Below are positions 1-50,963 of a DNA stretch of 50,963 nucleotides, piece after piece. The DNA comes from Flavobacteriaceae bacterium (lineage in GTDB: Bacteria; Bacteroidota; Bacteroidia; Flavobacteriales; Flavobacteriaceae): NCBI GenBank assembly GCA_029268555.1, contig JAQWNN010000003.1, positions 1 to 50,963 on the forward strand. Reading direction: 5' to 3'. The notes below the pieces were generated by a model, which searched no databases, was not told the DNA's origin, and saw nothing but the letters and a program-made list of their open reading frames with translations. A program made the position numbers and the translations under genes. How positions within the stretch are numbered: the first letter of the stretch is position 1; every line of letters starts with the position of its first letter.

Positions 1-1138
1 GTTCCATAGTATTATGGGCTAAATAGGGACAGGTGTATGTCCTTTCAACTACTTTAACTGCTTTTTCGAACATGGCTTCTGGGTTTCCATCTTGGCGAAC
101 TACTTTAGCTTTTTTATTTTCCATTGAGGCCATCAATTTCATATGATCTGAACTACTTTCTAAACCACTAGGAATTGTAGCTTTAAATTCACCAGCCCAA
201 CCCTGGACTTTTTCAGTTTTTTCAGGTGATAGCTCCCATTTTACTTCAAGTTCTTTTTTAGCTTGCATTACTTGCCAGGTTGTTTCGCCAACAATTACAG
301 CAATTTCATTAAATGAATCGGTATCACACCATTGCTTAGTATAATCTTCCAATTGTGTTTTTATCGAAAAAACATCTTTTATACCAGGCATACTTTTTAT
401 TTGACTTGTATCCATCGATTTAAATTGCATTCCGAAGGCAGGTGGATGAATAATCATCGCAATTAACATTTTATCAGCAGAGTAGTCCAATCCATAGAGA
501 GGCTGTCCAGTAATTATTTTTGCTCCATCTACATTCTTTCTAGAAGTTCCAATAATTTTAAAATCAGATATTTCTTTAAGAGATACTTCTTTAGGAACTT
601 TCATTTCAGAGGCTAGAGATGCCATTGGTCCAAATCCTGATATATTTCCAGTAGCTTTATGAATTAACTGTCCTTTACTAGTGATGATTTCATTTTGATT
701 AACACCCCAATTTTGAGCTGCAGCTTCAACCAACATTGCCCTAGCAGTAGCACCAGCCATTCTTAAACTGTTCCAGCCTTGACGGATGGATTGACTACCA
801 CCAGCTATTTGTCTATTAAAAATAGAAGTGTTTAGTGGCGCTTGTTCCACGATCACATCATCCCAATTAGCGTCTAATTCTTCAGCTACAATCATTGGCA
901 TTGATGTTTTTATATTTTGACCGATTTCAGGATTTGGAGACATTATTGTTATTAGCCCATTTTCACCGATTTTTAAAAATCCATTAATTTTAAACCATTC
1001 TTTGGGCAGTGCTTTAAATTGATTTGGTGTCATGTCACATGATGCTAACCAATTAAAACTAAGCATTATTCCACCTCCAGCTATCGTACTTGTTTTAATA
1101 AAAGATCTTCTACCGATTGATGTCTTCACTTTATTCAT
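1..1138 (-). CDS. Molybdenum-binding (large) subunit of a xanthine dehydrogenase/IorB-type oxidoreductase, 3' end cut off by window
   Basis: The open frame starts with ATG at 1136-1138 and runs off the left edge, giving about 379 residues of a protein that is normally over 700. The N-terminus reads MNKVKTSIGRRSFIKTST, a twin-arginine export signal, followed by a hydrophobic stretch and LASC, which looks like a lipobox, so the enzyme may be a Tat-exported lipoprotein. Near the window edge the sequence AHNTME matches the AHxxME motif of molybdopterin hydroxylase large subunits, and GGSQSIRQGW is typical of the IorB (isoquinoline 1-oxidoreductase beta) branch. It lies 9 bp downstream of the 2Fe-2S subunit gene, the usual small-large order. 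Substrate cannot be told; many family members oxidise aldehydes or N-heterocycles in the periplasm. Confidence 0.85.
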   Translation of the reverse strand, partial: MNKVKTSIGRRSFIKTSTIAGGGIMLSFNWLASCDMTPNQFKALPKEWFKINGFLKIGENGLITIMSPNPEIGQNIKTSMPMIVAEELDANWDDVIVEQAPLNTSIFNRQIAGGSQSIRQGWNSLRMAGATARAMLVEAAAQNWGVNQNEIITSKGQLIHKATGNISGFGPMASLASEMKVPKEVSLKEISDFKIIGTSRKNVDGAKIITGQPLYGLDYSADKMLIAMIIHPPAFGMQFKSMDTSQIKSMPGIKDVFSIKTQLEDYTKQWCDTDSFNEIAVIVGETTWQVMQAKKELEVKWELSPEKTEKVQGWAGEFKATIPSGLESSSDHMKLMASMENKKAKVVRQDGNPEAMFEKAVKVVERTYTCPYLAHNTME

Positions 1139-1147
1139 AAATATTTT

Positions 1148-1603
1148 TTAAGATTTTGAGGCAGTTTTGATTGCTGCTTTTATTCGGGTATAGGTTCCAC
1201 ATCTGCAAATATTTCCATTCATTGCAGAATCAATTTCCTCATCAGAAGGATTTGTATTAGTTTCTAAAAGAGCGGAAGCACTCATAATTTGTCCTGATTG
1301 ACAATACCCACACTGAGGGACATCATGTTCCAACCAAGCTTTTTGGACTGGATGTTCTCCATTCTCAGACAACCCTTCTATAGTTGTCACTTTATTTTTC
1401 CCAATAGAAGATATTGGTAATTGACAAGAGCGAACTGCTGCTCCATTTAAATGAATCGTACACGCACCACATTGAGCAATACCACAGCCATACTTTGTTC
1501 CTACAAGATTTAAATGATCACGAAGCACCCATAGTATAGGTGTATTTGGATCTACATTAACCTCTAAATTTTTCCCATTAACATTTAGTAGAAATTGTTC
1601 CAT
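1148..1603 (-). CDS. 2Fe-2S subunit of a molybdenum hydroxylase (IorA/CoxS-like)
   Basis: This 151-residue protein has both iron-sulphur motifs of the small subunit of xanthine dehydrogenase-type enzymes: a plant-ferredoxin-like cluster site ([17 protein letters not shown], about residues 38-54, with a further Cys near 60) and the C-terminal all-helical cluster site (CGYCQSGQ about 98-105 and NICRCGTY about 131-138). The length is normal for the family. It passes electrons from the molybdenum subunit encoded immediately downstream (1-1138) to an unknown acceptor. No FAD-subunit gene is seen next to it, consistent with the two-subunit IorAB type. It has no signal peptide of its own, so it may be co-exported with the Tat-signal-bearing partner; that is inference. 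Confidence 0.92.
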
Positions 1604-1740
1604 TATCTAGTTACTTATTTTGAATCAAATCTTTATTACATCTAAATATAAAAAAATCATTTTTGAAATTCTTTTAAAAATTGATTTTTTGTAATTTAAA
1701 TTGATTATAAATTAGGGATAGCTTAATCAATAATCTTAAT

Positions 1741-3444
1741 CTAATTTATACTTATATAGTCAAAAATTCTTGATTCTAAGATGGGTAAAGTGAGGGTTCC
1801 TTTTTCGAGAATTTTTTCATGAAATTCACGGATATCGAACTTACTTCCTAATTTTTCTTCAGCTAAATCTCTTAACTCACGTATTTTTAATTCCCCAATT
1901 TTGTAAGATAGTGCTTGACCGGGCCAGGAGATATATCGATCAATTTCGGTATTTACTTCGTGAATAGAAAGGGCAGTATTTTCTGTCATAAAATCAACTG
2001 CTTTTTGACGAGACCATCCAAACACATGTATTCCTGTATCTACTACAAGTCGACATGCACGCCACATTTCATAGGTTAATTTTCCAAAATGTTCAAAAGG
2101 AGTGGTATATATTCCCATTTCATTTGCTAAAAATTCAGTATAAAGACCCCATCCTTCTCCATATGCTGAGAGATATAGATTTTTTCTAAATTGAGGGATG
2201 TCCTCTGACAATTCTTGATTCAGCGCACCTTGTAAATGATGTCCAGGTACTGCTTCATGGGCTGTTAAGGAGGGAATTACATATAAAGGTCTACTAGGTA
2301 GATTGTAGGTATTAACCCAATAGTAGCCTGGGTCTGTGCTTTCAGGAGAAGTTCCTACATAACGTCCACCTGTATATTTTGGTGCAATTGCGTCTGGTAC
2401 GGGCGCTACCCCATAAGGTTTTCTTGGTAGTGTTTTAAAAAAACGTGGTAGTTGTTCATCTAGTTTTTTTGCAATATTTCGGGCATGTTTGAGAAGTTCA
2501 TCTGGAGTCTTGGCATAAAATTGAGGATCTGTTCGAAGAAAGGTAATAAATTCTCCTAGTGTTCCTCTAAAGTTCACCTCTTGAACAATAGCTTCCATTT
2601 GAGCTTTAATCCTAGCTACTTCATCAAGTCCTTTTTGGTGAATTTCTTCAGGACTTAGGTCCAATGTACTGAAAAAATCAATTCGTGTTTGGTAATAAGC
2701 TTTTCCATTTGGAATATTAGAAATGCCGATTGATTTTCTGGTATTTGGGTAATATTCATCTTCAAAGAATGTTTTAATAAATTTAAAACTAGGAATTACA
2801 TTTTCTAAAATAACCTCTTTTGCTGCTATTTGGATTGAATCTATTTCTTCTTCAGAAAGTTGAGTTGGAAGTTTTAAAAATGTACTGTAATAAAAGTTTT
2901 CTTCAGCCGTAGCTGTAATATGCTGTTCGTAAGTTGATTCATAGCCTTTAAATATTATCAATGGTTGGCCCATTCCGGCATCAAGTCCCTTTCGAATAAG
3001 TTCTGTTTGTTGTTGGATATAAAGAGGTATTGCTTTAAGTTTTTCTAGATACTTCAAAGCATCTTTTTTAGTGGTAATTGGTCGGACTTGGTAAGTAAGA
3101 CTTGAGTGAAATCCTGCATCAGAAAGAATTGGATTCCAATGCGTTTTGAATTTGTATTTAATTACAACTTCATTCAATACAAATTCAAGGAGCTCGTATG
3201 AGATTTTATCGTCTTCTTTTAAAGTATTTGGATTAAGCGCTTGCAATTGAGTTAAGAGGGAATCACAAAAAAAAGCTCTTTTTTCAAATTTTGACTCACT
3301 GTAATCACCCAATGGATAATTTGAATCGCTATTTTGTTGAAAGTTTTGGTAGGTTTCAATTATGTTACTGAGTTTTTGCTCAGGGGTAATATTTCTACAC
3401 CCAATAAGGAACGATAAAATAAGTGCCAAAAGTAAGTTTTTCAT
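1741..3444 (-). CDS. DUF885 family lipoprotein, putative zinc metallopeptidase
   Basis: A 567-residue protein starting MKNLLLALILSFLIGCRN: a lipoprotein signal peptide with Cys16 as the probable lipidation site, so it should sit on the outer or inner membrane facing the periplasm or outside. The middle carries TAHEAVPGHHLQ (about residues 393-404), the HExxPGHHxQ signature that defines the DUF885 family and resembles a gluzincin HExxH zinc site, with YGEGWGLYTE about 30 residues later supplying a likely third ligand. Length is typical. Peptidase activity is inferred from the motif; substrates in this family are poorly known. The gene stands alone, with about 95 bp to the gene upstream on the same strand. 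Confidence 0.85.
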   Translation of the reverse strand: MKNLLLALILSFLIGCRNITPEQKLSNIIETYQNFQQNSDSNYPLGDYSESKFEKRAFFCDSLLTQLQALNPNTLKEDDKISYELLEFVLNEVVIKYKFKTHWNPILSDAGFHSSLTYQVRPITTKKDALKYLEKLKAIPLYIQQQTELIRKGLDAGMGQPLIIFKGYESTYEQHITATAEENFYYSTFLKLPTQLSEEEIDSIQIAAKEVILENVIPSFKFIKTFFEDEYYPNTRKSIGISNIPNGKAYYQTRIDFFSTLDLSPEEIHQKGLDEVARIKAQMEAIVQEVNFRGTLGEFITFLRTDPQFYAKTPDELLKHARNIAKKLDEQLPRFFKTLPRKPYGVAPVPDAIAPKYTGGRYVGTSPESTDPGYYWVNTYNLPSRPLYVIPSLTAHEAVPGHHLQGALNQELSEDIPQFRKNLYLSAYGEGWGLYTEFLANEMGIYTTPFEHFGKLTYEMWRACRLVVDTGIHVFGWSRQKAVDFMTENTALSIHEVNTEIDRYISWPGQALSYKIGELKIRELRDLAEEKLGSKFDIREFHEKILEKGTLTLPILESRIFDYISIN

Positions 3445-3538
3445 TTCATGAGTTTTTAATTAAAAGGGAAAGGGTATGAATTAATTAAATTACACCATAA
3501 GCATTAACAAGATAAAACATTCAAAAACAATATATAAA

Positions 3539-4288
3539 TTACTTTCTTTTGATGCTGAATAGCTTTAGTTTAATATCATCTAAGCCGTCATCGTCGAAAG
3601 GATGTTCCATTTGATCTTGTATATTGTAGAGAGATATTAAAATAAACTCGCTAAGTATCACAATAAAAAAAGTTAACCAACTAGGATTGTCAACCCCTAT
3701 TTTGTTGATTATCGTTGGTGTATAGATAACTGGAAAAATATATATAAAAATTAGGCAATAAGCTTTTAAGCTAATTGGGGTACGATGTGAATGGATGGCA
3801 ATTAAGTTGTCTGCGCTGTCTATTACGTCCTTTAGAAAACGAAATATTTTTTCCCTAGTACCACCAGATATGGTCTCATTTTTTGCTCGCACAAAATCCA
3901 AAAAGCTTTCATAGGCGTCATCAATCTCTATAGGGTCTTCAGATGGAGTAGTTAAATGATTATATAAGGCATCATTAAGGTTATCAATTTTCCCTTGGCC
4001 CTGAAGCTTGTCTTCATCACTAATCTTAGGGGAAAATTGAATTAGGTTTTCAATTGTTTTGAGAGCAGCTCGGTAAAGACTTAAATGCTCTAATGCCTTT
4101 TCTCTTCTTCTAAATGCTCCCCGAATTGTGAATACCAAAGGAAAGATTATGGCAATACTCATAAGAGTAAGGTCAATGTTGTAAACGACTCGAAATTTAT
4201 AGGCTACTAATGGAACAATTAAAGAAAGAATAAGGGTTATTAAAGTTCGATAATTGATAATAGATAGGTATCTAGACATAAAAAACAT
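3539..4288 (-). CDS. Unknown four-helix membrane protein (possibly bestrophin/RFP-TM-like)
   Basis: I do not recognise this 249-residue protein with certainty. It has two hydrophobic helices near the N-terminus (about 14-30 and 38-54), a hydrophilic, probably helical central region (about 60-155), two more helices (about 172-195 and 203-222) and a charged tail. The tail contains QMEHPFDDDGLDD just after the last helix, which recalls the NPF-plus-acidic motif of bestrophin-like and RFP-TM anion channels; this is only a weak resemblance. Translation could begin at 4288 or at the second Met (4279). It is divergent from the CotH-like gene, with only 33-42 bp between them, so the two promoters must overlap coding DNA. 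Confidence 0.7.
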   Translation of the reverse strand: MFFMSRYLSIINYRTLITLILSLIVPLVAYKFRVVYNIDLTLMSIAIIFPLVFTIRGAFRRREKALEHLSLYRAALKTIENLIQFSPKISDEDKLQGQGKIDNLNDALYNHLTTPSEDPIEIDDAYESFLDFVRAKNETISGGTREKIFRFLKDVIDSADNLIAIHSHRTPISLKAYCLIFIYIFPVIYTPTIINKIGVDNPSWLTFFIVILSEFILISLYNIQDQMEHPFDDDGLDDIKLKLFSIKRK

Positions 4289-4293
4289 TTATT

Positions 4294-4301
4294 ATATTTG
4301 A
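4294..4301 (+). promoter_or_regulatory. Candidate -7 box for the CotH-like gene
   Basis: The octamer TATATTTG fits the flavobacterial -7 consensus TAnnTTTG and lies about 20 bp upstream of the ATG at 4322. No TTG is found at the expected 17-19 bp upstream, so only half of the promoter is supported. It lies between two divergent genes. Confidence 0.35.
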
Positions 4302-4321
4302 GTGAATTTATTAACTAAATT

Positions 4322-5341
4322 ATGAATAAACAAGCGTTATGTTCATTCATTTTGCTGTTCACAGGGATACTCTCAGCACAAAATGATTTAAAATCAGATG
4401 AACTCTATAAGAATCAAAGTCCACTTGAAATTAAATTGGGATATTCCAATAAAGATCTAAATAGGAATACAGACGATACGACTTTTATAACAACCACAAT
4501 GTCGTACAACCATGAAGAAAAGTGGTCAGATATCGAGGTCAACCTTAGGGCAAGAGGTAATTTTCGTCGAAATAAATGCTACTTCCCTCCTGTAAAAATG
4601 AAAATTAAAAAGGATCAATATTCTGAAACACTTTTTGATGGAAATAAAACAATGAAATTAGTATTACCTTGTTTAATTGAAAATGAAAATAACGATAATG
4701 TTTTACAAGAATTCATAGCCTACAAAATCTATGAAAAAATATCTCCTTTTCATTTCAAGACAAGGAGAGTTAACATTGAATTCACGGAACCAAAGGGGAA
4801 AAAAACTAAAACCTTTCAATTGAAAGGATTCTTAATAGAAGATGACAAAAGGGTAGCAAAACGACACGAGGGCAAAGTAATGGAGCGCTTTATCCATCCT
4901 ATGGCAATGCAGCATCTCACATCAGTTCAAAATGCTTTTTTTCAATTTTTATTAGGTAATACAGATTTTTCAGTTGCTTATCAACACAATGGTAAACTCT
5001 TATATGTTGATAAAGAGATTATCCCTCTCCCTTACGATTTTGATATGACAGGTTGGGTAAACCCGAGTTATGCTACTGTAAATACTACTTTAGGAATTAA
5101 TTCTGTTAAAGATAGAAAGTACAGAGGTTTTAAACGAGAGCAACAATACTTTGATGAAGTTAGAGATCAGTTTTTAAATAAAAAAGACTTGTTATTGGAA
5201 ATGGTTGCTTCATTTGAGAATGAATTTTCAGATCCTAAAGAATTCAAAACTATGTTTGAATTTATGGGTTCATTCTATGAAGTTCTTGAAGATAATATTA
5301 GATTTAATGAAGTGATAGTGGCAGAAGCAAGAACCAAATAG
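4322..5341 (+). CDS. Secreted CotH-like (protein-kinase-fold) hypothetical protein
   Basis: The 339-residue product begins with a signal peptide (MNKQALCSFILLFTGILSAQ, cleavage likely after SAQ). The body shows features seen in CotH-type proteins: LRARGNFRRNKCYFPPVKMKI (about 76-96) resembles the CotH RGNSSR...K segment, followed by FDGNKTMKLVLP (about 103-114), and IPLPYDFDMTGWVNP (about 238-252) resembles the metal-binding Asp region. CotH proteins are atypical secreted kinases in spore formers, but in Bacteroidota the role is unknown. The assignment is made from motif shape, not a search. It is convergent with the alkaline phosphatase gene, 4 bp away. Confidence 0.7.
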   Translation: MNKQALCSFILLFTGILSAQNDLKSDELYKNQSPLEIKLGYSNKDLNRNTDDTTFITTTMSYNHEEKWSDIEVNLRARGNFRRNKCYFPPVKMKIKKDQYSETLFDGNKTMKLVLPCLIENENNDNVLQEFIAYKIYEKISPFHFKTRRVNIEFTEPKGKKTKTFQLKGFLIEDDKRVAKRHEGKVMERFIHPMAMQHLTSVQNAFFQFLLGNTDFSVAYQHNGKLLYVDKEIIPLPYDFDMTGWVNPSYATVNTTLGINSVKDRKYRGFKREQQYFDEVRDQFLNKKDLLLEMVASFENEFSDPKEFKTMFEFMGSFYEVLEDNIRFNEVIVAEARTK

Positions 5342-5364
5342 CTATTTAATTTTCAATAGCTTTT
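5340..5364 (+). terminator. Hairpin between convergent genes
   Basis: AGCTATT at 5340-5346 pairs perfectly with AATAGCT at 5355-5361 around an 8-nt loop, followed by TTTT. It overlaps the ends of both the CotH-like gene and the alkaline phosphatase gene, so it could end transcription of the + strand gene and perhaps both. Confidence 0.45.
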
Positions 5365-6386
5365 AGCATCTTGTCAAAGATGGCTGTGTTTTCATATATA
5401 CCAGAAAACAATTCCGAATTTGGGCCATAACTGAAAACGGGCACCATTGATCCACTATGACCACCAGTTGAAAAATCAGCTTTAATGCGAGATTTTTTAA
5501 CATTTCCTCCACTTAAAGACAAACCCCCAGTTTCATGATCAGCAGTAACTATAACTAGTGTATTTCCATCTGCTTTAGCAAATTCTAAAGCTTTGGAAAT
5601 AGCTAAATCAAATTCTTTAAACTCAGAAAGAACATAGCTTAAGGAATTATCATGTGCTCCCCAATCAATCTGTGAACCTTCTATCATCATAAAAAAAGGT
5701 TTTTTTTGAGATATTTTTTTTAAACTTTCTTGGGTGAGATCATCAAGACTTGGTTTTCTTCCAAGGTCTTTTGGTGGAGGTTTACTCGGATAGGTGAAAA
5801 AACCAATTTTTTTGGAAGTAGAGTTTTTAAATTCTTCAAAATTATTAACAAAAGTATAATTGGACATCTCCTCTAACAAATTTCTCTTGTCTTTCCTTTT
5901 ATTGAAGTAATCTTTTCCTCCTCCAACAAATAAATCAACATTATGCTCGCTTAATTGAAGCGCAATATCTTCATAATCATATCTGGATGGAATCTTAGCA
6001 TAAAAACAAGCAGGCGTTGCATGAACTATTTCAGAGGTGACAACAAGGCCAACATCATATTTTTTTTCTTTACAGATCTCTAAAATACTTTTTGGTTTCA
6101 TGTTATTTTCATCTATTCCCACAACCCTATTAAAAGTTTTGAATCCAGAAGCCATTGCAGTTCCAGAGGCTGCAGAATCTGTAACCAAATAATTTAATGA
6201 ATGAGTTTTTGATAAGCCTACATATTCGAACTCTTCAAGAATAGTTGAGTTATTGTTAGCATACATCCCGGCACTTATATGAGAAAGCCCCATTCCATCT
6301 CCAATCATAAGAATAATATTAGGTAATTTATCTTCTGTTTGACAGAAAGTAATACTTGTAAATAAAAAGAAAAAAATATTTTTCAT
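5346..6386 (-). CDS. Alkaline phosphatase (PhoA superfamily)
   Basis: This 346-residue protein starts with a short signal peptide (MKNIFFFLFTSITFCQ), so it acts in the periplasm or outside. The alkaline phosphatase active site is readable: NIILMIGDGMG with metal ligand Asp30, TDSAASGTAMASG with nucleophile Ser71, and VTADHETGG near residue 281 holding the C-terminal Asp and His metal ligands; GGHSG near 309 supplies another His. It hydrolyses phosphate monoesters to release phosphate. The length is shorter than E. coli PhoA (about 450 residues) but usual for compact flavobacterial versions. No phosphate-response site was identified upstream. Confidence 0.93.
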   Translation of the reverse strand: MKNIFFFLFTSITFCQTEDKLPNIILMIGDGMGLSHISAGMYANNNSTILEEFEYVGLSKTHSLNYLVTDSAASGTAMASGFKTFNRVVGIDENNMKPKSILEICKEKKYDVGLVVTSEIVHATPACFYAKIPSRYDYEDIALQLSEHNVDLFVGGGKDYFNKRKDKRNLLEEMSNYTFVNNFEEFKNSTSKKIGFFTYPSKPPPKDLGRKPSLDDLTQESLKKISQKKPFFMMIEGSQIDWGAHDNSLSYVLSEFKEFDLAISKALEFAKADGNTLVIVTADHETGGLSLSGGNVKKSRIKADFSTGGHSGSMVPVFSYGPNSELFSGIYENTAIFDKMLKAIEN

Positions 6387-6512
6387 TTGTAAAGATTAAG
6401 TTGTTTCAAATATACAACTACTAAAAATCATAAACTTTAAAATTTTAATTAGAAGTTCTTTTATAATTTTAACCCAACTTCAAATGACTATCTTTAATTG
6501 TTAATTTAATAG

Positions 6513-7520
6513 TTGAAAAAAATAACACATCATCCAATAGATATTGTAGTTGCATGGGTAGACGGTGCAGACCCCGTAATTCGCCAGAAAAAAACAAGTT
6601 TTCTGAAATCTAATGGATCTTTTTTTCATCCTGGTGCATCTCAAACTCGTTTTCATTCCTTGAATGAAGTTGAATATTGTGTGCTTTCAATTTTAAAGTT
6701 TGCACCCTTCATACGAAATATTTTTATAGTTACTGATCAGCAAGATCCTAAAATAGATCGAGCTATAAAACAGTATTTTCCAGAACGTTTCAGAGATATT
6801 CGCATTGTTGATCACTACGAAATTTTTGAAGGATATGAAGATTATACTCCTACTTTCAATAGTATTTGTATTAGTAATATGCTCTGGAGAATTAAAGGGC
6901 TTTCAGATCAATTTGTTTATTTTAATGACGACATTTTTCTTCTAAGACCTATTAATCCTTCTGATTGGTTTGTCAATAATAAACCAGTTTTAAGAGGGAA
7001 GTGGAGTTTTCCTCCATATGAACGATTGCTATGGGATGAATTAAAAGAAAAATTCATGCAGTTTTTTACTTCAAAAAAACATCAAGAGCGTTCAGCTTCT
7101 TTTCAGGTAAATCAGTGGAATGCAGCAAAAAAATTGGGATTTCGATGGCGATATTTTAGATCTGGGCATACACCTGTTGCACTTAATAGGCAAACGCTTA
7201 AAAACTATTTTGACAACCACCCCGAAATGCTAAAAAAAAATATTTCTTTCAGATTCAGGAATTATTACCAATTTAATACTGTTGCACTAGCAAATCATTT
7301 GGAGATTAAGTCAGGAAATAAAAATAGAATGATATCTCAAGTTATATATCTTAGGACACATAAACGAGGTAAGGAATATGTAAATCGTAAATTAAGCATA
7401 GCAGGAAATAACAAAAACTTCCTTTTTATCTGCGCCCAAAGTTTGGATTTAGCAAATGTAAAAGATCAAGAAAAGGTTATTCAGAAAATGAAGACATTAC
7501 TTGAATTAGATATAAAATGA
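6513..7520 (+). CDS. Stealth family sugar-phosphotransferase (capsule/surface glycan)
   Basis: The 335-residue product shows the Stealth conserved blocks: IDIVVAWVDGADP at about residues 9-21 (CR1), then RFHSLNEVEYCVLSILKFAP and IRNIFIVTDQQDP (CR2, about 46-82), YFNDDIFLLRPI (acidic pair, about 136-147), and a His/Arg-rich later region. Family members transfer sugar-1-phosphate units to build phosphodiester-linked surface polysaccharides. Translation must begin at a non-ATG codon: TTG at 6513 is directly preceded by an in-frame TAG (6510-6512), and CR1 begins only eight codons later. Its stop overlaps the next glycosyltransferase gene by ATGA, indicating an operon. Confidence 0.9.
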   Translation: MKKITHHPIDIVVAWVDGADPVIRQKKTSFLKSNGSFFHPGASQTRFHSLNEVEYCVLSILKFAPFIRNIFIVTDQQDPKIDRAIKQYFPERFRDIRIVDHYEIFEGYEDYTPTFNSICISNMLWRIKGLSDQFVYFNDDIFLLRPINPSDWFVNNKPVLRGKWSFPPYERLLWDELKEKFMQFFTSKKHQERSASFQVNQWNAAKKLGFRWRYFRSGHTPVALNRQTLKNYFDNHPEMLKKNISFRFRNYYQFNTVALANHLEIKSGNKNRMISQVIYLRTHKRGKEYVNRKLSIAGNNKNFLFICAQSLDLANVKDQEKVIQKMKTLLELDIK

Positions 7521-8359
7521 AAAAAAAAAATTCTGTAGCAGTAATTTCGATGGTTAGAAATGATACTTTTTTTGTAGACAAATGGATAATGTATTACGGA
7601 ATTAAGTTTGGTTTTAAAAACTTATATCTTTTTGTTGATGGGATGGATCAGAAACCCCCTAATCTTGCACAAAAAATCAACTGCTTTCAAATTCCACATG
7701 TAAAATATAGAAGAGCAAAAGGTGATCGAAAGCGTGTTAAATATATTTCAAAATTCTCACATGACTTATTTGAGAAGTATGAGATCGTTTTAGCTATGGA
7801 TATTGACGAGTTTTTAGTATTGGATCCATTAATAAAAATGTCTTTAAAGGATTATTTATCCTCTGATTTTAAAAGTAGTTCACTGTCTGGCCTTGGATTA
7901 GACGTTGGCCAACATACAACTTTAGAGGGGCCCATTGATTTAAGTAAGCCTTTTCTATCTCAAAGAGCTTTTGCTCAAGTTTCAGATCGCTATACCAAAC
8001 CGGTAATTGCACTAAAGCCTCTAGAGTGGGGTTCTGGATTTCACCGAATAAAAGGTAAAAACTTTACTATTGATCCTAATTTATTTCTTTTTCATTTTGG
8101 TCTAGTAGATTATTTTAAAGCAAAAGAAAATTCCAAAAATAAACAATTGCTTTCCTCAGGTTGGAAACGCCATTTTGATCGAAGATTTCAATTATTCGAA
8201 ATATTGAAAACCCAAGATCCTCATGAAGGAGATTATTTTTTTAAAAAAGCAAGAATGTATTTTACAGAACGAAGAAAATGGTATGCTTGGAACAAACCTG
8301 CAACTTTAAAAGGGAATACATTGGTTAGAATACCACAAAGGTTTGAAACTTTGGTTTAG
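7517..8359 (+). CDS. Glycosyltransferase, GT2/GT92-like
   Basis: A 280-residue soluble protein. The start VAVISMVRNDTFFVDKWIMYY (about 7-27) and the block VLAMDIDEFLVLDP (about 91-104, with a DxD metal/nucleotide-sugar site) are typical of GT92/GT2-like enzymes (Glyco_tranf_2_4 type), as is FHRIKG at about 171-176. It is expected to transfer a sugar in cytoplasmic assembly of a surface glycan; donor and acceptor are not predictable. The ATG overlaps the stop of the Stealth gene (ATGA), so the two are probably co-translated. Confidence 0.85.
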   Translation: MKKKNSVAVISMVRNDTFFVDKWIMYYGIKFGFKNLYLFVDGMDQKPPNLAQKINCFQIPHVKYRRAKGDRKRVKYISKFSHDLFEKYEIVLAMDIDEFLVLDPLIKMSLKDYLSSDFKSSSLSGLGLDVGQHTTLEGPIDLSKPFLSQRAFAQVSDRYTKPVIALKPLEWGSGFHRIKGKNFTIDPNLFLFHFGLVDYFKAKENSKNKQLLSSGWKRHFDRRFQLFEILKTQDPHEGDYFFKKARMYFTERRKWYAWNKPATLKGNTLVRIPQRFETLV

Positions 8360-8382
8360 TACAAAATGACTTCTAATTTTTT

Positions 8383-8398
8383 AGTTTATTTGTAAACT
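8383..8398 (+). other. Small hairpin between glycosyltransferase and aminotransferase genes
   Basis: AGTTTA (8383-8388) and TAAACT (8393-8398) form a perfect 6-bp stem with loop TTTG in the 88-bp gap. There is no run of T directly after it, so a terminator role is doubtful. Confidence 0.3.
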
Positions 8399-8447
8399 TA
8401 TGGCTTGAAAACACTTTTTTAAAATAAATACTTAAAAATTTAAACAT

Positions 8448-9578
8448 GTGAAAAAAATCCAAATGGTGGATTTAAAGGGTCAGTATGACTTCATTCGAGA
8501 TGAAGTTTCTGATAATATGGCTCAGATCTTAGATAATTCCACATTTATCAATGGGCCCATGGTAAAGGCTTTTCAAAAAGATATGGAAAGTTACCTAAAT
8601 ATAAAACACGTGATTCCTTGTGCTAACGGCACGGATGCACTTCAGATTGCTTTAATGGGACTTAAATTAGTCCCAGGTGATGAGGTTATAACCTCTGACT
8701 TTACATTTGCTGCTTCTGTTGAAGTTATATCATTATTAAAGTTAAAACCTGTTTTGGTCGATGTAGATCTTAAGACATTCAACATTGATCCAATAGCAAT
8801 TGAAAAAGCAATCACACCAAAGACTAAAGCCATTATACCAGTCCATCTTTTTGGACAGTGCGCTGATATGGATTCCATTTTAGGGATTGCTAAAAAGTAT
8901 AATTTATTTGTACTAGAAGATAACGCTCAAGGGATTGGCGCGACACATACTTTTGCCGATGGTACAGAAGCAAAAACAGGAACTTTAGGTCATGTTGCTG
9001 CAACCTCCTTTTTTCCTTCAAAAAACTTAGGAGCTTATGGTGACGGAGGAGCGATTTTGACTAACGACGATAAGCTGGCTTATTTTATAAGAGCAATTAT
9101 AAATCATGGTATGTATAAACGTTAGTACCACGAGGTGGTTGGCGTAAATTCTCGACTTGATGCCCTTCAAGCTGCGGTATTAAAGGTTAAGTTACAATAT
9201 TTAGATTTTTACAATGAACGAAGAAAGGAAGCGGCAATACGCTATTCTGATTATTTCAAAAATCATAAAAATCTTGTCATTCCTTATAAAGCAGGAGCAT
9301 GTAATTCACATGTATTTCATCAATATACTCTCAGAGTTCTAGATGCGGATAGAGATGGCTTGGTTGATCATCTAGCCAATTATGAAATTCCATCTGCTGT
9401 ATATTATCCAGTTCCACTTCATGCTCAAAAAGCGTATGCTGATCCTCAGGTTATTTCATCAAATTTTATAGTTACTAATAGATTAGTCAATGAAGTTATT
9501 TCTTTACCCATGCATTCTGAATTGACTAATGATCAAACACGTTTCATAGCAACGAAAGTTTTAGAATTTTTTGAATAA
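8448..9578 (+). pseudogene. DegT/DnrJ/EryC1/StrS nucleotide-sugar aminotransferase, interrupted by an in-frame TAG
   Basis: The frame from GTG at 8448 encodes a PLP-dependent sugar aminotransferase (MKKIQMVDLKGQYDFIRDEV at the start; ANGTDALQIAL about 59-69; EDNAQGIGA about 157-165; SFFPSKNLGAYGDGGA with the probable PLP Lys192). After ...HGMYKR at residue 225 comes TAG at 9123-9125, then YHEVVGVNSRLDALQAAVLK continues in the same frame to a stop at 9576-9578. Relatives read RYYH here, so a single TAT-to-TAG change explains the break; without it the protein is about 376 residues, normal for the family. Start: ATG at 8446 is out of frame (ATGTGA), so GTG is used. The rest of the frame is well conserved, so decay is recent, or this is a sequence error or readthrough. 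It follows the Stealth and glycosyltransferase genes and would supply an amino sugar. Confidence 0.88.
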
Positions 9579-9583
9579 AAATT

Positions 9584-10462
9584 TTAATTGCCTGAAGTAG
9601 TTTCTATACTTTGATCTATTTTTTTAATCAATCCTTGAATAACTTTACCAGGTCCGACTTCTGTAAAATGCGAAGCACCATCTGTTATCATTTGCTGAAC
9701 ACTTTGAGTCCAACGAACGGGAGCAGTTAGCTGTGCCATGAGATTTATTCTGATTTCTTCTGGATTAGTAATTCCAGTTGCTGTAACATTTTGATAAACA
9801 GGACAGCTAGGTACATTGAAATTCGTATTTTCAATAGCTTTTGCCAATCTTTCTTTTGCAGGTTCCATTAAAGGCGAATGAAAAGCTCCTCCTACTGGGA
9901 GTAATAAGGCTCTTCTAGCGCCAGCTTCTTTCAAAGCTTCACAAGCATCTTCAACTGCTTCTATAGCTCCTGAAATTACTATCTGTCCAGGGCAATTGTA
10001 ATTTGCTGGAACAACAACCCCTGATATGGAATCACAAATAGACTCAATTTTTTTATCTTCTAAACCTAGAACAGCTGCCATTGTTCCAGAAATTTCATTA
10101 CATGCAGCCTGCATAGCCAAAGCTCTTTCACGAACAAGAGTCAGCCCTTGCTCAAAACTTAAGACACCTGCTGCAACCAAAGCGGAAAACTCACCCAAAG
10201 AATGACCAGCGATCATTTCTGCATGGAAACGATCGTCCATGACTTCACTTAAGATAGTTGAATGTAAAAAAATAGCAGGTTGAGTAACTCTAGTTTGTTT
10301 TAAGGAATCAGCATCTTCCCCAAACATAATTTTGGTGATTTCAAAACCTAAAATTTTATTAGCTTGATTAAATCGTTTTTTTGCTACCAAACTATTTTCA
10401 TAGAGTTCTTTTCCCATACCTGGAAATTGGGCTCCTTGTCCCGGAAACACGAATGCTTTCAC
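9584..10462 (-). CDS. fabD: Malonyl-CoA:ACP transacylase
   Basis: A 292-residue enzyme that loads malonyl groups onto acyl carrier protein for fatty acid synthesis in the cytoplasm. Visible are FPGQGAQFPGMG (6-17), the nucleophile elbow GHSLGEFSAL (Ser88), conserved RERA (111-114) and the catalytic His in GAFHSPLM (His195). Length is standard. The start codon is GTG at 10460-10462; it shares its first G with the TAG stop of folA (TAGTG), implying translational coupling. Its end is 5 bp from the end of the convergent DegT gene. Confidence 0.96.
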   Translation of the reverse strand: MKAFVFPGQGAQFPGMGKELYENSLVAKKRFNQANKILGFEITKIMFGEDADSLKQTRVTQPAIFLHSTILSEVMDDRFHAEMIAGHSLGEFSALVAAGVLSFEQGLTLVRERALAMQAACNEISGTMAAVLGLEDKKIESICDSISGVVVPANYNCPGQIVISGAIEAVEDACEALKEAGARRALLLPVGGAFHSPLMEPAKERLAKAIENTNFNVPSCPVYQNVTATGITNPEEIRINLMAQLTAPVRWTQSVQQMITDGASHFTEVGPGKVIQGLIKKIDQSIETTSGN

Positions 10463-10971
10463 TAATTAAATTTTTTATATTTCAAGTACGAATAATCATG
10501 AGGCTGATCTTTTGAACTAAAATGTTTTTCTTCCTTAACCAATTTCCAATTTTTTGAATCAATTATTGGAAAAAATGCATCACCCTCAAAAGTGCTATGT
10601 ACTCGAGTTAATTCAATGCTATCTGCAATAGATATGAAAAGTGAATAAATTTCTCCTCCACCAATAACAAAAGGCTGTAAATCTTTGTCTGTTAGTTTTA
10701 AAGCCTCTTCAATAGTATGTGCAATAAATGCCCCTTGTGCCTTATAATATTTGTTATTGGTTAAAATGATATTTTTCCTATCAGGCAGTGCCTTGGGCAT
10801 AGATTCAAAGGTTTTTCTTCCCATAATTATTGCATGCCCTTGGGTAAGTTTTTTAAAGCGCTTTAAATCTTCAGAGATATGCCAAATAAGTTGATTATCT
10901 TTTCCAAGAGCGTTATTTTCAGATGCTGCAGCAATTAAAGTAATTTCATTTGAAAATTTTAATTCATTCAT
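10462..10971 (-). CDS. folA: Dihydrofolate reductase
   Basis: A 169-residue protein of standard DHFR length. It reduces dihydrofolate to tetrahydrofolate with NADPH, regenerating the cofactor oxidised by thymidylate synthase. Conserved features are ITLIAAASENNALGKDNQLIWHISEDLKRFK near the N-terminus (given in part: NALGKDNQLIWHI), the GRKTFESMP block about 51-59, and the FVIGGGEIYSLF block about 100-111. It overlaps fabD by one base, and thyA lies about 1.1 kb away on the same strand. Confidence 0.96.
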   Translation of the reverse strand: MNELKFSNEITLIAAASENNALGKDNQLIWHISEDLKRFKKLTQGHAIIMGRKTFESMPKALPDRKNIILTNNKYYKAQGAFIAHTIEEALKLTDKDLQPFVIGGGEIYSLFISIADSIELTRVHSTFEGDAFFPIIDSKNWKLVKEEKHFSSKDQPHDYSYLKYKKFN

Positions 10972-11019
10972 CCTACTAAAAGATTATTTTTGGATAAAAT
11001 TACACTTTCTTGCTAACCT

Positions 11020-12084
11020 ATGAATAAAGATCAATATCCGTTATTAACAAATATTACTTACCTCAATACTGCCTATGTTGGTTTAATGTCATCTGAGCTT
11101 GCTAAATTTAGAAGAACTCACGAAGAAGATTACCTTTCAATAGGTGGAGATTATTATAAGATAGAAGCTGATGCAAAATTGGAATCAATTCACAATAATT
11201 TTGCTTCTTTTTTTGGTCTAGCTGCTGGTCGTATCTTTGGCATTTCAAATTTTTCTTCTGGAATTAGAATAGCTCTTTCATTTTTTTCAAAGGAGATGAA
11301 AGTTATGATTATTGATGATGACTACCCCTCTTTAACTAATGCCTTTAAAGAACAAAATTTTAATTATACCATGATTGCTATGGAATATAATCTTGAGCAA
11401 GCAATTGAGAATAAATTAAAATCAGAGCCAATAGATATACTAGCATTGAGTATCGTTCAGTACACAAATGGACTATTAATTGATCAAGATTTCTTAATTC
11501 GAATAAAAAATGATTATCCTGAATTAATTATAATAGGGGATGGAACCCAGTTCTTGGGAGCTTATGAATTTAATTTCGATAAATCACCTTTTGACATGGT
11601 CATTGGAAGTGGTTACAAATGGTTATTGTCAGGATTTGGTAATGGGATTTTAATGATTTCACAAAACCTGGAAAGTAAGCTTGGTTTGGCTTTGGAAAAA
11701 ATTAGGGAACGATTTTTTCAAGGCCATTTTAATATACTAGGGTTGGCTAGTTTAGACTTTTCATTAAAACAATTAGACCAATACGATTTCAAAAAATTAA
11801 TTAAAAAGAAGTCTATCCTAAGCCAAAAAGCAAAAGCAGAACTTACCACACTTGGATTTCTTCCCCGTTGGGTATCAGAAAGGTCTAATCATAGTTCAAT
11901 TTTCAGTATTAAAGGTGGTGAGTTGTTGTTTCAATTTCTTAAAAAGAAGAATATAAGATGTGTGATAAGAGGTAAAGGGATTCGTATTTCATTTCACTTT
12001 TATAACACTGATGCTGATCTCAAAAAACTTATTCTAGCACTAAAAGAATTTAAAATTCTATATGGCAACCTTTCCCTTGATTAA
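11020..12084 (+). CDS. PLP-dependent aminotransferase, class V fold
   Basis: The 354-residue product has class V aminotransferase/cysteine desulfurase architecture: [11 protein letters not shown] near the start (about 12-22), [11 protein letters not shown] (about 171-181, the Asp and Gln that hold PLP) and [15 protein letters not shown] (about 196-210, Lys is the Schiff-base residue). The absence of an obvious active Cys loop makes IscS-type desulfurase activity unlikely; the substrate is unknown. It is monocistronic, and its last 27 bp overlap the 3' end of thyA on the opposite strand. Confidence 0.85.
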
Positions 12085-12882
12085 TGGATGTGGATTGTAA
12101 TTGAGAAGTTCAAAATCTTCATAAGTAAAATCAAAAATATTTTTAATGTTTCGGTTCAGTTTCATAATTGGCAAGGGCTTTGGAGATCGTGTAAGCTGTT
12201 CTTGAATTTGCTCCTTGTGATTAGAGTAGATATGTACATCTCCAAAAGTATGTATAAAGTCTCCTGCTTGATAATCACAAACTTGGGCAACCATCATTGT
12301 TAAGAGTGCATAAGATCCGATATTAAATGGGACTCCTAAAAAAACATCTGCACTACGTTGATATAATTGACAGGAAAGCTTATTTTCAGCAACATAAAAC
12401 TGAAAAAAAGCATGACAGGGAGGAAGAGCAGCCTTGTTATTTTTCACATTTTCAGCAAACGAAACGCTGGTGTCAGGGAGCACACTTGGATTCCATGCTG
12501 ACACCATCATCCTTCTGCTATTAGGATTTGATTTTAAAGTGTCAATTACACCTTGAATTTGATCGATACCCTCACTATTCCAATTCCGCCATTGGTGACC
12601 GTATACAGGGCCTAAATCCCCTCTTTTATCTGCCCACTCATTCCATATTTTAACACCATTTTCTTGAAGATATTCAATGTTAGTTGAGCCTTTTATAAAC
12701 CATAAAAGTTCATGAATAAGGGACTTCAAATGAATTTTTTTAGTAGTCAAAAGAGGGAACCCCTTTGAAAGGTCAAACCGCATTTGATATCCAAAAACGC
12801 TTTTTGTTCCAGTACCAGTTCTATCAGTTTTTTCTACACCCTTAGTATTGATGTGTTGAAGTAAGTCTAAATATTGTTTCAT
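12058..12882 (-). CDS. thyA: Thymidylate synthase
   Basis: A 274-residue enzyme that methylates dUMP to dTMP using methylene-tetrahydrofolate. Motifs include [11 protein letters not shown] (21-31), the Arg pair [12 protein letters not shown] (121-132), the catalytic Cys156 in [12 protein letters not shown], and DVHIYSNH near residue 220. A Bacteroidota-like insertion precedes the active Cys. The 3' end overlaps the convergent class V aminotransferase gene by 27 bp. Small open frames on the + strand in this region are shadows of this gene. Confidence 0.97.
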
Positions 12883-12938
12883 TCTCTATGCTGATTGCTT
12901 TTTCAAAAGTAGTTGCAATTGGAGGAAAGAAAGTAAGT

Positions 12939-12957
12939 TTGAAAAAAAATTTTTCAA
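12939..12957 (-). terminator. Possible AT-only hairpin after the DUF151 gene
   Basis: TTGAAAAA (12939-12946) and TTTTTCAA (12950-12957) are perfect inverted repeats in the 94-bp gap between the DUF151 gene and thyA. Composed only of weak pairs, it is a tentative terminator. Confidence 0.28.
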
Positions 12958-12976
12958 AAAAAATTAACAAATGGTT

Positions 12977-13591
12977 TTATGTTTTTCTTTTGGAAAGTTC
13001 ATCACGAACTCTTGCAGCTTTTTCGTAATTTTCTTGGAGCACTAGTGCACTTAAGAGGTTTTTGAGTTTTTTTACCGATAGTTCTGATAAATTCTCATTA
13101 AAACCTGTTTTTTTATTTTGCTCTGAAACAAAGTTTTCAATCCAATTGTCTTCAGAAAGTTTTTTCTCTCCTGATGAAACTGCTGCGGAAAACCCTGCTT
13201 TTTCTAAAATAGAATCATATGTGTAAATTGGAGAATTATATCTTAGTGCAAGAGCAATGGCATCAGAAGTTCTAGAATCAATGATTTCTTCAATTTTGTC
13301 CCTCTCGCAGATAATACTTGAGAAAAAAATTCCATCTACTAGTTTATGAATGATAACTTGCTTTACCAATATTTCAAACCTTTCAGCAAAACTTTTAAAA
13401 AGATCATGAGTCAATGGTCTACTTGGTTTTACTTCTTTTTCTAGTGCTATAGCGATTGATTGCGCTTCGAATCCTCCTATAATGACAGGTAATTTTCTAT
13501 CACCTTTACTCTCACTTAAAATTAGAGCATACGCTCCTGTCTGGGTTTCACTATAAGAGATTCCTTTTACTGACATCTGAATTAATTTCAT
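12977..13591 (-). CDS. Bifunctional nuclease domain (DUF151) protein with C-terminal UVR motif
   Basis: A 204-residue protein. Residues about 1-125 form the BFN/DUF151 domain (YALILSESKGDRKLPVIIGG and SRTSDAIALALRY), seen in plant bifunctional nucleases and widespread bacterial proteins. Residues about 168-203 form a UVR-like helical hairpin (LKNLLSALVLQENYEKAARVRDELSKR, in part LVLQENYEKAARVRDEL), as in UvrB and UvrC. This two-domain layout is common in Bacteroidota. Function is not firmly known; nuclease activity is from plant relatives only. Confidence 0.9.
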   Translation of the reverse strand: MKLIQMSVKGISYSETQTGAYALILSESKGDRKLPVIIGGFEAQSIAIALEKEVKPSRPLTHDLFKSFAERFEILVKQVIIHKLVDGIFFSSIICERDKIEEIIDSRTSDAIALALRYNSPIYTYDSILEKAGFSAAVSSGEKKLSEDNWIENFVSEQNKKTGFNENLSELSVKKLKNLLSALVLQENYEKAARVRDELSKRKT

Positions 13592-13699
13592 ATAAACAAA
13601 TTTATAGTATTTACCTTTGTTTGAGAAAAATTACGGGGTATTTGTTAATAACGAATATTTTCCTTTTTTATTGAGCTAACTAAATAGATAATTATTGGT

Positions 13700-13707
13700 T
13701 AAATTTG
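13700..13707 (+). promoter_or_regulatory. Candidate -7 box for pdhB
   Basis: TAAATTTG matches TAnnTTTG and lies 21 bp upstream of the pdhB ATG at 13729. No TTG lies 17-19 bp upstream, so support is partial. Confidence 0.4.
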
Positions 13708-13728
13708 CACCTCAATTATTAAAATCCT

Positions 13729-14706
13729 ATGAAGACTATACAATTTAGACAAGCCATTGCAGAGGCAATGAGTGAAGAGATGCGAAGGGATGAATCAATA
13801 TACCTAATGGGTGAAGAAGTAGCTGAGTATAATGGTGCTTACAAAGCCTCAAAAGGAATGCTTGATGAATTTGGAGAAAAAAGAGTAATTGATACACCAA
13901 TTTCAGAAGCAGGATTTTCAGGGGTTGGAGTAGGATCTACTATGACAGGTAATAGACCTATTATAGAATACATGACTTTTAATTTTGCCCTTGTGGGAAT
14001 TGATCAAATCATAAACAATGCATCCAAGATTAGACAAATGTCTGGTGGCCAATTTCCTTGCCCTATTGTTTTTAGGGGACCTACTGGTTCAGCTGGACAA
14101 TTAGCAGCTACACACTCCCAGGCCTTTGAAAGCTGGTATGCCAATTGTCCTGGATTAAAAGTTATAGTACCTTCTAACCCTTATGACGCAAAGGGACTTT
14201 TAAAATCTGCAATTCGGGATGATGATCCAGTAATTTTTATGGAATCAGAACAAATGTACGGTGATAAGGGGGAGGTCCCAGAAGGAGAATATACACTCCC
14301 AATAGGTATTGCTGAAATAAAACGTTCTGGAAGGGATGTAACCTTAGTCTCTTTCGGTAAAATTTTAAAAGAAGCTTTTAAAGCAGCTGAAATTCTTACC
14401 AAAGAAAATATAGAGTGCGAAATTATAGACTTAAGGACCATTCGTCCACTAGATTATCAGACCATATTCGAGTCTGTTAAAAAAACAAATCGACTTGTAA
14501 TCCTGGAAGAATCTTGGCCATTTGGAAATATATCCACAGAAATAACATATCAGGTACAAAGCCAAATTTTTGATTATCTAGATGCCCCTGTAGAGAAAAT
14601 AAATACAGCAGATACTCCAGCACCCTATTCTCCTGTTCTTTTAGAGCAATGGTTACCAAATGCTGGTGATGTTGTGAAATCAATTAAAAAAGTACTCTAT
14701 AAATAA
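13729..14706 (+). CDS. pdhB: Pyruvate dehydrogenase E1 component, beta subunit
   Basis: This 325-residue protein is the beta chain of the alpha2beta2 E1 enzyme that decarboxylates pyruvate with thiamine diphosphate. Evidence includes IYLMGEEVAEYNGAYK (23-38; the Glu contacts the cofactor), RVIDTPISEAGFSGVGVG (53-70), the transketolase pyrimidine-domain signature, GPTGSAGQLAATHSQAFE (118-135), and the C-terminal domain with IDLRTIRPLDY and ADTPAPYSPVLLEQWLP. No E1 alpha gene lies beside it; a stand-alone beta gene is usual in Flavobacteriaceae. An intergenic stretch of about 120 bp follows. Confidence 0.95.
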   Translation: MKTIQFRQAIAEAMSEEMRRDESIYLMGEEVAEYNGAYKASKGMLDEFGEKRVIDTPISEAGFSGVGVGSTMTGNRPIIEYMTFNFALVGIDQIINNASKIRQMSGGQFPCPIVFRGPTGSAGQLAATHSQAFESWYANCPGLKVIVPSNPYDAKGLLKSAIRDDDPVIFMESEQMYGDKGEVPEGEYTLPIGIAEIKRSGRDVTLVSFGKILKEAFKAAEILTKENIECEIIDLRTIRPLDYQTIFESVKKTNRLVILEESWPFGNISTEITYQVQSQIFDYLDAPVEKINTADTPAPYSPVLLEQWLPNAGDVVKSIKKVLYK

Positions 14707-14829
14707 ATTAAATTCCTTGGTTTATAAAGTCTATTTTTAACTTATTAAATTGATCTACGATTGGGTATTAAATTAAGCTTTGTTTTACTACTTTTACGGA
14801 CGAATTATTAAAAAACTAATTACATTAAA

Positions 14830-17031
14830 ATGGAATTCATCATTAAATTTTTACCTGCTTTTGGAGTTTTAGCACTTCTTTTCGTTTTTTTTAAAAACAG
14901 CTGGGTCTCTAAACAAGATGTAGGAAATGAGAAAATGGCTCGTATTGCGAAAAATATTGCGGACGGTGCAATGTCTTTTTTAAAAGCAGAATATAAAATA
15001 TTATCAATATTTGTTATTGCTGTCGCAGTGTTATTATTTTTTAAAGGACAAGCTGAAGCTGGGTCTAATGGTATGGTTGCCGTGTCTTTTATTGTTGGCG
15101 CAATTTGTTCAGCACTTTCTGGATTTATTGGAATGAAAGTAGCTACTAAAGCAAACGTAAGAACTACAAATGCGGCAAGAACCTCTTTAGGTAAAGCATT
15201 AGAAGTAGCCTTTGCTGGAGGCGCAGTTATGGGATTAGGTGTTGTTGGATTAGGTGTTTTAGGCTTGAGTGGTTTATTTGCAATTTATAGTGGACAAGGT
15301 TGGGAAATTACAGAGGTGCTAAATGTGCTTTCTGGATTTTCTCTAGGAGCATCATCCATTGCATTATTTGCACGTGTTGGTGGAGGTATTTATACGAAAG
15401 CAGCCGATGTTGGTGCTGACCTTGTTGGTAAAGTAGAAGCTGGTATTCCTGAAGATCACCCTTTAAACCCTGCAACAATTGCAGATAATGTTGGAGATAA
15501 CGTTGGTGATGTTGCTGGAATGGGAGCAGATCTTTTTGAGTCTTATGTAGGTTCAATCATTGGCACCATGGTATTAGGAGCATTAATTGTAACACCGGAA
15601 TTTAATGGTCTGGGAGCTGTATATCTTCCTTTAGCTCTAGCTGCTGTTGGTATAGTCATGTCCATAATAGGAACATTTTTTGTGCGTGTTAAAGAAGGAG
15701 GCTCCCCTCATGCGGCACTAAATTTAGGAGAGTTTGGTTCAGCAGGTTTAATGCTTGTTGCATCTTTCATTATAATAAAAGCATTCATTCCTGAGAGTAT
15801 AGAAGGTTTGCCCTCCGGCTACATGGGTGTTTTCTATGCTACTATTACTGGTCTTATAGCTGGTTTAGCAGTAGGAAAAGTTACAGAATATTATACTGGA
15901 ACTGGAACCAAGCCTGTAAATTCTATTGTAAAGCAATCTGAAACGGGTGCAGCAACAAATATCATTGCCGGTTTAGGTGTAGGGATGATGTCTACTGCAA
16001 TTCCAATTATATTAATTGCAGCAGCAATTATAGTTTCTCATCATTTTGCAGGACTCTATGGAATTGCAATTGCAGCAGTAGGTATGCTTGCCAACACGGG
16101 AATTCAGTTAGCAGTTGACGCTTACGGACCTATTTCTGACAATGCCGGCGGGATAGCTGAAATGGCAGAATTACCAAGCGAAGTTCGTGAACGTACAGAT
16201 AAATTGGACGCAGTTGGAAACACTACAGCAGCCATTGGAAAAGGATTTGCAATTGCCTCAGCTGCATTGACCGCTTTAGCTTTATTTGCTGCTTTTATGA
16301 AAACTGCTAACGTAACTTCTATTGATGTATCGCAACCTAAGATTATGGCAGGATTATTGGTAGGTGGAATGTTACCTTTCGTTTTCTCTGCCTTGTCAAT
16401 GAATGCGGTTGGAAGGGCAGCTATGGCTATGATTGAAGAGGTGCGACGTCAATTTAGAGATATCCCAGCCCTAAGAGCAGCTCTTGATGTGATGATTAAA
16501 TATGATTCAGACATGACAAAAGCCTCTGTAGCAGACAGAAAAATATTTGATGCGGCAGATGGAATTGCTGAATATGACAAGTGTGTTGAAATTTCAACTA
16601 CTGCCTCCATTAAAGAGATGGTTCTCCCTGGTGTACTTGCTATTGTAGTTCCTGTTTCAGTTGGCTTCATTGGAGGTGCGGAAATGCTTGGCGGCCTACT
16701 CGCAGGGGTAACTACATGTGGGGTATTAATGGCCATTTTCCAGTCAAATGCAGGGGGTGCTTGGGATAACGCAAAGAAAATGATTGAAGAACAAGGGAAA
16801 AAAGGAACAGATTCTCACAAAGCTGCTGTTGTAGGTGACACTGTAGGAGATCCCTTTAAAGATACTTCTGGCCCTTCATTGAATATCTTACTCAAATTAA
16901 TGTCGGTCGTTGCATTGGTTATTGCTCCAAGTATTGCAATGGATAATGTGGAGGTGACCGCCTACACAGAAAGTAAATTAAATGATAGTCAAATAGTTGA
17001 GTCGGTAGTTGAAGGAAATGAAATTAAATAA
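14830..17031 (+). CDS. hppA: Membrane-bound ion-pumping pyrophosphatase (K+-dependent type)
   Basis: A 733-residue integral membrane protein with about 16 helices. It couples hydrolysis of pyrophosphate to export of H+ and/or Na+. The pyrophosphate site is seen in [19 protein letters not shown] (about 193-211) and [20 protein letters not shown] (two stretches about 213-232), and in the C-terminal [15 protein letters not shown]. The segment [12 protein letters not shown] (about 462-473) has Ala where K+-independent pumps have Lys (GNTTKA), so K+ dependence is predicted. Which ion is pumped cannot be read safely; marine flavobacterial versions are often Na+-transporting. The gene is followed by a long inverted repeat. 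Confidence 0.96.
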
Positions 17032-17073
17032 ACTGTTAAAGTAGCTACGAGTAAACTCAAGGTGAAATAATAA

Positions 17074-17121
17074 ATGAATTTTTAAGTTACTGATGACTTA
17101 ATATAAAACTTAAAAATTCAT
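17074..17121. terminator. 15-bp perfect inverted repeat between convergent hppA and deoxynucleoside kinase genes
   Basis: ATGAATTTTTAAGTT (17074-17088) and AACTTAAAAATTCAT (17107-17121) are exactly complementary around an 18-nt loop. It sits in the 162-bp gap between the 3' ends of hppA and the deoxynucleoside kinase gene, as expected of a bidirectional terminator, although it is AT-rich. I see no gene in this gap. Confidence 0.5.
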
Positions 17122-17193
17122 AATTACTTGATAAAAAAATTGCTATTAAATAAACCTCTTGGGATTTAAAAAGGTCAGTTTTGCTCGATTTTT

Positions 17194-17808
17194 TTATGTA
17201 ATTTTTGAAAGTCCCTTATCAATTTCTGCAACAACGGATTTTAAATCATCTGTGTTTTCTACAAAGTCTAGTCCGTCAACATCAATTATAATCATTTTAT
17301 TCTTATCGTAAGTACTGATCCAAGCTTCATATCGCTCATTTAATCTACTTAGATAGTCAATGCTGATACTATTTTCATATTCCCTTCCGCGTTTATGAAT
17401 TTTACTAACTAAATTAGAAATACTACTTCTGAGATAGATTAACAAATCAGGACCTTCAATCAAAGATTCTACTAAATCAAAAAGCTGTTGGTAATTTTTA
17501 AAATCACGCTGATTCATAAGCCCCATTGCATTTAGGTTTGGAGCAAAGATGTGTGCATCTTCGTATATAGTTCGGTCCTGAACAATAGTTTTTTTATTGT
17601 CTTTAAATGATAAAAGTTGTTGGAATCTACTTTTAAGGAAATAAACTTGGAGGTTAAATGACCATCGTTCCATATGGTTATAAAAATCGTCGAGATAGGG
17701 ATTGTCAATTACGTCTTCGAAATTGGCTTCCCAGTTATAGTGTTTAGCAATAAGTTCTGTTAAACTCGTTTTTCCTGCTCCAATATTTCCAGCTATGGCA
17801 ATATGCAT
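17194..17808 (-). CDS. Deoxynucleoside kinase
   Basis: A 204-residue kinase of the dCK/dGK family that phosphorylates deoxynucleosides for salvage. The P-loop is GNIGAGKTSL (7-16), the catalytic DRT/ERS-type motif appears in QDRTIYEDAHIF (about 97-108), and a lid Arg region is KIHKRGREYE (about 134-143). Length is standard. Specificity (dA/dG or other) cannot be read. It is convergent with hppA. Confidence 0.9.
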   Translation of the reverse strand: MHIAIAGNIGAGKTSLTELIAKHYNWEANFEDVIDNPYLDDFYNHMERWSFNLQVYFLKSRFQQLLSFKDNKKTIVQDRTIYEDAHIFAPNLNAMGLMNQRDFKNYQQLFDLVESLIEGPDLLIYLRSSISNLVSKIHKRGREYENSISIDYLSRLNERYEAWISTYDKNKMIIIDVDGLDFVENTDDLKSVVAEIDKGLSKIT

Positions 17809-17910
17809 TTTTTATTTTAAGAAGTCTGTATGCAAAGTAATTGCTTTTTTGAAAACAAAAAAGAAATATGCTTTTAAAACAACCATGAAAGCATTTTTTT
17901 CAAGTAAACT

Positions 17911-17939
17911 TTGTGTTTTAAAAAAAAAATGTAATTTTG
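17911..17939 (+). promoter_or_regulatory. Promoter of the metK operon
   Basis: TTG at 17911-17913 and TAATTTTG at 17932-17939 are separated by 18 bp, an exact fit to the flavobacterial consensus TTG-N17-19-TAnnTTTG. Transcription would start at about 17945-17948, right before the riboswitch. Confidence 0.7.
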
Positions 17940-17949
17940 AATAATATAA

Positions 17950-18001
17950 CGAGGAAGGATTTGACTGATTGCAAACCTCGAAAAAAAAATGCTAAAACAG
18001 T
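17950..18001 (+). promoter_or_regulatory. SAM-II-type riboswitch aptamer upstream of metK
   Basis: The segment has the SAM-II layout: stem P1 CGAGG (17950-17954) with CCTCG (17976-17980); the conserved core GATTT (17958-17962), ATTGCAA (17968-17974) and TGCTAAA (17990-17996); and a pseudoknot ACTG (17964-17967) with CAGT (17998-18001). These elements match, from memory, the known SAM-II aptamer pattern in order and spacing. It sits just after a good promoter and about 50 nt before metK, the gene for SAM synthesis, in a methionine operon. Binding of S-adenosylmethionine is therefore expected to lower expression. A covariance-model search was not possible here. Confidence 0.8.
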
Positions 18002-18002
18002 G

Positions 18003-18045
18003 TTGCTTTTCAAAACGCACCGTTTGAATCCTTCCCTAAAAGCAA
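18003..18045 (+). promoter_or_regulatory. Expression platform between riboswitch and metK
   Basis: Two pairings are visible. TTGCTTTT (18003-18010) is exactly complementary to AAAAGCAA (18038-18045), enclosing hairpin CAAAACG/CGTTTG (18011-18026, one bulge) and ending 7 nt before the metK ATG. Separately, AATCCTTCC (18027-18035) is complementary to GGAAGGATT (17953-17961) inside the aptamer. The second pairing excludes the folded aptamer. A switch at the level of translation start is the likely mode; direction is inferred. Confidence 0.5.
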
Positions 18046-18052
18046 TAATTAA

Positions 18053-19309
18053 ATGTCATATTTTTTTACTTCAGAATCAGTAAGTGAAGGTCACCCCGAT
18101 AAAATTGCAGATCAGATTAGTGACGCGTTATTAGATAACTTTCTTGCATTTGACCCTAAGAGCAAAGTAGCCTGTGAAACCATGGTAACTACAGGTCAAG
18201 TAATTTTAGCAGGGGAGGTTAAGAGTTCAACCTACTTGGATGTTCAATCCATTGCCCGAGAAACAATTAATACCATTGGTTACACAAAAGGAGCTTATCA
18301 ATTTAGTGGAGATTCTTGTGGGGTAATTTCTCTGATTCATGAACAATCTCAGGACATTAATAGAGGTGTTGATCGTCAAGAAAAAGAATCACAAGGGGCA
18401 GGTGATCAGGGAATCATGTTTGGTTATGCGTGTAAAGAAACGGAGAATTACATTCCTTTAGCATTGGACCTTTCTCACAAAATCTTAATTGAACTTGCTG
18501 TTTTGAGAAGAGAAAATAACGACATCACCTATTTACGACCTGATGCAAAATCTCAAGTTACTATAGAATATAATGATGAAAATAAAGCACTGAGAATTGA
18601 CACTATAGTCATATCCACTCAACATGACGATTTTGAAACTGACGAAATCAAGATGTTAGATATAATTAAATCTGATATCATTTCAGTTCTTATTCCACGT
18701 TTATTGGAGAAATGCGAACCTCATGTTCAAAAATTATTTGGATCTGATATTACCTATCATATAAATCCTACAGGAAAATTTGTAATTGGAGGACCACATG
18801 GGGATACTGGATTGACGGGGAGAAAGATTATTGTTGACACCTATGGTGGTAAAGGAGGTCATGGAGGAGGTGCTTTTAGCGGAAAAGACCCAAGTAAGGT
18901 TGATCGAAGTGCTGCTTATGCATCAAGGCATATGGCAAAAAACCTTGTTGCAGCAGGAGTAGCTGATGAAATACTGGTTCAACTGAGTTATGCCATAGGA
19001 GTAATTGAACCTACCTCAGTTTACATCAATACTTATGGAACAGCAAATGTGAAATTAACCGATCAACAAATTGCTAAAAAAGCAAGATTATTATTCGATT
19101 TACGTCCCTATGCTGTAGAACAACGTTTGAAACTTAGAAATCCAATGTATTTAGAAACCGCCTCCTACGGGCATATGGGGCGTATGCCTCGAACTATAAC
19201 CAAAACGTTTGAATCCCCGTATAACGGAAAAGTATCGAAGAAAGTAGAGCTTTTCACCTGGGAACAATTAGATTATATAACAAAAATTAAAAAATCATTT
19301 CAATTATGA
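18053..19309 (+). CDS. metK: S-adenosylmethionine synthetase
   Basis: A 418-residue enzyme that makes SAM from methionine and ATP. Signatures are [22 protein letters not shown] (in part [15 protein letters not shown], about 8-25), [12 protein letters not shown] (about 116-127) and the glycine-rich loop [21 protein letters not shown] (in part [17 protein letters not shown]). It is longer than E. coli MetK (384) because of additional sequence in the middle, as in other Bacteroidota. First gene of a four-gene methionine operon behind the riboswitch; its stop overlaps metY as ATGA. Confidence 0.97.
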
Positions 19310-20577
19310 GTAATCAACTCGCAACTAAAGCACTTCATGCAGGACATGATGCTTCAACTTCAAATGGAACTCAAGCCGTTCCAATTTATCAAACAACATC
19401 GTATGTATTTAAAGATTCAGATCATGCAGCTAATCTTTTTTCTTTGGCAGAACCAGGATTTATATATACACGTTTAAACAATCCTACCAATGATGTATTG
19501 GAGCAAAGACTAGCTGCTATGGAAGGTGGAGTTGCTGCCGTAGCTACTGCTTCAGGAACTGCAGCTATTGCAACTACACTTATGGTAATTCTTAAAACGG
19601 GAGACCATATAGTGGCTTCAAGCAGCCTTTATGGAGGGACTTATAATTTATTGTCCAATACCTTACCACGTTTTGGTATCACAACAACTTTTGTAGATCC
19701 TGATGATGCTGACAATTTCACAAAAGCAATTAAATCTAATACACGACTCTTTTTTTCAGAATCTTTAGGGAATCCTAAATTGGATGTCTTGGACTTGAAA
19801 GCTATTTCAAGTAAAGCAAAAGAAGCAAAAGTTCCTTTTGTAGTGGATAACACGGTTGCTTCACCGGCATTGTTGAATCCTATTGAGCATGGTGCTAATA
19901 TTGTCATTCATTCGTTGACAAAATATTTGACAGGAAATGGAACTTCATTGGGAGGAGTTATAATCGATGCAGGGACTTTTAATTGGGGGAATGGGAACTT
20001 TCCGGAGTTTACAGAACCTAATCCAAGCTATCATGGATTGAATTATCACGAAGCCCTTGGCACAATAGCTTTTATTGCTAAGGTTCGTATCGAGGGATTA
20101 CGAGATTTAGGAAGTGCACCAAGTCCTTTCAACAGTTTTCAGACAATTCAGGGAATAGAGACCTTGGAGATCAGGATGAAAAAACACTCTGAAAATGCTT
20201 TGAAACTATCAGCTTGGCTTTCAACGAAGAAGGAAGTAGCTTGGGTAAATTATCCTGGATTGCAAACATCTAAATATAACGACTTAGCTAAGAAATATTT
20301 ACCTAAAGGGCAGAGCGGAATTATAACTTTTGGACTAAAAAAAGGTTTCGAAGGAGGCAAAATTATAGCTGATAAAACTAAACTATTTTCACTTTTAGCT
20401 AATATTGGAGATACCAAATCATTGATTATCCACCCAGCGAGTACAACACACCAACAGTTAGATGAAGAAGCTCAAAAAGCCACTGGAGTAACCTCCGATT
20501 TAATTCGTTTGTCGGTTGGTTTAGAGGATGTAAACGATTTGATCGAAGATCTTGAAAATGCGTTTGCTGAATTATAA
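19306..20577 (+). CDS. metY: O-acetylhomoserine sulfhydrylase (Cys/Met metabolism PLP enzyme)
   Basis: This 423-residue PLP enzyme belongs to the Cys/Met metabolism family. [20 protein letters not shown] (11-30) is the classic O-acetylhomoserine aminocarboxypropyltransferase start; ASGTAAI (82-88), [12 protein letters not shown] (181-192) and the Schiff-base Lys206 in HSLTKYLTG follow, and [10 protein letters not shown] lies near the C-terminus. It converts O-acetylhomoserine plus sulfide to homocysteine. It overlaps metK by 4 bp and precedes metX, which makes its substrate, so the role fits. Cystathionine gamma-synthase is less likely because of the length and the start motif. Confidence 0.94.
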
Positions 20578-20583
20578 ATTCAA

Positions 20584-21549
20584 ATGAATCCAATCCAGAG
20601 TCTTTCCATTAAAGATGTGAAAACAGCTACTGGTGCATTCCATGATAAACTTAATTTGTTCTATCAACATTTTGGGCAGCCACTGGACAAAGCCCCTGTA
20701 GTATTAATTAATCATTCCTTGACCGGTGACGCTGACGTTGCTGGTCAGAAGGGATGGTGGAAAGAACTTGTTGGAGCGGAAAAAACAATTGATACAAATC
20801 GATATGCAGTTTTAGCTTTTAACATTCCTGGGAATGGAGTAGAAGGTCAAACCTTTTCAAATCCAAAAGATTTTCATACTGGAGACATCGCACTTCTTTT
20901 TTTAAAAGGACTAGAACTTTTGGGCATTTCAAAAATTTATGCTCTTATCGGGGGATCAATTGGCGGAGGAATTGCATGGGAAATGGCAGTTATCGCTCCT
21001 CAATTGACTCAATATTTAATCCCTATTGCAGCCGATTGGAAAGCAAATGATTGGATACTAGCTAATACTTTTTTGCAAAATCGTATCCTCGAAAATTCAA
21101 ATAATCCACTAGAAGATGCCCGAATTCATGCTATGTTGACTTATAGAACACCACAGTCATTTAACTACCGATTTGGTAGAACCAAAAACGAAGAACAAGG
21201 AATCTATAATATTGAAAGTTGGCTCATTCATCATGGTAAAAAACTAGCAGATCGATTTCAATTAGAAGCATATGTGTTAGTCAATCATTTATTAGCTTCG
21301 ATAAACATTGAACGTAACGGAGAAAAGGCAATTGATTTAATAAGAAAAATTGATGCTGAGATCCATCTTATTGCAGTGGACAGCGACTTGTTTTTTGCCC
21401 CCTTTGAAGACCAAAAAACCTATGCCATGATGAAACCTGAAAAAGAAACTATTTTTTATCATGAGCTAAAGTCCATTCATGGACATGATGCTTTCTTAAT
21501 CGAAGATCATTTGATGGAACAAATTTTAAACCCTCTTTTTAAAAATTAA
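20584..21549 (+). CDS. metX: Homoserine O-acetyltransferase-like alpha/beta hydrolase
   Basis: A 321-residue alpha/beta-hydrolase-fold protein. Nucleophile elbow GGSIGGGIAWEMA holds Ser125; NHSLTGDADV (43-52) corresponds to the MetX oxyanion region; the acid is in AVDSDLFFAP (about residue 262) and the His in SIHGHDAFLIE (about 300-310), giving a Ser-Asp-His triad. It should acetylate homoserine. It is shorter than typical MetX (350-380) and has Ile in place of Met in GGSMGG. Position 6 bp after metY supports the assignment. Confidence 0.9.
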   Translation: MNPIQSLSIKDVKTATGAFHDKLNLFYQHFGQPLDKAPVVLINHSLTGDADVAGQKGWWKELVGAEKTIDTNRYAVLAFNIPGNGVEGQTFSNPKDFHTGDIALLFLKGLELLGISKIYALIGGSIGGGIAWEMAVIAPQLTQYLIPIAADWKANDWILANTFLQNRILENSNNPLEDARIHAMLTYRTPQSFNYRFGRTKNEEQGIYNIESWLIHHGKKLADRFQLEAYVLVNHLLASINIERNGEKAIDLIRKIDAEIHLIAVDSDLFFAPFEDQKTYAMMKPEKETIFYHELKSIHGHDAFLIEDHLMEQILNPLFKN

Positions 21550-21561
21550 ATCCCTTTTATT

Positions 21562-21987
21562 ATGGAAGTCTCTTTAGAACGAATTAACGAAGATTACTTA
21601 TTTGAAGTTACCAATTCCAATGGGCACAAAGTACTTTTGGATAATAAATCAAAGAGCAATGGTATTGTTGAAGGGGTAAGCCCTATGGAATTACTTCTGA
21701 TGGGTGTTGCGGGGTGCAGTGCTATTGATATTGTAGCGATACTTAATAAACAAAAAATAAATCCAAGAGTTTTGAAAATGGAGGTCAAGGGACATCGTCA
21801 CTCAGAGGCAGTTCCTTCTTTGTTTTATCAAATAGACATTATAATTCATTTAGAAGGTGATTTTACACCAGAAAAAGCAAAACGTGCCGCAAAATTATCC
21901 TACGATAAATATTGTTCAGTTTCAAAAACTTTAGAACCAACCGCCAAAATTTATCATAAAGTTATATTAAACGGGACAGAAGTATAA
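21562..21987 (+). CDS. OsmC family protein
   Basis: A 141-residue OsmC/Ohr-fold protein. The pattern SPMELLLMGVAGCSAIDIVAIL (about 46-67, in part SPMELLLMGVAGCSA) has the first conserved Cys and KYCSVSKTLEP (about 119-129) the second; the two form a reactive thiol pair that in the family reduces organic peroxides. It is 12 bp after metX and seems to be part of the SAM-controlled operon. This link could reflect sulphur redox needs, but that is only inference. Confidence 0.88.
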   Translation: MEVSLERINEDYLFEVTNSNGHKVLLDNKSKSNGIVEGVSPMELLLMGVAGCSAIDIVAILNKQKINPRVLKMEVKGHRHSEAVPSLFYQIDIIIHLEGDFTPEKAKRAAKLSYDKYCSVSKTLEPTAKIYHKVILNGTEV

Positions 21988-22068
21988 TCTTCATTTCTTA
22001 GAAGAATAAAAAGAAAAATAAGATTTTAGTTTAATTAAATGAATTTTTAGTCTTACAAGACACACTTT

Positions 22069-22965
22069 TTAACTTGAGGTTAGTTCATTAAATAATTCTT
22101 CCAAGCTTTGGTTTTTTTGTTGAAGAGATAGGATTTTAAGGCCATTTTCATTTGCAAAATCAAAGATTTCAGTGCGCTGGTCTTTTCTACCACTGACGTA
22201 AATTTCATAGACAAAGCCATGAGTGTTTATTACCTTTTGAACTTTAGGGAGTCGGGCTAAGGCTTCAATTTCTAAACGGTAGTCAAAACTAACTTCTATT
22301 ATTTGTTGTTGGTTTTCACGAAGACTTTCAAGCGATTTATCCAAAACAATTTTACCTTGGTTTATAATGATCACTCGATCGCAAATAGCGTTCACTTCTT
22401 GCAGGATATGGGTAGATAATATTACTGTTTTATCTTTACCTAAATCTCTAATCAGTTTTCGTATTTCAATAAGTTGATTCGGGTCTAAGCCAGTGGTTGG
22501 TTCGTCTAAAATAATGACTTCCGGATTATGGATTAAAGCAGCAGCTAGCCCTACGCGTTGTTGGAAACCTTTTGATAGGGTATTGATTTTTTTTTGGGAG
22601 TGATTTTCTAAACCTGTTTTACTAATGATGTCAATCAGTGGTGGATTTGAAATCCGATAGAGGTCAGCGCTATATTGAAGGTATTCTGCCACAAACATTT
22701 CAGGATAGAGTGGATTATTTTCTGGCAGGTAACCTGTCTTTTTTTGGATATCTCGAAGTTGGATACGCAAGTCCTGATTAAAAAAATGAATTTGTCCTTC
22801 CCAATTGTTGTAATAACCGGTTAAGATTTTCATCAACGTGGATTTACCCGCTCCGTTGGGTCCCAACAAACCAACAACTTCCCCCTTTTTGAGTTCCATG
22901 CTAACGCCTCTTAATGCTTGAACATTTCCATAGCTTTTGGTGACATCTGCAATAACTAGACTCAT
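22069..22965 (-). CDS. gldA: ABC transporter ATP-binding protein, GldA-like
   Basis: The 298-residue protein is an ABC ATPase: Walker A GPNGAGKST (35-43), signature LSKGFQQRVG (about 135-144), Walker B VIILDEPTTGLDPNQ (about 157-171) and the switch His in STHILQE. A C-terminal extension of about 80 residues fits GldA/NatA-type transporters. Its form resembles flavobacterial GldA, which acts with GldFG in gliding; no gldFG lies nearby, as in Flavobacterium johnsoniae where gldA is separate. A general exporter ATPase is the alternative. It is downstream of the DMT transporter gene on the same strand (21 bp). Confidence 0.72.
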   Translation of the reverse strand: MSLVIADVTKSYGNVQALRGVSMELKKGEVVGLLGPNGAGKSTLMKILTGYYNNWEGQIHFFNQDLRIQLRDIQKKTGYLPENNPLYPEMFVAEYLQYSADLYRISNPPLIDIISKTGLENHSQKKINTLSKGFQQRVGLAAALIHNPEVIILDEPTTGLDPNQLIEIRKLIRDLGKDKTVILSTHILQEVNAICDRVIIINQGKIVLDKSLESLRENQQQIIEVSFDYRLEIEALARLPKVQKVINTHGFVYEIYVSGRKDQRTEIFDFANENGLKILSLQQKNQSLEELFNELTSS

Positions 22966-22986
22966 TCTTTTTTTGCTTAAAGATAC

Positions 22987-23853
22987 TTATTTCTCTTCAG
23001 TTGTTTTGTTGCTTTTTTGTTCGATCACTACTGTCAAAATAATCAAAGCACCACCAATAATACTGCGAACTGAAGGGATTTCACTGAGGAAAAGAACTCC
23101 AAAAAGAATACCATATATTGGTTGAATACCACTCATAATACTCACGGTTCCAATTGAGAATTTTTTAAAACTATAGAGGAATAGGGTATGCCCAAGAGCT
23201 GTAGTCAAGACCCCTAAAATGAGAATATATGGGAGGTAAGTGACGTAAGAGTCTATTTTAAAATATACTAACGCAGGGAGAAGTATAATCAGAGTTACTC
23301 CCATTTGGTAGAGCATTAGTATGGAACCATTTATTGTAGCAATTTTTTGTTTCATCAAAATATTTCTGAGTGCATAACAAATAGAGGACAGAATTCCCAT
23401 TAAAACACCTTGATTGACGGTATTGTCTAGTTGAAAGCTAGGTGCTAAAAAATAGACTCCTGCCAAAATCATCATGCTAAGAAATAAATGTCTTTTTTGA
23501 TATCTAATATCAAAGAAAAAAGGTTCAAGTAATACCGTGACTATTGGATAAGTAAAAAGTGAAAGCATACCAATAGCAACTGAACTCCATTGAAGTGAAA
23601 AAAAATAAAAAATCCAATGTCCCGCCATTAAAATTCCACTGAGGGCTGCGGTTCCTCCTTCTTTTTTAAAGTTGAATCGCACTCTCTTTTTTTTCCAAAG
23701 TGTATAAGCCAACAATAAAATAAAAGCAACAAGAGCACGAGACCAAATTGTTAATGGTGGAGGTAAATTGATAAAACGCCCTAAAACTCCTGAAGTGGAT
23801 ATGCATAGCATGGCAGAATTTAACAAAATAAAATGGCGGTAATTATTTTTCAT
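22987..23853 (-). CDS. EamA/DMT-family transporter
   Basis: A 288-residue inner-membrane protein with about ten hydrophobic helices arranged as two EamA repeats (about 7-137 and 148-280). The second repeat ends with SGIQPIYGILFGVLFLSEIPS, the typical EamA signature (in part PIYGILFGVLFLSE). Family members export amino acids, sugars or other metabolites; the substrate cannot be told. It is followed by the GldA-like gene. The promoter must lie in the 23854-24010 gap shared with the divergent aromatic operon. Confidence 0.88.
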   Translation of the reverse strand: MKNNYRHFILLNSAMLCISTSGVLGRFINLPPPLTIWSRALVAFILLLAYTLWKKKRVRFNFKKEGGTAALSGILMAGHWIFYFFSLQWSSVAIGMLSLFTYPIVTVLLEPFFFDIRYQKRHLFLSMMILAGVYFLAPSFQLDNTVNQGVLMGILSSICYALRNILMKQKIATINGSILMLYQMGVTLIILLPALVYFKIDSYVTYLPYILILGVLTTALGHTLFLYSFKKFSIGTVSIMSGIQPIYGILFGVLFLSEIPSVRSIIGGALIILTVVIEQKSNKTTEEK

Positions 23854-23976
23854 TTTAAATCAGTAAGAATATTCTTATTTGATCAAGTTTAGAAGGAGTA
23901 AGATAGTTTTTTTCGACTCAAATTTTAGTTGTGGGCCTGTTTTATGGCTAAAACAGCAAAAAAAACAGTGAAGTGT

Positions 23977-24006
23977 TTGTTTTTTTAAAAAGCAATGCTA
24001 AATTTG
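23977..24006 (+). promoter_or_regulatory. Promoter of the aromatic amino acid operon
   Basis: TTG at 23977-23979 and TAAATTTG at 23999-24006 are separated by 19 bp, an exact flavobacterial consensus. Transcription would start near 24012-24014, about 10 nt before the leader-peptide ATG. The rest of 23854-23976 shows nothing else that I can support. Confidence 0.72.
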
Positions 24007-24021
24007 TAATTATTACAAGAC

Positions 24022-24093
24022 ATGAAATACAATTTATCTTATTACAATGCATTCTACTACTTCTACTTAGAAGCGGGACGGACTTTGTATTAA
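24022..24093 (+). CDS. Phe/Tyr leader peptide (attenuator)
   Basis: A 23-codon open frame from ATG 24022 to TAA 24091-24093 begins MKYNLSYYNAFYYFYLE. Nine of 23 residues are aromatic (7 Tyr, 2 Phe), and codons 7-15 hold seven of them. It lies between a strong promoter and an intrinsic terminator, directly before pheA, tyrA and DAHP synthase genes. This is the classic pattern of a leader peptide that senses charged tRNA: ribosomes stall at Tyr/Phe codons when these amino acids are scarce. The peptide itself needs no function. It is too short for gene finders. Confidence 0.85.
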   Translation: MKYNLSYYNAFYYFYLEAGRTLY

Positions 24094-24121
24094 TATTATT
24101 ACAACATAAATAAAAGAGTCC
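24080..24121 (+). promoter_or_regulatory. Antiterminator pairing within the attenuator
   Basis: GGACTTT (24080-24086, in leader codons 20-22) can pair with AAGAGTCC (24114-24121), which includes the 5' arm of the terminator, through GGACT/AGTCC plus a G-T and an A-T pair. The two structures exclude each other. A ribosome stalled at the Tyr/Phe codons (up to 24066) leaves this arm free; a ribosome at the stop codon (24091) covers it. Confidence 0.6.
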
Positions 24122-24144
24122 TGATTTTTCGGGACTTTTTTTTT
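24112..24144 (+). terminator. Intrinsic terminator of the Phe/Tyr attenuator
   Basis: AGTCCTGA (24117-24124) pairs with TCGGGACT (24129-24136) around loop TTTT (one G-T pair); preceding A residues can extend the stem. A run of nine T (24136-24144) follows. It ends 7 nt before the pheA ATG at 24152, so it must be bypassed for the operon to be expressed. Confidence 0.88.
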
Positions 24145-24151
24145 GAATTCA

Positions 24152-24985
24152 ATGGAAAAGAAACAAAAAATAGCCATTCAAGGAAACCAAGGATCGTTTC
24201 ACCACGTTGTCGCTAACCAGTACTTCACAAGTGAGTTTTCACTGATAGCATGTCATACCTTTGAGGATACGGTGATGTCCTTATTAAATAATGTTGCTGA
24301 TTTAGCAGTGATGGCTTTAGAAAACTCCATTGCTGGATCTATAATTCCCAATTATGCTTTAATCGACCAAAACGAATTGCAAATTGTAGGCGAATACAGT
24401 TTGAGTATCAACCACCAATTGATGGCACTACCTGGACAAAAGATTGAAGACATCAAAGAAGTGCATTCACACCCTATGGCCTTATTACAGTGTAAAGACT
24501 TTTTCCATCAACATCCTAATATTCGTTTAGTAGAGGCAGAGGATACTGCTGATGAAGCACGAAGAATTGATGCAAATCAACTTCAGGGAATAGGAGCTAT
24601 TGCGAGTCAAGAGGCTGCCCATATTTATGGCATGGAAGTTCTGGCTTCCTCAATTCAAACAATAAAAAATAATGTCACTCGATTTGCTATCATTCAAAGT
24701 TTGGGAAAATTGATTCCTCAGGAATTCATCAACAAGGCAGCTTTAAAATTTATTTTAGATCACCAACGTGGAAGCTTGGCAGCGGTGCTTAATGTCATGA
24801 GTGATTGTCAGTTAAATTTGACCAAAATTCAATCTCTTCCTGTTATTCAAACACCGGGTAAATATGCATTTTTTGTCGATGTCACTTTTGATAATTTTAC
24901 CCATTATGAAAAGGCTAGAAAATTGATTGCTATTATGGCCTCTGAATTTAAAATTTTGGGCGAATACACCAAACATCAAAGATGA
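24152..24985 (+). CDS. pheA: Prephenate dehydratase
   Basis: The enzyme converts prephenate to phenylpyruvate for phenylalanine. IAIQGNQGSFHHVVANQYF is the usual PDT start; ALENSIAGSI holds the conserved ENS-type block; NNVTRFAII contains the catalytic TRF motif. The C-terminal ACT domain (about 197-278; GSLAAVLNVMSDCQLNLTKIQSLP) should bind Phe for feedback inhibition. It has no chorismate mutase part. ATG at 24152 is chosen over an in-frame TTG at 24143 because the TTG lies inside the terminator T-run. The stop overlaps the next gene by ATGA. Confidence 0.95.
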   Translation: MEKKQKIAIQGNQGSFHHVVANQYFTSEFSLIACHTFEDTVMSLLNNVADLAVMALENSIAGSIIPNYALIDQNELQIVGEYSLSINHQLMALPGQKIEDIKEVHSHPMALLQCKDFFHQHPNIRLVEAEDTADEARRIDANQLQGIGAIASQEAAHIYGMEVLASSIQTIKNNVTRFAIIQSLGKLIPQEFINKAALKFILDHQRGSLAAVLNVMSDCQLNLTKIQSLPVIQTPGKYAFFVDVTFDNFTHYEKARKLIAIMASEFKILGEYTKHQR

Positions 24986-26130
24986 AGCAAACAGCAAAAC
25001 GTTTAGATAGTGTCCAGGAGTATTACTTTTCAAAAAAGTTGAGAGAAGTATCACAGCGAATTCAAATGGGTCAACCCATCATTAATATGGGGATTGGGAG
25101 CCCAGACTTACCAGCTCACCCTTCAGTTATTGACGCTTTACAAAACGCATTATCTCATCCCAAAGCACATATGTATCAAAGTTATCAGGGTCTTCCTGAG
25201 TTGCGACAGGGGATAAGTAATTTTTATAAAACACATTACCAAGTAGAGTTGGATTATAATTCTGAAGTGCTTCCTCTTATGGGATCAAAAGAAGGAATTA
25301 TGCATATTTCTATGGCATTCCTCAATCCTAGAGATCAGGTTTTGATTCCCAATCCAGGTTATCCAACCTATGCTTCTGTAACCCGACTAATGGAAGCTGA
25401 ACCAATTTTTTATCCACTTTCAGAAAGAAACAATTGGCAGCCTGATTTTGCATTACTTAATGATTTAGATACTTCTAAAGTAAAAATTATGTGGGTGAAC
25501 TACCCCCATATGCCTACGGGGACTGATGTAGATGTCGATACGTTTGATCGTTTAATAATATGGGCAAAAGAACGAGAGGTTCTATTAGTAAATGACAATC
25601 CATATAGTTTTCTTTTGACCGAAAGACCTCAAAGTATTTTATCACGTCCAGGTTCTAAAGAGGTGGCCTTAGAGCTAAACTCTTTGAGTAAGTCGTTCAA
25701 CATGGCGGGCTGGCGTGTAGGGATGCTAAGTGGAAAAGCATCCACCATTAAAGCGGTTCTAAAAGTAAAAAGTAATATGGATTCTGGAATGTTTTTTGGA
25801 ATTCAACAGGGAGGAATTGCTGCTCTAAAAATGGAAACTTCTTGGTTTTCAGAATTGAATAAAGTCTACCTTAGGCGAAGGGCTTTAGTTGAAAAGTTAG
25901 CTACCCGATTAGGAGCAAAATTTGAGCCCAATAGTGTAGGGCTTTTTGTTTGGGCTAAACTACCTGAAGAGGTTTCGGACTCAGAATCCTTTGTTGATAA
26001 AATATTAAATAACAAGCATGTATTCATTACTCCAGGGACGATTTTTGGAAGTCGTGGTGAAGGCTACATTCGATTTTCACTTTGTGTAAACGAGCATACT
26101 ATAGAAGAAGTTTTAAAAAGATTTGAATGA
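24982..26130 (+). CDS. Class I/II aminotransferase, probably aromatic
   Basis: A 382-residue fold-type I PLP enzyme. MGIGSPDLPAHPSVIDAL (36-53) is the class I start region; the usual NYPNNPTG motif is here NYPHMPTG (about 173-180); SLSKSFNMAGWRVGM (about 232-246) holds the Schiff-base Lys; the Arg in GYIRFSLC near the end binds the carboxylate. Its place between pheA and tyrA, overlapping both by 4 bp, argues that it transaminates phenylpyruvate and 4-hydroxyphenylpyruvate to Phe and Tyr. Specificity is inferred from context. Confidence 0.9.
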   Translation: MKQTAKRLDSVQEYYFSKKLREVSQRIQMGQPIINMGIGSPDLPAHPSVIDALQNALSHPKAHMYQSYQGLPELRQGISNFYKTHYQVELDYNSEVLPLMGSKEGIMHISMAFLNPRDQVLIPNPGYPTYASVTRLMEAEPIFYPLSERNNWQPDFALLNDLDTSKVKIMWVNYPHMPTGTDVDVDTFDRLIIWAKEREVLLVNDNPYSFLLTERPQSILSRPGSKEVALELNSLSKSFNMAGWRVGMLSGKASTIKAVLKVKSNMDSGMFFGIQQGGIAALKMETSWFSELNKVYLRRRALVEKLATRLGAKFEPNSVGLFVWAKLPEEVSDSESFVDKILNNKHVFITPGTIFGSRGEGYIRFSLCVNEHTIEEVLKRFE

Positions 26131-26996
26131 TTAATATAGGAGTTATAGGTTTAGGATTGATTGGAGGTTCTTTTGCTTTAGCAGCAAAAAAACACTTTGT
26201 AGATGCTGTACTTTTTGGTGGGGATAAAAATACAAACCATATTAAAGAAGCAATCAAAAAAGATATTATTGAATTCGAGTTAAAGACTAATATTTTAGTA
26301 AAAATGGAAGTATTGATATTAGCTATACCAGTTGACGCAGCTTCAGGGTTAGTTCTAGATTTATTGGATAAGATGAACGATAATGCGCTTCTATTTGACG
26401 TAGGTTCTACCAAATCTTCAATTTGCAAAACGGTAGCTTTACATCCAAAAAGAAATCAATTTTTAGCAACACACCCTATAGCTGGAACCGAGTTCTCAGG
26501 TCCTCTAGCTGCTTTTTCAGATTTGTATGTAAATAAAACACAGATCCTTTGTGAATCAGAAAAAACACGTCCCGATTTATTAGAATGGGCAATTCAATTT
26601 TTCCGATTTATGGATATGAACATACAAGAAATGAATCCACAAGAACACGATCAACATATCGCTTATGTTTCCCACATTTCTCACATATCCTCTTTTATGT
26701 TGGGTAAAACGGTAATGGAAAAAGAAGAAGACGAAAGAGCAATTTTTGACATGGCAGGCAGTGGATTTGCTTCCACGGTTCGATTGGCTAAAAGTTCTCC
26801 CGAAATGTGGACTCCCATTTTTGAGCAGAATAATGAAAATATTTTGGAGGTACTTAGAGAGTATATCTCAAATTTAGAACAATTTAAATCTCTTTTAGAA
26901 AATAAAGATTGGTCCAAAATGCAAGACCAAATGAAAGAGATCAACTCGATAAAAACAATTTTGGAAGGCATTCCACAATCAAACAATATTAACTAA
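26127..26996 (+). CDS. tyrA: Prephenate dehydrogenase
   Basis: A 289-residue NAD(P)-dependent enzyme that converts prephenate to 4-hydroxyphenylpyruvate for tyrosine. The Rossmann motif is GVIGLGLIGGSFA (4-16); FDVGSTKSSI (about 90-99), ATHPIAGTEFSGP (about 114-126; His ligand) and SHISHISSFML (catalytic region) follow. It has no ACT or mutase domain. Start overlaps the aminotransferase stop (ATGA), so the three genes are coupled. Confidence 0.95.
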   Translation: MINIGVIGLGLIGGSFALAAKKHFVDAVLFGGDKNTNHIKEAIKKDIIEFELKTNILVKMEVLILAIPVDAASGLVLDLLDKMNDNALLFDVGSTKSSICKTVALHPKRNQFLATHPIAGTEFSGPLAAFSDLYVNKTQILCESEKTRPDLLEWAIQFFRFMDMNIQEMNPQEHDQHIAYVSHISHISSFMLGKTVMEKEEDERAIFDMAGSGFASTVRLAKSSPEMWTPIFEQNNENILEVLREYISNLEQFKSLLENKDWSKMQDQMKEINSIKTILEGIPQSNNIN

Positions 26997-27021
26997 TTAG
27001 AGAAGTATAAAATTTAATTCG

Positions 27022-28104
27022 ATGGAAAATAACAAAAAAATGCGCCAATGGCTTGATGATTTTGGATTAGATCATCCTTTGGTAATAGGAGGTCCTTGTA
27101 GTGCTGAGACCGAACAACAAGTTCTAAAAATCGCTCATGAACTTAAAAATACAGATGTTACAGTATACCGTGCGGGAATATGGAAGCCTAGAACACGCCC
27201 TGGTATGTTTGAAGGAGTAGGTGCAATTGGACTTGGTTGGTTAAAAAAAGTGAAAGAAGAAACCGGTTTGTTTACAGCAACTGAAGTTGCCAACAAAGAT
27301 CATGTAAAATTAGCGTTGGAAAATGATGTGGATATTCTTTGGATAGGTGCACGTTCTACAGTAAGCCCTTTCATTATGCAAGAAATAGCAGATGCTTTAG
27401 AGGGCACTAATAAAATTGTAATGGTAAAAAATCCTGTAAATCCAGATTTGGCACTTTGGCTAGGGGGTGTGGAACGACTTTATTCTGCAAATATCAAAAA
27501 ACTAGGTTTAATTCATCGTGGTTTTTCTACTTATGAAAAAACTAAATACCGTAATATTCCAGAATGGCAAATTGCTATTGAGGTTAAGAATAGATTTCCT
27601 GATTTACCTATGATTTGTGATCCATCACATATTGCTGGTAGAAGAGATTTAATTTTTGATATTTCGCAAGCTGCTTTAGATCTTAATTTTGATGGACTTA
27701 TGATAGAGACACATTGGGATCCAGAAAATGCTTGGAGTGATGCTGCTCAGCAAGTAACTCCTAAACGTTTAATAGAAATTATGCGTGATTTAACAGTTCG
27801 TAAAAAGACCACCAATGAGGAAGCATATCAATATGAATTGAATAACCTAAGAGCACAGATTGATATTGTTGACCAGACTTTATTAGATAATTTAGGCAAG
27901 AGAATGAGCGTAGCTGTTGAAATTGGAGCTCTTAAAAAATCAAATAATGTAGCAGTTCTTCAGAATAAGAGATGGAACGAAATATTGGGTAAGATGATTT
28001 TAGAGGGTCAAGAACGTCAACTTTCAGAGGAGTTTATTCTCAGGGTTTTTAAGGCAATACATCAAGAATCGATTAACAAACAAGAAAAAATACTCAACGC
28101 ATAA
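27022..28104 (+). CDS. aroG: Bifunctional DAHP synthase / chorismate mutase
   Basis: A 360-residue fusion. Residues about 1-260 are a KDPG-like class I DAHP synthase (GGPCSAETEQQV 19-30; AGIWKPRTRPGMFEG 51-65; CDPSHIAGRRD about 204-214), which condenses PEP and erythrose-4-phosphate. Residues about 270-355 are an AroQ chorismate mutase domain (LNNLRAQIDIVDQTLLDNLGKRM, in part RAQIDIVDQTLL). It joins the first step of the pathway to the branch step after chorismate and supplies the mutase missing from PheA and TyrA here. It is 25 bp after tyrA. The name aroG is used for the function. Confidence 0.95.
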   Translation: MENNKKMRQWLDDFGLDHPLVIGGPCSAETEQQVLKIAHELKNTDVTVYRAGIWKPRTRPGMFEGVGAIGLGWLKKVKEETGLFTATEVANKDHVKLALENDVDILWIGARSTVSPFIMQEIADALEGTNKIVMVKNPVNPDLALWLGGVERLYSANIKKLGLIHRGFSTYEKTKYRNIPEWQIAIEVKNRFPDLPMICDPSHIAGRRDLIFDISQAALDLNFDGLMIETHWDPENAWSDAAQQVTPKRLIEIMRDLTVRKKTTNEEAYQYELNNLRAQIDIVDQTLLDNLGKRMSVAVEIGALKKSNNVAVLQNKRWNEILGKMILEGQERQLSEEFILRVFKAIHQESINKQEKILNA

Positions 28105-28143
28105 TCTAGATTATAAAACCAAAATTAACAATAAGTATAGAAA

Positions 28144-28722
28144 ATGAATTTAATTGAACTAATGCGTGAATCTAGAGAAAAGCTCAAACAGCATTGGTTG
28201 ATTGCAGCTTTCATCTGTTTCATTTATGCGTTTTTGGTTGGCGCTCCATCAGAATTAAATTCATATGGAAATTTATTATCTTTACTTTTAGCAGGACCCC
28301 TTCAGTTGGGTATGAGCATTTATTTTCTAAATATTTTCTATGATAAACCAGCTTCAATAGAAAATCTTATTGAAGGATTTAAGCCTCTATTAAAAGTTTT
28401 ATCGCTTTATTTTTTGATATCCATTGTCACGCTAATTGGGTTTATGCTTCTTGTAATACCTGGAATAATTATTTCACTTGGCTTATCAATGAGTTACTAT
28501 ATCTTTATAGAGGAGCCGGAATTGACAATTGAGGAAATTTTAAAGAAAAGTTGGAAACTTACTGAAGGTTATAAGATGGAACTTTTTATACTTCAACTAC
28601 GATTTATTCCTTGGTATGTGCTGGGTATTCTCAGTTTTTTTGTTGGGGTATTTTTTGTACTTCCTTGGCATCAATTGACCCTTATAAATTATTACACTTT
28701 TCTTAAAAAAACAGGTACTTAG
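28144..28722 (+). CDS. DUF975-like integral membrane protein
   Basis: A 192-residue protein with about four to five hydrophobic helices (about 18-38, 43-68, 82-117, 158-180). The segment ILKKSWKLTEGYKMELFILQLRFIPW (about 133-158, in part SWKLTEGYKMELFILQL) recalls the DUF975 pattern. Function unknown. It is 39 bp after aroG and may be co-transcribed with the aromatic operon. The following 155 bp (28723-28877) hold no gene that I can support. Confidence 0.72.
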   Translation: MNLIELMRESREKLKQHWLIAAFICFIYAFLVGAPSELNSYGNLLSLLLAGPLQLGMSIYFLNIFYDKPASIENLIEGFKPLLKVLSLYFLISIVTLIGFMLLVIPGIIISLGLSMSYYIFIEEPELTIEEILKKSWKLTEGYKMELFILQLRFIPWYVLGILSFFVGVFFVLPWHQLTLINYYTFLKKTGT

Positions 28723-28877
28723 ACTATTATAAGCATTTTTAAAAATCGGATATTATATGAGTAAAATACTTATTCAGCGCTTTTGACTATTTTCTAATAG
28801 CTTTAGTGTATATCTCATATTATTAATACAATTGTATTTTTCTCCTTAGATTTAAAATCCATAAAAAGATAAAGTTA

Positions 28878-30062
28878 TTATTTTAAAGCTTTTTCAATCC
28901 TACTTACGGCAATTCGAATATTTTGCTCTGAGGCTGCATATGAGATTCGGATACAGTTATCATTTCCAAAGGCTTCACCAGTAACTGTTGCAACGTGAGC
29001 CTCTTCGAGAAGAAATAAAGCGAAATCTGAGGCATTTTCAATCTTATTGCCACCTATTTCTCTCCCAAAATAGTAGGAAATGTCAGGGAATACATAGAAC
29101 GCTCCTTGGGGTTGATTGAGTTTAAACCCAGGAATTCCAGAGAGTAAATTAATCATTATTTTACGGCGGGTTGCAAATTCATCAATCATATATTTTATAG
29201 AACTAATTGGAGCAGAAACAGCAGCTATAGTAGCTCTCTGAGCAATACAATTCGCACCACTAGTAATTTGACCTTGTATTTTATTGCAAGCCTTGGCAAC
29301 CCACTCAGGAGCTCCAATATATCCAATACGCCATCCAGTCATAGCAAATGCTTTTGCGACACCATTTACTGTAATGGTTCGATCGTATAATGTTTTAATT
29401 GATGCAAAACTAAAATGAGGTGTACCGTAATTGATATGTTCATAAATTTCATCGGAAAGGATGAATATGTCCGGGTATTTTTCTAACACTTTACCAAGAG
29501 CTCTATACTCTTCTTCAGAGTAAATTGTTCCACTTGGGTTGTTAGGTGAATTGAACATGATTAATTTTGTCTTGGGTGTTATGACCTGCTCCAGCTGATC
29601 AGGACTGATTTTAAAATCTGTTTCAATAGTCGAAGGAATAATTATTGATTTTGCCTCAGCCAAAGTTGCAATTGCAGAATAACTTACCCAATAAGGTGCA
29701 GGTAATAATACTTCGTCCTCTGGATCCAATAAAACCATACAAACATTAGCAATAGATTGTTTTGCCCCCGTTGAAACTACAATTTGTGAAGGCTTATAAA
29801 ATAGTTTGTTATCTCGCTTAAATTTTTCACAAATGGCTTCTTTGAGATCGGCGTATCCATCTACAGGAGAATAAGAATTCCAGTCATCGTTCACTGCTTG
29901 AACAGCAGCCTCTTTAATAAATTCAGGTGTATTAAAATCGGGTTCTCCTAGGCTGAGTCCAATTATGTCAATTCCTTGATTTTTTAATTCTCTAGCTTTA
30001 GCTGCCATAGCAAGTGTAGCCGATACAGGTAAACTGTTAATTCGCTCTGATAATAGATCCAT
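28878..30062 (-). CDS. aspC: Aspartate aminotransferase (class I PLP enzyme)
   Basis: A 394-residue enzyme of the Thermus-type (subgroup Ib) aspartate aminotransferases. DIIGLSLGEPDFNTPEFI (31-48), NSPNNPSGTIYSEEE (about 170-184), SDEIYEHINYG (about 198-208), and VNGVAKAFAMTGWRIGYIG with the Schiff-base Lys (about 228-246) are all present; CIRISYAASE near the end has the substrate-carboxylate Arg. It exchanges amino groups between aspartate/glutamate and oxo acids. It ends 8 bp upstream of... on the same strand the desaturase gene lies just before it, so the two may share a transcript. Confidence 0.93.
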   Translation of the reverse strand: MDLLSERINSLPVSATLAMAAKARELKNQGIDIIGLSLGEPDFNTPEFIKEAAVQAVNDDWNSYSPVDGYADLKEAICEKFKRDNKLFYKPSQIVVSTGAKQSIANVCMVLLDPEDEVLLPAPYWVSYSAIATLAEAKSIIIPSTIETDFKISPDQLEQVITPKTKLIMFNSPNNPSGTIYSEEEYRALGKVLEKYPDIFILSDEIYEHINYGTPHFSFASIKTLYDRTITVNGVAKAFAMTGWRIGYIGAPEWVAKACNKIQGQITSGANCIAQRATIAAVSAPISSIKYMIDEFATRRKIMINLLSGIPGFKLNQPQGAFYVFPDISYYFGREIGGNKIENASDFALFLLEEAHVATVTGEAFGNDNCIRISYAASEQNIRIAVSRIEKALK

Positions 30063-30070
30063 ATAATTCT

Positions 30071-31165
30071 TTAGGAGGGTTGTATGCCCATTTGCTTTAA
30101 AAATCTAAAATGTGAAAAAAGGGCACCCCGTATTGTTTTGTATTCGTTGTAAGGGAGGTTAAATTCCTTAGCTGTTCTTTTAACTATTGCACCAATTTTA
30201 TTGTAATGTACATGACTGATATGAGGGAAAATATGATGTTCAATCTGATGATTCAATCCCCCAGTGAACCAATTTAATACTCTGCTTTTTGTTGAAAAAT
30301 TTACAGTAGTAAGCAGTTGGTGAATTGCCCATGTATTTTTCATTGTTCCTGAAGTATCAGGTTTTGGCATTTCAGCATCTTCAATCACATGAGCCAATTG
30401 AAATACTAAACTTAAGATTAAACCTGCTGTATAATGCATAACCACAAAACCGATTAATATAGTCCACCATGGAGCATCAACTATAAATATTGGTAATACA
30501 ATCCAAATAGAAAAATATAAAATTTTACTAATGAATAAACCTGTCCATTGAAAACTAGGACGTTTACTATTTAAATAAGATAATTTCCTTTTAGTATATC
30601 GTTTCATCTGCTGAAAATCTGTGAAAACAGCCCAGTTTAGAGTTAACAAACCGTATAAGAATACTGAATAGAAATGTTGGAATCGGTGATGTGGCATCCA
30701 TTGAGAATGTTTTGAAAAACGGAGTATTCTTCCAGCTTCAAGATCCTCGTCATGACCGAGAATATTAGTATAGGTATGGTGTAAAAGATTGTGTTGAATT
30801 TTCCAGTTAAAGACATTCCCAGCAAGAAAATAAATACTACTACCCATAAAATTATTTATCCATTTACGTTTTGAAAAAGAACCGTGATTTCCGTCATGCA
30901 TCACATTCATTCCAACTCCAGCCATGCCAATACCCATAACAATACAAAGCAAAAGTTTAATCCAAAGACTAATATTTAATATTAATACCAAAACATAGGG
31001 AGTAATGAGCAACAAAAACATTATCAATGTCTTAAAATAAAGCTTCCAGTTTCCTGTCTTTTCAATTTGATTTTCTTGAAAGTATTTATTAACTCTCTTA
31101 TTTAAGGTTTTAAAAAATTCTTTTGGATCTTTTCTTGAAAAGCGTAGTCTTTGTGTAGATTGCAT
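30071..31165 (-). CDS. Membrane fatty acid desaturase (acyl-CoA / front-end type)
   Basis: A 364-residue membrane di-iron enzyme. The three His boxes are MHDGNHGSF (about 89-97), QHNLLHHTYTN (about 124-134) and NHQIEHHIFPHISHVHY (about 305-321, QxxHH type). Hydrophobic helices lie at about 47-85, 200-250. There is no cytochrome b5 domain. The QIEHH third box is that of linoleoyl-CoA/delta-5,6-type desaturases; substrate unknown. It should introduce double bonds into membrane lipids. It precedes aspC by 8 bp. Confidence 0.92.
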   Translation of the reverse strand: MQSTQRLRFSRKDPKEFFKTLNKRVNKYFQENQIEKTGNWKLYFKTLIMFLLLITPYVLVLILNISLWIKLLLCIVMGIGMAGVGMNVMHDGNHGSFSKRKWINNFMGSSIYFLAGNVFNWKIQHNLLHHTYTNILGHDEDLEAGRILRFSKHSQWMPHHRFQHFYSVFLYGLLTLNWAVFTDFQQMKRYTKRKLSYLNSKRPSFQWTGLFISKILYFSIWIVLPIFIVDAPWWTILIGFVVMHYTAGLILSLVFQLAHVIEDAEMPKPDTSGTMKNTWAIHQLLTTVNFSTKSRVLNWFTGGLNHQIEHHIFPHISHVHYNKIGAIVKRTAKEFNLPYNEYKTIRGALFSHFRFLKQMGIQPS

Positions 31166-31230
31166 AAATACTATTGAAGTATAAAAATAATCTAAAATTT
31201 TTAAAATCGTACTCCTTTTAAAAAATTGCT

Positions 31231-31848
31231 ATGTATAAATTACATAATTACTTTCCGAAACTTGACGAAAATCAACTAAAACAATTTAATGAGTTACAAA
31301 AACTTTATACTTTTTGGAATGCACAAATAAATGTGATTTCAAGAAAGGACATGGATGCTTTTTATGAGCGCCATATTTTACATTCTTTAGGTATTTCTAA
31401 AATCCTTCAATTTAAAAATAATACATGTATTTTAGACGTAGGGACAGGTGGTGGTTTTCCAGGAATCCCTTTAGCTATAATGTTTCCAAAAGCACAATTT
31501 TATTTGATAGATTCCATAGGTAAGAAAATAAATGTAGTTAATGCTGTTAAAAACGCTTTGGATCTAAATAATGTGAAAGCTTCCAAAATTAGAGCAGAAG
31601 ATTTCAACAAAAAAGTAGATTTTGTTGTCAGTAGAGCAGTGACAAAAATGGATATTTTTGTGCCTTGGATCAAGGATAAAATATGTTCAAAACACAAGCA
31701 TAGCTTAAAAAACGGTATTCTCTATTTAAAAGGGGGTGAACTAAATAAAGAATTGCAAAATTTTCCTAGGGCTAAGTGTTTTAAACTCAATAATTATTTT
31801 GACTTACCATTTTTTGAAACTAAAAAGGTGGTTTACCTACCACTCTAA
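31231..31848 (+). CDS. rsmG: 16S rRNA (guanine527-N7) methyltransferase
   Basis: A 205-residue SAM-dependent methyltransferase (GidB). The N-terminus YFPKLDENQLKQFNELQKLY and WNAQINVISRKD are typical; SAM-binding motif ILDVGTGGGFPGIPLAIMFP lies at about 69-88, VSRAVTKMD at about 134-142. It methylates G527 of 16S rRNA. Length is normal. It is divergent from the desaturase gene and convergent with pruA; the 86-bp gap after it shows no clear terminator. Confidence 0.95.
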   Translation: MYKLHNYFPKLDENQLKQFNELQKLYTFWNAQINVISRKDMDAFYERHILHSLGISKILQFKNNTCILDVGTGGGFPGIPLAIMFPKAQFYLIDSIGKKINVVNAVKNALDLNNVKASKIRAEDFNKKVDFVVSRAVTKMDIFVPWIKDKICSKHKHSLKNGILYLKGGELNKELQNFPRAKCFKLNNYFDLPFFETKKVVYLPL

Positions 31849-31934
31849 TTTGTTTTTGAGACTGTTAATAATTGCTAATTAGTTGTTTAAAGCGGAGCAC
31901 ATTTTTTAATGTCAAAATGAAATAAATTAAATTT

Positions 31935-33564
31935 TTACTTTTCTAAAAATGGATAGCGATAATCATTTGCTGGAATAAAAGTTTCTTTAATCAAGCGCGG
32001 TGAAACCCATCGAAGTAAATTTGATGCAGATCCAGCTTTATCGTTGGTTCCTGAGCCACGTGCACCTCCAAAAGGCTGTTGTCCTACAACAGCACCTGTA
32101 GGCTTATCGTTTATATAAAAATTTCCCGCACTGTTTTCAAGTTTATCTAATGCTTCATCAAGTGCATAACGATCCTGAGAATAAACAGCTCCAGTCAAAG
32201 CGTATTCTGAAGTACTATCAACTAATTCAAGAGTTTCAGACCATTCGATGTCTGGATATATATATAATGTAACTAGTGGTCCGAATAATTCTTTGGTCAT
32301 TGTTGCGTATTTTGGATTTGAAGTACGAACCACTGTAGGATTAATAAAATAACCTACACTATCATCAAAGGTACCACCAGCAATAATTTCAGCATCACTA
32401 TCTTTTTGAACTTGTTCAATGGCATTTACTAATCTACTAAAAGCACCTTGGTGTATAACTGAAGTGACAAAATTCTCAAAATTTTCAGGTGACCCCATCT
32501 TAATAGTTTTTAAATCTTTATTTATATAGTCAATGACTTCATCTGCTAAAGATTCGGGTAAATATACTCTTGATGCTGCGGAACATTTTTGTCCTTGAAA
32601 TTCAAATGCTCCTCTAATAATTCCAGTGGCTACCTCTTTTGCTTTTGATGAAGGATGTGCTATTATAAAATCTTTTCCACCTGTCTCACCAACAATTCTG
32701 GGGTAGGATTTATATTGATTAATTTGAGCTCCAATTTTCCCCCAAATGTCTCTAAACACCTCAGTAGAACCTGTGTAATGTATACCTGCAAAATCTGGGC
32801 TTTCTAGCACCTTATTAGTAATCATTTCTGGATCACCAAACACCATATTGATCACACCATCTGGAAGTCCTGCTTCCTGAAAAACCTCCATTAAGACCTG
32901 TGCAGAAAAAACTTGATGATCGCTAGGCTTCCATATTACGGTATTTCCCATCATCGCTGCACTTGAACAAAGATTACCTGCAATCGCAGTAAAGTTGAAA
33001 GGGCTAACTGCATATATAAAGCCTTCAAGTGGTCGATAACTTAATCGGTTCCATATTCCTGAACTATTTTCGGGTTGATTTTCATAGATTTCCTGCATAA
33101 AAAACACATTGAACCTAAGAAAGTCTATGAATTCACAGGCCGCATCGATTTCAGCTTGATGAATTGTTTTAGATTGTGCCAACATAGTGGCAGCATTTAT
33201 TTTTGCTCGATATGGACCAGCAATAAGTTCAGCGGCTTTTAAAAAAATAGAAGCTCTTGACTCCCAAGGCATTTTACTCCAATTTTTTTTTTGCTTCTAA
33301 GGATGCATTAATAGCTTCTTTTACATGTTTTTCTTCAGCTTTATGATAACTACCTAAACTGTGTTTGTGATCATGAGGTGGATGCATTTTTGCAGTTATT
33401 CCAGAACGGATATCTCGATTACCAATTCGCATTGGAATGTCAATATTGGCTTTGTTAAGCTGACTGTACATCTTTAGAACCTCCTGTTTTTCATTACTTC
33501 CTGGAGTGTATGATAATATTGGTTCATTAGTTGGATAAGGTACTTGAAAAATACTGTGAGCCAT
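31935..33564 (-). pseudogene. pruA: L-glutamate gamma-semialdehyde (P5C) dehydrogenase, frameshifted
   Basis: Two open frames together make a protein of about 542 residues, the normal length. 33274-33564 gives the first 96 residues (IDIPMRIGNRDIRSG, PPHDHKHSLGSYH), and 31935-33272 gives the remaining 445 (MPWESRASIFLKAAEL, KPSDHQVFSAQ, VGETGGKDFIIAHP, active Cys in GQKCSAASR). The break is in a run of ten A on the coding strand (33283-33292): with nine A the frame reads ...NWSKMPWESR as in relatives, with ten it stops at TAA. The enzyme oxidises glutamate semialdehyde to glutamate in proline breakdown. The downstream ATG (33272) is 1 nt after the TAA, so restart is possible. Error, slippage or decay cannot be told apart here. 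Confidence 0.9.
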
Positions 33565-33625
33565 AAATTTGGTTTTTAATCAAAAGTATTGATTAAAAAT
33601 TAAAAATGAATAAAAATAGGGAGGC

Positions 33626-34012
33626 TTAATTTAAGAGGTATGGGACGCTAAGTTTAAAGCTCGGGACATCGACATTAAATTTTTTTGCTGTAGAAAAATT
33701 AATCATTAAATAAGTGCCAGCCATAGCTCCTAATGGTGAAGTGATTAAACTTCCAGATTGATATGTGTGTTGCTCCCCGGGCTTTAGAACAGGTTTTTTT
33801 CCAACAACTCCATTTCCATTGACATATTGAGGCCTACTTACTGATTCTAGAATTTTCCAGTGTCTAGATAGAAGTTGAACAACATCTTTGCCCTGATTTT
33901 CAATTTTAATGTGATACATAAAAGCGTGATGAAGTACTTGGTCTTTAAAAAAACTTCCTTCAAATTTTGATTCTACTGAGATCTTTATACCTCTTGTTAT
34001 TTGTTGTATCAC
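33626..34012 (-). CDS. apaG: ApaG (DUF525) protein
   Basis: A 128-residue protein with the ApaG beta-sandwich pattern: ITRGIKISVESKFEGS at the start, FMYHIKIENQGKDVVQLLSRHW (about 31-52, in part IKIENQGKDVVQLLSRHW), then VVGKKPVLKPGEQHTYQSG with the GxxPxLxPGE-type turn, and MAGTYLM. Known relatives affect Co2+ resistance and bind other proteins; molecular role is unclear. Single gene. Confidence 0.93.
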   Translation of the reverse strand: MIQQITRGIKISVESKFEGSFFKDQVLHHAFMYHIKIENQGKDVVQLLSRHWKILESVSRPQYVNGNGVVGKKPVLKPGEQHTYQSGSLITSPLGAMAGTYLMINFSTAKKFNVDVPSFKLSVPYLLN

Positions 34013-34077
34013 AATTTTTTATTAAAAAAAATTTACTTAAAGGTAATAAAAACCAAATAGTTAGCAAATTAAATTGT

Positions 34078-35334
34078 TTAATTTTGCAACTCAAATGAAT
34101 TAGCTTTCCCAATGCCAACTAAAGCATCAAATTGTGAACCAATATTTCTGTAATAAACAAGGATTAGATAATCGTTTTCTGTCAAAGTATGTGAGCCACT
34201 TAAAGCATTTTTAATTAGCGAGCCATTTTGATTTAAAACATATTTATAATTGTAAAACCCTTGCTTTAAACGAAGGACTCCTTCATATATTTCAAGGGCA
34301 GGATTAAAATATAGTTTATTTAAATTGCTTAATTCGAAATTATTAAATGCTCCGTAAATATAGAGTTCTTCATTTTTTATTAACTTATAAGGATAGGCAA
34401 GACTAAAATAAACAAGGCTATAATCCGCATCTACATTTGAGTCTCCTTGTTGCATTATGTTTCTTATTTCAAATTCACCATTAATGTCAGGGGCATATGT
34501 GTAATCTAAAAGATTTCTAATAATGTCTGTTTTGAGATACGTTTCGTAAAGCTTTGCTCTATTAGCATATTGAATGTTAGGTGTTGTAATTCTTAAATCT
34601 TTAGTATCAAAGAAATAATACTCGTTCCCACCTTCAAATTGAGTTGGTGCTTCGTAACGATAGTCAAGTGTATTGCCATAAAAGTACTGAGGTTTTATAG
34701 CTTTAATAGGATCATTCCACTGTTGATTTTGAAGTATGGTGATTTTTATGTTTTCTTCAGGATTGATAAAAAAATCCCCTTTTGATGTAACTGAAAAGTG
34801 TATGGATTGATGAGTATTAAACCTATCCATATTTTGAGGTCTATAAACTGCAGCTTGAACTGTTGCACTATTTTCATAAATGCAAAACCTTCTTGAGAAA
34901 ATCATTTCATCATAAGCTGAATAGATCTCAATCATATAATTTCCTGATACTTTGAGTTGAATATTATTGTTAGGAATATTAAGTCTGTAGTGAGTATAAT
35001 GCTGAAGTGTATTGAAAGAAGTACGATAATTTTCAATCCGCAAATTATCATAGCCCTCTAAAAATTCATTTTGAAAAAGTTGAGATGGAGTCCAATCGTG
35101 ATTGAAATGTTTAATTCTATAATAGTAATCTGCTTCATCTGCATTTATATCATCGAAAAGTAAACTTATTTGTTCACCTAATGTAACAATTGGGAATACT
35201 CCTCTTTTATTCCCTCCTTTAAACTGAACCGATTTGATGTTTTCTGGAGGAGGGTATTCTTTTTGTTCTTGAGCAGAGCTTAAAAAGCTTATCAAAAGGA
35301 TTAAAAGAGTAAACTTGTTTATGTAAATTTTCAT
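34078..35334 (-). CDS. DUF5103 domain secreted protein
   Basis: From ATG at 35334 the protein has about 418 residues and a clean signal peptide (MKIYINKFTLLILLISFLSSAQ). A longer frame begins at 35403, but its extra 23 residues do not look like a leader, so the later start is preferred. The DUF5103 pattern is seen in YYRIKHFNHDWTPSQLFQNEFLEGY, followed by beta-rich repeats, and RPQNMDRFNTHQSIHF. This family is almost limited to Bacteroidota, and its role is unknown. Exported to the periplasm or surface. Divergent from nqrA. Confidence 0.85.
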   Translation of the reverse strand: MKIYINKFTLLILLISFLSSAQEQKEYPPPENIKSVQFKGGNKRGVFPIVTLGEQISLLFDDINADEADYYYRIKHFNHDWTPSQLFQNEFLEGYDNLRIENYRTSFNTLQHYTHYRLNIPNNNIQLKVSGNYMIEIYSAYDEMIFSRRFCIYENSATVQAAVYRPQNMDRFNTHQSIHFSVTSKGDFFINPEENIKITILQNQQWNDPIKAIKPQYFYGNTLDYRYEAPTQFEGGNEYYFFDTKDLRITTPNIQYANRAKLYETYLKTDIIRNLLDYTYAPDINGEFEIRNIMQQGDSNVDADYSLVYFSLAYPYKLIKNEELYIYGAFNNFELSNLNKLYFNPALEIYEGVLRLKQGFYNYKYVLNQNGSLIKNALSGSHTLTENDYLILVYYRNIGSQFDALVGIGKANSFELQN

Positions 35335-35469
35335 AAAATGTAAATGTAATTGTTCAGCTTGTGTTGACCAAATAGAGGGCTTTCGAAAGAAATACTTAAA
35401 CACTTATTTAGAATCAATATAAATAACTTATTTACTCAATGTATGGATGAATAAAAGGGTGTTTATTAT

Positions 35470-35477
35470 TAAATTTG
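35470..35477 (+). promoter_or_regulatory. Candidate -7 box for the nqr operon
   Basis: TAAATTTG matches TAnnTTTG, 26 bp upstream of the nqrA ATG at 35504. No TTG lies at 17-19 bp upstream; partial support. Confidence 0.42.
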
Positions 35478-35503
35478 TCCTGATTTAGAAATTAACTTTT
35501 TTA

Positions 35504-36862
35504 ATGAGAATAATTAAAAAGATTCAAACACGAAGAGGAGCAAACCTGAACATTAATGGTGAAGCAGAAAAGATTATCTTAAGAACCCCTTCTTCAAAAA
35601 CTTTCGCACTAAAACCAGATGATTTTTTTGGCACCTTTCCTAAGCTGTTAAAAAAAGAAGGACAAGAAATTAAAGCTGGTGAACCTGTCTTTTTTAGCAA
35701 GAATGATCCTCGAATAAAATTTGTTTCACCAGTTTCTGGAATTATACAATCAATAGAGAGAGGACCTAGAAGGAAAATTGAAAAAATTATAATTGCCAAT
35801 TCATTAGTTGATGATAGTATTTCTCACAAAGTTGATAATTGGGAGAAACTAAATCGAAACGAGTTAATAACCCTCCTTTTAGAAAGTGGAAATTGGCCAT
35901 TTATCCATCAACGTCCTTACGGCACTATAGCTAATCCTGATGAAACACCTAAGGCTATTTTTATATCCGCTCATAGAACAAGTCCTCTTTGTCCAGACTT
36001 TGAGTTTATACTTAACAAAGAAATTAAGGCCTTTCAAGATGGGATATTAATCCTTAATAAATTAGTAGATCAGCAAGTATTTCTTGGAACAAATGCTTCG
36101 CATCCGGGAATTTTTAATGAGATTTCAGACATTCAAAATTATACAGTTGCTGGACCCCATCCTGCTGGCAACATTAGCTTACACATTCAAGAGTTAGCAC
36201 CCTTAAATATGGGTGAACGTGTCTGGACTGTCAATCCTGAGGATGTTGCAAACCTAGGTCGTTTTGCTAAGACAGGAAAATTTAGCCCACGACGTACTAT
36301 TGCAATTACCGGAAATGCAGTTGAAGATCCAAAATACATAATAACAAAACAGGGTGCTGAGTTACAACCAATTTTAGATGAATTTAAGCTGCTTTATCCT
36401 CAAAACCGAGTAATAAATGGTGATTTGCTTTCTGGGACTATAACACATTTAGATGGATATCTTGGGTATTACAATAATCAAATAAGCGTAATTCCAGAAG
36501 GAAATGATTATCGTATGTTTGGATGGTTGCCTTTTAAAGACAACAACATTCTGAGTCTTTCTAACACATCATTTTCACGACTTTTTAAAAAGAAAGGATT
36601 TGAAGTAGACACTAATCTAAACGGTGAGGAGCGAGCTATAGTTGTTACTGGGGAAATGGAAAAAGTATTTCCCTTGGATGTTTATCCAATGCAGTTGTTA
36701 AAAGCTTGTATGTTCGAAGATATTGAAAAGATGGAAGCTCTTGGCATTTATGAAGTTGTCCCGGAAGACTTCGGCTTAATTGATTACGCTAATACTTCCA
36801 AAATTGAGGCACAAGAGATCATCCGTCAAGGAATAGAGTTAATGATAAATGAAGTAGGTTAA
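35504..36862 (+). CDS. nqrA: Na+-translocating NADH:quinone reductase subunit A
   Basis: A 452-residue soluble subunit of the six-part Na+-NQR, which oxidises NADH, reduces quinone and exports Na+. Family blocks include FFGTFPKLLKKEGQEIKAGEPVFFSK (in part GQEIKAGEPVFF), FVSPVSGIIQSIERGPRRK, and FISAHRTSPLCPDFE. It is the first of six contiguous nqr genes. Length is usual (about 450). Normal for marine bacteria that run a sodium cycle. Confidence 0.96.
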   Translation: MRIIKKIQTRRGANLNINGEAEKIILRTPSSKTFALKPDDFFGTFPKLLKKEGQEIKAGEPVFFSKNDPRIKFVSPVSGIIQSIERGPRRKIEKIIIANSLVDDSISHKVDNWEKLNRNELITLLLESGNWPFIHQRPYGTIANPDETPKAIFISAHRTSPLCPDFEFILNKEIKAFQDGILILNKLVDQQVFLGTNASHPGIFNEISDIQNYTVAGPHPAGNISLHIQELAPLNMGERVWTVNPEDVANLGRFAKTGKFSPRRTIAITGNAVEDPKYIITKQGAELQPILDEFKLLYPQNRVINGDLLSGTITHLDGYLGYYNNQISVIPEGNDYRMFGWLPFKDNNILSLSNTSFSRLFKKKGFEVDTNLNGEERAIVVTGEMEKVFPLDVYPMQLLKACMFEDIEKMEALGIYEVVPEDFGLIDYANTSKIEAQEIIRQGIELMINEVG

Positions 36863-36871
36863 ATATCCATT

Positions 36872-38032
36872 ATGAATGCATTAAGAAAAAAATTTGATTC
36901 TTTAAGAAGACCCTTTGGAAAAGGACAAAAGCTTGAAAAGTTTGCACCAGCAATTAACGCTTTTGATACTTTTTTGTTCGTTCCAAATCATACAACTAAA
37001 AAAGGAGCACACATACGTGATGCTGTTGATCTAAAAAGAACAATGGTCACTGTGATTATTGCTTTGTTGCCTGCATTAATTTACGGAATATACAATACAG
37101 GTTATCAATACCACGTACAGACCGGTGAATCCTTCACATTTATAAATGCTTTTATTCATGGTGCTTTTAAAATTGTTCCCATGATAATCGTTTCTTATGT
37201 GGTGGGTCTTACCATTGAGTTTGGGTTTGCAGTATATCGTGGGCATGAAATTAATGAAGGCTATCTAGTTACAGGGTTGCTTATCCCAATGATTATGCCA
37301 GTAGACATACCGCTATGGATGGTTGGGATTTCAACGGCATTTGCAGTTTTAATTGCTAAAGAAGCCTTCGGAGGGACGGGAATGAATATTCTTAACCCAG
37401 CATTGACCGCAAGGGCGTTTGCTTTTTTTGCCTATCCAACTTACATGTCAGGAAATAAAGTATGGGTTTCCGAAGCAGGTTCTGTAGATGGAATTTCAGG
37501 AGAAACAATCTTAGGAAGTCTTGCAGCAGGGCAAGATGTTAAATATTCAATGATACAGATGTTCCAAGGATCTATACCAGGATCCATAGCTGAAACTTCA
37601 ACACTTTGGGTTGCAGTGGGTGCTTTAATTTTAATTCTTACTGGTATTGGAAGTTGGCGCATCATTATAGGCGGAATAATCGGTGCTGCTATTATGGGTT
37701 TATTGTTTAACTTATGGGGAGCTAACGCTTTGATGAGTTTTTCTTGGACGAATCATTTGGTTGTAGGAGGTTTTGCTTTTGGAATCGTATTTATGGCTAC
37801 CGATCCTGTTTCGGCTGCTCAAACCAATAAGGGAAAATGGATTTATGGAATCTTGACTGGAATTTTATGTATTATGATACGTGTATTTAACCCTGCATAT
37901 CCAGAAGGTGTAATGCTTGCCATTTTACTAATGAATGTTTTTGCACCAACCATAGATCACTATGTAGTCAACGCTAATATTAACAAACGTAAAAAGCGAT
38001 GGATTAATGCTCAGGAACTTAAAACCATTTAA
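36872..38032 (+). CDS. nqrB: Na+-NQR subunit B (FMN-bearing membrane subunit)
   Basis: A 386-residue membrane protein with about ten helices. Conserved are GGTGMNILNPALTARAFAFFAYP (about 169-190), MATDPVSAAQTNKGKW (about 307-323) and NPAYPEGVMLAIL. FMN is normally bound to a Thr in SGAT; here the matching place (about residue 212) reads DGISGETIL, so Ala is replaced by Glu but the Thr is kept. NqrB carries riboflavin and FMN and helps form the Na+ path. Nine bp separate it from nqrA. Confidence 0.96.
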   Translation: MNALRKKFDSLRRPFGKGQKLEKFAPAINAFDTFLFVPNHTTKKGAHIRDAVDLKRTMVTVIIALLPALIYGIYNTGYQYHVQTGESFTFINAFIHGAFKIVPMIIVSYVVGLTIEFGFAVYRGHEINEGYLVTGLLIPMIMPVDIPLWMVGISTAFAVLIAKEAFGGTGMNILNPALTARAFAFFAYPTYMSGNKVWVSEAGSVDGISGETILGSLAAGQDVKYSMIQMFQGSIPGSIAETSTLWVAVGALILILTGIGSWRIIIGGIIGAAIMGLLFNLWGANALMSFSWTNHLVVGGFAFGIVFMATDPVSAAQTNKGKWIYGILTGILCIMIRVFNPAYPEGVMLAILLMNVFAPTIDHYVVNANINKRKKRWINAQELKTI

Positions 38033-38035
38033 AAA

Positions 38036-38764
38036 ATGAATAGAGATAGTAATGCATATACTTTTATTTTTGCAACACTAATGGTCTTGGTGGTGGCTTC
38101 TACCCTTGCTTTTACAGCAAGTTCTTTGAAAGAACTTCAAGCTTCTAATGTACGGAAAGAAAAAATGCAAAATATTTTAGCAACTATTGGAATTGAGACT
38201 GATCGTGAGAAAGCAGAGTCACTTTATAAAGAGTATATTACAGCACAACTTGCTCTTACAGCTTCAGGTGACATCGATCAAAATGTAAATGCGTTTGAGA
38301 TCAGCCTAAATAATGAAATTAAAAAACCTGCAATTGAACAGCGCTTTCCCTTGTATGAAGCCAATGTAAATGGTAGTAAATTCTACATAGTTCCCTTAAG
38401 AGGAGTTGGATTATGGGACGCTATTTGGGGGTATATTGCCTTAAAAGAAGATAGAAATACAATTCAAGGTGCAGTTTTTGACCACAAAGGAGAGACTGCA
38501 GGTTTGGGTGCAGAGATTACTCAACAATGGTTTCAAGATAGATTTGTAGGTGAAAAGTTATTTGATCCCCAAGGACAACTTGTCGGGATCAATGTTTCTA
38601 AGACTAATAACGATCCAAAAGATAAAGATAAAGACGATCATGAAGTTGATGCTATTTCAGGAGCAACAATAACAGGAGATGGAGTGACTGATATGATTCT
38701 TGAAAGATTTAAACATTATCTACCCTATCTGAAGGCAGAAAATATAACGGTGGCTTTAAATTAA
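38036..38764 (+). CDS. nqrC: Na+-NQR subunit C (FMN-bearing)
   Basis: A 242-residue protein with one N-terminal helix (about 8-28) and a periplasmic FMN-binding domain. The flavinylation motif VDAISGATITGDGV (about 210-223) is intact; ApbE joins FMN to the second Thr-type residue. GLWDAIWGYIAL (about 127-138) and GETAGLGAEIT (about 155-165) are family blocks. A run of K/D residues (DPKDKDKDDHE) stands just before the motif. It begins 3 bp after nqrB. Confidence 0.95.
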   Translation: MNRDSNAYTFIFATLMVLVVASTLAFTASSLKELQASNVRKEKMQNILATIGIETDREKAESLYKEYITAQLALTASGDIDQNVNAFEISLNNEIKKPAIEQRFPLYEANVNGSKFYIVPLRGVGLWDAIWGYIALKEDRNTIQGAVFDHKGETAGLGAEITQQWFQDRFVGEKLFDPQGQLVGINVSKTNNDPKDKDKDDHEVDAISGATITGDGVTDMILERFKHYLPYLKAENITVALN

Positions 38765-38771
38765 TAATTTA

Positions 38772-39467
38772 ATGAGAGAAAATAAATCAACCCCCGAGAA
38801 AAATTCAACTTTACTCTTTATAAATAAGGAAAAAGAACCGTTGTTTTCAAAAAAGAACAAAAGGTTACTCTCTGATCCGATGGATGATAACAATCCAATT
38901 ACCGTTCAGGTTTTGGGGATTTGTTCGGCCTTGGCAATCACAGTACAATTAAAGCCTGCGGTTGTCATGAGTGTCTCTGTTATGGCAGTAATGGCAGCAA
39001 GTAATGTAATTATATCTCTTTTAAGAAATTTGATTCCAAACCGTATTCGAATCATTGTTCAGTTGGTGGTCGTTGCCTCAATGGTAATTTTAGTTGACCA
39101 GGTTTTAAGAGCTTATGCTTACGATGTTAGTAAAGAGCTCTCCATATTTATTGGACTGATTATTACAAACTGTATAGTAATGGGAAGATTGGAAGCTTTT
39201 GCATTAGGTAATGGAGTATGGAAATCTTTTTTAGATGGTATTGGAAATGCAGTTGGTTACGGAGTGATTTTGATTTTAGTAGCTTTTTTTAGAGAATTGT
39301 TTGGTTCAGGAAAATTATTTGGTTTTCAGGTGATTCCAGATGTGATTTATGAAATGGGATATGTAGACAATGGTCTTATGCTGCTGTCGCCTATGGCCTT
39401 GATTACTGTCGGAATTTTAATTTGGATTCAGCGTTCACGAAACAGAATTTTAATTGAAAAAAATTAA
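38772..39467 (+). CDS. nqrD: Na+-NQR subunit D
   Basis: A 231-residue membrane protein with about six helices after a hydrophilic N-terminus. GLIITNCIVMGRLEAFALGN (about 130-149) is the family block, with the Cys near the iron site shared with NqrE. It forms the membrane core with NqrE. It starts 7 bp after nqrC. The first ATG gives a longer charged N-tail (about 30 residues); the exact start could be later, e.g. near LLSDPMDDNNP. Confidence 0.95.
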   Translation: MRENKSTPEKNSTLLFINKEKEPLFSKKNKRLLSDPMDDNNPITVQVLGICSALAITVQLKPAVVMSVSVMAVMAASNVIISLLRNLIPNRIRIIVQLVVVASMVILVDQVLRAYAYDVSKELSIFIGLIITNCIVMGRLEAFALGNGVWKSFLDGIGNAVGYGVILILVAFFRELFGSGKLFGFQVIPDVIYEMGYVDNGLMLLSPMALITVGILIWIQRSRNRILIEKN

Positions 39468-39476
39468 GAGCAAACT

Positions 39477-40094
39477 ATGGAATCCTATTTTAACTTATTT
39501 GTAAAAAGTATCTTTATCGAAAACATGATTTTCGCCTACTTCTTGGGGATGTGTTCTTATTTGGCGGTATCTAAAACTGTAAAAACTGCGGTAGGACTAG
39601 GTTTTGCAGTAATTTTTGTTTTGGCTATCACAGTACCTATTAACTTTTTATTAAATACTTACTTGCTACAGTCTGGTGCCTTATCATGGCTGGGTCCTCA
39701 GTACGCCTATTTAGATTTGAGCTTTTTAAGCTTCATCATGTTTATAGCAGTTATTGCCTCTATGGTGCAGCTGGTAGAAATGATTGTGGAAAAATTTGCA
39801 CCAGCATTATATGGTGCTTTGGGAATTTTTCTTCCTTTGATTGCTGTTAACTGTGCTATCCTAGGAGGATCATTATTTATGCAACAAAAAGATTTTTCAG
39901 GAGTTGCGGAATCTGCGATATATGGTTTAGGTTCAGGTATTGGATGGTTGTTGGCTATTCTTGCTATTGCAGCAATACGAGAAAAAATTACTTATTCCAA
40001 TGTGCCTGCACCGCTTAGAGGATTAGGGATTACGTTTATCATTACAGGTTTAATGGCGTTGGGTTTTATGAGTTTTATGGGAATTAAATTATAG
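39477..40094 (+). CDS. nqrE: Na+-NQR subunit E
   Basis: A 205-residue protein with six helices, a paralogue of Nqr[22 protein letters not shown] (about 12-32; Cys near the membrane Fe site), [18 protein letters not shown] (about 118-135; second Cys) and [21 protein letters not shown] (about 150-170, in part) match the family. It is 9 bp after nqrD. Confidence 0.96.
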
Positions 40095-40100
40095 TTTGAG

Positions 40101-41396
40101 ATGGATTATTCAGTAGTATTAGCAAGTATTATCGTTTTTTTAATCATAACATTCCTATTGGTTGGAATGCTTTTAGGTGCCAAGGCGAAGTTATTGCCTT
40201 CAGGCCCAGTAAATCTAATGATTAACGGAGACAATCAAGTAGAAGTTTCTTCAGGGAGTACCTTACTGAGCACCCTCGGAAATAATAAAATATTTTTACC
40301 TTCAGCATGCGGAGGTGGAGGAACCTGCATTCAATGTAAGTGTATGGTACTTGACGGAGGAGGTGAAATTTTACCTACTGAAGCTCCACACTTTTCAAGA
40401 AAAGAAGTTGCTGAAGGTTGGCGCTTGGGATGTCAAGTGAAGGTCAAACAAGACATGGTAATTCAAGTACCAGAGGAGGTTTTTGGTATTAAAAAGTATG
40501 AGGCAAAGGTTGCAAGAAACTGGAATGTAGCTTCTTTTATTAAAGAGTTTGTTATTGAAATTCCAGAAGCTATGGATTATAAAGCAGGGGGGTATATTCA
40601 AATTGAGATTCCCCCTTGTGAAATAAAATTCGAAGATATTGATATATCAGCTCATCCTGAAGAACACCCTGGAGAACCTGAAAAATTTAAGTTGGAGTGG
40701 GATAATTTTGATCTTTGGCCCTTGGTAATGAAAAACACTGATACCGTAGAACGTGCCTACTCCATGGCTTCTTATCCTGCTGAAGGCAAAGAAATAATGC
40801 TCAACGTACGCATTGCAACACCTCCTTTTGACCGTATCAAAAATGATTGGAGCGATGTAAATCCTGGAGTAGCATCATCTTACATATTTTCGAAAAAAGC
40901 TGGTGATTCAGTAACTATTTCAGGACCTTATGGTGAATTTTTCATCAATGAATCTGAATCTGAAATGTTATACGTAGGAGGAGGTGCAGGAATGGCACCA
41001 ATGCGTTCACATCTTTATGAATTGTTTAGAACATTAAAGACAGGTAGAAAAGTAACATTTTGGTACGGAGGTCGATCAAAACGAGAATTATTCTACATTG
41101 ATCACTTTAAAGCACTTGAAAAAGACTTCCCTAATTTCAAATTCTACATTGCTCTTTCTGAACCAATGAAGGAAGACAATTGGAATGTGAAAGATGGTCT
41201 GGACGGAGATGGGGACGGTTTTACCGGTTTTGTCCATCAAGTAGTTATTGATAATTACTTATCAACTCACGAAGCACCAGAAGATATTGAAGTTTATTTC
41301 TGTGGACCACCTTTAATGAACCAAGCGATTGAAAGAATGGCAGAGGATTTTGGTGTCCCACCAGAGAATGTTCGATTCGATGATTTTGGAGGCTAA
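40101..41396 (+). CDS. nqrF: Na+-NQR subunit F (NADH-oxidising)
   Basis: A 431-residue protein: one N-terminal helix (about 5-27), a 2Fe-2S ferredoxin domain with SACGGGGTCIQCKC (about 69-82) and the later Cys in RLGCQVK, an FAD domain (RAYSMASYP about 213-221) and an NADH domain (LYVGGGAGMAPMRSH, YFCGPPLMNQA). It takes electrons from NADH into the complex. It is the last of the six subunit genes, followed by a hairpin. Confidence 0.97.
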   Translation: MDYSVVLASIIVFLIITFLLVGMLLGAKAKLLPSGPVNLMINGDNQVEVSSGSTLLSTLGNNKIFLPSACGGGGTCIQCKCMVLDGGGEILPTEAPHFSRKEVAEGWRLGCQVKVKQDMVIQVPEEVFGIKKYEAKVARNWNVASFIKEFVIEIPEAMDYKAGGYIQIEIPPCEIKFEDIDISAHPEEHPGEPEKFKLEWDNFDLWPLVMKNTDTVERAYSMASYPAEGKEIMLNVRIATPPFDRIKNDWSDVNPGVASSYIFSKKAGDSVTISGPYGEFFINESESEMLYVGGGAGMAPMRSHLYELFRTLKTGRKVTFWYGGRSKRELFYIDHFKALEKDFPNFKFYIALSEPMKEDNWNVKDGLDGDGDGFTGFVHQVVIDNYLSTHEAPEDIEVYFCGPPLMNQAIERMAEDFGVPPENVRFDDFGG

Positions 41397-41448
41397 TTAA
41401 TTTAAGAAAAAGAGGTTTTACACCTAATTTTTTATTCTCTTAAATTAA
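41397..41448 (+). terminator. Nested hairpin after nqrF
   Basis: TTAATTTAAGA (41397-41407), starting right after the nqrF stop, is exactly complementary to TCTTAAATTAA (41438-41448). Inside it a small hairpin AGGT/ACCT (41413-41416, 41422-41425) is followed by AATTTTTT. This is a likely full or partial terminator of the nqr operon. Confidence 0.45.
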
Positions 41449-41490
41449 TGATCTATTCACTAGACCTTATTTAACTTAATTTTGTTTTTA

Positions 41491-41847
41491 ATGAGTCAAT
41501 TAACACTAAAGGAAATTCATCAGCTTGCCATGAAAGAGGTAGGCGACCATCTGGAAGCTGAAGGTTATGAATTTTTGGCAGTAAATTCTCAACTTAAGCG
41601 GACCCCGCAGTTTGTCTGTGTCAAAGAGAAAAAACTTTACTTTGTTGTTGTCCAAGGAACTCTTTATCCACAAGCGCCAAAAAAGTTTGATCAAGACTTG
41701 ATCGAGAAAGCACAAGATCACGCTACTAAAAATAACGCGCATTTGTTTCTTGCAGGTGTAGGATTTGCAAATGCTGAAAACTACGATTACCCATTAACTA
41801 AAAATGACCCATATGCTGTCAATTTTAAAGGACTTGAATCACTATAG
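41491..41847 (+). CDS. Small conserved nqr-linked protein
   Basis: A protein of about 118 residues from ATG 41491 (an in-frame TTG at 41482 is less likely). It reads MSQLTLKEIHQLAMKEVGDH..., with LKRTPQFVCVKEKKLYFVVVQG in the middle. I recall similar small proteins placed after nqrF in flavobacteria, sometimes misnamed as NqrF; it has no Fe-S, FAD or NADH motif, so that name is not supported. It may help assembly or turnover of the complex (inference). It overlaps the apbE start. Confidence 0.75.
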   Translation: MSQLTLKEIHQLAMKEVGDHLEAEGYEFLAVNSQLKRTPQFVCVKEKKLYFVVVQGTLYPQAPKKFDQDLIEKAQDHATKNNAHLFLAGVGFANAENYDYPLTKNDPYAVNFKGLESL

Positions 41848-42832
41848 AAGTTTTTTGATTTGTTTTTTATTACTGAATTGTAATAAAGAACAGCAGCAGC
41901 TTCAAAAAATAAAAGGCTATGCCTTGGGGACCTCCTATTCCATCTCTTATATTGCTAGTGAATTGAATCCAGAGGTTTTAATCCAAAGAGTGGATTCTAT
42001 TTTTGAAGTTTTAAACAATTCTCTATCTACTTATATACCAGATTCTGATATATCTAAAATAAACAAGGGGGATAGTCTTTTGGTTGTGGATGAACATTTT
42101 GCAAAGGTATATCAAAAAGCATCGGAGGTTTGGGAGCAATCCGAAGGATTTTTTGACCCTACCGTAGGGGCATTGGTTAATGCTTATGGTTTTGGCCCAG
42201 GAAAGTCACTAAAAAAGGTAACTGATAAAAAGCGGGATAGTTTACTTATTTTGACGGGTTGGTCCAAAACTAAACTTACCCGCGAGCATACCATCAAAAA
42301 AGTTAATCCTGCAATTTATTTTGATTTCAATGCTCTGGCAAAGGGCTATGCAGTAGACGTATTGGCAAACTATTTGAAAAGTAAATCGTTGGAATCTTAT
42401 TTAGTTGAAATCGGCGGCGAGATTTTAGCACAGGGGAAAAGCCCCAAATTTCAAGGATTTTGGAAAATTGCTATTGACGATCCTCTCCAGGATGATGAAC
42501 GCAAATTTATAAGAACCGTGACATTGAAAAATGAAGCTTTGGCGACTTCAGGTAACTATCGAAAGTTTGCAGTTGATGAAGATACTGGGTTACGTATTGC
42601 ACATTCCATCAATCCTAAAACAGGTTTGGCAATACCAAGTAAAGTATTGAGTGCCTCAGTGAAGGCTCCCGATTGTATGACAGCAGATGCTTATGCAACG
42701 GCACTTATGGTGATGCCTTTAGAACAATCACAAAAACTGATTGATTCAAAGCCAGATCTAGAAGCCTATTGGATTGTTTCGGATTCCCTTCAGGGAATTA
42801 GGGAGCTTTTTTCAAAAAGCTTTACAAATTAG
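41834..42832 (+). CDS. apbE: FAD:protein FMN transferase (lipoprotein)
   Basis: ApbE covalently joins FMN to Thr residues of NqrB and NqrC. Motifs: SLSTYIPDSDISKINKGD, PTVGALVNAYGFGP, DFNALAKGYAVD, VEIGGEILAQG, ATSGNYRKF, HSINPKTG and the Mg site CMTADAYATAL. A lipoprotein signal is given by SFLICFLLLNC. The start is uncertain: ATG at 41804 or 41813 gives a tail of hydrophilic residues, while TTG at 41834 gives MNHYRSFLICFLLLNC, a better signal peptide; all overlap the previous gene. It acts in the periplasm beside its substrates. Confidence 0.93.
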   Translation: MNHYRSFLICFLLLNCNKEQQQLQKIKGYALGTSYSISYIASELNPEVLIQRVDSIFEVLNNSLSTYIPDSDISKINKGDSLLVVDEHFAKVYQKASEVWEQSEGFFDPTVGALVNAYGFGPGKSLKKVTDKKRDSLLILTGWSKTKLTREHTIKKVNPAIYFDFNALAKGYAVDVLANYLKSKSLESYLVEIGGEILAQGKSPKFQGFWKIAIDDPLQDDERKFIRTVTLKNEALATSGNYRKFAVDEDTGLRIAHSINPKTGLAIPSKVLSASVKAPDCMTADAYATALMVMPLEQSQKLIDSKPDLEAYWIVSDSLQGIRELFSKSFTN

Positions 42833-42842
42833 TAGATCGAGT

Positions 42843-43595
42843 TTATTTTTTAGCTAAAGGAATTCGTTCATTTTTTGGTAGGGCAAAGCTTTCAATTTCT
42901 TGTGGCGAAAATTCTTTTAAAAAATCAATAGCCTGAGTTTTAAAACCAACACTTTCTAATCTATTATAATAATCTGAACCGTAGATACGAACATGGTCAT
43001 ATTGTCCAAAGATTTCAGTTCGTTTTGCCTTATCTTTTATATTGTTGTCTTCGAAAGTTATAAAACGATTCTCTTCTATAGGAACTTGCGCAATTAAAGT
43101 ACCACCAATTTTTAAAACCCTGAAGAGTTCTTGCATTGCCTTCTTATCGTTGGGGATATGTTCCAAAACGTGATTGCATAAAATCAAATCGTAAGTATTC
43201 TCTTCAAAAGGAAGATCACATACATCAGCTTTAATATCCGCAAGTGGTGAATTAAGGTCGGTGGTAGTATAGCTCCAATGGATAAAGGACTTGAATTTAC
43301 TATAGAAAACCTGTTCGGGAGCAATGTGTAAGACCTTCAACGAGTCTTCAAGAAAAGTAGTTTTTCTTTTAAGGTAGAGCCATAATAAACGATGTCGTTC
43401 CAAGGAAAGAGTTCCTGGAGATAAAGCATTAGGTCTGCTAGCTTGATAACCGTAGGATAAAAATTTTCGATAGGAACTTCCGTCTATAGGATCTGTAAAT
43501 CTACTTCCTTTAAAATACCACTTGATTATTGGGCGAAACCAGATACTTATCGAAATAAGCCAAGGTCGTGGAATTAAATTCAGTATTTTTTTCAC
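42843..43595 (-). CDS. Class I SAM-dependent methyltransferase
   Basis: A 250-residue Methyltransf_11-type protein. LKVLHIAPEQVFYSKF (about 86-101) stands in place of motif I; DLILCNHVLEHIPNDKKAMQELFRVLKIGGTLI (about 133-165, in part NHVLEHIPNDKKAMQELFR) is the post-I/II region. The glycine-rich SAM loop is not typical (HIAPE), a variant found in some relatives. Substrate unknown. It starts with GTG (43593-43595), overlapping the TGA of map, so it is coupled to that gene. Confidence 0.85.
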   Translation of the reverse strand: MKKILNLIPRPWLISISIWFRPIIKWYFKGSRFTDPIDGSSYRKFLSYGYQASRPNALSPGTLSLERHRLLWLYLKRKTTFLEDSLKVLHIAPEQVFYSKFKSFIHWSYTTTDLNSPLADIKADVCDLPFEENTYDLILCNHVLEHIPNDKKAMQELFRVLKIGGTLIAQVPIEENRFITFEDNNIKDKAKRTEIFGQYDHVRIYGSDYYNRLESVGFKTQAIDFLKEFSPQEIESFALPKNERIPLAKK

Positions 43596-44416
43596 AATAC
43601 TAAAGGATGACTTCGGTAGGGCAATTCTTCTTCACTAGTTATATCCAGAGCTTTGTAGATGTATTCAAAAGTTGAAAGTAGTTCTGGTTTATCATCTACT
43701 AAAGCAACATTATGTTCAAAATGGGCGGATGGTTTTCCGTCTGCTGTGAGGATGGTCCATCCGTCTTTAAGTTGTTTGATTCGGTGAGTACCCATATTAA
43801 TCATGGGTTCAATGGCCAAGACCATCCCATTTAAAAATTTTTTACCACGGCCTCGCTTACCATAATTCGGCACCTCTGGTGCTTCATGCATAGTTTCTCC
43901 TAAACCATGACCTACAAGTTCACGGACGACTCCATATCCTTGTTTTTCGCAACAATATTGAATAGCATATCCTAAATCTCCAATACGGTTGTTGAGTTGA
44001 AAAGATTTGATGCCCTCATATAGAGACTCTTTAGTAATTCGTAATAATTTTTCTTTTTCGGTGTCAATTTCACCTACAGCAAATGTATAGGCATGATCGC
44101 CGTAATAGCCGTTTTTAAAAGCCCCGCAATCAATTGAAATGATATCACCTTCCACTAATGAGGTATTGTTTGGAATTCCATGTACTACTTGAGCATTAGG
44201 ACTCATACAGAGCGTATTTGGGAAATTATAAAGCCCTAAGAATCCTGGTTCAGCACCTTGATCTTTGATAAACTCATAGGCTAATCCATCCAGTTTTAAA
44301 GTACTTATACCTGGTTTAATTTCAGAAGCTAACATACCCAAAGTTCTCGATACAATCAGTGCACTTTCACGTATTAATTCAATCTCTTCTTTTGTTTTAA
44401 TTATAATTCCGGACAT
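43592..44416 (-). CDS. map: Methionine aminopeptidase
   Basis: A 274-residue metal enzyme that removes the initiator Met. VVHGIPNN (His near 79), the two Asp ligands in ISIDCGAFKNGYYGDHAYTF, GHGLGETMHEAPEVPNYG (His ligand) and VLAIEPMINMG (Glu) are all present, and type I length fits. The gene lies in an operon gpmI-trx-map-methyltransferase, 2 bp after the thioredoxin-like gene and overlapping the next. Confidence 0.96.
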   Translation of the reverse strand: MSGIIIKTKEEIELIRESALIVSRTLGMLASEIKPGISTLKLDGLAYEFIKDQGAEPGFLGLYNFPNTLCMSPNAQVVHGIPNNTSLVEGDIISIDCGAFKNGYYGDHAYTFAVGEIDTEKEKLLRITKESLYEGIKSFQLNNRIGDLGYAIQYCCEKQGYGVVRELVGHGLGETMHEAPEVPNYGKRGRGKKFLNGMVLAIEPMINMGTHRIKQLKDGWTILTADGKPSAHFEHNVALVDDKPELLSTFEYIYKALDITSEEELPYRSHPLVL

Positions 44417-44418
44417 AT

Positions 44419-44982
44419 TTAAAAATCAGCGTAGGCGTCTTCGTAGGCTTCCTTTTTAAGGATTTTTGAAAAATCTTCGATCATACTTTCTACAGGAAAT
44501 TCTACGATTCTATTATTTTCTCTTCCATTTTCAAAAAAGATGAGGGTTGGAATATTTAATATATTGTACTTTTTTTCATAACCCAAAGGACTGTCTTTAG
44601 CTTCTGAAATGGCATATATTTCCATTTGCTTTTCAGATACCCCTAAGGCATCCAAGATCTTAAACATACCTCCTACTTCTCTTTGGGTATCACCACACCA
44701 AGTGCCTAGAAATAATTTAAATTCTAAATTTTTTGCCAAGGAAACGTGCTCTTTTATCCATCCCTCAGGGATATTAAGTATTTCATACTCAGGATGAAAC
44801 CAAGCCATAAATTCATCAGTATTCAGATTCGCACGATTTATAAAACCTAGAACAACAGTTTCACCTTCTTCTCCAATCAGAGTCTCAACTTCCATAGGCT
44901 CAGTAGAGTATTTTGGCGATTGTGAACTTTTGCAGCTAACGATCAGTAGACTTGTAATAAGGACGAGTTTGAATCGTTTCAT
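44419..44982 (-). CDS. Thioredoxin-fold lipoprotein with a single active-site Cys
   Basis: A 187-residue protein starting MKRFKLVLITSLLIVSCKSS: lipoprotein signal with Cys17 lipidated. FKLFLGTWCGDTQREVGGMF (about 88-107) is a thioredoxin-like active site in which the second Cys of CxxC is missing (CGDT; Cys96), and NIPTLIFFENG (about 142-152) has the cis-Pro of the fold. With only one Cys it may act as a thiol-binding or chaperone protein instead of a disulphide reductase. It overlaps gpmI by 4 bp. Confidence 0.85.
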   Translation of the reverse strand: MKRFKLVLITSLLIVSCKSSQSPKYSTEPMEVETLIGEEGETVVLGFINRANLNTDEFMAWFHPEYEILNIPEGWIKEHVSLAKNLEFKLFLGTWCGDTQREVGGMFKILDALGVSEKQMEIYAISEAKDSPLGYEKKYNILNIPTLIFFENGRENNRIVEFPVESMIEDFSKILKKEAYEDAYADF

Positions 44983-46493
44983 GATTTTATAATTAAAGAT
45001 TTTTGGGTCATTGTTTTAGGTTGCGGAACCTTCATCAAATCAAGAAGTGTAGGGGCAATATCAGCTAAAATCCCTGAATTGATTTTCTTTTTTTCTGGGT
45101 CAACTAAGATAACAGGAACGGGATTAGTAGTATGGGCCGTGTTAGCACTTCCGTCTGGATTGATCATGGTTTCACAATTTCCATGATCAGCAATTACTAA
45201 ACTGGCATAATCTTGTTTGAGTGCTGCGTTGAGCACATCGCCCACACATTGATCAACGACTTCACAAGCTTTGATAGCCGCTATTAAATCACCTGTATGA
45301 CCAACCATATCGGGATTGGCAAAGTTTAGACAGATAAAATCAGGAGGATAATTTTCAATTTTTTCAACGATTGAATCTCGGATTTCAAATGCACTCATTT
45401 CAGGTTTTAAATCATATGTGGCTACTTTAGGGGAAGGACATAAAATACGCTCTTCGCCTTCAAATGGAACTTCTCTTCCGCCGTTAAAAAAGAAGGTTAC
45501 ATGAGGGTATTTTTCTGTTTCCGCGATACGGACTTGAGTTTTTCCAGCATTGGATAAGACTTCACCAAATGTGTCTTGAAGGTTCTCTTTGTCAAAAACA
45601 ACTTTTACTCCCCTAAAGGATTCATCATAGTTTGTCAGAGTGATATAATACAAATCTAGAGGTTCCATATCGTATTCAGTAAATTTCTGCTGAGAAAGGA
45701 CCTGAGTGAGTTCTCTTCCTCGATCTGTTCTGAAATTGAAGAAGAGTACCACATCATCTTGTTCTATTTTTGAGAAAGAATTTTCTTTGAACAATGGCTT
45801 GATGAATTCATCCGTTATTCCTTCATCATAGCTTTTTTGAAGACTTTTTTCAAAATCTGTTGATGGACTTCCTTTTCCATGGACTAAAAGGTCATAAGCG
45901 ATTTTTACACGTTCCCATCGTTGGTCTCTATCCATAGCGTAATACCTACCAATTAAAGAAGCAAATTTGACACATCTACCTTTTAATTTATTTTCAATTG
46001 TACTTACAAAATATTTACCAGACTGGGGATCAACATCTCGTCCATCTGTGAACGCATGAAGGTAAACCTCAGGAAGTTCATAGTCTTCCATTAAATCAAA
46101 TAAGCCTTCGAGATGATTGATATGTGAGTGTACTCCTCCGTCGGACAATAAACCCAAAAGATGTACTTTTTTTCCTTGCTTCTTTGCAAATTGGAAACTA
46201 TCAGTTAATACTTTTTCATCTTGAAGTTCATTATTTTCAACTGCCAGATTTATTTTTGCAAGATCTTGATAAACAATTCTTCCAGCACCTAAATTCATAT
46301 GCCCGACCTCGCTATTTCCCATTTGACCTTCGGGTAAGCCAACATGTTCACCATCTGTTCTAAGTGAATTAAAGGAGTAGTTTCTATATAATGAATCTAT
46401 GTAAGGCGTGTGTGCTTTGTCTAAAGCAGATACTTTTGGATCTGGAGCGTTTCCCCAACCATCTAATATCATTAAGAGTGTTTTTTGGGCCAA
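44979..46493 (-). CDS. gpmI: 2,3-bisphosphoglycerate-independent phosphoglycerate mutase
   Basis: An enzyme of about 504 residues that interconverts 3- and 2-phosphoglycerate in glycolysis with two Mn ions. LLMILDGWGNAPDP (metal Asp), GQMGNSEVGHMNLGAGR (phosphoserine nucleophile), HAFTDGRDVDP, GRYYAMDRDQRW and the metal site ADHGNCE are present. No ATG is well placed: TTG at 46514 gives seven extra residues, but TTG at 46493 gives MAQKTLLMILDGWG, the usual start; I prefer the latter. First of a four-gene operon. Confidence 0.95.
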   Translation of the reverse strand: MAQKTLLMILDGWGNAPDPKVSALDKAHTPYIDSLYRNYSFNSLRTDGEHVGLPEGQMGNSEVGHMNLGAGRIVYQDLAKINLAVENNELQDEKVLTDSFQFAKKQGKKVHLLGLLSDGGVHSHINHLEGLFDLMEDYELPEVYLHAFTDGRDVDPQSGKYFVSTIENKLKGRCVKFASLIGRYYAMDRDQRWERVKIAYDLLVHGKGSPSTDFEKSLQKSYDEGITDEFIKPLFKENSFSKIEQDDVVLFFNFRTDRGRELTQVLSQQKFTEYDMEPLDLYYITLTNYDESFRGVKVVFDKENLQDTFGEVLSNAGKTQVRIAETEKYPHVTFFFNGGREVPFEGEERILCPSPKVATYDLKPEMSAFEIRDSIVEKIENYPPDFICLNFANPDMVGHTGDLIAAIKACEVVDQCVGDVLNAALKQDYASLVIADHGNCETMINPDGSANTAHTTNPVPVILVDPEKKKINSGILADIAPTLLDLMKVPQPKTMTQKSLIIKS

Positions 46494-46578
46494 ATTTTTT
46501 TTATAAATATACAAATTAGTAAGCTCTCCATTAAATCAACTGAGCTTAAAAAAAAAATGTTACTTTGTAAAAAAAATA

Positions 46579-47505
46579 TTGAAAAAAGGCCTTGTTTTTA
46601 GATCTACGGGAAGTTGGTATACAGTTGAGTCTGATGGCCTTTTTTATGCCTGTAGAATAAAAGGTAAACTTCGGCTAAAAGGAATTAAAAGTACAAATCC
46701 TATAGCTGTTGGAGATCGAGTCATTTTTGAAGTTGATATGCTAGCTTCAGAACCCCAAGGAACGATAGTAGAAATTGAAGAACGTCAAAATTACATTGTT
46801 CGAAAGTCTGTAAATCTCTCCAAACAAACACATATTATTGCCTCAAATATTGATCAGGTATTTTTACTTATTACATTACACAACCCACCTACATCACTTG
46901 CATTTATTGACCGTTTTTTAGTTACAGCCGAAGCTTATCAAGTTCCCTCTATTTTGGTTTTTAATAAACTAGATACGTGTAATTCTGAGCAAGAGCAAGA
47001 GATTGATGATTTGGCGGCTATTTACTCTAAAATTGGGTATAAAATTTTAAAAATTTCAGCTTCTAAAGGGCTAAATATTGATAAAATTAAAAGTATGATG
47101 GAAAATAGGATTAGTATGTTTTCTGGACATAGTGGTGTTGGAAAGTCTACATTGATTAATGCGATTGCTCCAAATTTAAATTTAAAAACTGCAGCCACAT
47201 CTAAGCAACACCAACAAGGGATACACACCACAACTTTTGCAGAAATATTTGCTTTACCTAAAGGAATGAAATTAATCGATACTCCCGGGATAAAAGGGTT
47301 TGGTATGGTGGATATGCAAGCAGTAGAAATTGGAAATTATTTCCCTGAATTTGTAAATTTAAAATCTGGATGCAAGTTTCATAATTGTTTACACCAAAGT
47401 GAGCCTCAATGTGCGGTAATTCGAGGAATCAAAAGAGGAGATATTGCAGTATCAAGATATCAAAGCTATTTACAAATGTTGGAAAATGATACTACCTACC
47501 GTTAA
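46579..47505 (+). CDS. rsgA: Ribosome small subunit-dependent GTPase A
   Basis: A 308-residue circularly permuted GTPase that helps 30S maturation. OB-fold N-domain (about 1-75), then NKLD (129-132), P-loop GHSGVGKST (183-191), and DTPGIKGFG (G3) in permuted order, followed by a zinc-binding site (GCKFHNCLHQSEPQC). Start is TTG at 46579 (MKKGLVFRSTGSWYTVES), the only fitting codon. It is followed 10 bp later by dtd. Confidence 0.96.
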   Translation: MKKGLVFRSTGSWYTVESDGLFYACRIKGKLRLKGIKSTNPIAVGDRVIFEVDMLASEPQGTIVEIEERQNYIVRKSVNLSKQTHIIASNIDQVFLLITLHNPPTSLAFIDRFLVTAEAYQVPSILVFNKLDTCNSEQEQEIDDLAAIYSKIGYKILKISASKGLNIDKIKSMMENRISMFSGHSGVGKSTLINAIAPNLNLKTAATSKQHQQGIHTTTFAEIFALPKGMKLIDTPGIKGFGMVDMQAVEIGNYFPEFVNLKSGCKFHNCLHQSEPQCAVIRGIKRGDIAVSRYQSYLQMLENDTTYR

Positions 47506-47515
47506 ATAAAAGTTT

Positions 47516-47968
47516 ATGAGAGTTGTTTTACAACGAGTTCGAAAGGCTCAAGTTATCATTGATGAAAAAGAAAGTAGAGAAATTAGTGAAGGGATTTTAG
47601 TATTGTTAGGTATAGAGATGGCAGATGAAATCGCGGATGTGGATTGGCTGTTGAATAAAGTACTGAACTTGCGAATTTTTGATGACGAAAACGGGGTGAT
47701 GAATAAGTCACTACAGGACATTAACGGGGAATTAATGGTGGTGAGCCAATTTACTCTCATGGCAACCACTAAAAAAGGCAACCGACCATCTTATATTAAA
47801 GCTGCAACTCACGCTCATGCCATACCTCTTTATGAGTCCTTTATTAAAAAAGCAGGGTCTATTTTAGAGTCTAAGATTGCTACAGGGACTTTTGGAGCAA
47901 TGATGCGAGTGATTCTAGAAAACGATGGCCCCGTAACCATTTTGATTGATTCTAAGAATAAGGAGTAA
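47516..47968 (+). CDS. dtd: D-aminoacyl-tRNA deacylase
   Basis: A 150-residue enzyme that removes D-amino acids from tRNA. MRVVLQRVRKAQVIID at the start, SQFTLMATTKKGNRPSY (about 77-93; the SQFTL motif and the cross-subunit site) and KIATGTFGAMMRVILENDGPVTILID at the end (the GxxPxx-type motif appears as NDGPVT) match the family. Standard length. In an operon with rsgA; convergent with murB. Confidence 0.96.
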   Translation: MRVVLQRVRKAQVIIDEKESREISEGILVLLGIEMADEIADVDWLLNKVLNLRIFDDENGVMNKSLQDINGELMVVSQFTLMATTKKGNRPSYIKAATHAHAIPLYESFIKKAGSILESKIATGTFGAMMRVILENDGPVTILIDSKNKE

Positions 47969-47973
47969 GTGAG

Positions 47974-48984
47974 CTAAAGAATATTAACTTCAGTTTCTAG
48001 GGTAATATTAAAAGTTTTTTTGACTGCAGATTGTATTTTCTGAGCGAGATCTAAAACTTCCTTTCCTTTGGCTGCATTCAAATTAACGAGAACCAACGCT
48101 TGATTTTTGTGTACCCCAGCTCCACCGTGTTGGGTTCCTTTAAATCCTAAATGATCGATCAGCCAAGCAGCTGAAATTTTAATTTGTTCATCAGAAATAA
48201 TAGGATACGAAGGTAGCTCCGAGAAGGATTCTTTCAGTAATTTGTAATGAGATTTTGAGACCAGTGGGTTTTTAAAAAAACTACCGCAGTTACCTAGTAT
48301 CTTAGGGTTAGGAAGTTTGGATTCTCGAATTTCAATCACGGCTGACGCAATCTCATCTATTTTTGGTGATTTTCCTTCGAAGTATTCTTTTAGAGCATCA
48401 TACTCTATATTAGGATAATGCGGAGGTTTTTGGAGCTGAAAGCACACTGATGTAATTATGTATTTACCTTTTTGACGGGCTTTAAATATGGAAGTCCTGT
48501 AATTAAATTCACAATCTTTTTTAAAAATCACTTCTTCTTTAAGTGTAGCTATATTTATTGCTTTACACCATTTGAAAACTGAGTTAAGTTCCACTCCATA
48601 AGCTCCAATATTCTGAATAGGTGTGGCGCCTACCCTTCCTGGTATTAAGGCTAAATTTTCTATACCTCCATAGTTGTTATTCAAACACCACATAACAAAT
48701 TCGTGCCAGTTTTCTCCAGCTTGAACTTCCACAATAACGGTTTTTGAAGTCTCTTCTAAAACTGCTTTTCCTTTATTGGCGATCAGGAGGGTGAGTCCAT
48801 CGAAATCCTCAGTAAAAAGAACATTACTACCACCTCCTAAAATACGTAAAGGGATGTTTTTATTTGTTTCAAGAATTTTTTTGAGCTCAATAGTATTGGA
48901 TACTTTGTAAAAGTATTTTGTTTTGGCTTCAATCCCAAAGGTATTGTAAGGCTTTAAAGAAACATTCTCTTTAAATCTGAGCAT
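47974..48984 (-). CDS. murB: UDP-N-acetylenolpyruvylglucosamine reductase
   Basis: A 336-residue FAD enzyme of peptidoglycan synthesis that reduces the enolpyruvyl group to lactyl. YNTFGIEAKTKYF at the start, LRILGGGSNVLF (FAD site, about 46-57), LALIPGRVGATPIQNIGAYGVEL (in part IPGRVGATPIQNIGAYG), and GNCGSFFKNP (Ser active site) are seen; AAWLIDHLGFKG is close to the end. Type I length. It begins 3 bp after the aminotransferase stop. Confidence 0.96.
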   Translation of the reverse strand: MLRFKENVSLKPYNTFGIEAKTKYFYKVSNTIELKKILETNKNIPLRILGGGSNVLFTEDFDGLTLLIANKGKAVLEETSKTVIVEVQAGENWHEFVMWCLNNNYGGIENLALIPGRVGATPIQNIGAYGVELNSVFKWCKAINIATLKEEVIFKKDCEFNYRTSIFKARQKGKYIITSVCFQLQKPPHYPNIEYDALKEYFEGKSPKIDEIASAVIEIRESKLPNPKILGNCGSFFKNPLVSKSHYKLLKESFSELPSYPIISDEQIKISAAWLIDHLGFKGTQHGGAGVHKNQALVLVNLNAAKGKEVLDLAQKIQSAVKKTFNITLETEVNIL

Positions 48985-48987
48985 ACT

Positions 48988-50187
48988 TCAAGGTACAAAA
49001 TTCTTATATGCTTCCAACGCTTTTTCTAAAATAGTTGCTGCCAGAATCAGCTTTTCTTCATCTAAAATAAATGCAATTCGAACTTCATTAACCCCTACAT
49101 TAGGTGATGAATAAAAACCTTTAGCAGGAGCTAACATTACAGTTTGATTATTTAAGCTAAAGTCAGTCAATAAGAATTTAGAAAAGTTTTCAGCGTCCTC
49201 CACGGGTAATTTTACTATGCAATAAAAGGCTCCCATAGGGTGGGATACTTCTACATTGGGAATTTGCTCCAATCGATTGATAAGGGTATTTCTTCTAGTT
49301 GTATATTCTTTAACTACCTCATCTAAATAGCTTTTTGGAGCAGAGAGTGCTGCTTCACTTGCCATTAGGGCATAAGTAGGAGGTGAAAGACGAAGATGTG
49401 CAAATTTCAATGCATTTTGAATTAGAGTATTGTTTTTTGATACTAGCGAACCCACGCGAGCACCACACAAGCTGTATCGTTTAGATACTGAGTCAATCAT
49501 CACTGTATGCTTACTTGCCTTTTCATCGCTCAAAACAGAATAGTGGGGTTCGTCACCATGAATAAACTCTCGATAAACTTCATCAACAATTAAGAAAATA
49601 TCATGTTTTATAGAAAGTTTGCATAGAGTTTGAATTTCTTTTTTACTATAAACGTAGCCTGTTGGATTGCTAGGGTTACATAAAAGAATGGCTTTAGTCT
49701 TTGAAGTGATTTTTTCACTAATATTTTCCATGGCTGGAAGTTGAAATTGACAATTGAACTCAGAAATTACCGGTATAACTCTAACACTTGCAGCACTTGC
49801 AAAACCATTGTAGTTTGCATAAAAAGGTTCTGGGATAATAATCTCGTCATCTGCATCACAAATTACATTAAGAGCAAAAGTAAGTGCTTCGCTTGCACCT
49901 GTAGTTACTATTATATCATCAGTTTTGATATTTATGTTATGATTGCTGTAGTAGTCAACTAGTTTTTCTCTGTAGGATAACTTTCCCTGAGAGGGTCCAT
50001 AGGGCAACAGATTTAAATTTGAGTTAGTAACAGCTTCGATAGCTTGCTTGGGTGCTGCAATATCTGGTTGTCCAATGTTTAAATGAAGTACCTGTATTCC
50101 ATTCGCTTTTGCTTTTTCAGCAAATACTACAAGCTTGCGAATCGGTGAAGTTGGAAGTTCGGTTCCTTTTTTGGATAGTTTTGGCAT
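48988..50187 (-). CDS. Class I/II PLP aminotransferase
   Basis: A 399-residue fold-type I enzyme. VLHLNIGQPDIAAPKQAIEA (33-52), CNPSNPTGYVYSKKE (about 170-184), IVDEVYREFI (about 200-210) and DSVSKRYSLCGARVGSL with the Schiff-base Lys (about 232-248) are present; the usual Met/Ala before GxR is Cys. It is close to aspartate or aromatic aminotransferases; substrate unknown. It lies 3 bp before murB on the same strand. This is the third class I aminotransferase of the window. Confidence 0.9.
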   Translation of the reverse strand: MPKLSKKGTELPTSPIRKLVVFAEKAKANGIQVLHLNIGQPDIAAPKQAIEAVTNSNLNLLPYGPSQGKLSYREKLVDYYSNHNINIKTDDIIVTTGASEALTFALNVICDADDEIIIPEPFYANYNGFASAASVRVIPVISEFNCQFQLPAMENISEKITSKTKAILLCNPSNPTGYVYSKKEIQTLCKLSIKHDIFLIVDEVYREFIHGDEPHYSVLSDEKASKHTVMIDSVSKRYSLCGARVGSLVSKNNTLIQNALKFAHLRLSPPTYALMASEAALSAPKSYLDEVVKEYTTRRNTLINRLEQIPNVEVSHPMGAFYCIVKLPVEDAENFSKFLLTDFSLNNQTVMLAPAKGFYSSPNVGVNEVRIAFILDEEKLILAATILEKALEAYKNFVP

Positions 50188-50288
50188 AAGTCAAATAAAG
50201 TTGCAAAAGTAAGAGGTTTTTTTTTGCCATCAACCATTTTTAAAAATCCCAAAAAATAATTTATTCAAATTACTTTATTCTTTTAAAT

Positions 50289-50669
50289 CTATTGGATTGG
50301 GAGAACGGTACCTTTAAGTTTTAATGCAATATATGGACTGTTTTTTTGATTGGTAGAAACTGTGATAGTTTTTCTAAAAGGGCCAACTCTTTTGGTATCA
50401 TAGCGAACAATAATTTCACTGGATTTACCAGGACCAATAGGATTATCAGGTTTTTTTGGAATAGTGCATCCGCAGGTGGATTTAACATTTGTAATAATTA
50501 AATCTGCTGTTCCGATATTTTTAAAACTAAAAACACGCTCTCCATCACTTCCATTCTCTATTGTTCCATAGTCAATGGTAGTGGTTTTAAATTCAATTTG
50601 AGGTGAAGTTTGTTGAGCGTAGACCGAAAGACTAAAGAAGAGTATATTTAAATATTTCATTGTTTTCAT
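50289..50669 (-). CDS. DUF1573 secreted protein
   Basis: A 126-residue protein with a signal peptide (MKTMKYLNILFFSLSVYAQ; start at 50669 or 50660). FKTTTIDYGTIENGSDGERVFSFKNIGTADLIITNVKSTCGCT (in part DYGTIENGSDGERVFSFKN) and the Cys pair CGC are the DUF1573 signature, an Ig-like fold common in Bacteroidota. Role unknown; expected in the periplasm. The 100-bp gap upstream of the next gene on this strand holds nothing that I recognise. Confidence 0.92.
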   Translation of the reverse strand: MKTMKYLNILFFSLSVYAQQTSPQIEFKTTTIDYGTIENGSDGERVFSFKNIGTADLIITNVKSTCGCTIPKKPDNPIGPGKSSEIIVRYDTKRVGPFRKTITVSTNQKNSPYIALKLKGTVLPIQ

Positions 50670-50739
50670 AAAACGGGGTTTATTTATTAAAAAAAAATTC
50701 TTTATTAATGAGTCATTATGTTTATAACATTAGTGTTCC

Positions 50740-50747
50740 TATTTTTG
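50740..50747 (+). promoter_or_regulatory. Candidate -7 box for valS
   Basis: TATTTTTG matches TAnnTTTG and lies 28 bp upstream of the valS ATG. A -33 TTG is not seen at the right place, so support is partial. Confidence 0.38.
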
Positions 50748-50775
50748 TAATACAAAACTAGATCAAAAATTCCAC

Positions 50776-50963
50776 ATGGAAATTCCTTCCAAATTTGATG
50801 CCAAAGGAATAGAGAGTAAATGGTATGCTTTTTGGCAGAAAAATAATTTTTTCAAATCTACTCCTGACGAGCGTGAACCATACACTATAGTCATCCCCCC
50901 CCCAAATGTAACTGGTGTTCTACATATGGGTCACATGTTGAATAATTCACTTCAAGACATTAT
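50776..50963 (+). CDS. valS: Valyl-tRNA synthetase, 5' end only
   Basis: The frame from ATG 50776 runs off the right edge after about 62 codons. It reads [20 protein letters not shown], then [22 protein letters not shown]. PPPNVTGxLHMGH is the class I synthetase HIGH signature in its ValRS form. The full protein should be about 870-880 residues and charges tRNA-Val. The run of nine C (50896-50904) is in frame (Ile-Pro-Pro-Pro-Asn). Confidence 0.95.

Follow-up and report, generated by a model that had tools for sequence, protein, structure and literature searches.

Leader-peptide attenuation is a textbook mechanism in enteric bacteria. In the trpL and hisL attenuators, a stalled ribosome chooses between an antiterminator and a terminator; the pheL leader, which carries Phe codons only, works with a terminator and an antiterminator placed before pheA. 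The region upstream of pheA in a Flavobacteriaceae bacterium (assembly GCA_029268555.1, contig JAQWNN010000003.1, positions 1 to 50,963; hereafter the window, i.e., the whole stretch of 50,963 nucleotides that was analysed) resembles the enterobacterial pheL-pheA arrangement, with an aromatic-rich leader peptide, a terminator and a predicted antiterminator directly before pheA. It differs from pheL in that Tyr and Phe codons are mixed, in that the genes downstream form a joint Phe/Tyr operon with a DAHP synthase, and in that the predicted antiterminator strand forms part of the final leader codons. The logic of stalled ribosome, antiterminator and terminator would be that of trpL and hisL, applied to other amino acids; this genome also has His- and Trp-rich counterparts.

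According to a passage of a 2010 survey (PMC2965389), its authors knew of no demonstrated case other than in Proteobacteria and Actinobacteria until their own one from Firmicutes. sORFs reminiscent of leader peptides are mentioned for Bacteroides thetaiotaomicron in a passage of PMC7366714, and a passage of PMC4833913, in the context of ribosome reinitiation, counts Bacteroidetes among the groups with short leader genes; the same paper cites a comparative analysis of attenuation, dating from 2010, which may cover the Bacteroidetes group concerned. The closest report comes from sections of PMC9723704, which describe, for Flavobacterium psychrophilum, a structured 5' element that precedes pheA, occurs in other genera too and has no match in Rfam; separately, they mention “strong clues” for leader-peptide attenuation ahead of amino-acid operons of the same species. 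The gene is the same, and the Flavobacterium loci considered here (e.g., L048 and L058) share the architecture of the window; in the section on that element there is no leader sequence, no antiterminator and no distribution outside Flavobacteriaceae, and the supplements may hold more. A preliminary description of our locus, made from the sequence alone, had called this kind of leader little described in Bacteroidota, which is right, provided that it is not taken as undescribed, given the pheA element and the attenuation clues in the PMC9723704 sections. A literature search, by title, abstract or passages, retrieved no paper describing the antiterminator reported below or its spread. The kind of switch is known; judging from these titles, abstracts and passages, what is new is the switch as a whole, its occurrence in more than a single family, its lean towards Tyr in the genus of the window and the presence of His and Trp leaders alongside it in the genome.

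We consider it highly probable that ribosome-mediated transcription attenuation, acting through Tyr and Phe codons, controls the pheA-aminotransferase-tyrA-aroG genes. By sequence and computation, this reading is based on the parts of the switch, on their conservation, on an antiterminator that changes together with the terminator and on a computed switch; from these we infer the stalling of the ribosome, termination in the cell and the response to Tyr or Phe.

Organization of the pheA leader region

Along positions 23976–24151, a promoter-like site, a frame of 23 codons and a 13-pair hairpin with nine T follow one another, and then comes the pheA start (Table 1). This region was compared across 123 pheA loci, which include a named set consisting of the best 80 of 581 matches; a PheA match was found in 43 of 60 related genomes. 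Two loci (L045 and L046) are duplicates of L006 and L015, with identical leaders.

Table 1. Features of the pheA leader region and of the downstream genes (window coordinates).
Feature	Position	Strand	Basis
Promoter-like site, TTTG-N19-TAAATTTG	23976..24006	+	Sequence match
Leader peptide ORF, 23 codons, MKYNLSYYNAFYYFYLEAGRTLY*	24022..24093	+	Aromatic-rich leader in 30/30 same-genus loci
Segment 1, UUAUUACAA, pairing with 24085–24093 at 8/9 positions; possible protector helix	24039..24047	+	RNAalifold, 30 loci
Control codons 7–15 (YYNAFYYFY), proposed stalling region	24040..24066	+	Seven aromatic columns
Segment 2, GGACUUU, in leader codons 20–22; putative antiterminator 5' strand	24080..24086	+	Minimum-energy folds; 87.4% of cells paired, 30 loci
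Intrinsic terminator stem-loop (segments 3:4)	24112..24141	+	99.7% of cells paired, 30 loci
Segment 3, AGAGUCC, in the terminator 5' arm; predicted partner of segment 2	24115..24121	+	Minimum-energy folds, cross-locus comparison
Nine-T run of the terminator	24136..24144	+	Eight T invariant over 30 loci, ninth nearly so
pheA, prephenate dehydratase	24152..24985	+	PRK11898, 202.2 bits, E 8.8e-60; below the curated cut-off of 219
PLP-dependent aminotransferase	24982..26130	+	Family clear; every substrate-specific model below cut-off
tyrA, prephenate dehydrogenase	26127..26996	+	PRK08507, 344.8 bits; above the cut-off of 295
aroG, DAHP synthase with C-terminal chorismate mutase	27022..28104	+	Both models match, below cut-offs

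The leader holds nine aromatic codons (seven Tyr and two Phe), seven of which lie in codons 7–15, and its stop codon is at 24091–24093; these counts and coordinates, the promoter match upstream of the leader and the gap of seven bases between the last T and the ATG at 24152 had been given correctly in the preliminary description. The promoter pattern, which we take to be the flavobacterial consensus, would place the start of the RNA at about 24012, just 5' of the leader ORF. An exact TTTG-N19-TANNTTTG, with a gap of 19 bases, is present in all 30 same-genus loci (window included); with a looser pattern, promoter-like sites precede the leader in 29 out of 32 loci of the genus and in 42 out of 85 outside it, and were found in 22 of 2340 shuffles. 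One same-genus locus (L004) has a leader frame cut short at 18 codons.

The pheA, aminotransferase and tyrA frames overlap by a few bases, and aroG starts 25 bases after tyrA. This gene order is kept in 65 of the 72 loci for which 5 kb downstream were present.

An intrinsic terminator stands between the leader ORF and pheA, the first structural gene. Its stem joins 24112–24124 to 24129–24141, and the folding of 24105–24144 (−16.1 kcal/mol, z −5.69) was equalled by none of 200 shuffles; the hairpin with nine T previously placed at 24117–24144 is real, that range being the G+C core of this longer stem. In the same-genus loci the stem ends 7–17 nt before the matched pheA start, a position from which the hairpin might mainly block ribosome binding at pheA and be opened by a ribosome stalled on the leader, so that translation, rather than transcription, would be attenuated. 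The eight invariant and the ninth, nearly invariant T after the stem, which would serve termination, argue against this, as does the distance of about 100 nt between the stem and the matched pheA start in some other Flavobacteriaceae (105 nt in L062, 108 nt in L090); control of translation appears improbable to us.

Leader codons and predicted competing base pairings

Of the 33 leaders of the genus, 25 have 22 codons; in these, 168 of the 175 cells in seven columns encode an aromatic residue, and the mean entropies of codon positions 1, 2 and 3 are 0.40, 0.56 and 0.86, respectively, the third being the most variable. Pairwise codon differences at the aromatic columns are synonymous in 486 cases versus 320 that are not, with most of the latter stemming from single deviating sequences and the pairs not being independent. 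We read the leader frame as probably translated into protein.

The leaders of the genus (35, two duplicates included) hold on average 5.1 Tyr and 3.3 Phe, with Tyr exceeding Phe in 24, whereas the 85 leaders outside it average 3.2 Tyr and 5.4 Phe, with Tyr prevailing in 10. The term “Tyr-dominated”, proposed from the single sequence, is therefore suited to the genus and not to the other leaders, which are mostly Phe-dominated. The leader codons match the products of the operon, and the natural reading is that a mixed leader would respond to a shortage of either amino acid, both being products of the operon and both being fed by the DAHP synthase at its end.

A Trp codon is often found near the start of the aromatic run in Maribacter, Allomuricauda, Tenacibaculum, Winogradskyella and others (L045–L124), and the 85 leaders outside the genus contain 43 Trp in total. 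This codon may add the sensing of Trp, which is also fed by DAHP synthase.

The attenuation reading of the preliminary description had named no antiterminator; a candidate was found in the end of the leader, which is complementary to the terminator 5' arm and, as predicted from sequence, would form a structure exclusive with the terminator. The GGACUUU:AGAGUCC pairing appears in the minimum-energy folds of both 24022–24130 and 24076–24130, folds that are not unusually stable in the window (65 and 27 out of 200 shuffles, respectively, were as good).

The comparison among taxa was more informative. In 118 loci, 78 distinct antiterminator stems were counted, with a median of eight pairs; examples are AGGACUUU/AAAGUCCU, CGAGAC/GUCUCG, AGGAUUGU/ACAAUCCU, GAGCGGUC/GACCGCUC and AGCGGGA/UCCCGCU, and 10 loci (L005, L006, L079, L088, L093, L112, L113, L114, L118, and L123) have no more than 4–5 ungapped pairs. 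The terminator 5' arm can match either the 3' arm or the end of the leader, and the three sequences vary together across taxa, the related loci of this comparison not being independent. When leader ends and terminator arms were exchanged among 42 representatives, chosen by the first bases of the arm and some having an identical core, the duplex of each leader end with its own arm averaged −12.85 kcal/mol versus −8.81 (sd 0.39) for the exchanged ones, and none of 10,000 permutations was as good. The conserved leader and terminator, together with an antiterminator co-varying with the latter, support the ribosome-mediated attenuation first suggested for this locus.

Within the genus (30 loci), the antiterminator stem has no double-sided changes and performs no better than shuffles, and the terminator stem likewise has no double changes and is equalled by shuffles. 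Antiterminator covariation is not seen there because the terminator is nearly invariant; the antiterminator draws its support from the cross-taxon comparison. Three same-genus loci (L026–L028) have a slid antiterminator, in which the leader sequence GAUCAGG pairs with CCUGAU(C/U) on the loop side of the terminator 5' arm, replacing the pairing of GGACUUU with the outer part of that arm; L025 is intermediate.

RNAalifold, unprompted, also joined the YYN codons to the stop-codon region in a possible protector helix, with 86.7% of cells paired. Its covariation is weak: double-change cells are 10 versus 5.2 (0 of 500 shuffles), and pairs having a double change are 3 versus 2.6 (278 of 500 shuffles).

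The switch was computed on 120 loci by equilibrium folding of truncated RNA with a single footprint model, kinetics being outside its scope. The mean antiterminator probability is 0.87 with the ribosome on the aromatic codons, 0.41 with the ribosome on the stop codon and 0.73 without ribosome. In 115 loci this model puts the stalled mean higher than the value at the stop; speaking against the simple scheme, 42 loci still have an antiterminator probability of at least 0.5 with the ribosome at the stop codon. For the window, the values are 0.69–0.99 in the stalled state and 0.49 at the stop. At 0.73, the computed default of untranslated RNA is antitermination in spite of the proposed protector helix, which sets it apart from trpL and hisL; in the trp attenuator of E. 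coli, the default of untranslated RNA is different.

According to the proposed mechanism, transcription would begin just upstream of the leader ORF. With ample charged Tyr- and Phe-tRNA, the ribosome would reach the stop codon and cover segment 2, leaving the 5' arm free, so that the terminator forms and RNA polymerase halts before pheA. If charged Tyr- or Phe-tRNA runs short, the ribosome would stall in codons 7–15 and expose segment 2, which would pair with segment 3 before the terminator 3' arm is made; with the antiterminator formed, transcription would proceed into pheA-aminotransferase-tyrA-aroG. In this way, the switch very probably turns on the Tyr/Phe genes only when these amino acids are scarce, in the window bacterium and in many of its relatives.

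Any sensor could make use of a terminator that competes with an upstream segment, including a ligand- or protein-sensing RNA (riboswitch, T-box or target of an RNA-binding repressor) for which the short ORF has no role. Apart from the terminator, though, conservation extends to the aromatic codons and the terminator-complementary segment, the RNA sequence differing between families, and no Rfam family scores above its gathering threshold at the site; such a sensor seems very unlikely. A riboswitch or T-box was rejected, the sole Rfam match over gathering in the window being SAM-II, located elsewhere. Membership in Rfam RF01859 (Phe_leader) was rejected as well: the match at 24021–24144 scores 24.7 bits versus a gathering score of 55, and it is uninformative because nqrA-II reaches 28.8 bits at the same place and the best Phe_leader match in the genome, itself sub-threshold, reaches 32.4 bits elsewhere (contig C40).

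Distribution of the leader unit

The leader unit was searched for upstream of pheA with a detector that requires five or more Tyr/Phe within 10 residues of a short ORF and an intrinsic terminator after it. Leader and terminator were retrieved in 120 of the 123 loci (118 of 121 without the duplicates), and the remaining three (L036, L040, and L041) have neither. Promoter pattern, leader and terminator are all present in the first 30 same-genus loci (window included), leader and terminator in each of three further ones, and in 7 out of 10 loci from other families of the same order. The loss of the Tyr/Phe-rich ORF in relatives, named in the preliminary description as the outcome that would refute attenuation, was not what these genus-wide and overall counts revealed. 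The named positives include Flavobacterium, Winogradskyella, Tenacibaculum, Maribacter, Aquimarina and Salegentibacter and, outside Flavobacteriaceae, Carboxylicivirga (L124).

The detector called 4 out of 1000 dinucleotide shuffles of the 326-base stretch and 4 out of 2460 over all 123 loci. Among the regions upstream of ORFs in the 80 named loci, five out of 627 were called, and all five are pheA from a later start; none of the other 622 was called, and these may include a few late pheA starts as well. The idea that the terminator merely damps transcription and that the aromatic ORF is a chance product of A+T-rich DNA, in whose favor the few called shuffles of the stretch could be counted, was rejected on the shuffles and on the other upstream regions and is contradicted by the conservation of the unit across genera, which leaves it a negligible probability. 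No second leader-plus-terminator unit was found on either strand of the window (thresholds of 6 Y/F, 3 W, 4 H or 8 T/I per ten residues).

One genome of the same order (L039) harbors two tandem Phe-rich leader-plus-terminator units, MNNLVSTFRFFGFFFFRKEGAMS* and MNQNTQQNFSFFGFFFFKWKSEAVD*, in the interval between about 280 and 20 bases ahead of pheA; a doubtful third stands further upstream. It is the sole locus of the 123 with more than one unit within the available upstream sequence of up to 900 bases.

In a sample of the phylum, PheA was matched in 128 of 148 genomes, and 49 loci, in which some species of the named set may be repeated, were scanned over 320 or 480 bases upstream of the matched PheA start. 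The unit was called in all 14 loci of the same family, in 13 out of 16 from other families of the class and in 3 out of 19 beyond the class, the last being part of about 95 and chosen mostly by best PheA score. In L138 and L139, both within the class but outside the family, the unit is absent and pheA directly follows another coding frame; L144, from the same group, has, by eye, a leader and a hairpin with just four T, and was not called. The other 16 loci beyond the class are without the unit within the 320–480 bases scanned; several of them have longer frames, so that a leader ahead of a fused domain or at an operon head could have escaped. Their PheA sequences share at most 36% identity with that of the window, and those of the three positives 42–44%; these data suggest that the leader goes with one type of pheA.

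Attenuation appears to be a common means of control of the aromatic operon in Flavobacteriaceae and in other families of the class. We give an even chance to a scenario in which a dual Tyr/Phe attenuator, with an additional Trp codon in many relatives, is ancestral to the class and switches the whole operon; it would have travelled with this type of pheA, keeping its three-way pairing while the hairpins turned over, passing from Phe- to Tyr-dominated in the genus and remaining on by default without a ribosome. If attenuation operates as proposed, it would offer a readable amino-acid sensor for an important group and a large natural set of attenuators in which leader and terminator change together; it would also test whether the coupling of transcription and translation in such bacteria is close enough for attenuation.

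Other leaders in the same genome

Versions for His and Trp were found in the same genome. Upstream of hisG (contig C32; L178, position about 808) lie a His-rich leader, MNKNSTHTHHTNTQSNEM*, and a terminator, with a leader-terminator pairing of −9.9 kcal/mol. A trpE-like gene (contig C30; L179, reverse strand, position about 1467) is preceded by the leader MKFINKNINGWWFTPQK*, with two Trp codons, and by a terminator, the leader-terminator pairing being only −4.3 kcal/mol and obtained with the stretch chosen. No leader unit was found upstream of the aspartokinase/homoserine dehydrogenase gene of this genome.

The window also contains the SAM-II riboswitch mentioned above, at 17945–18005 on the forward strand (75.3 bits versus a gathering score of 44); the gene directly after it, at 18053, presumably resembles a methionine adenosyltransferase gene, and the one at 19306 a sulfhydrylase gene.
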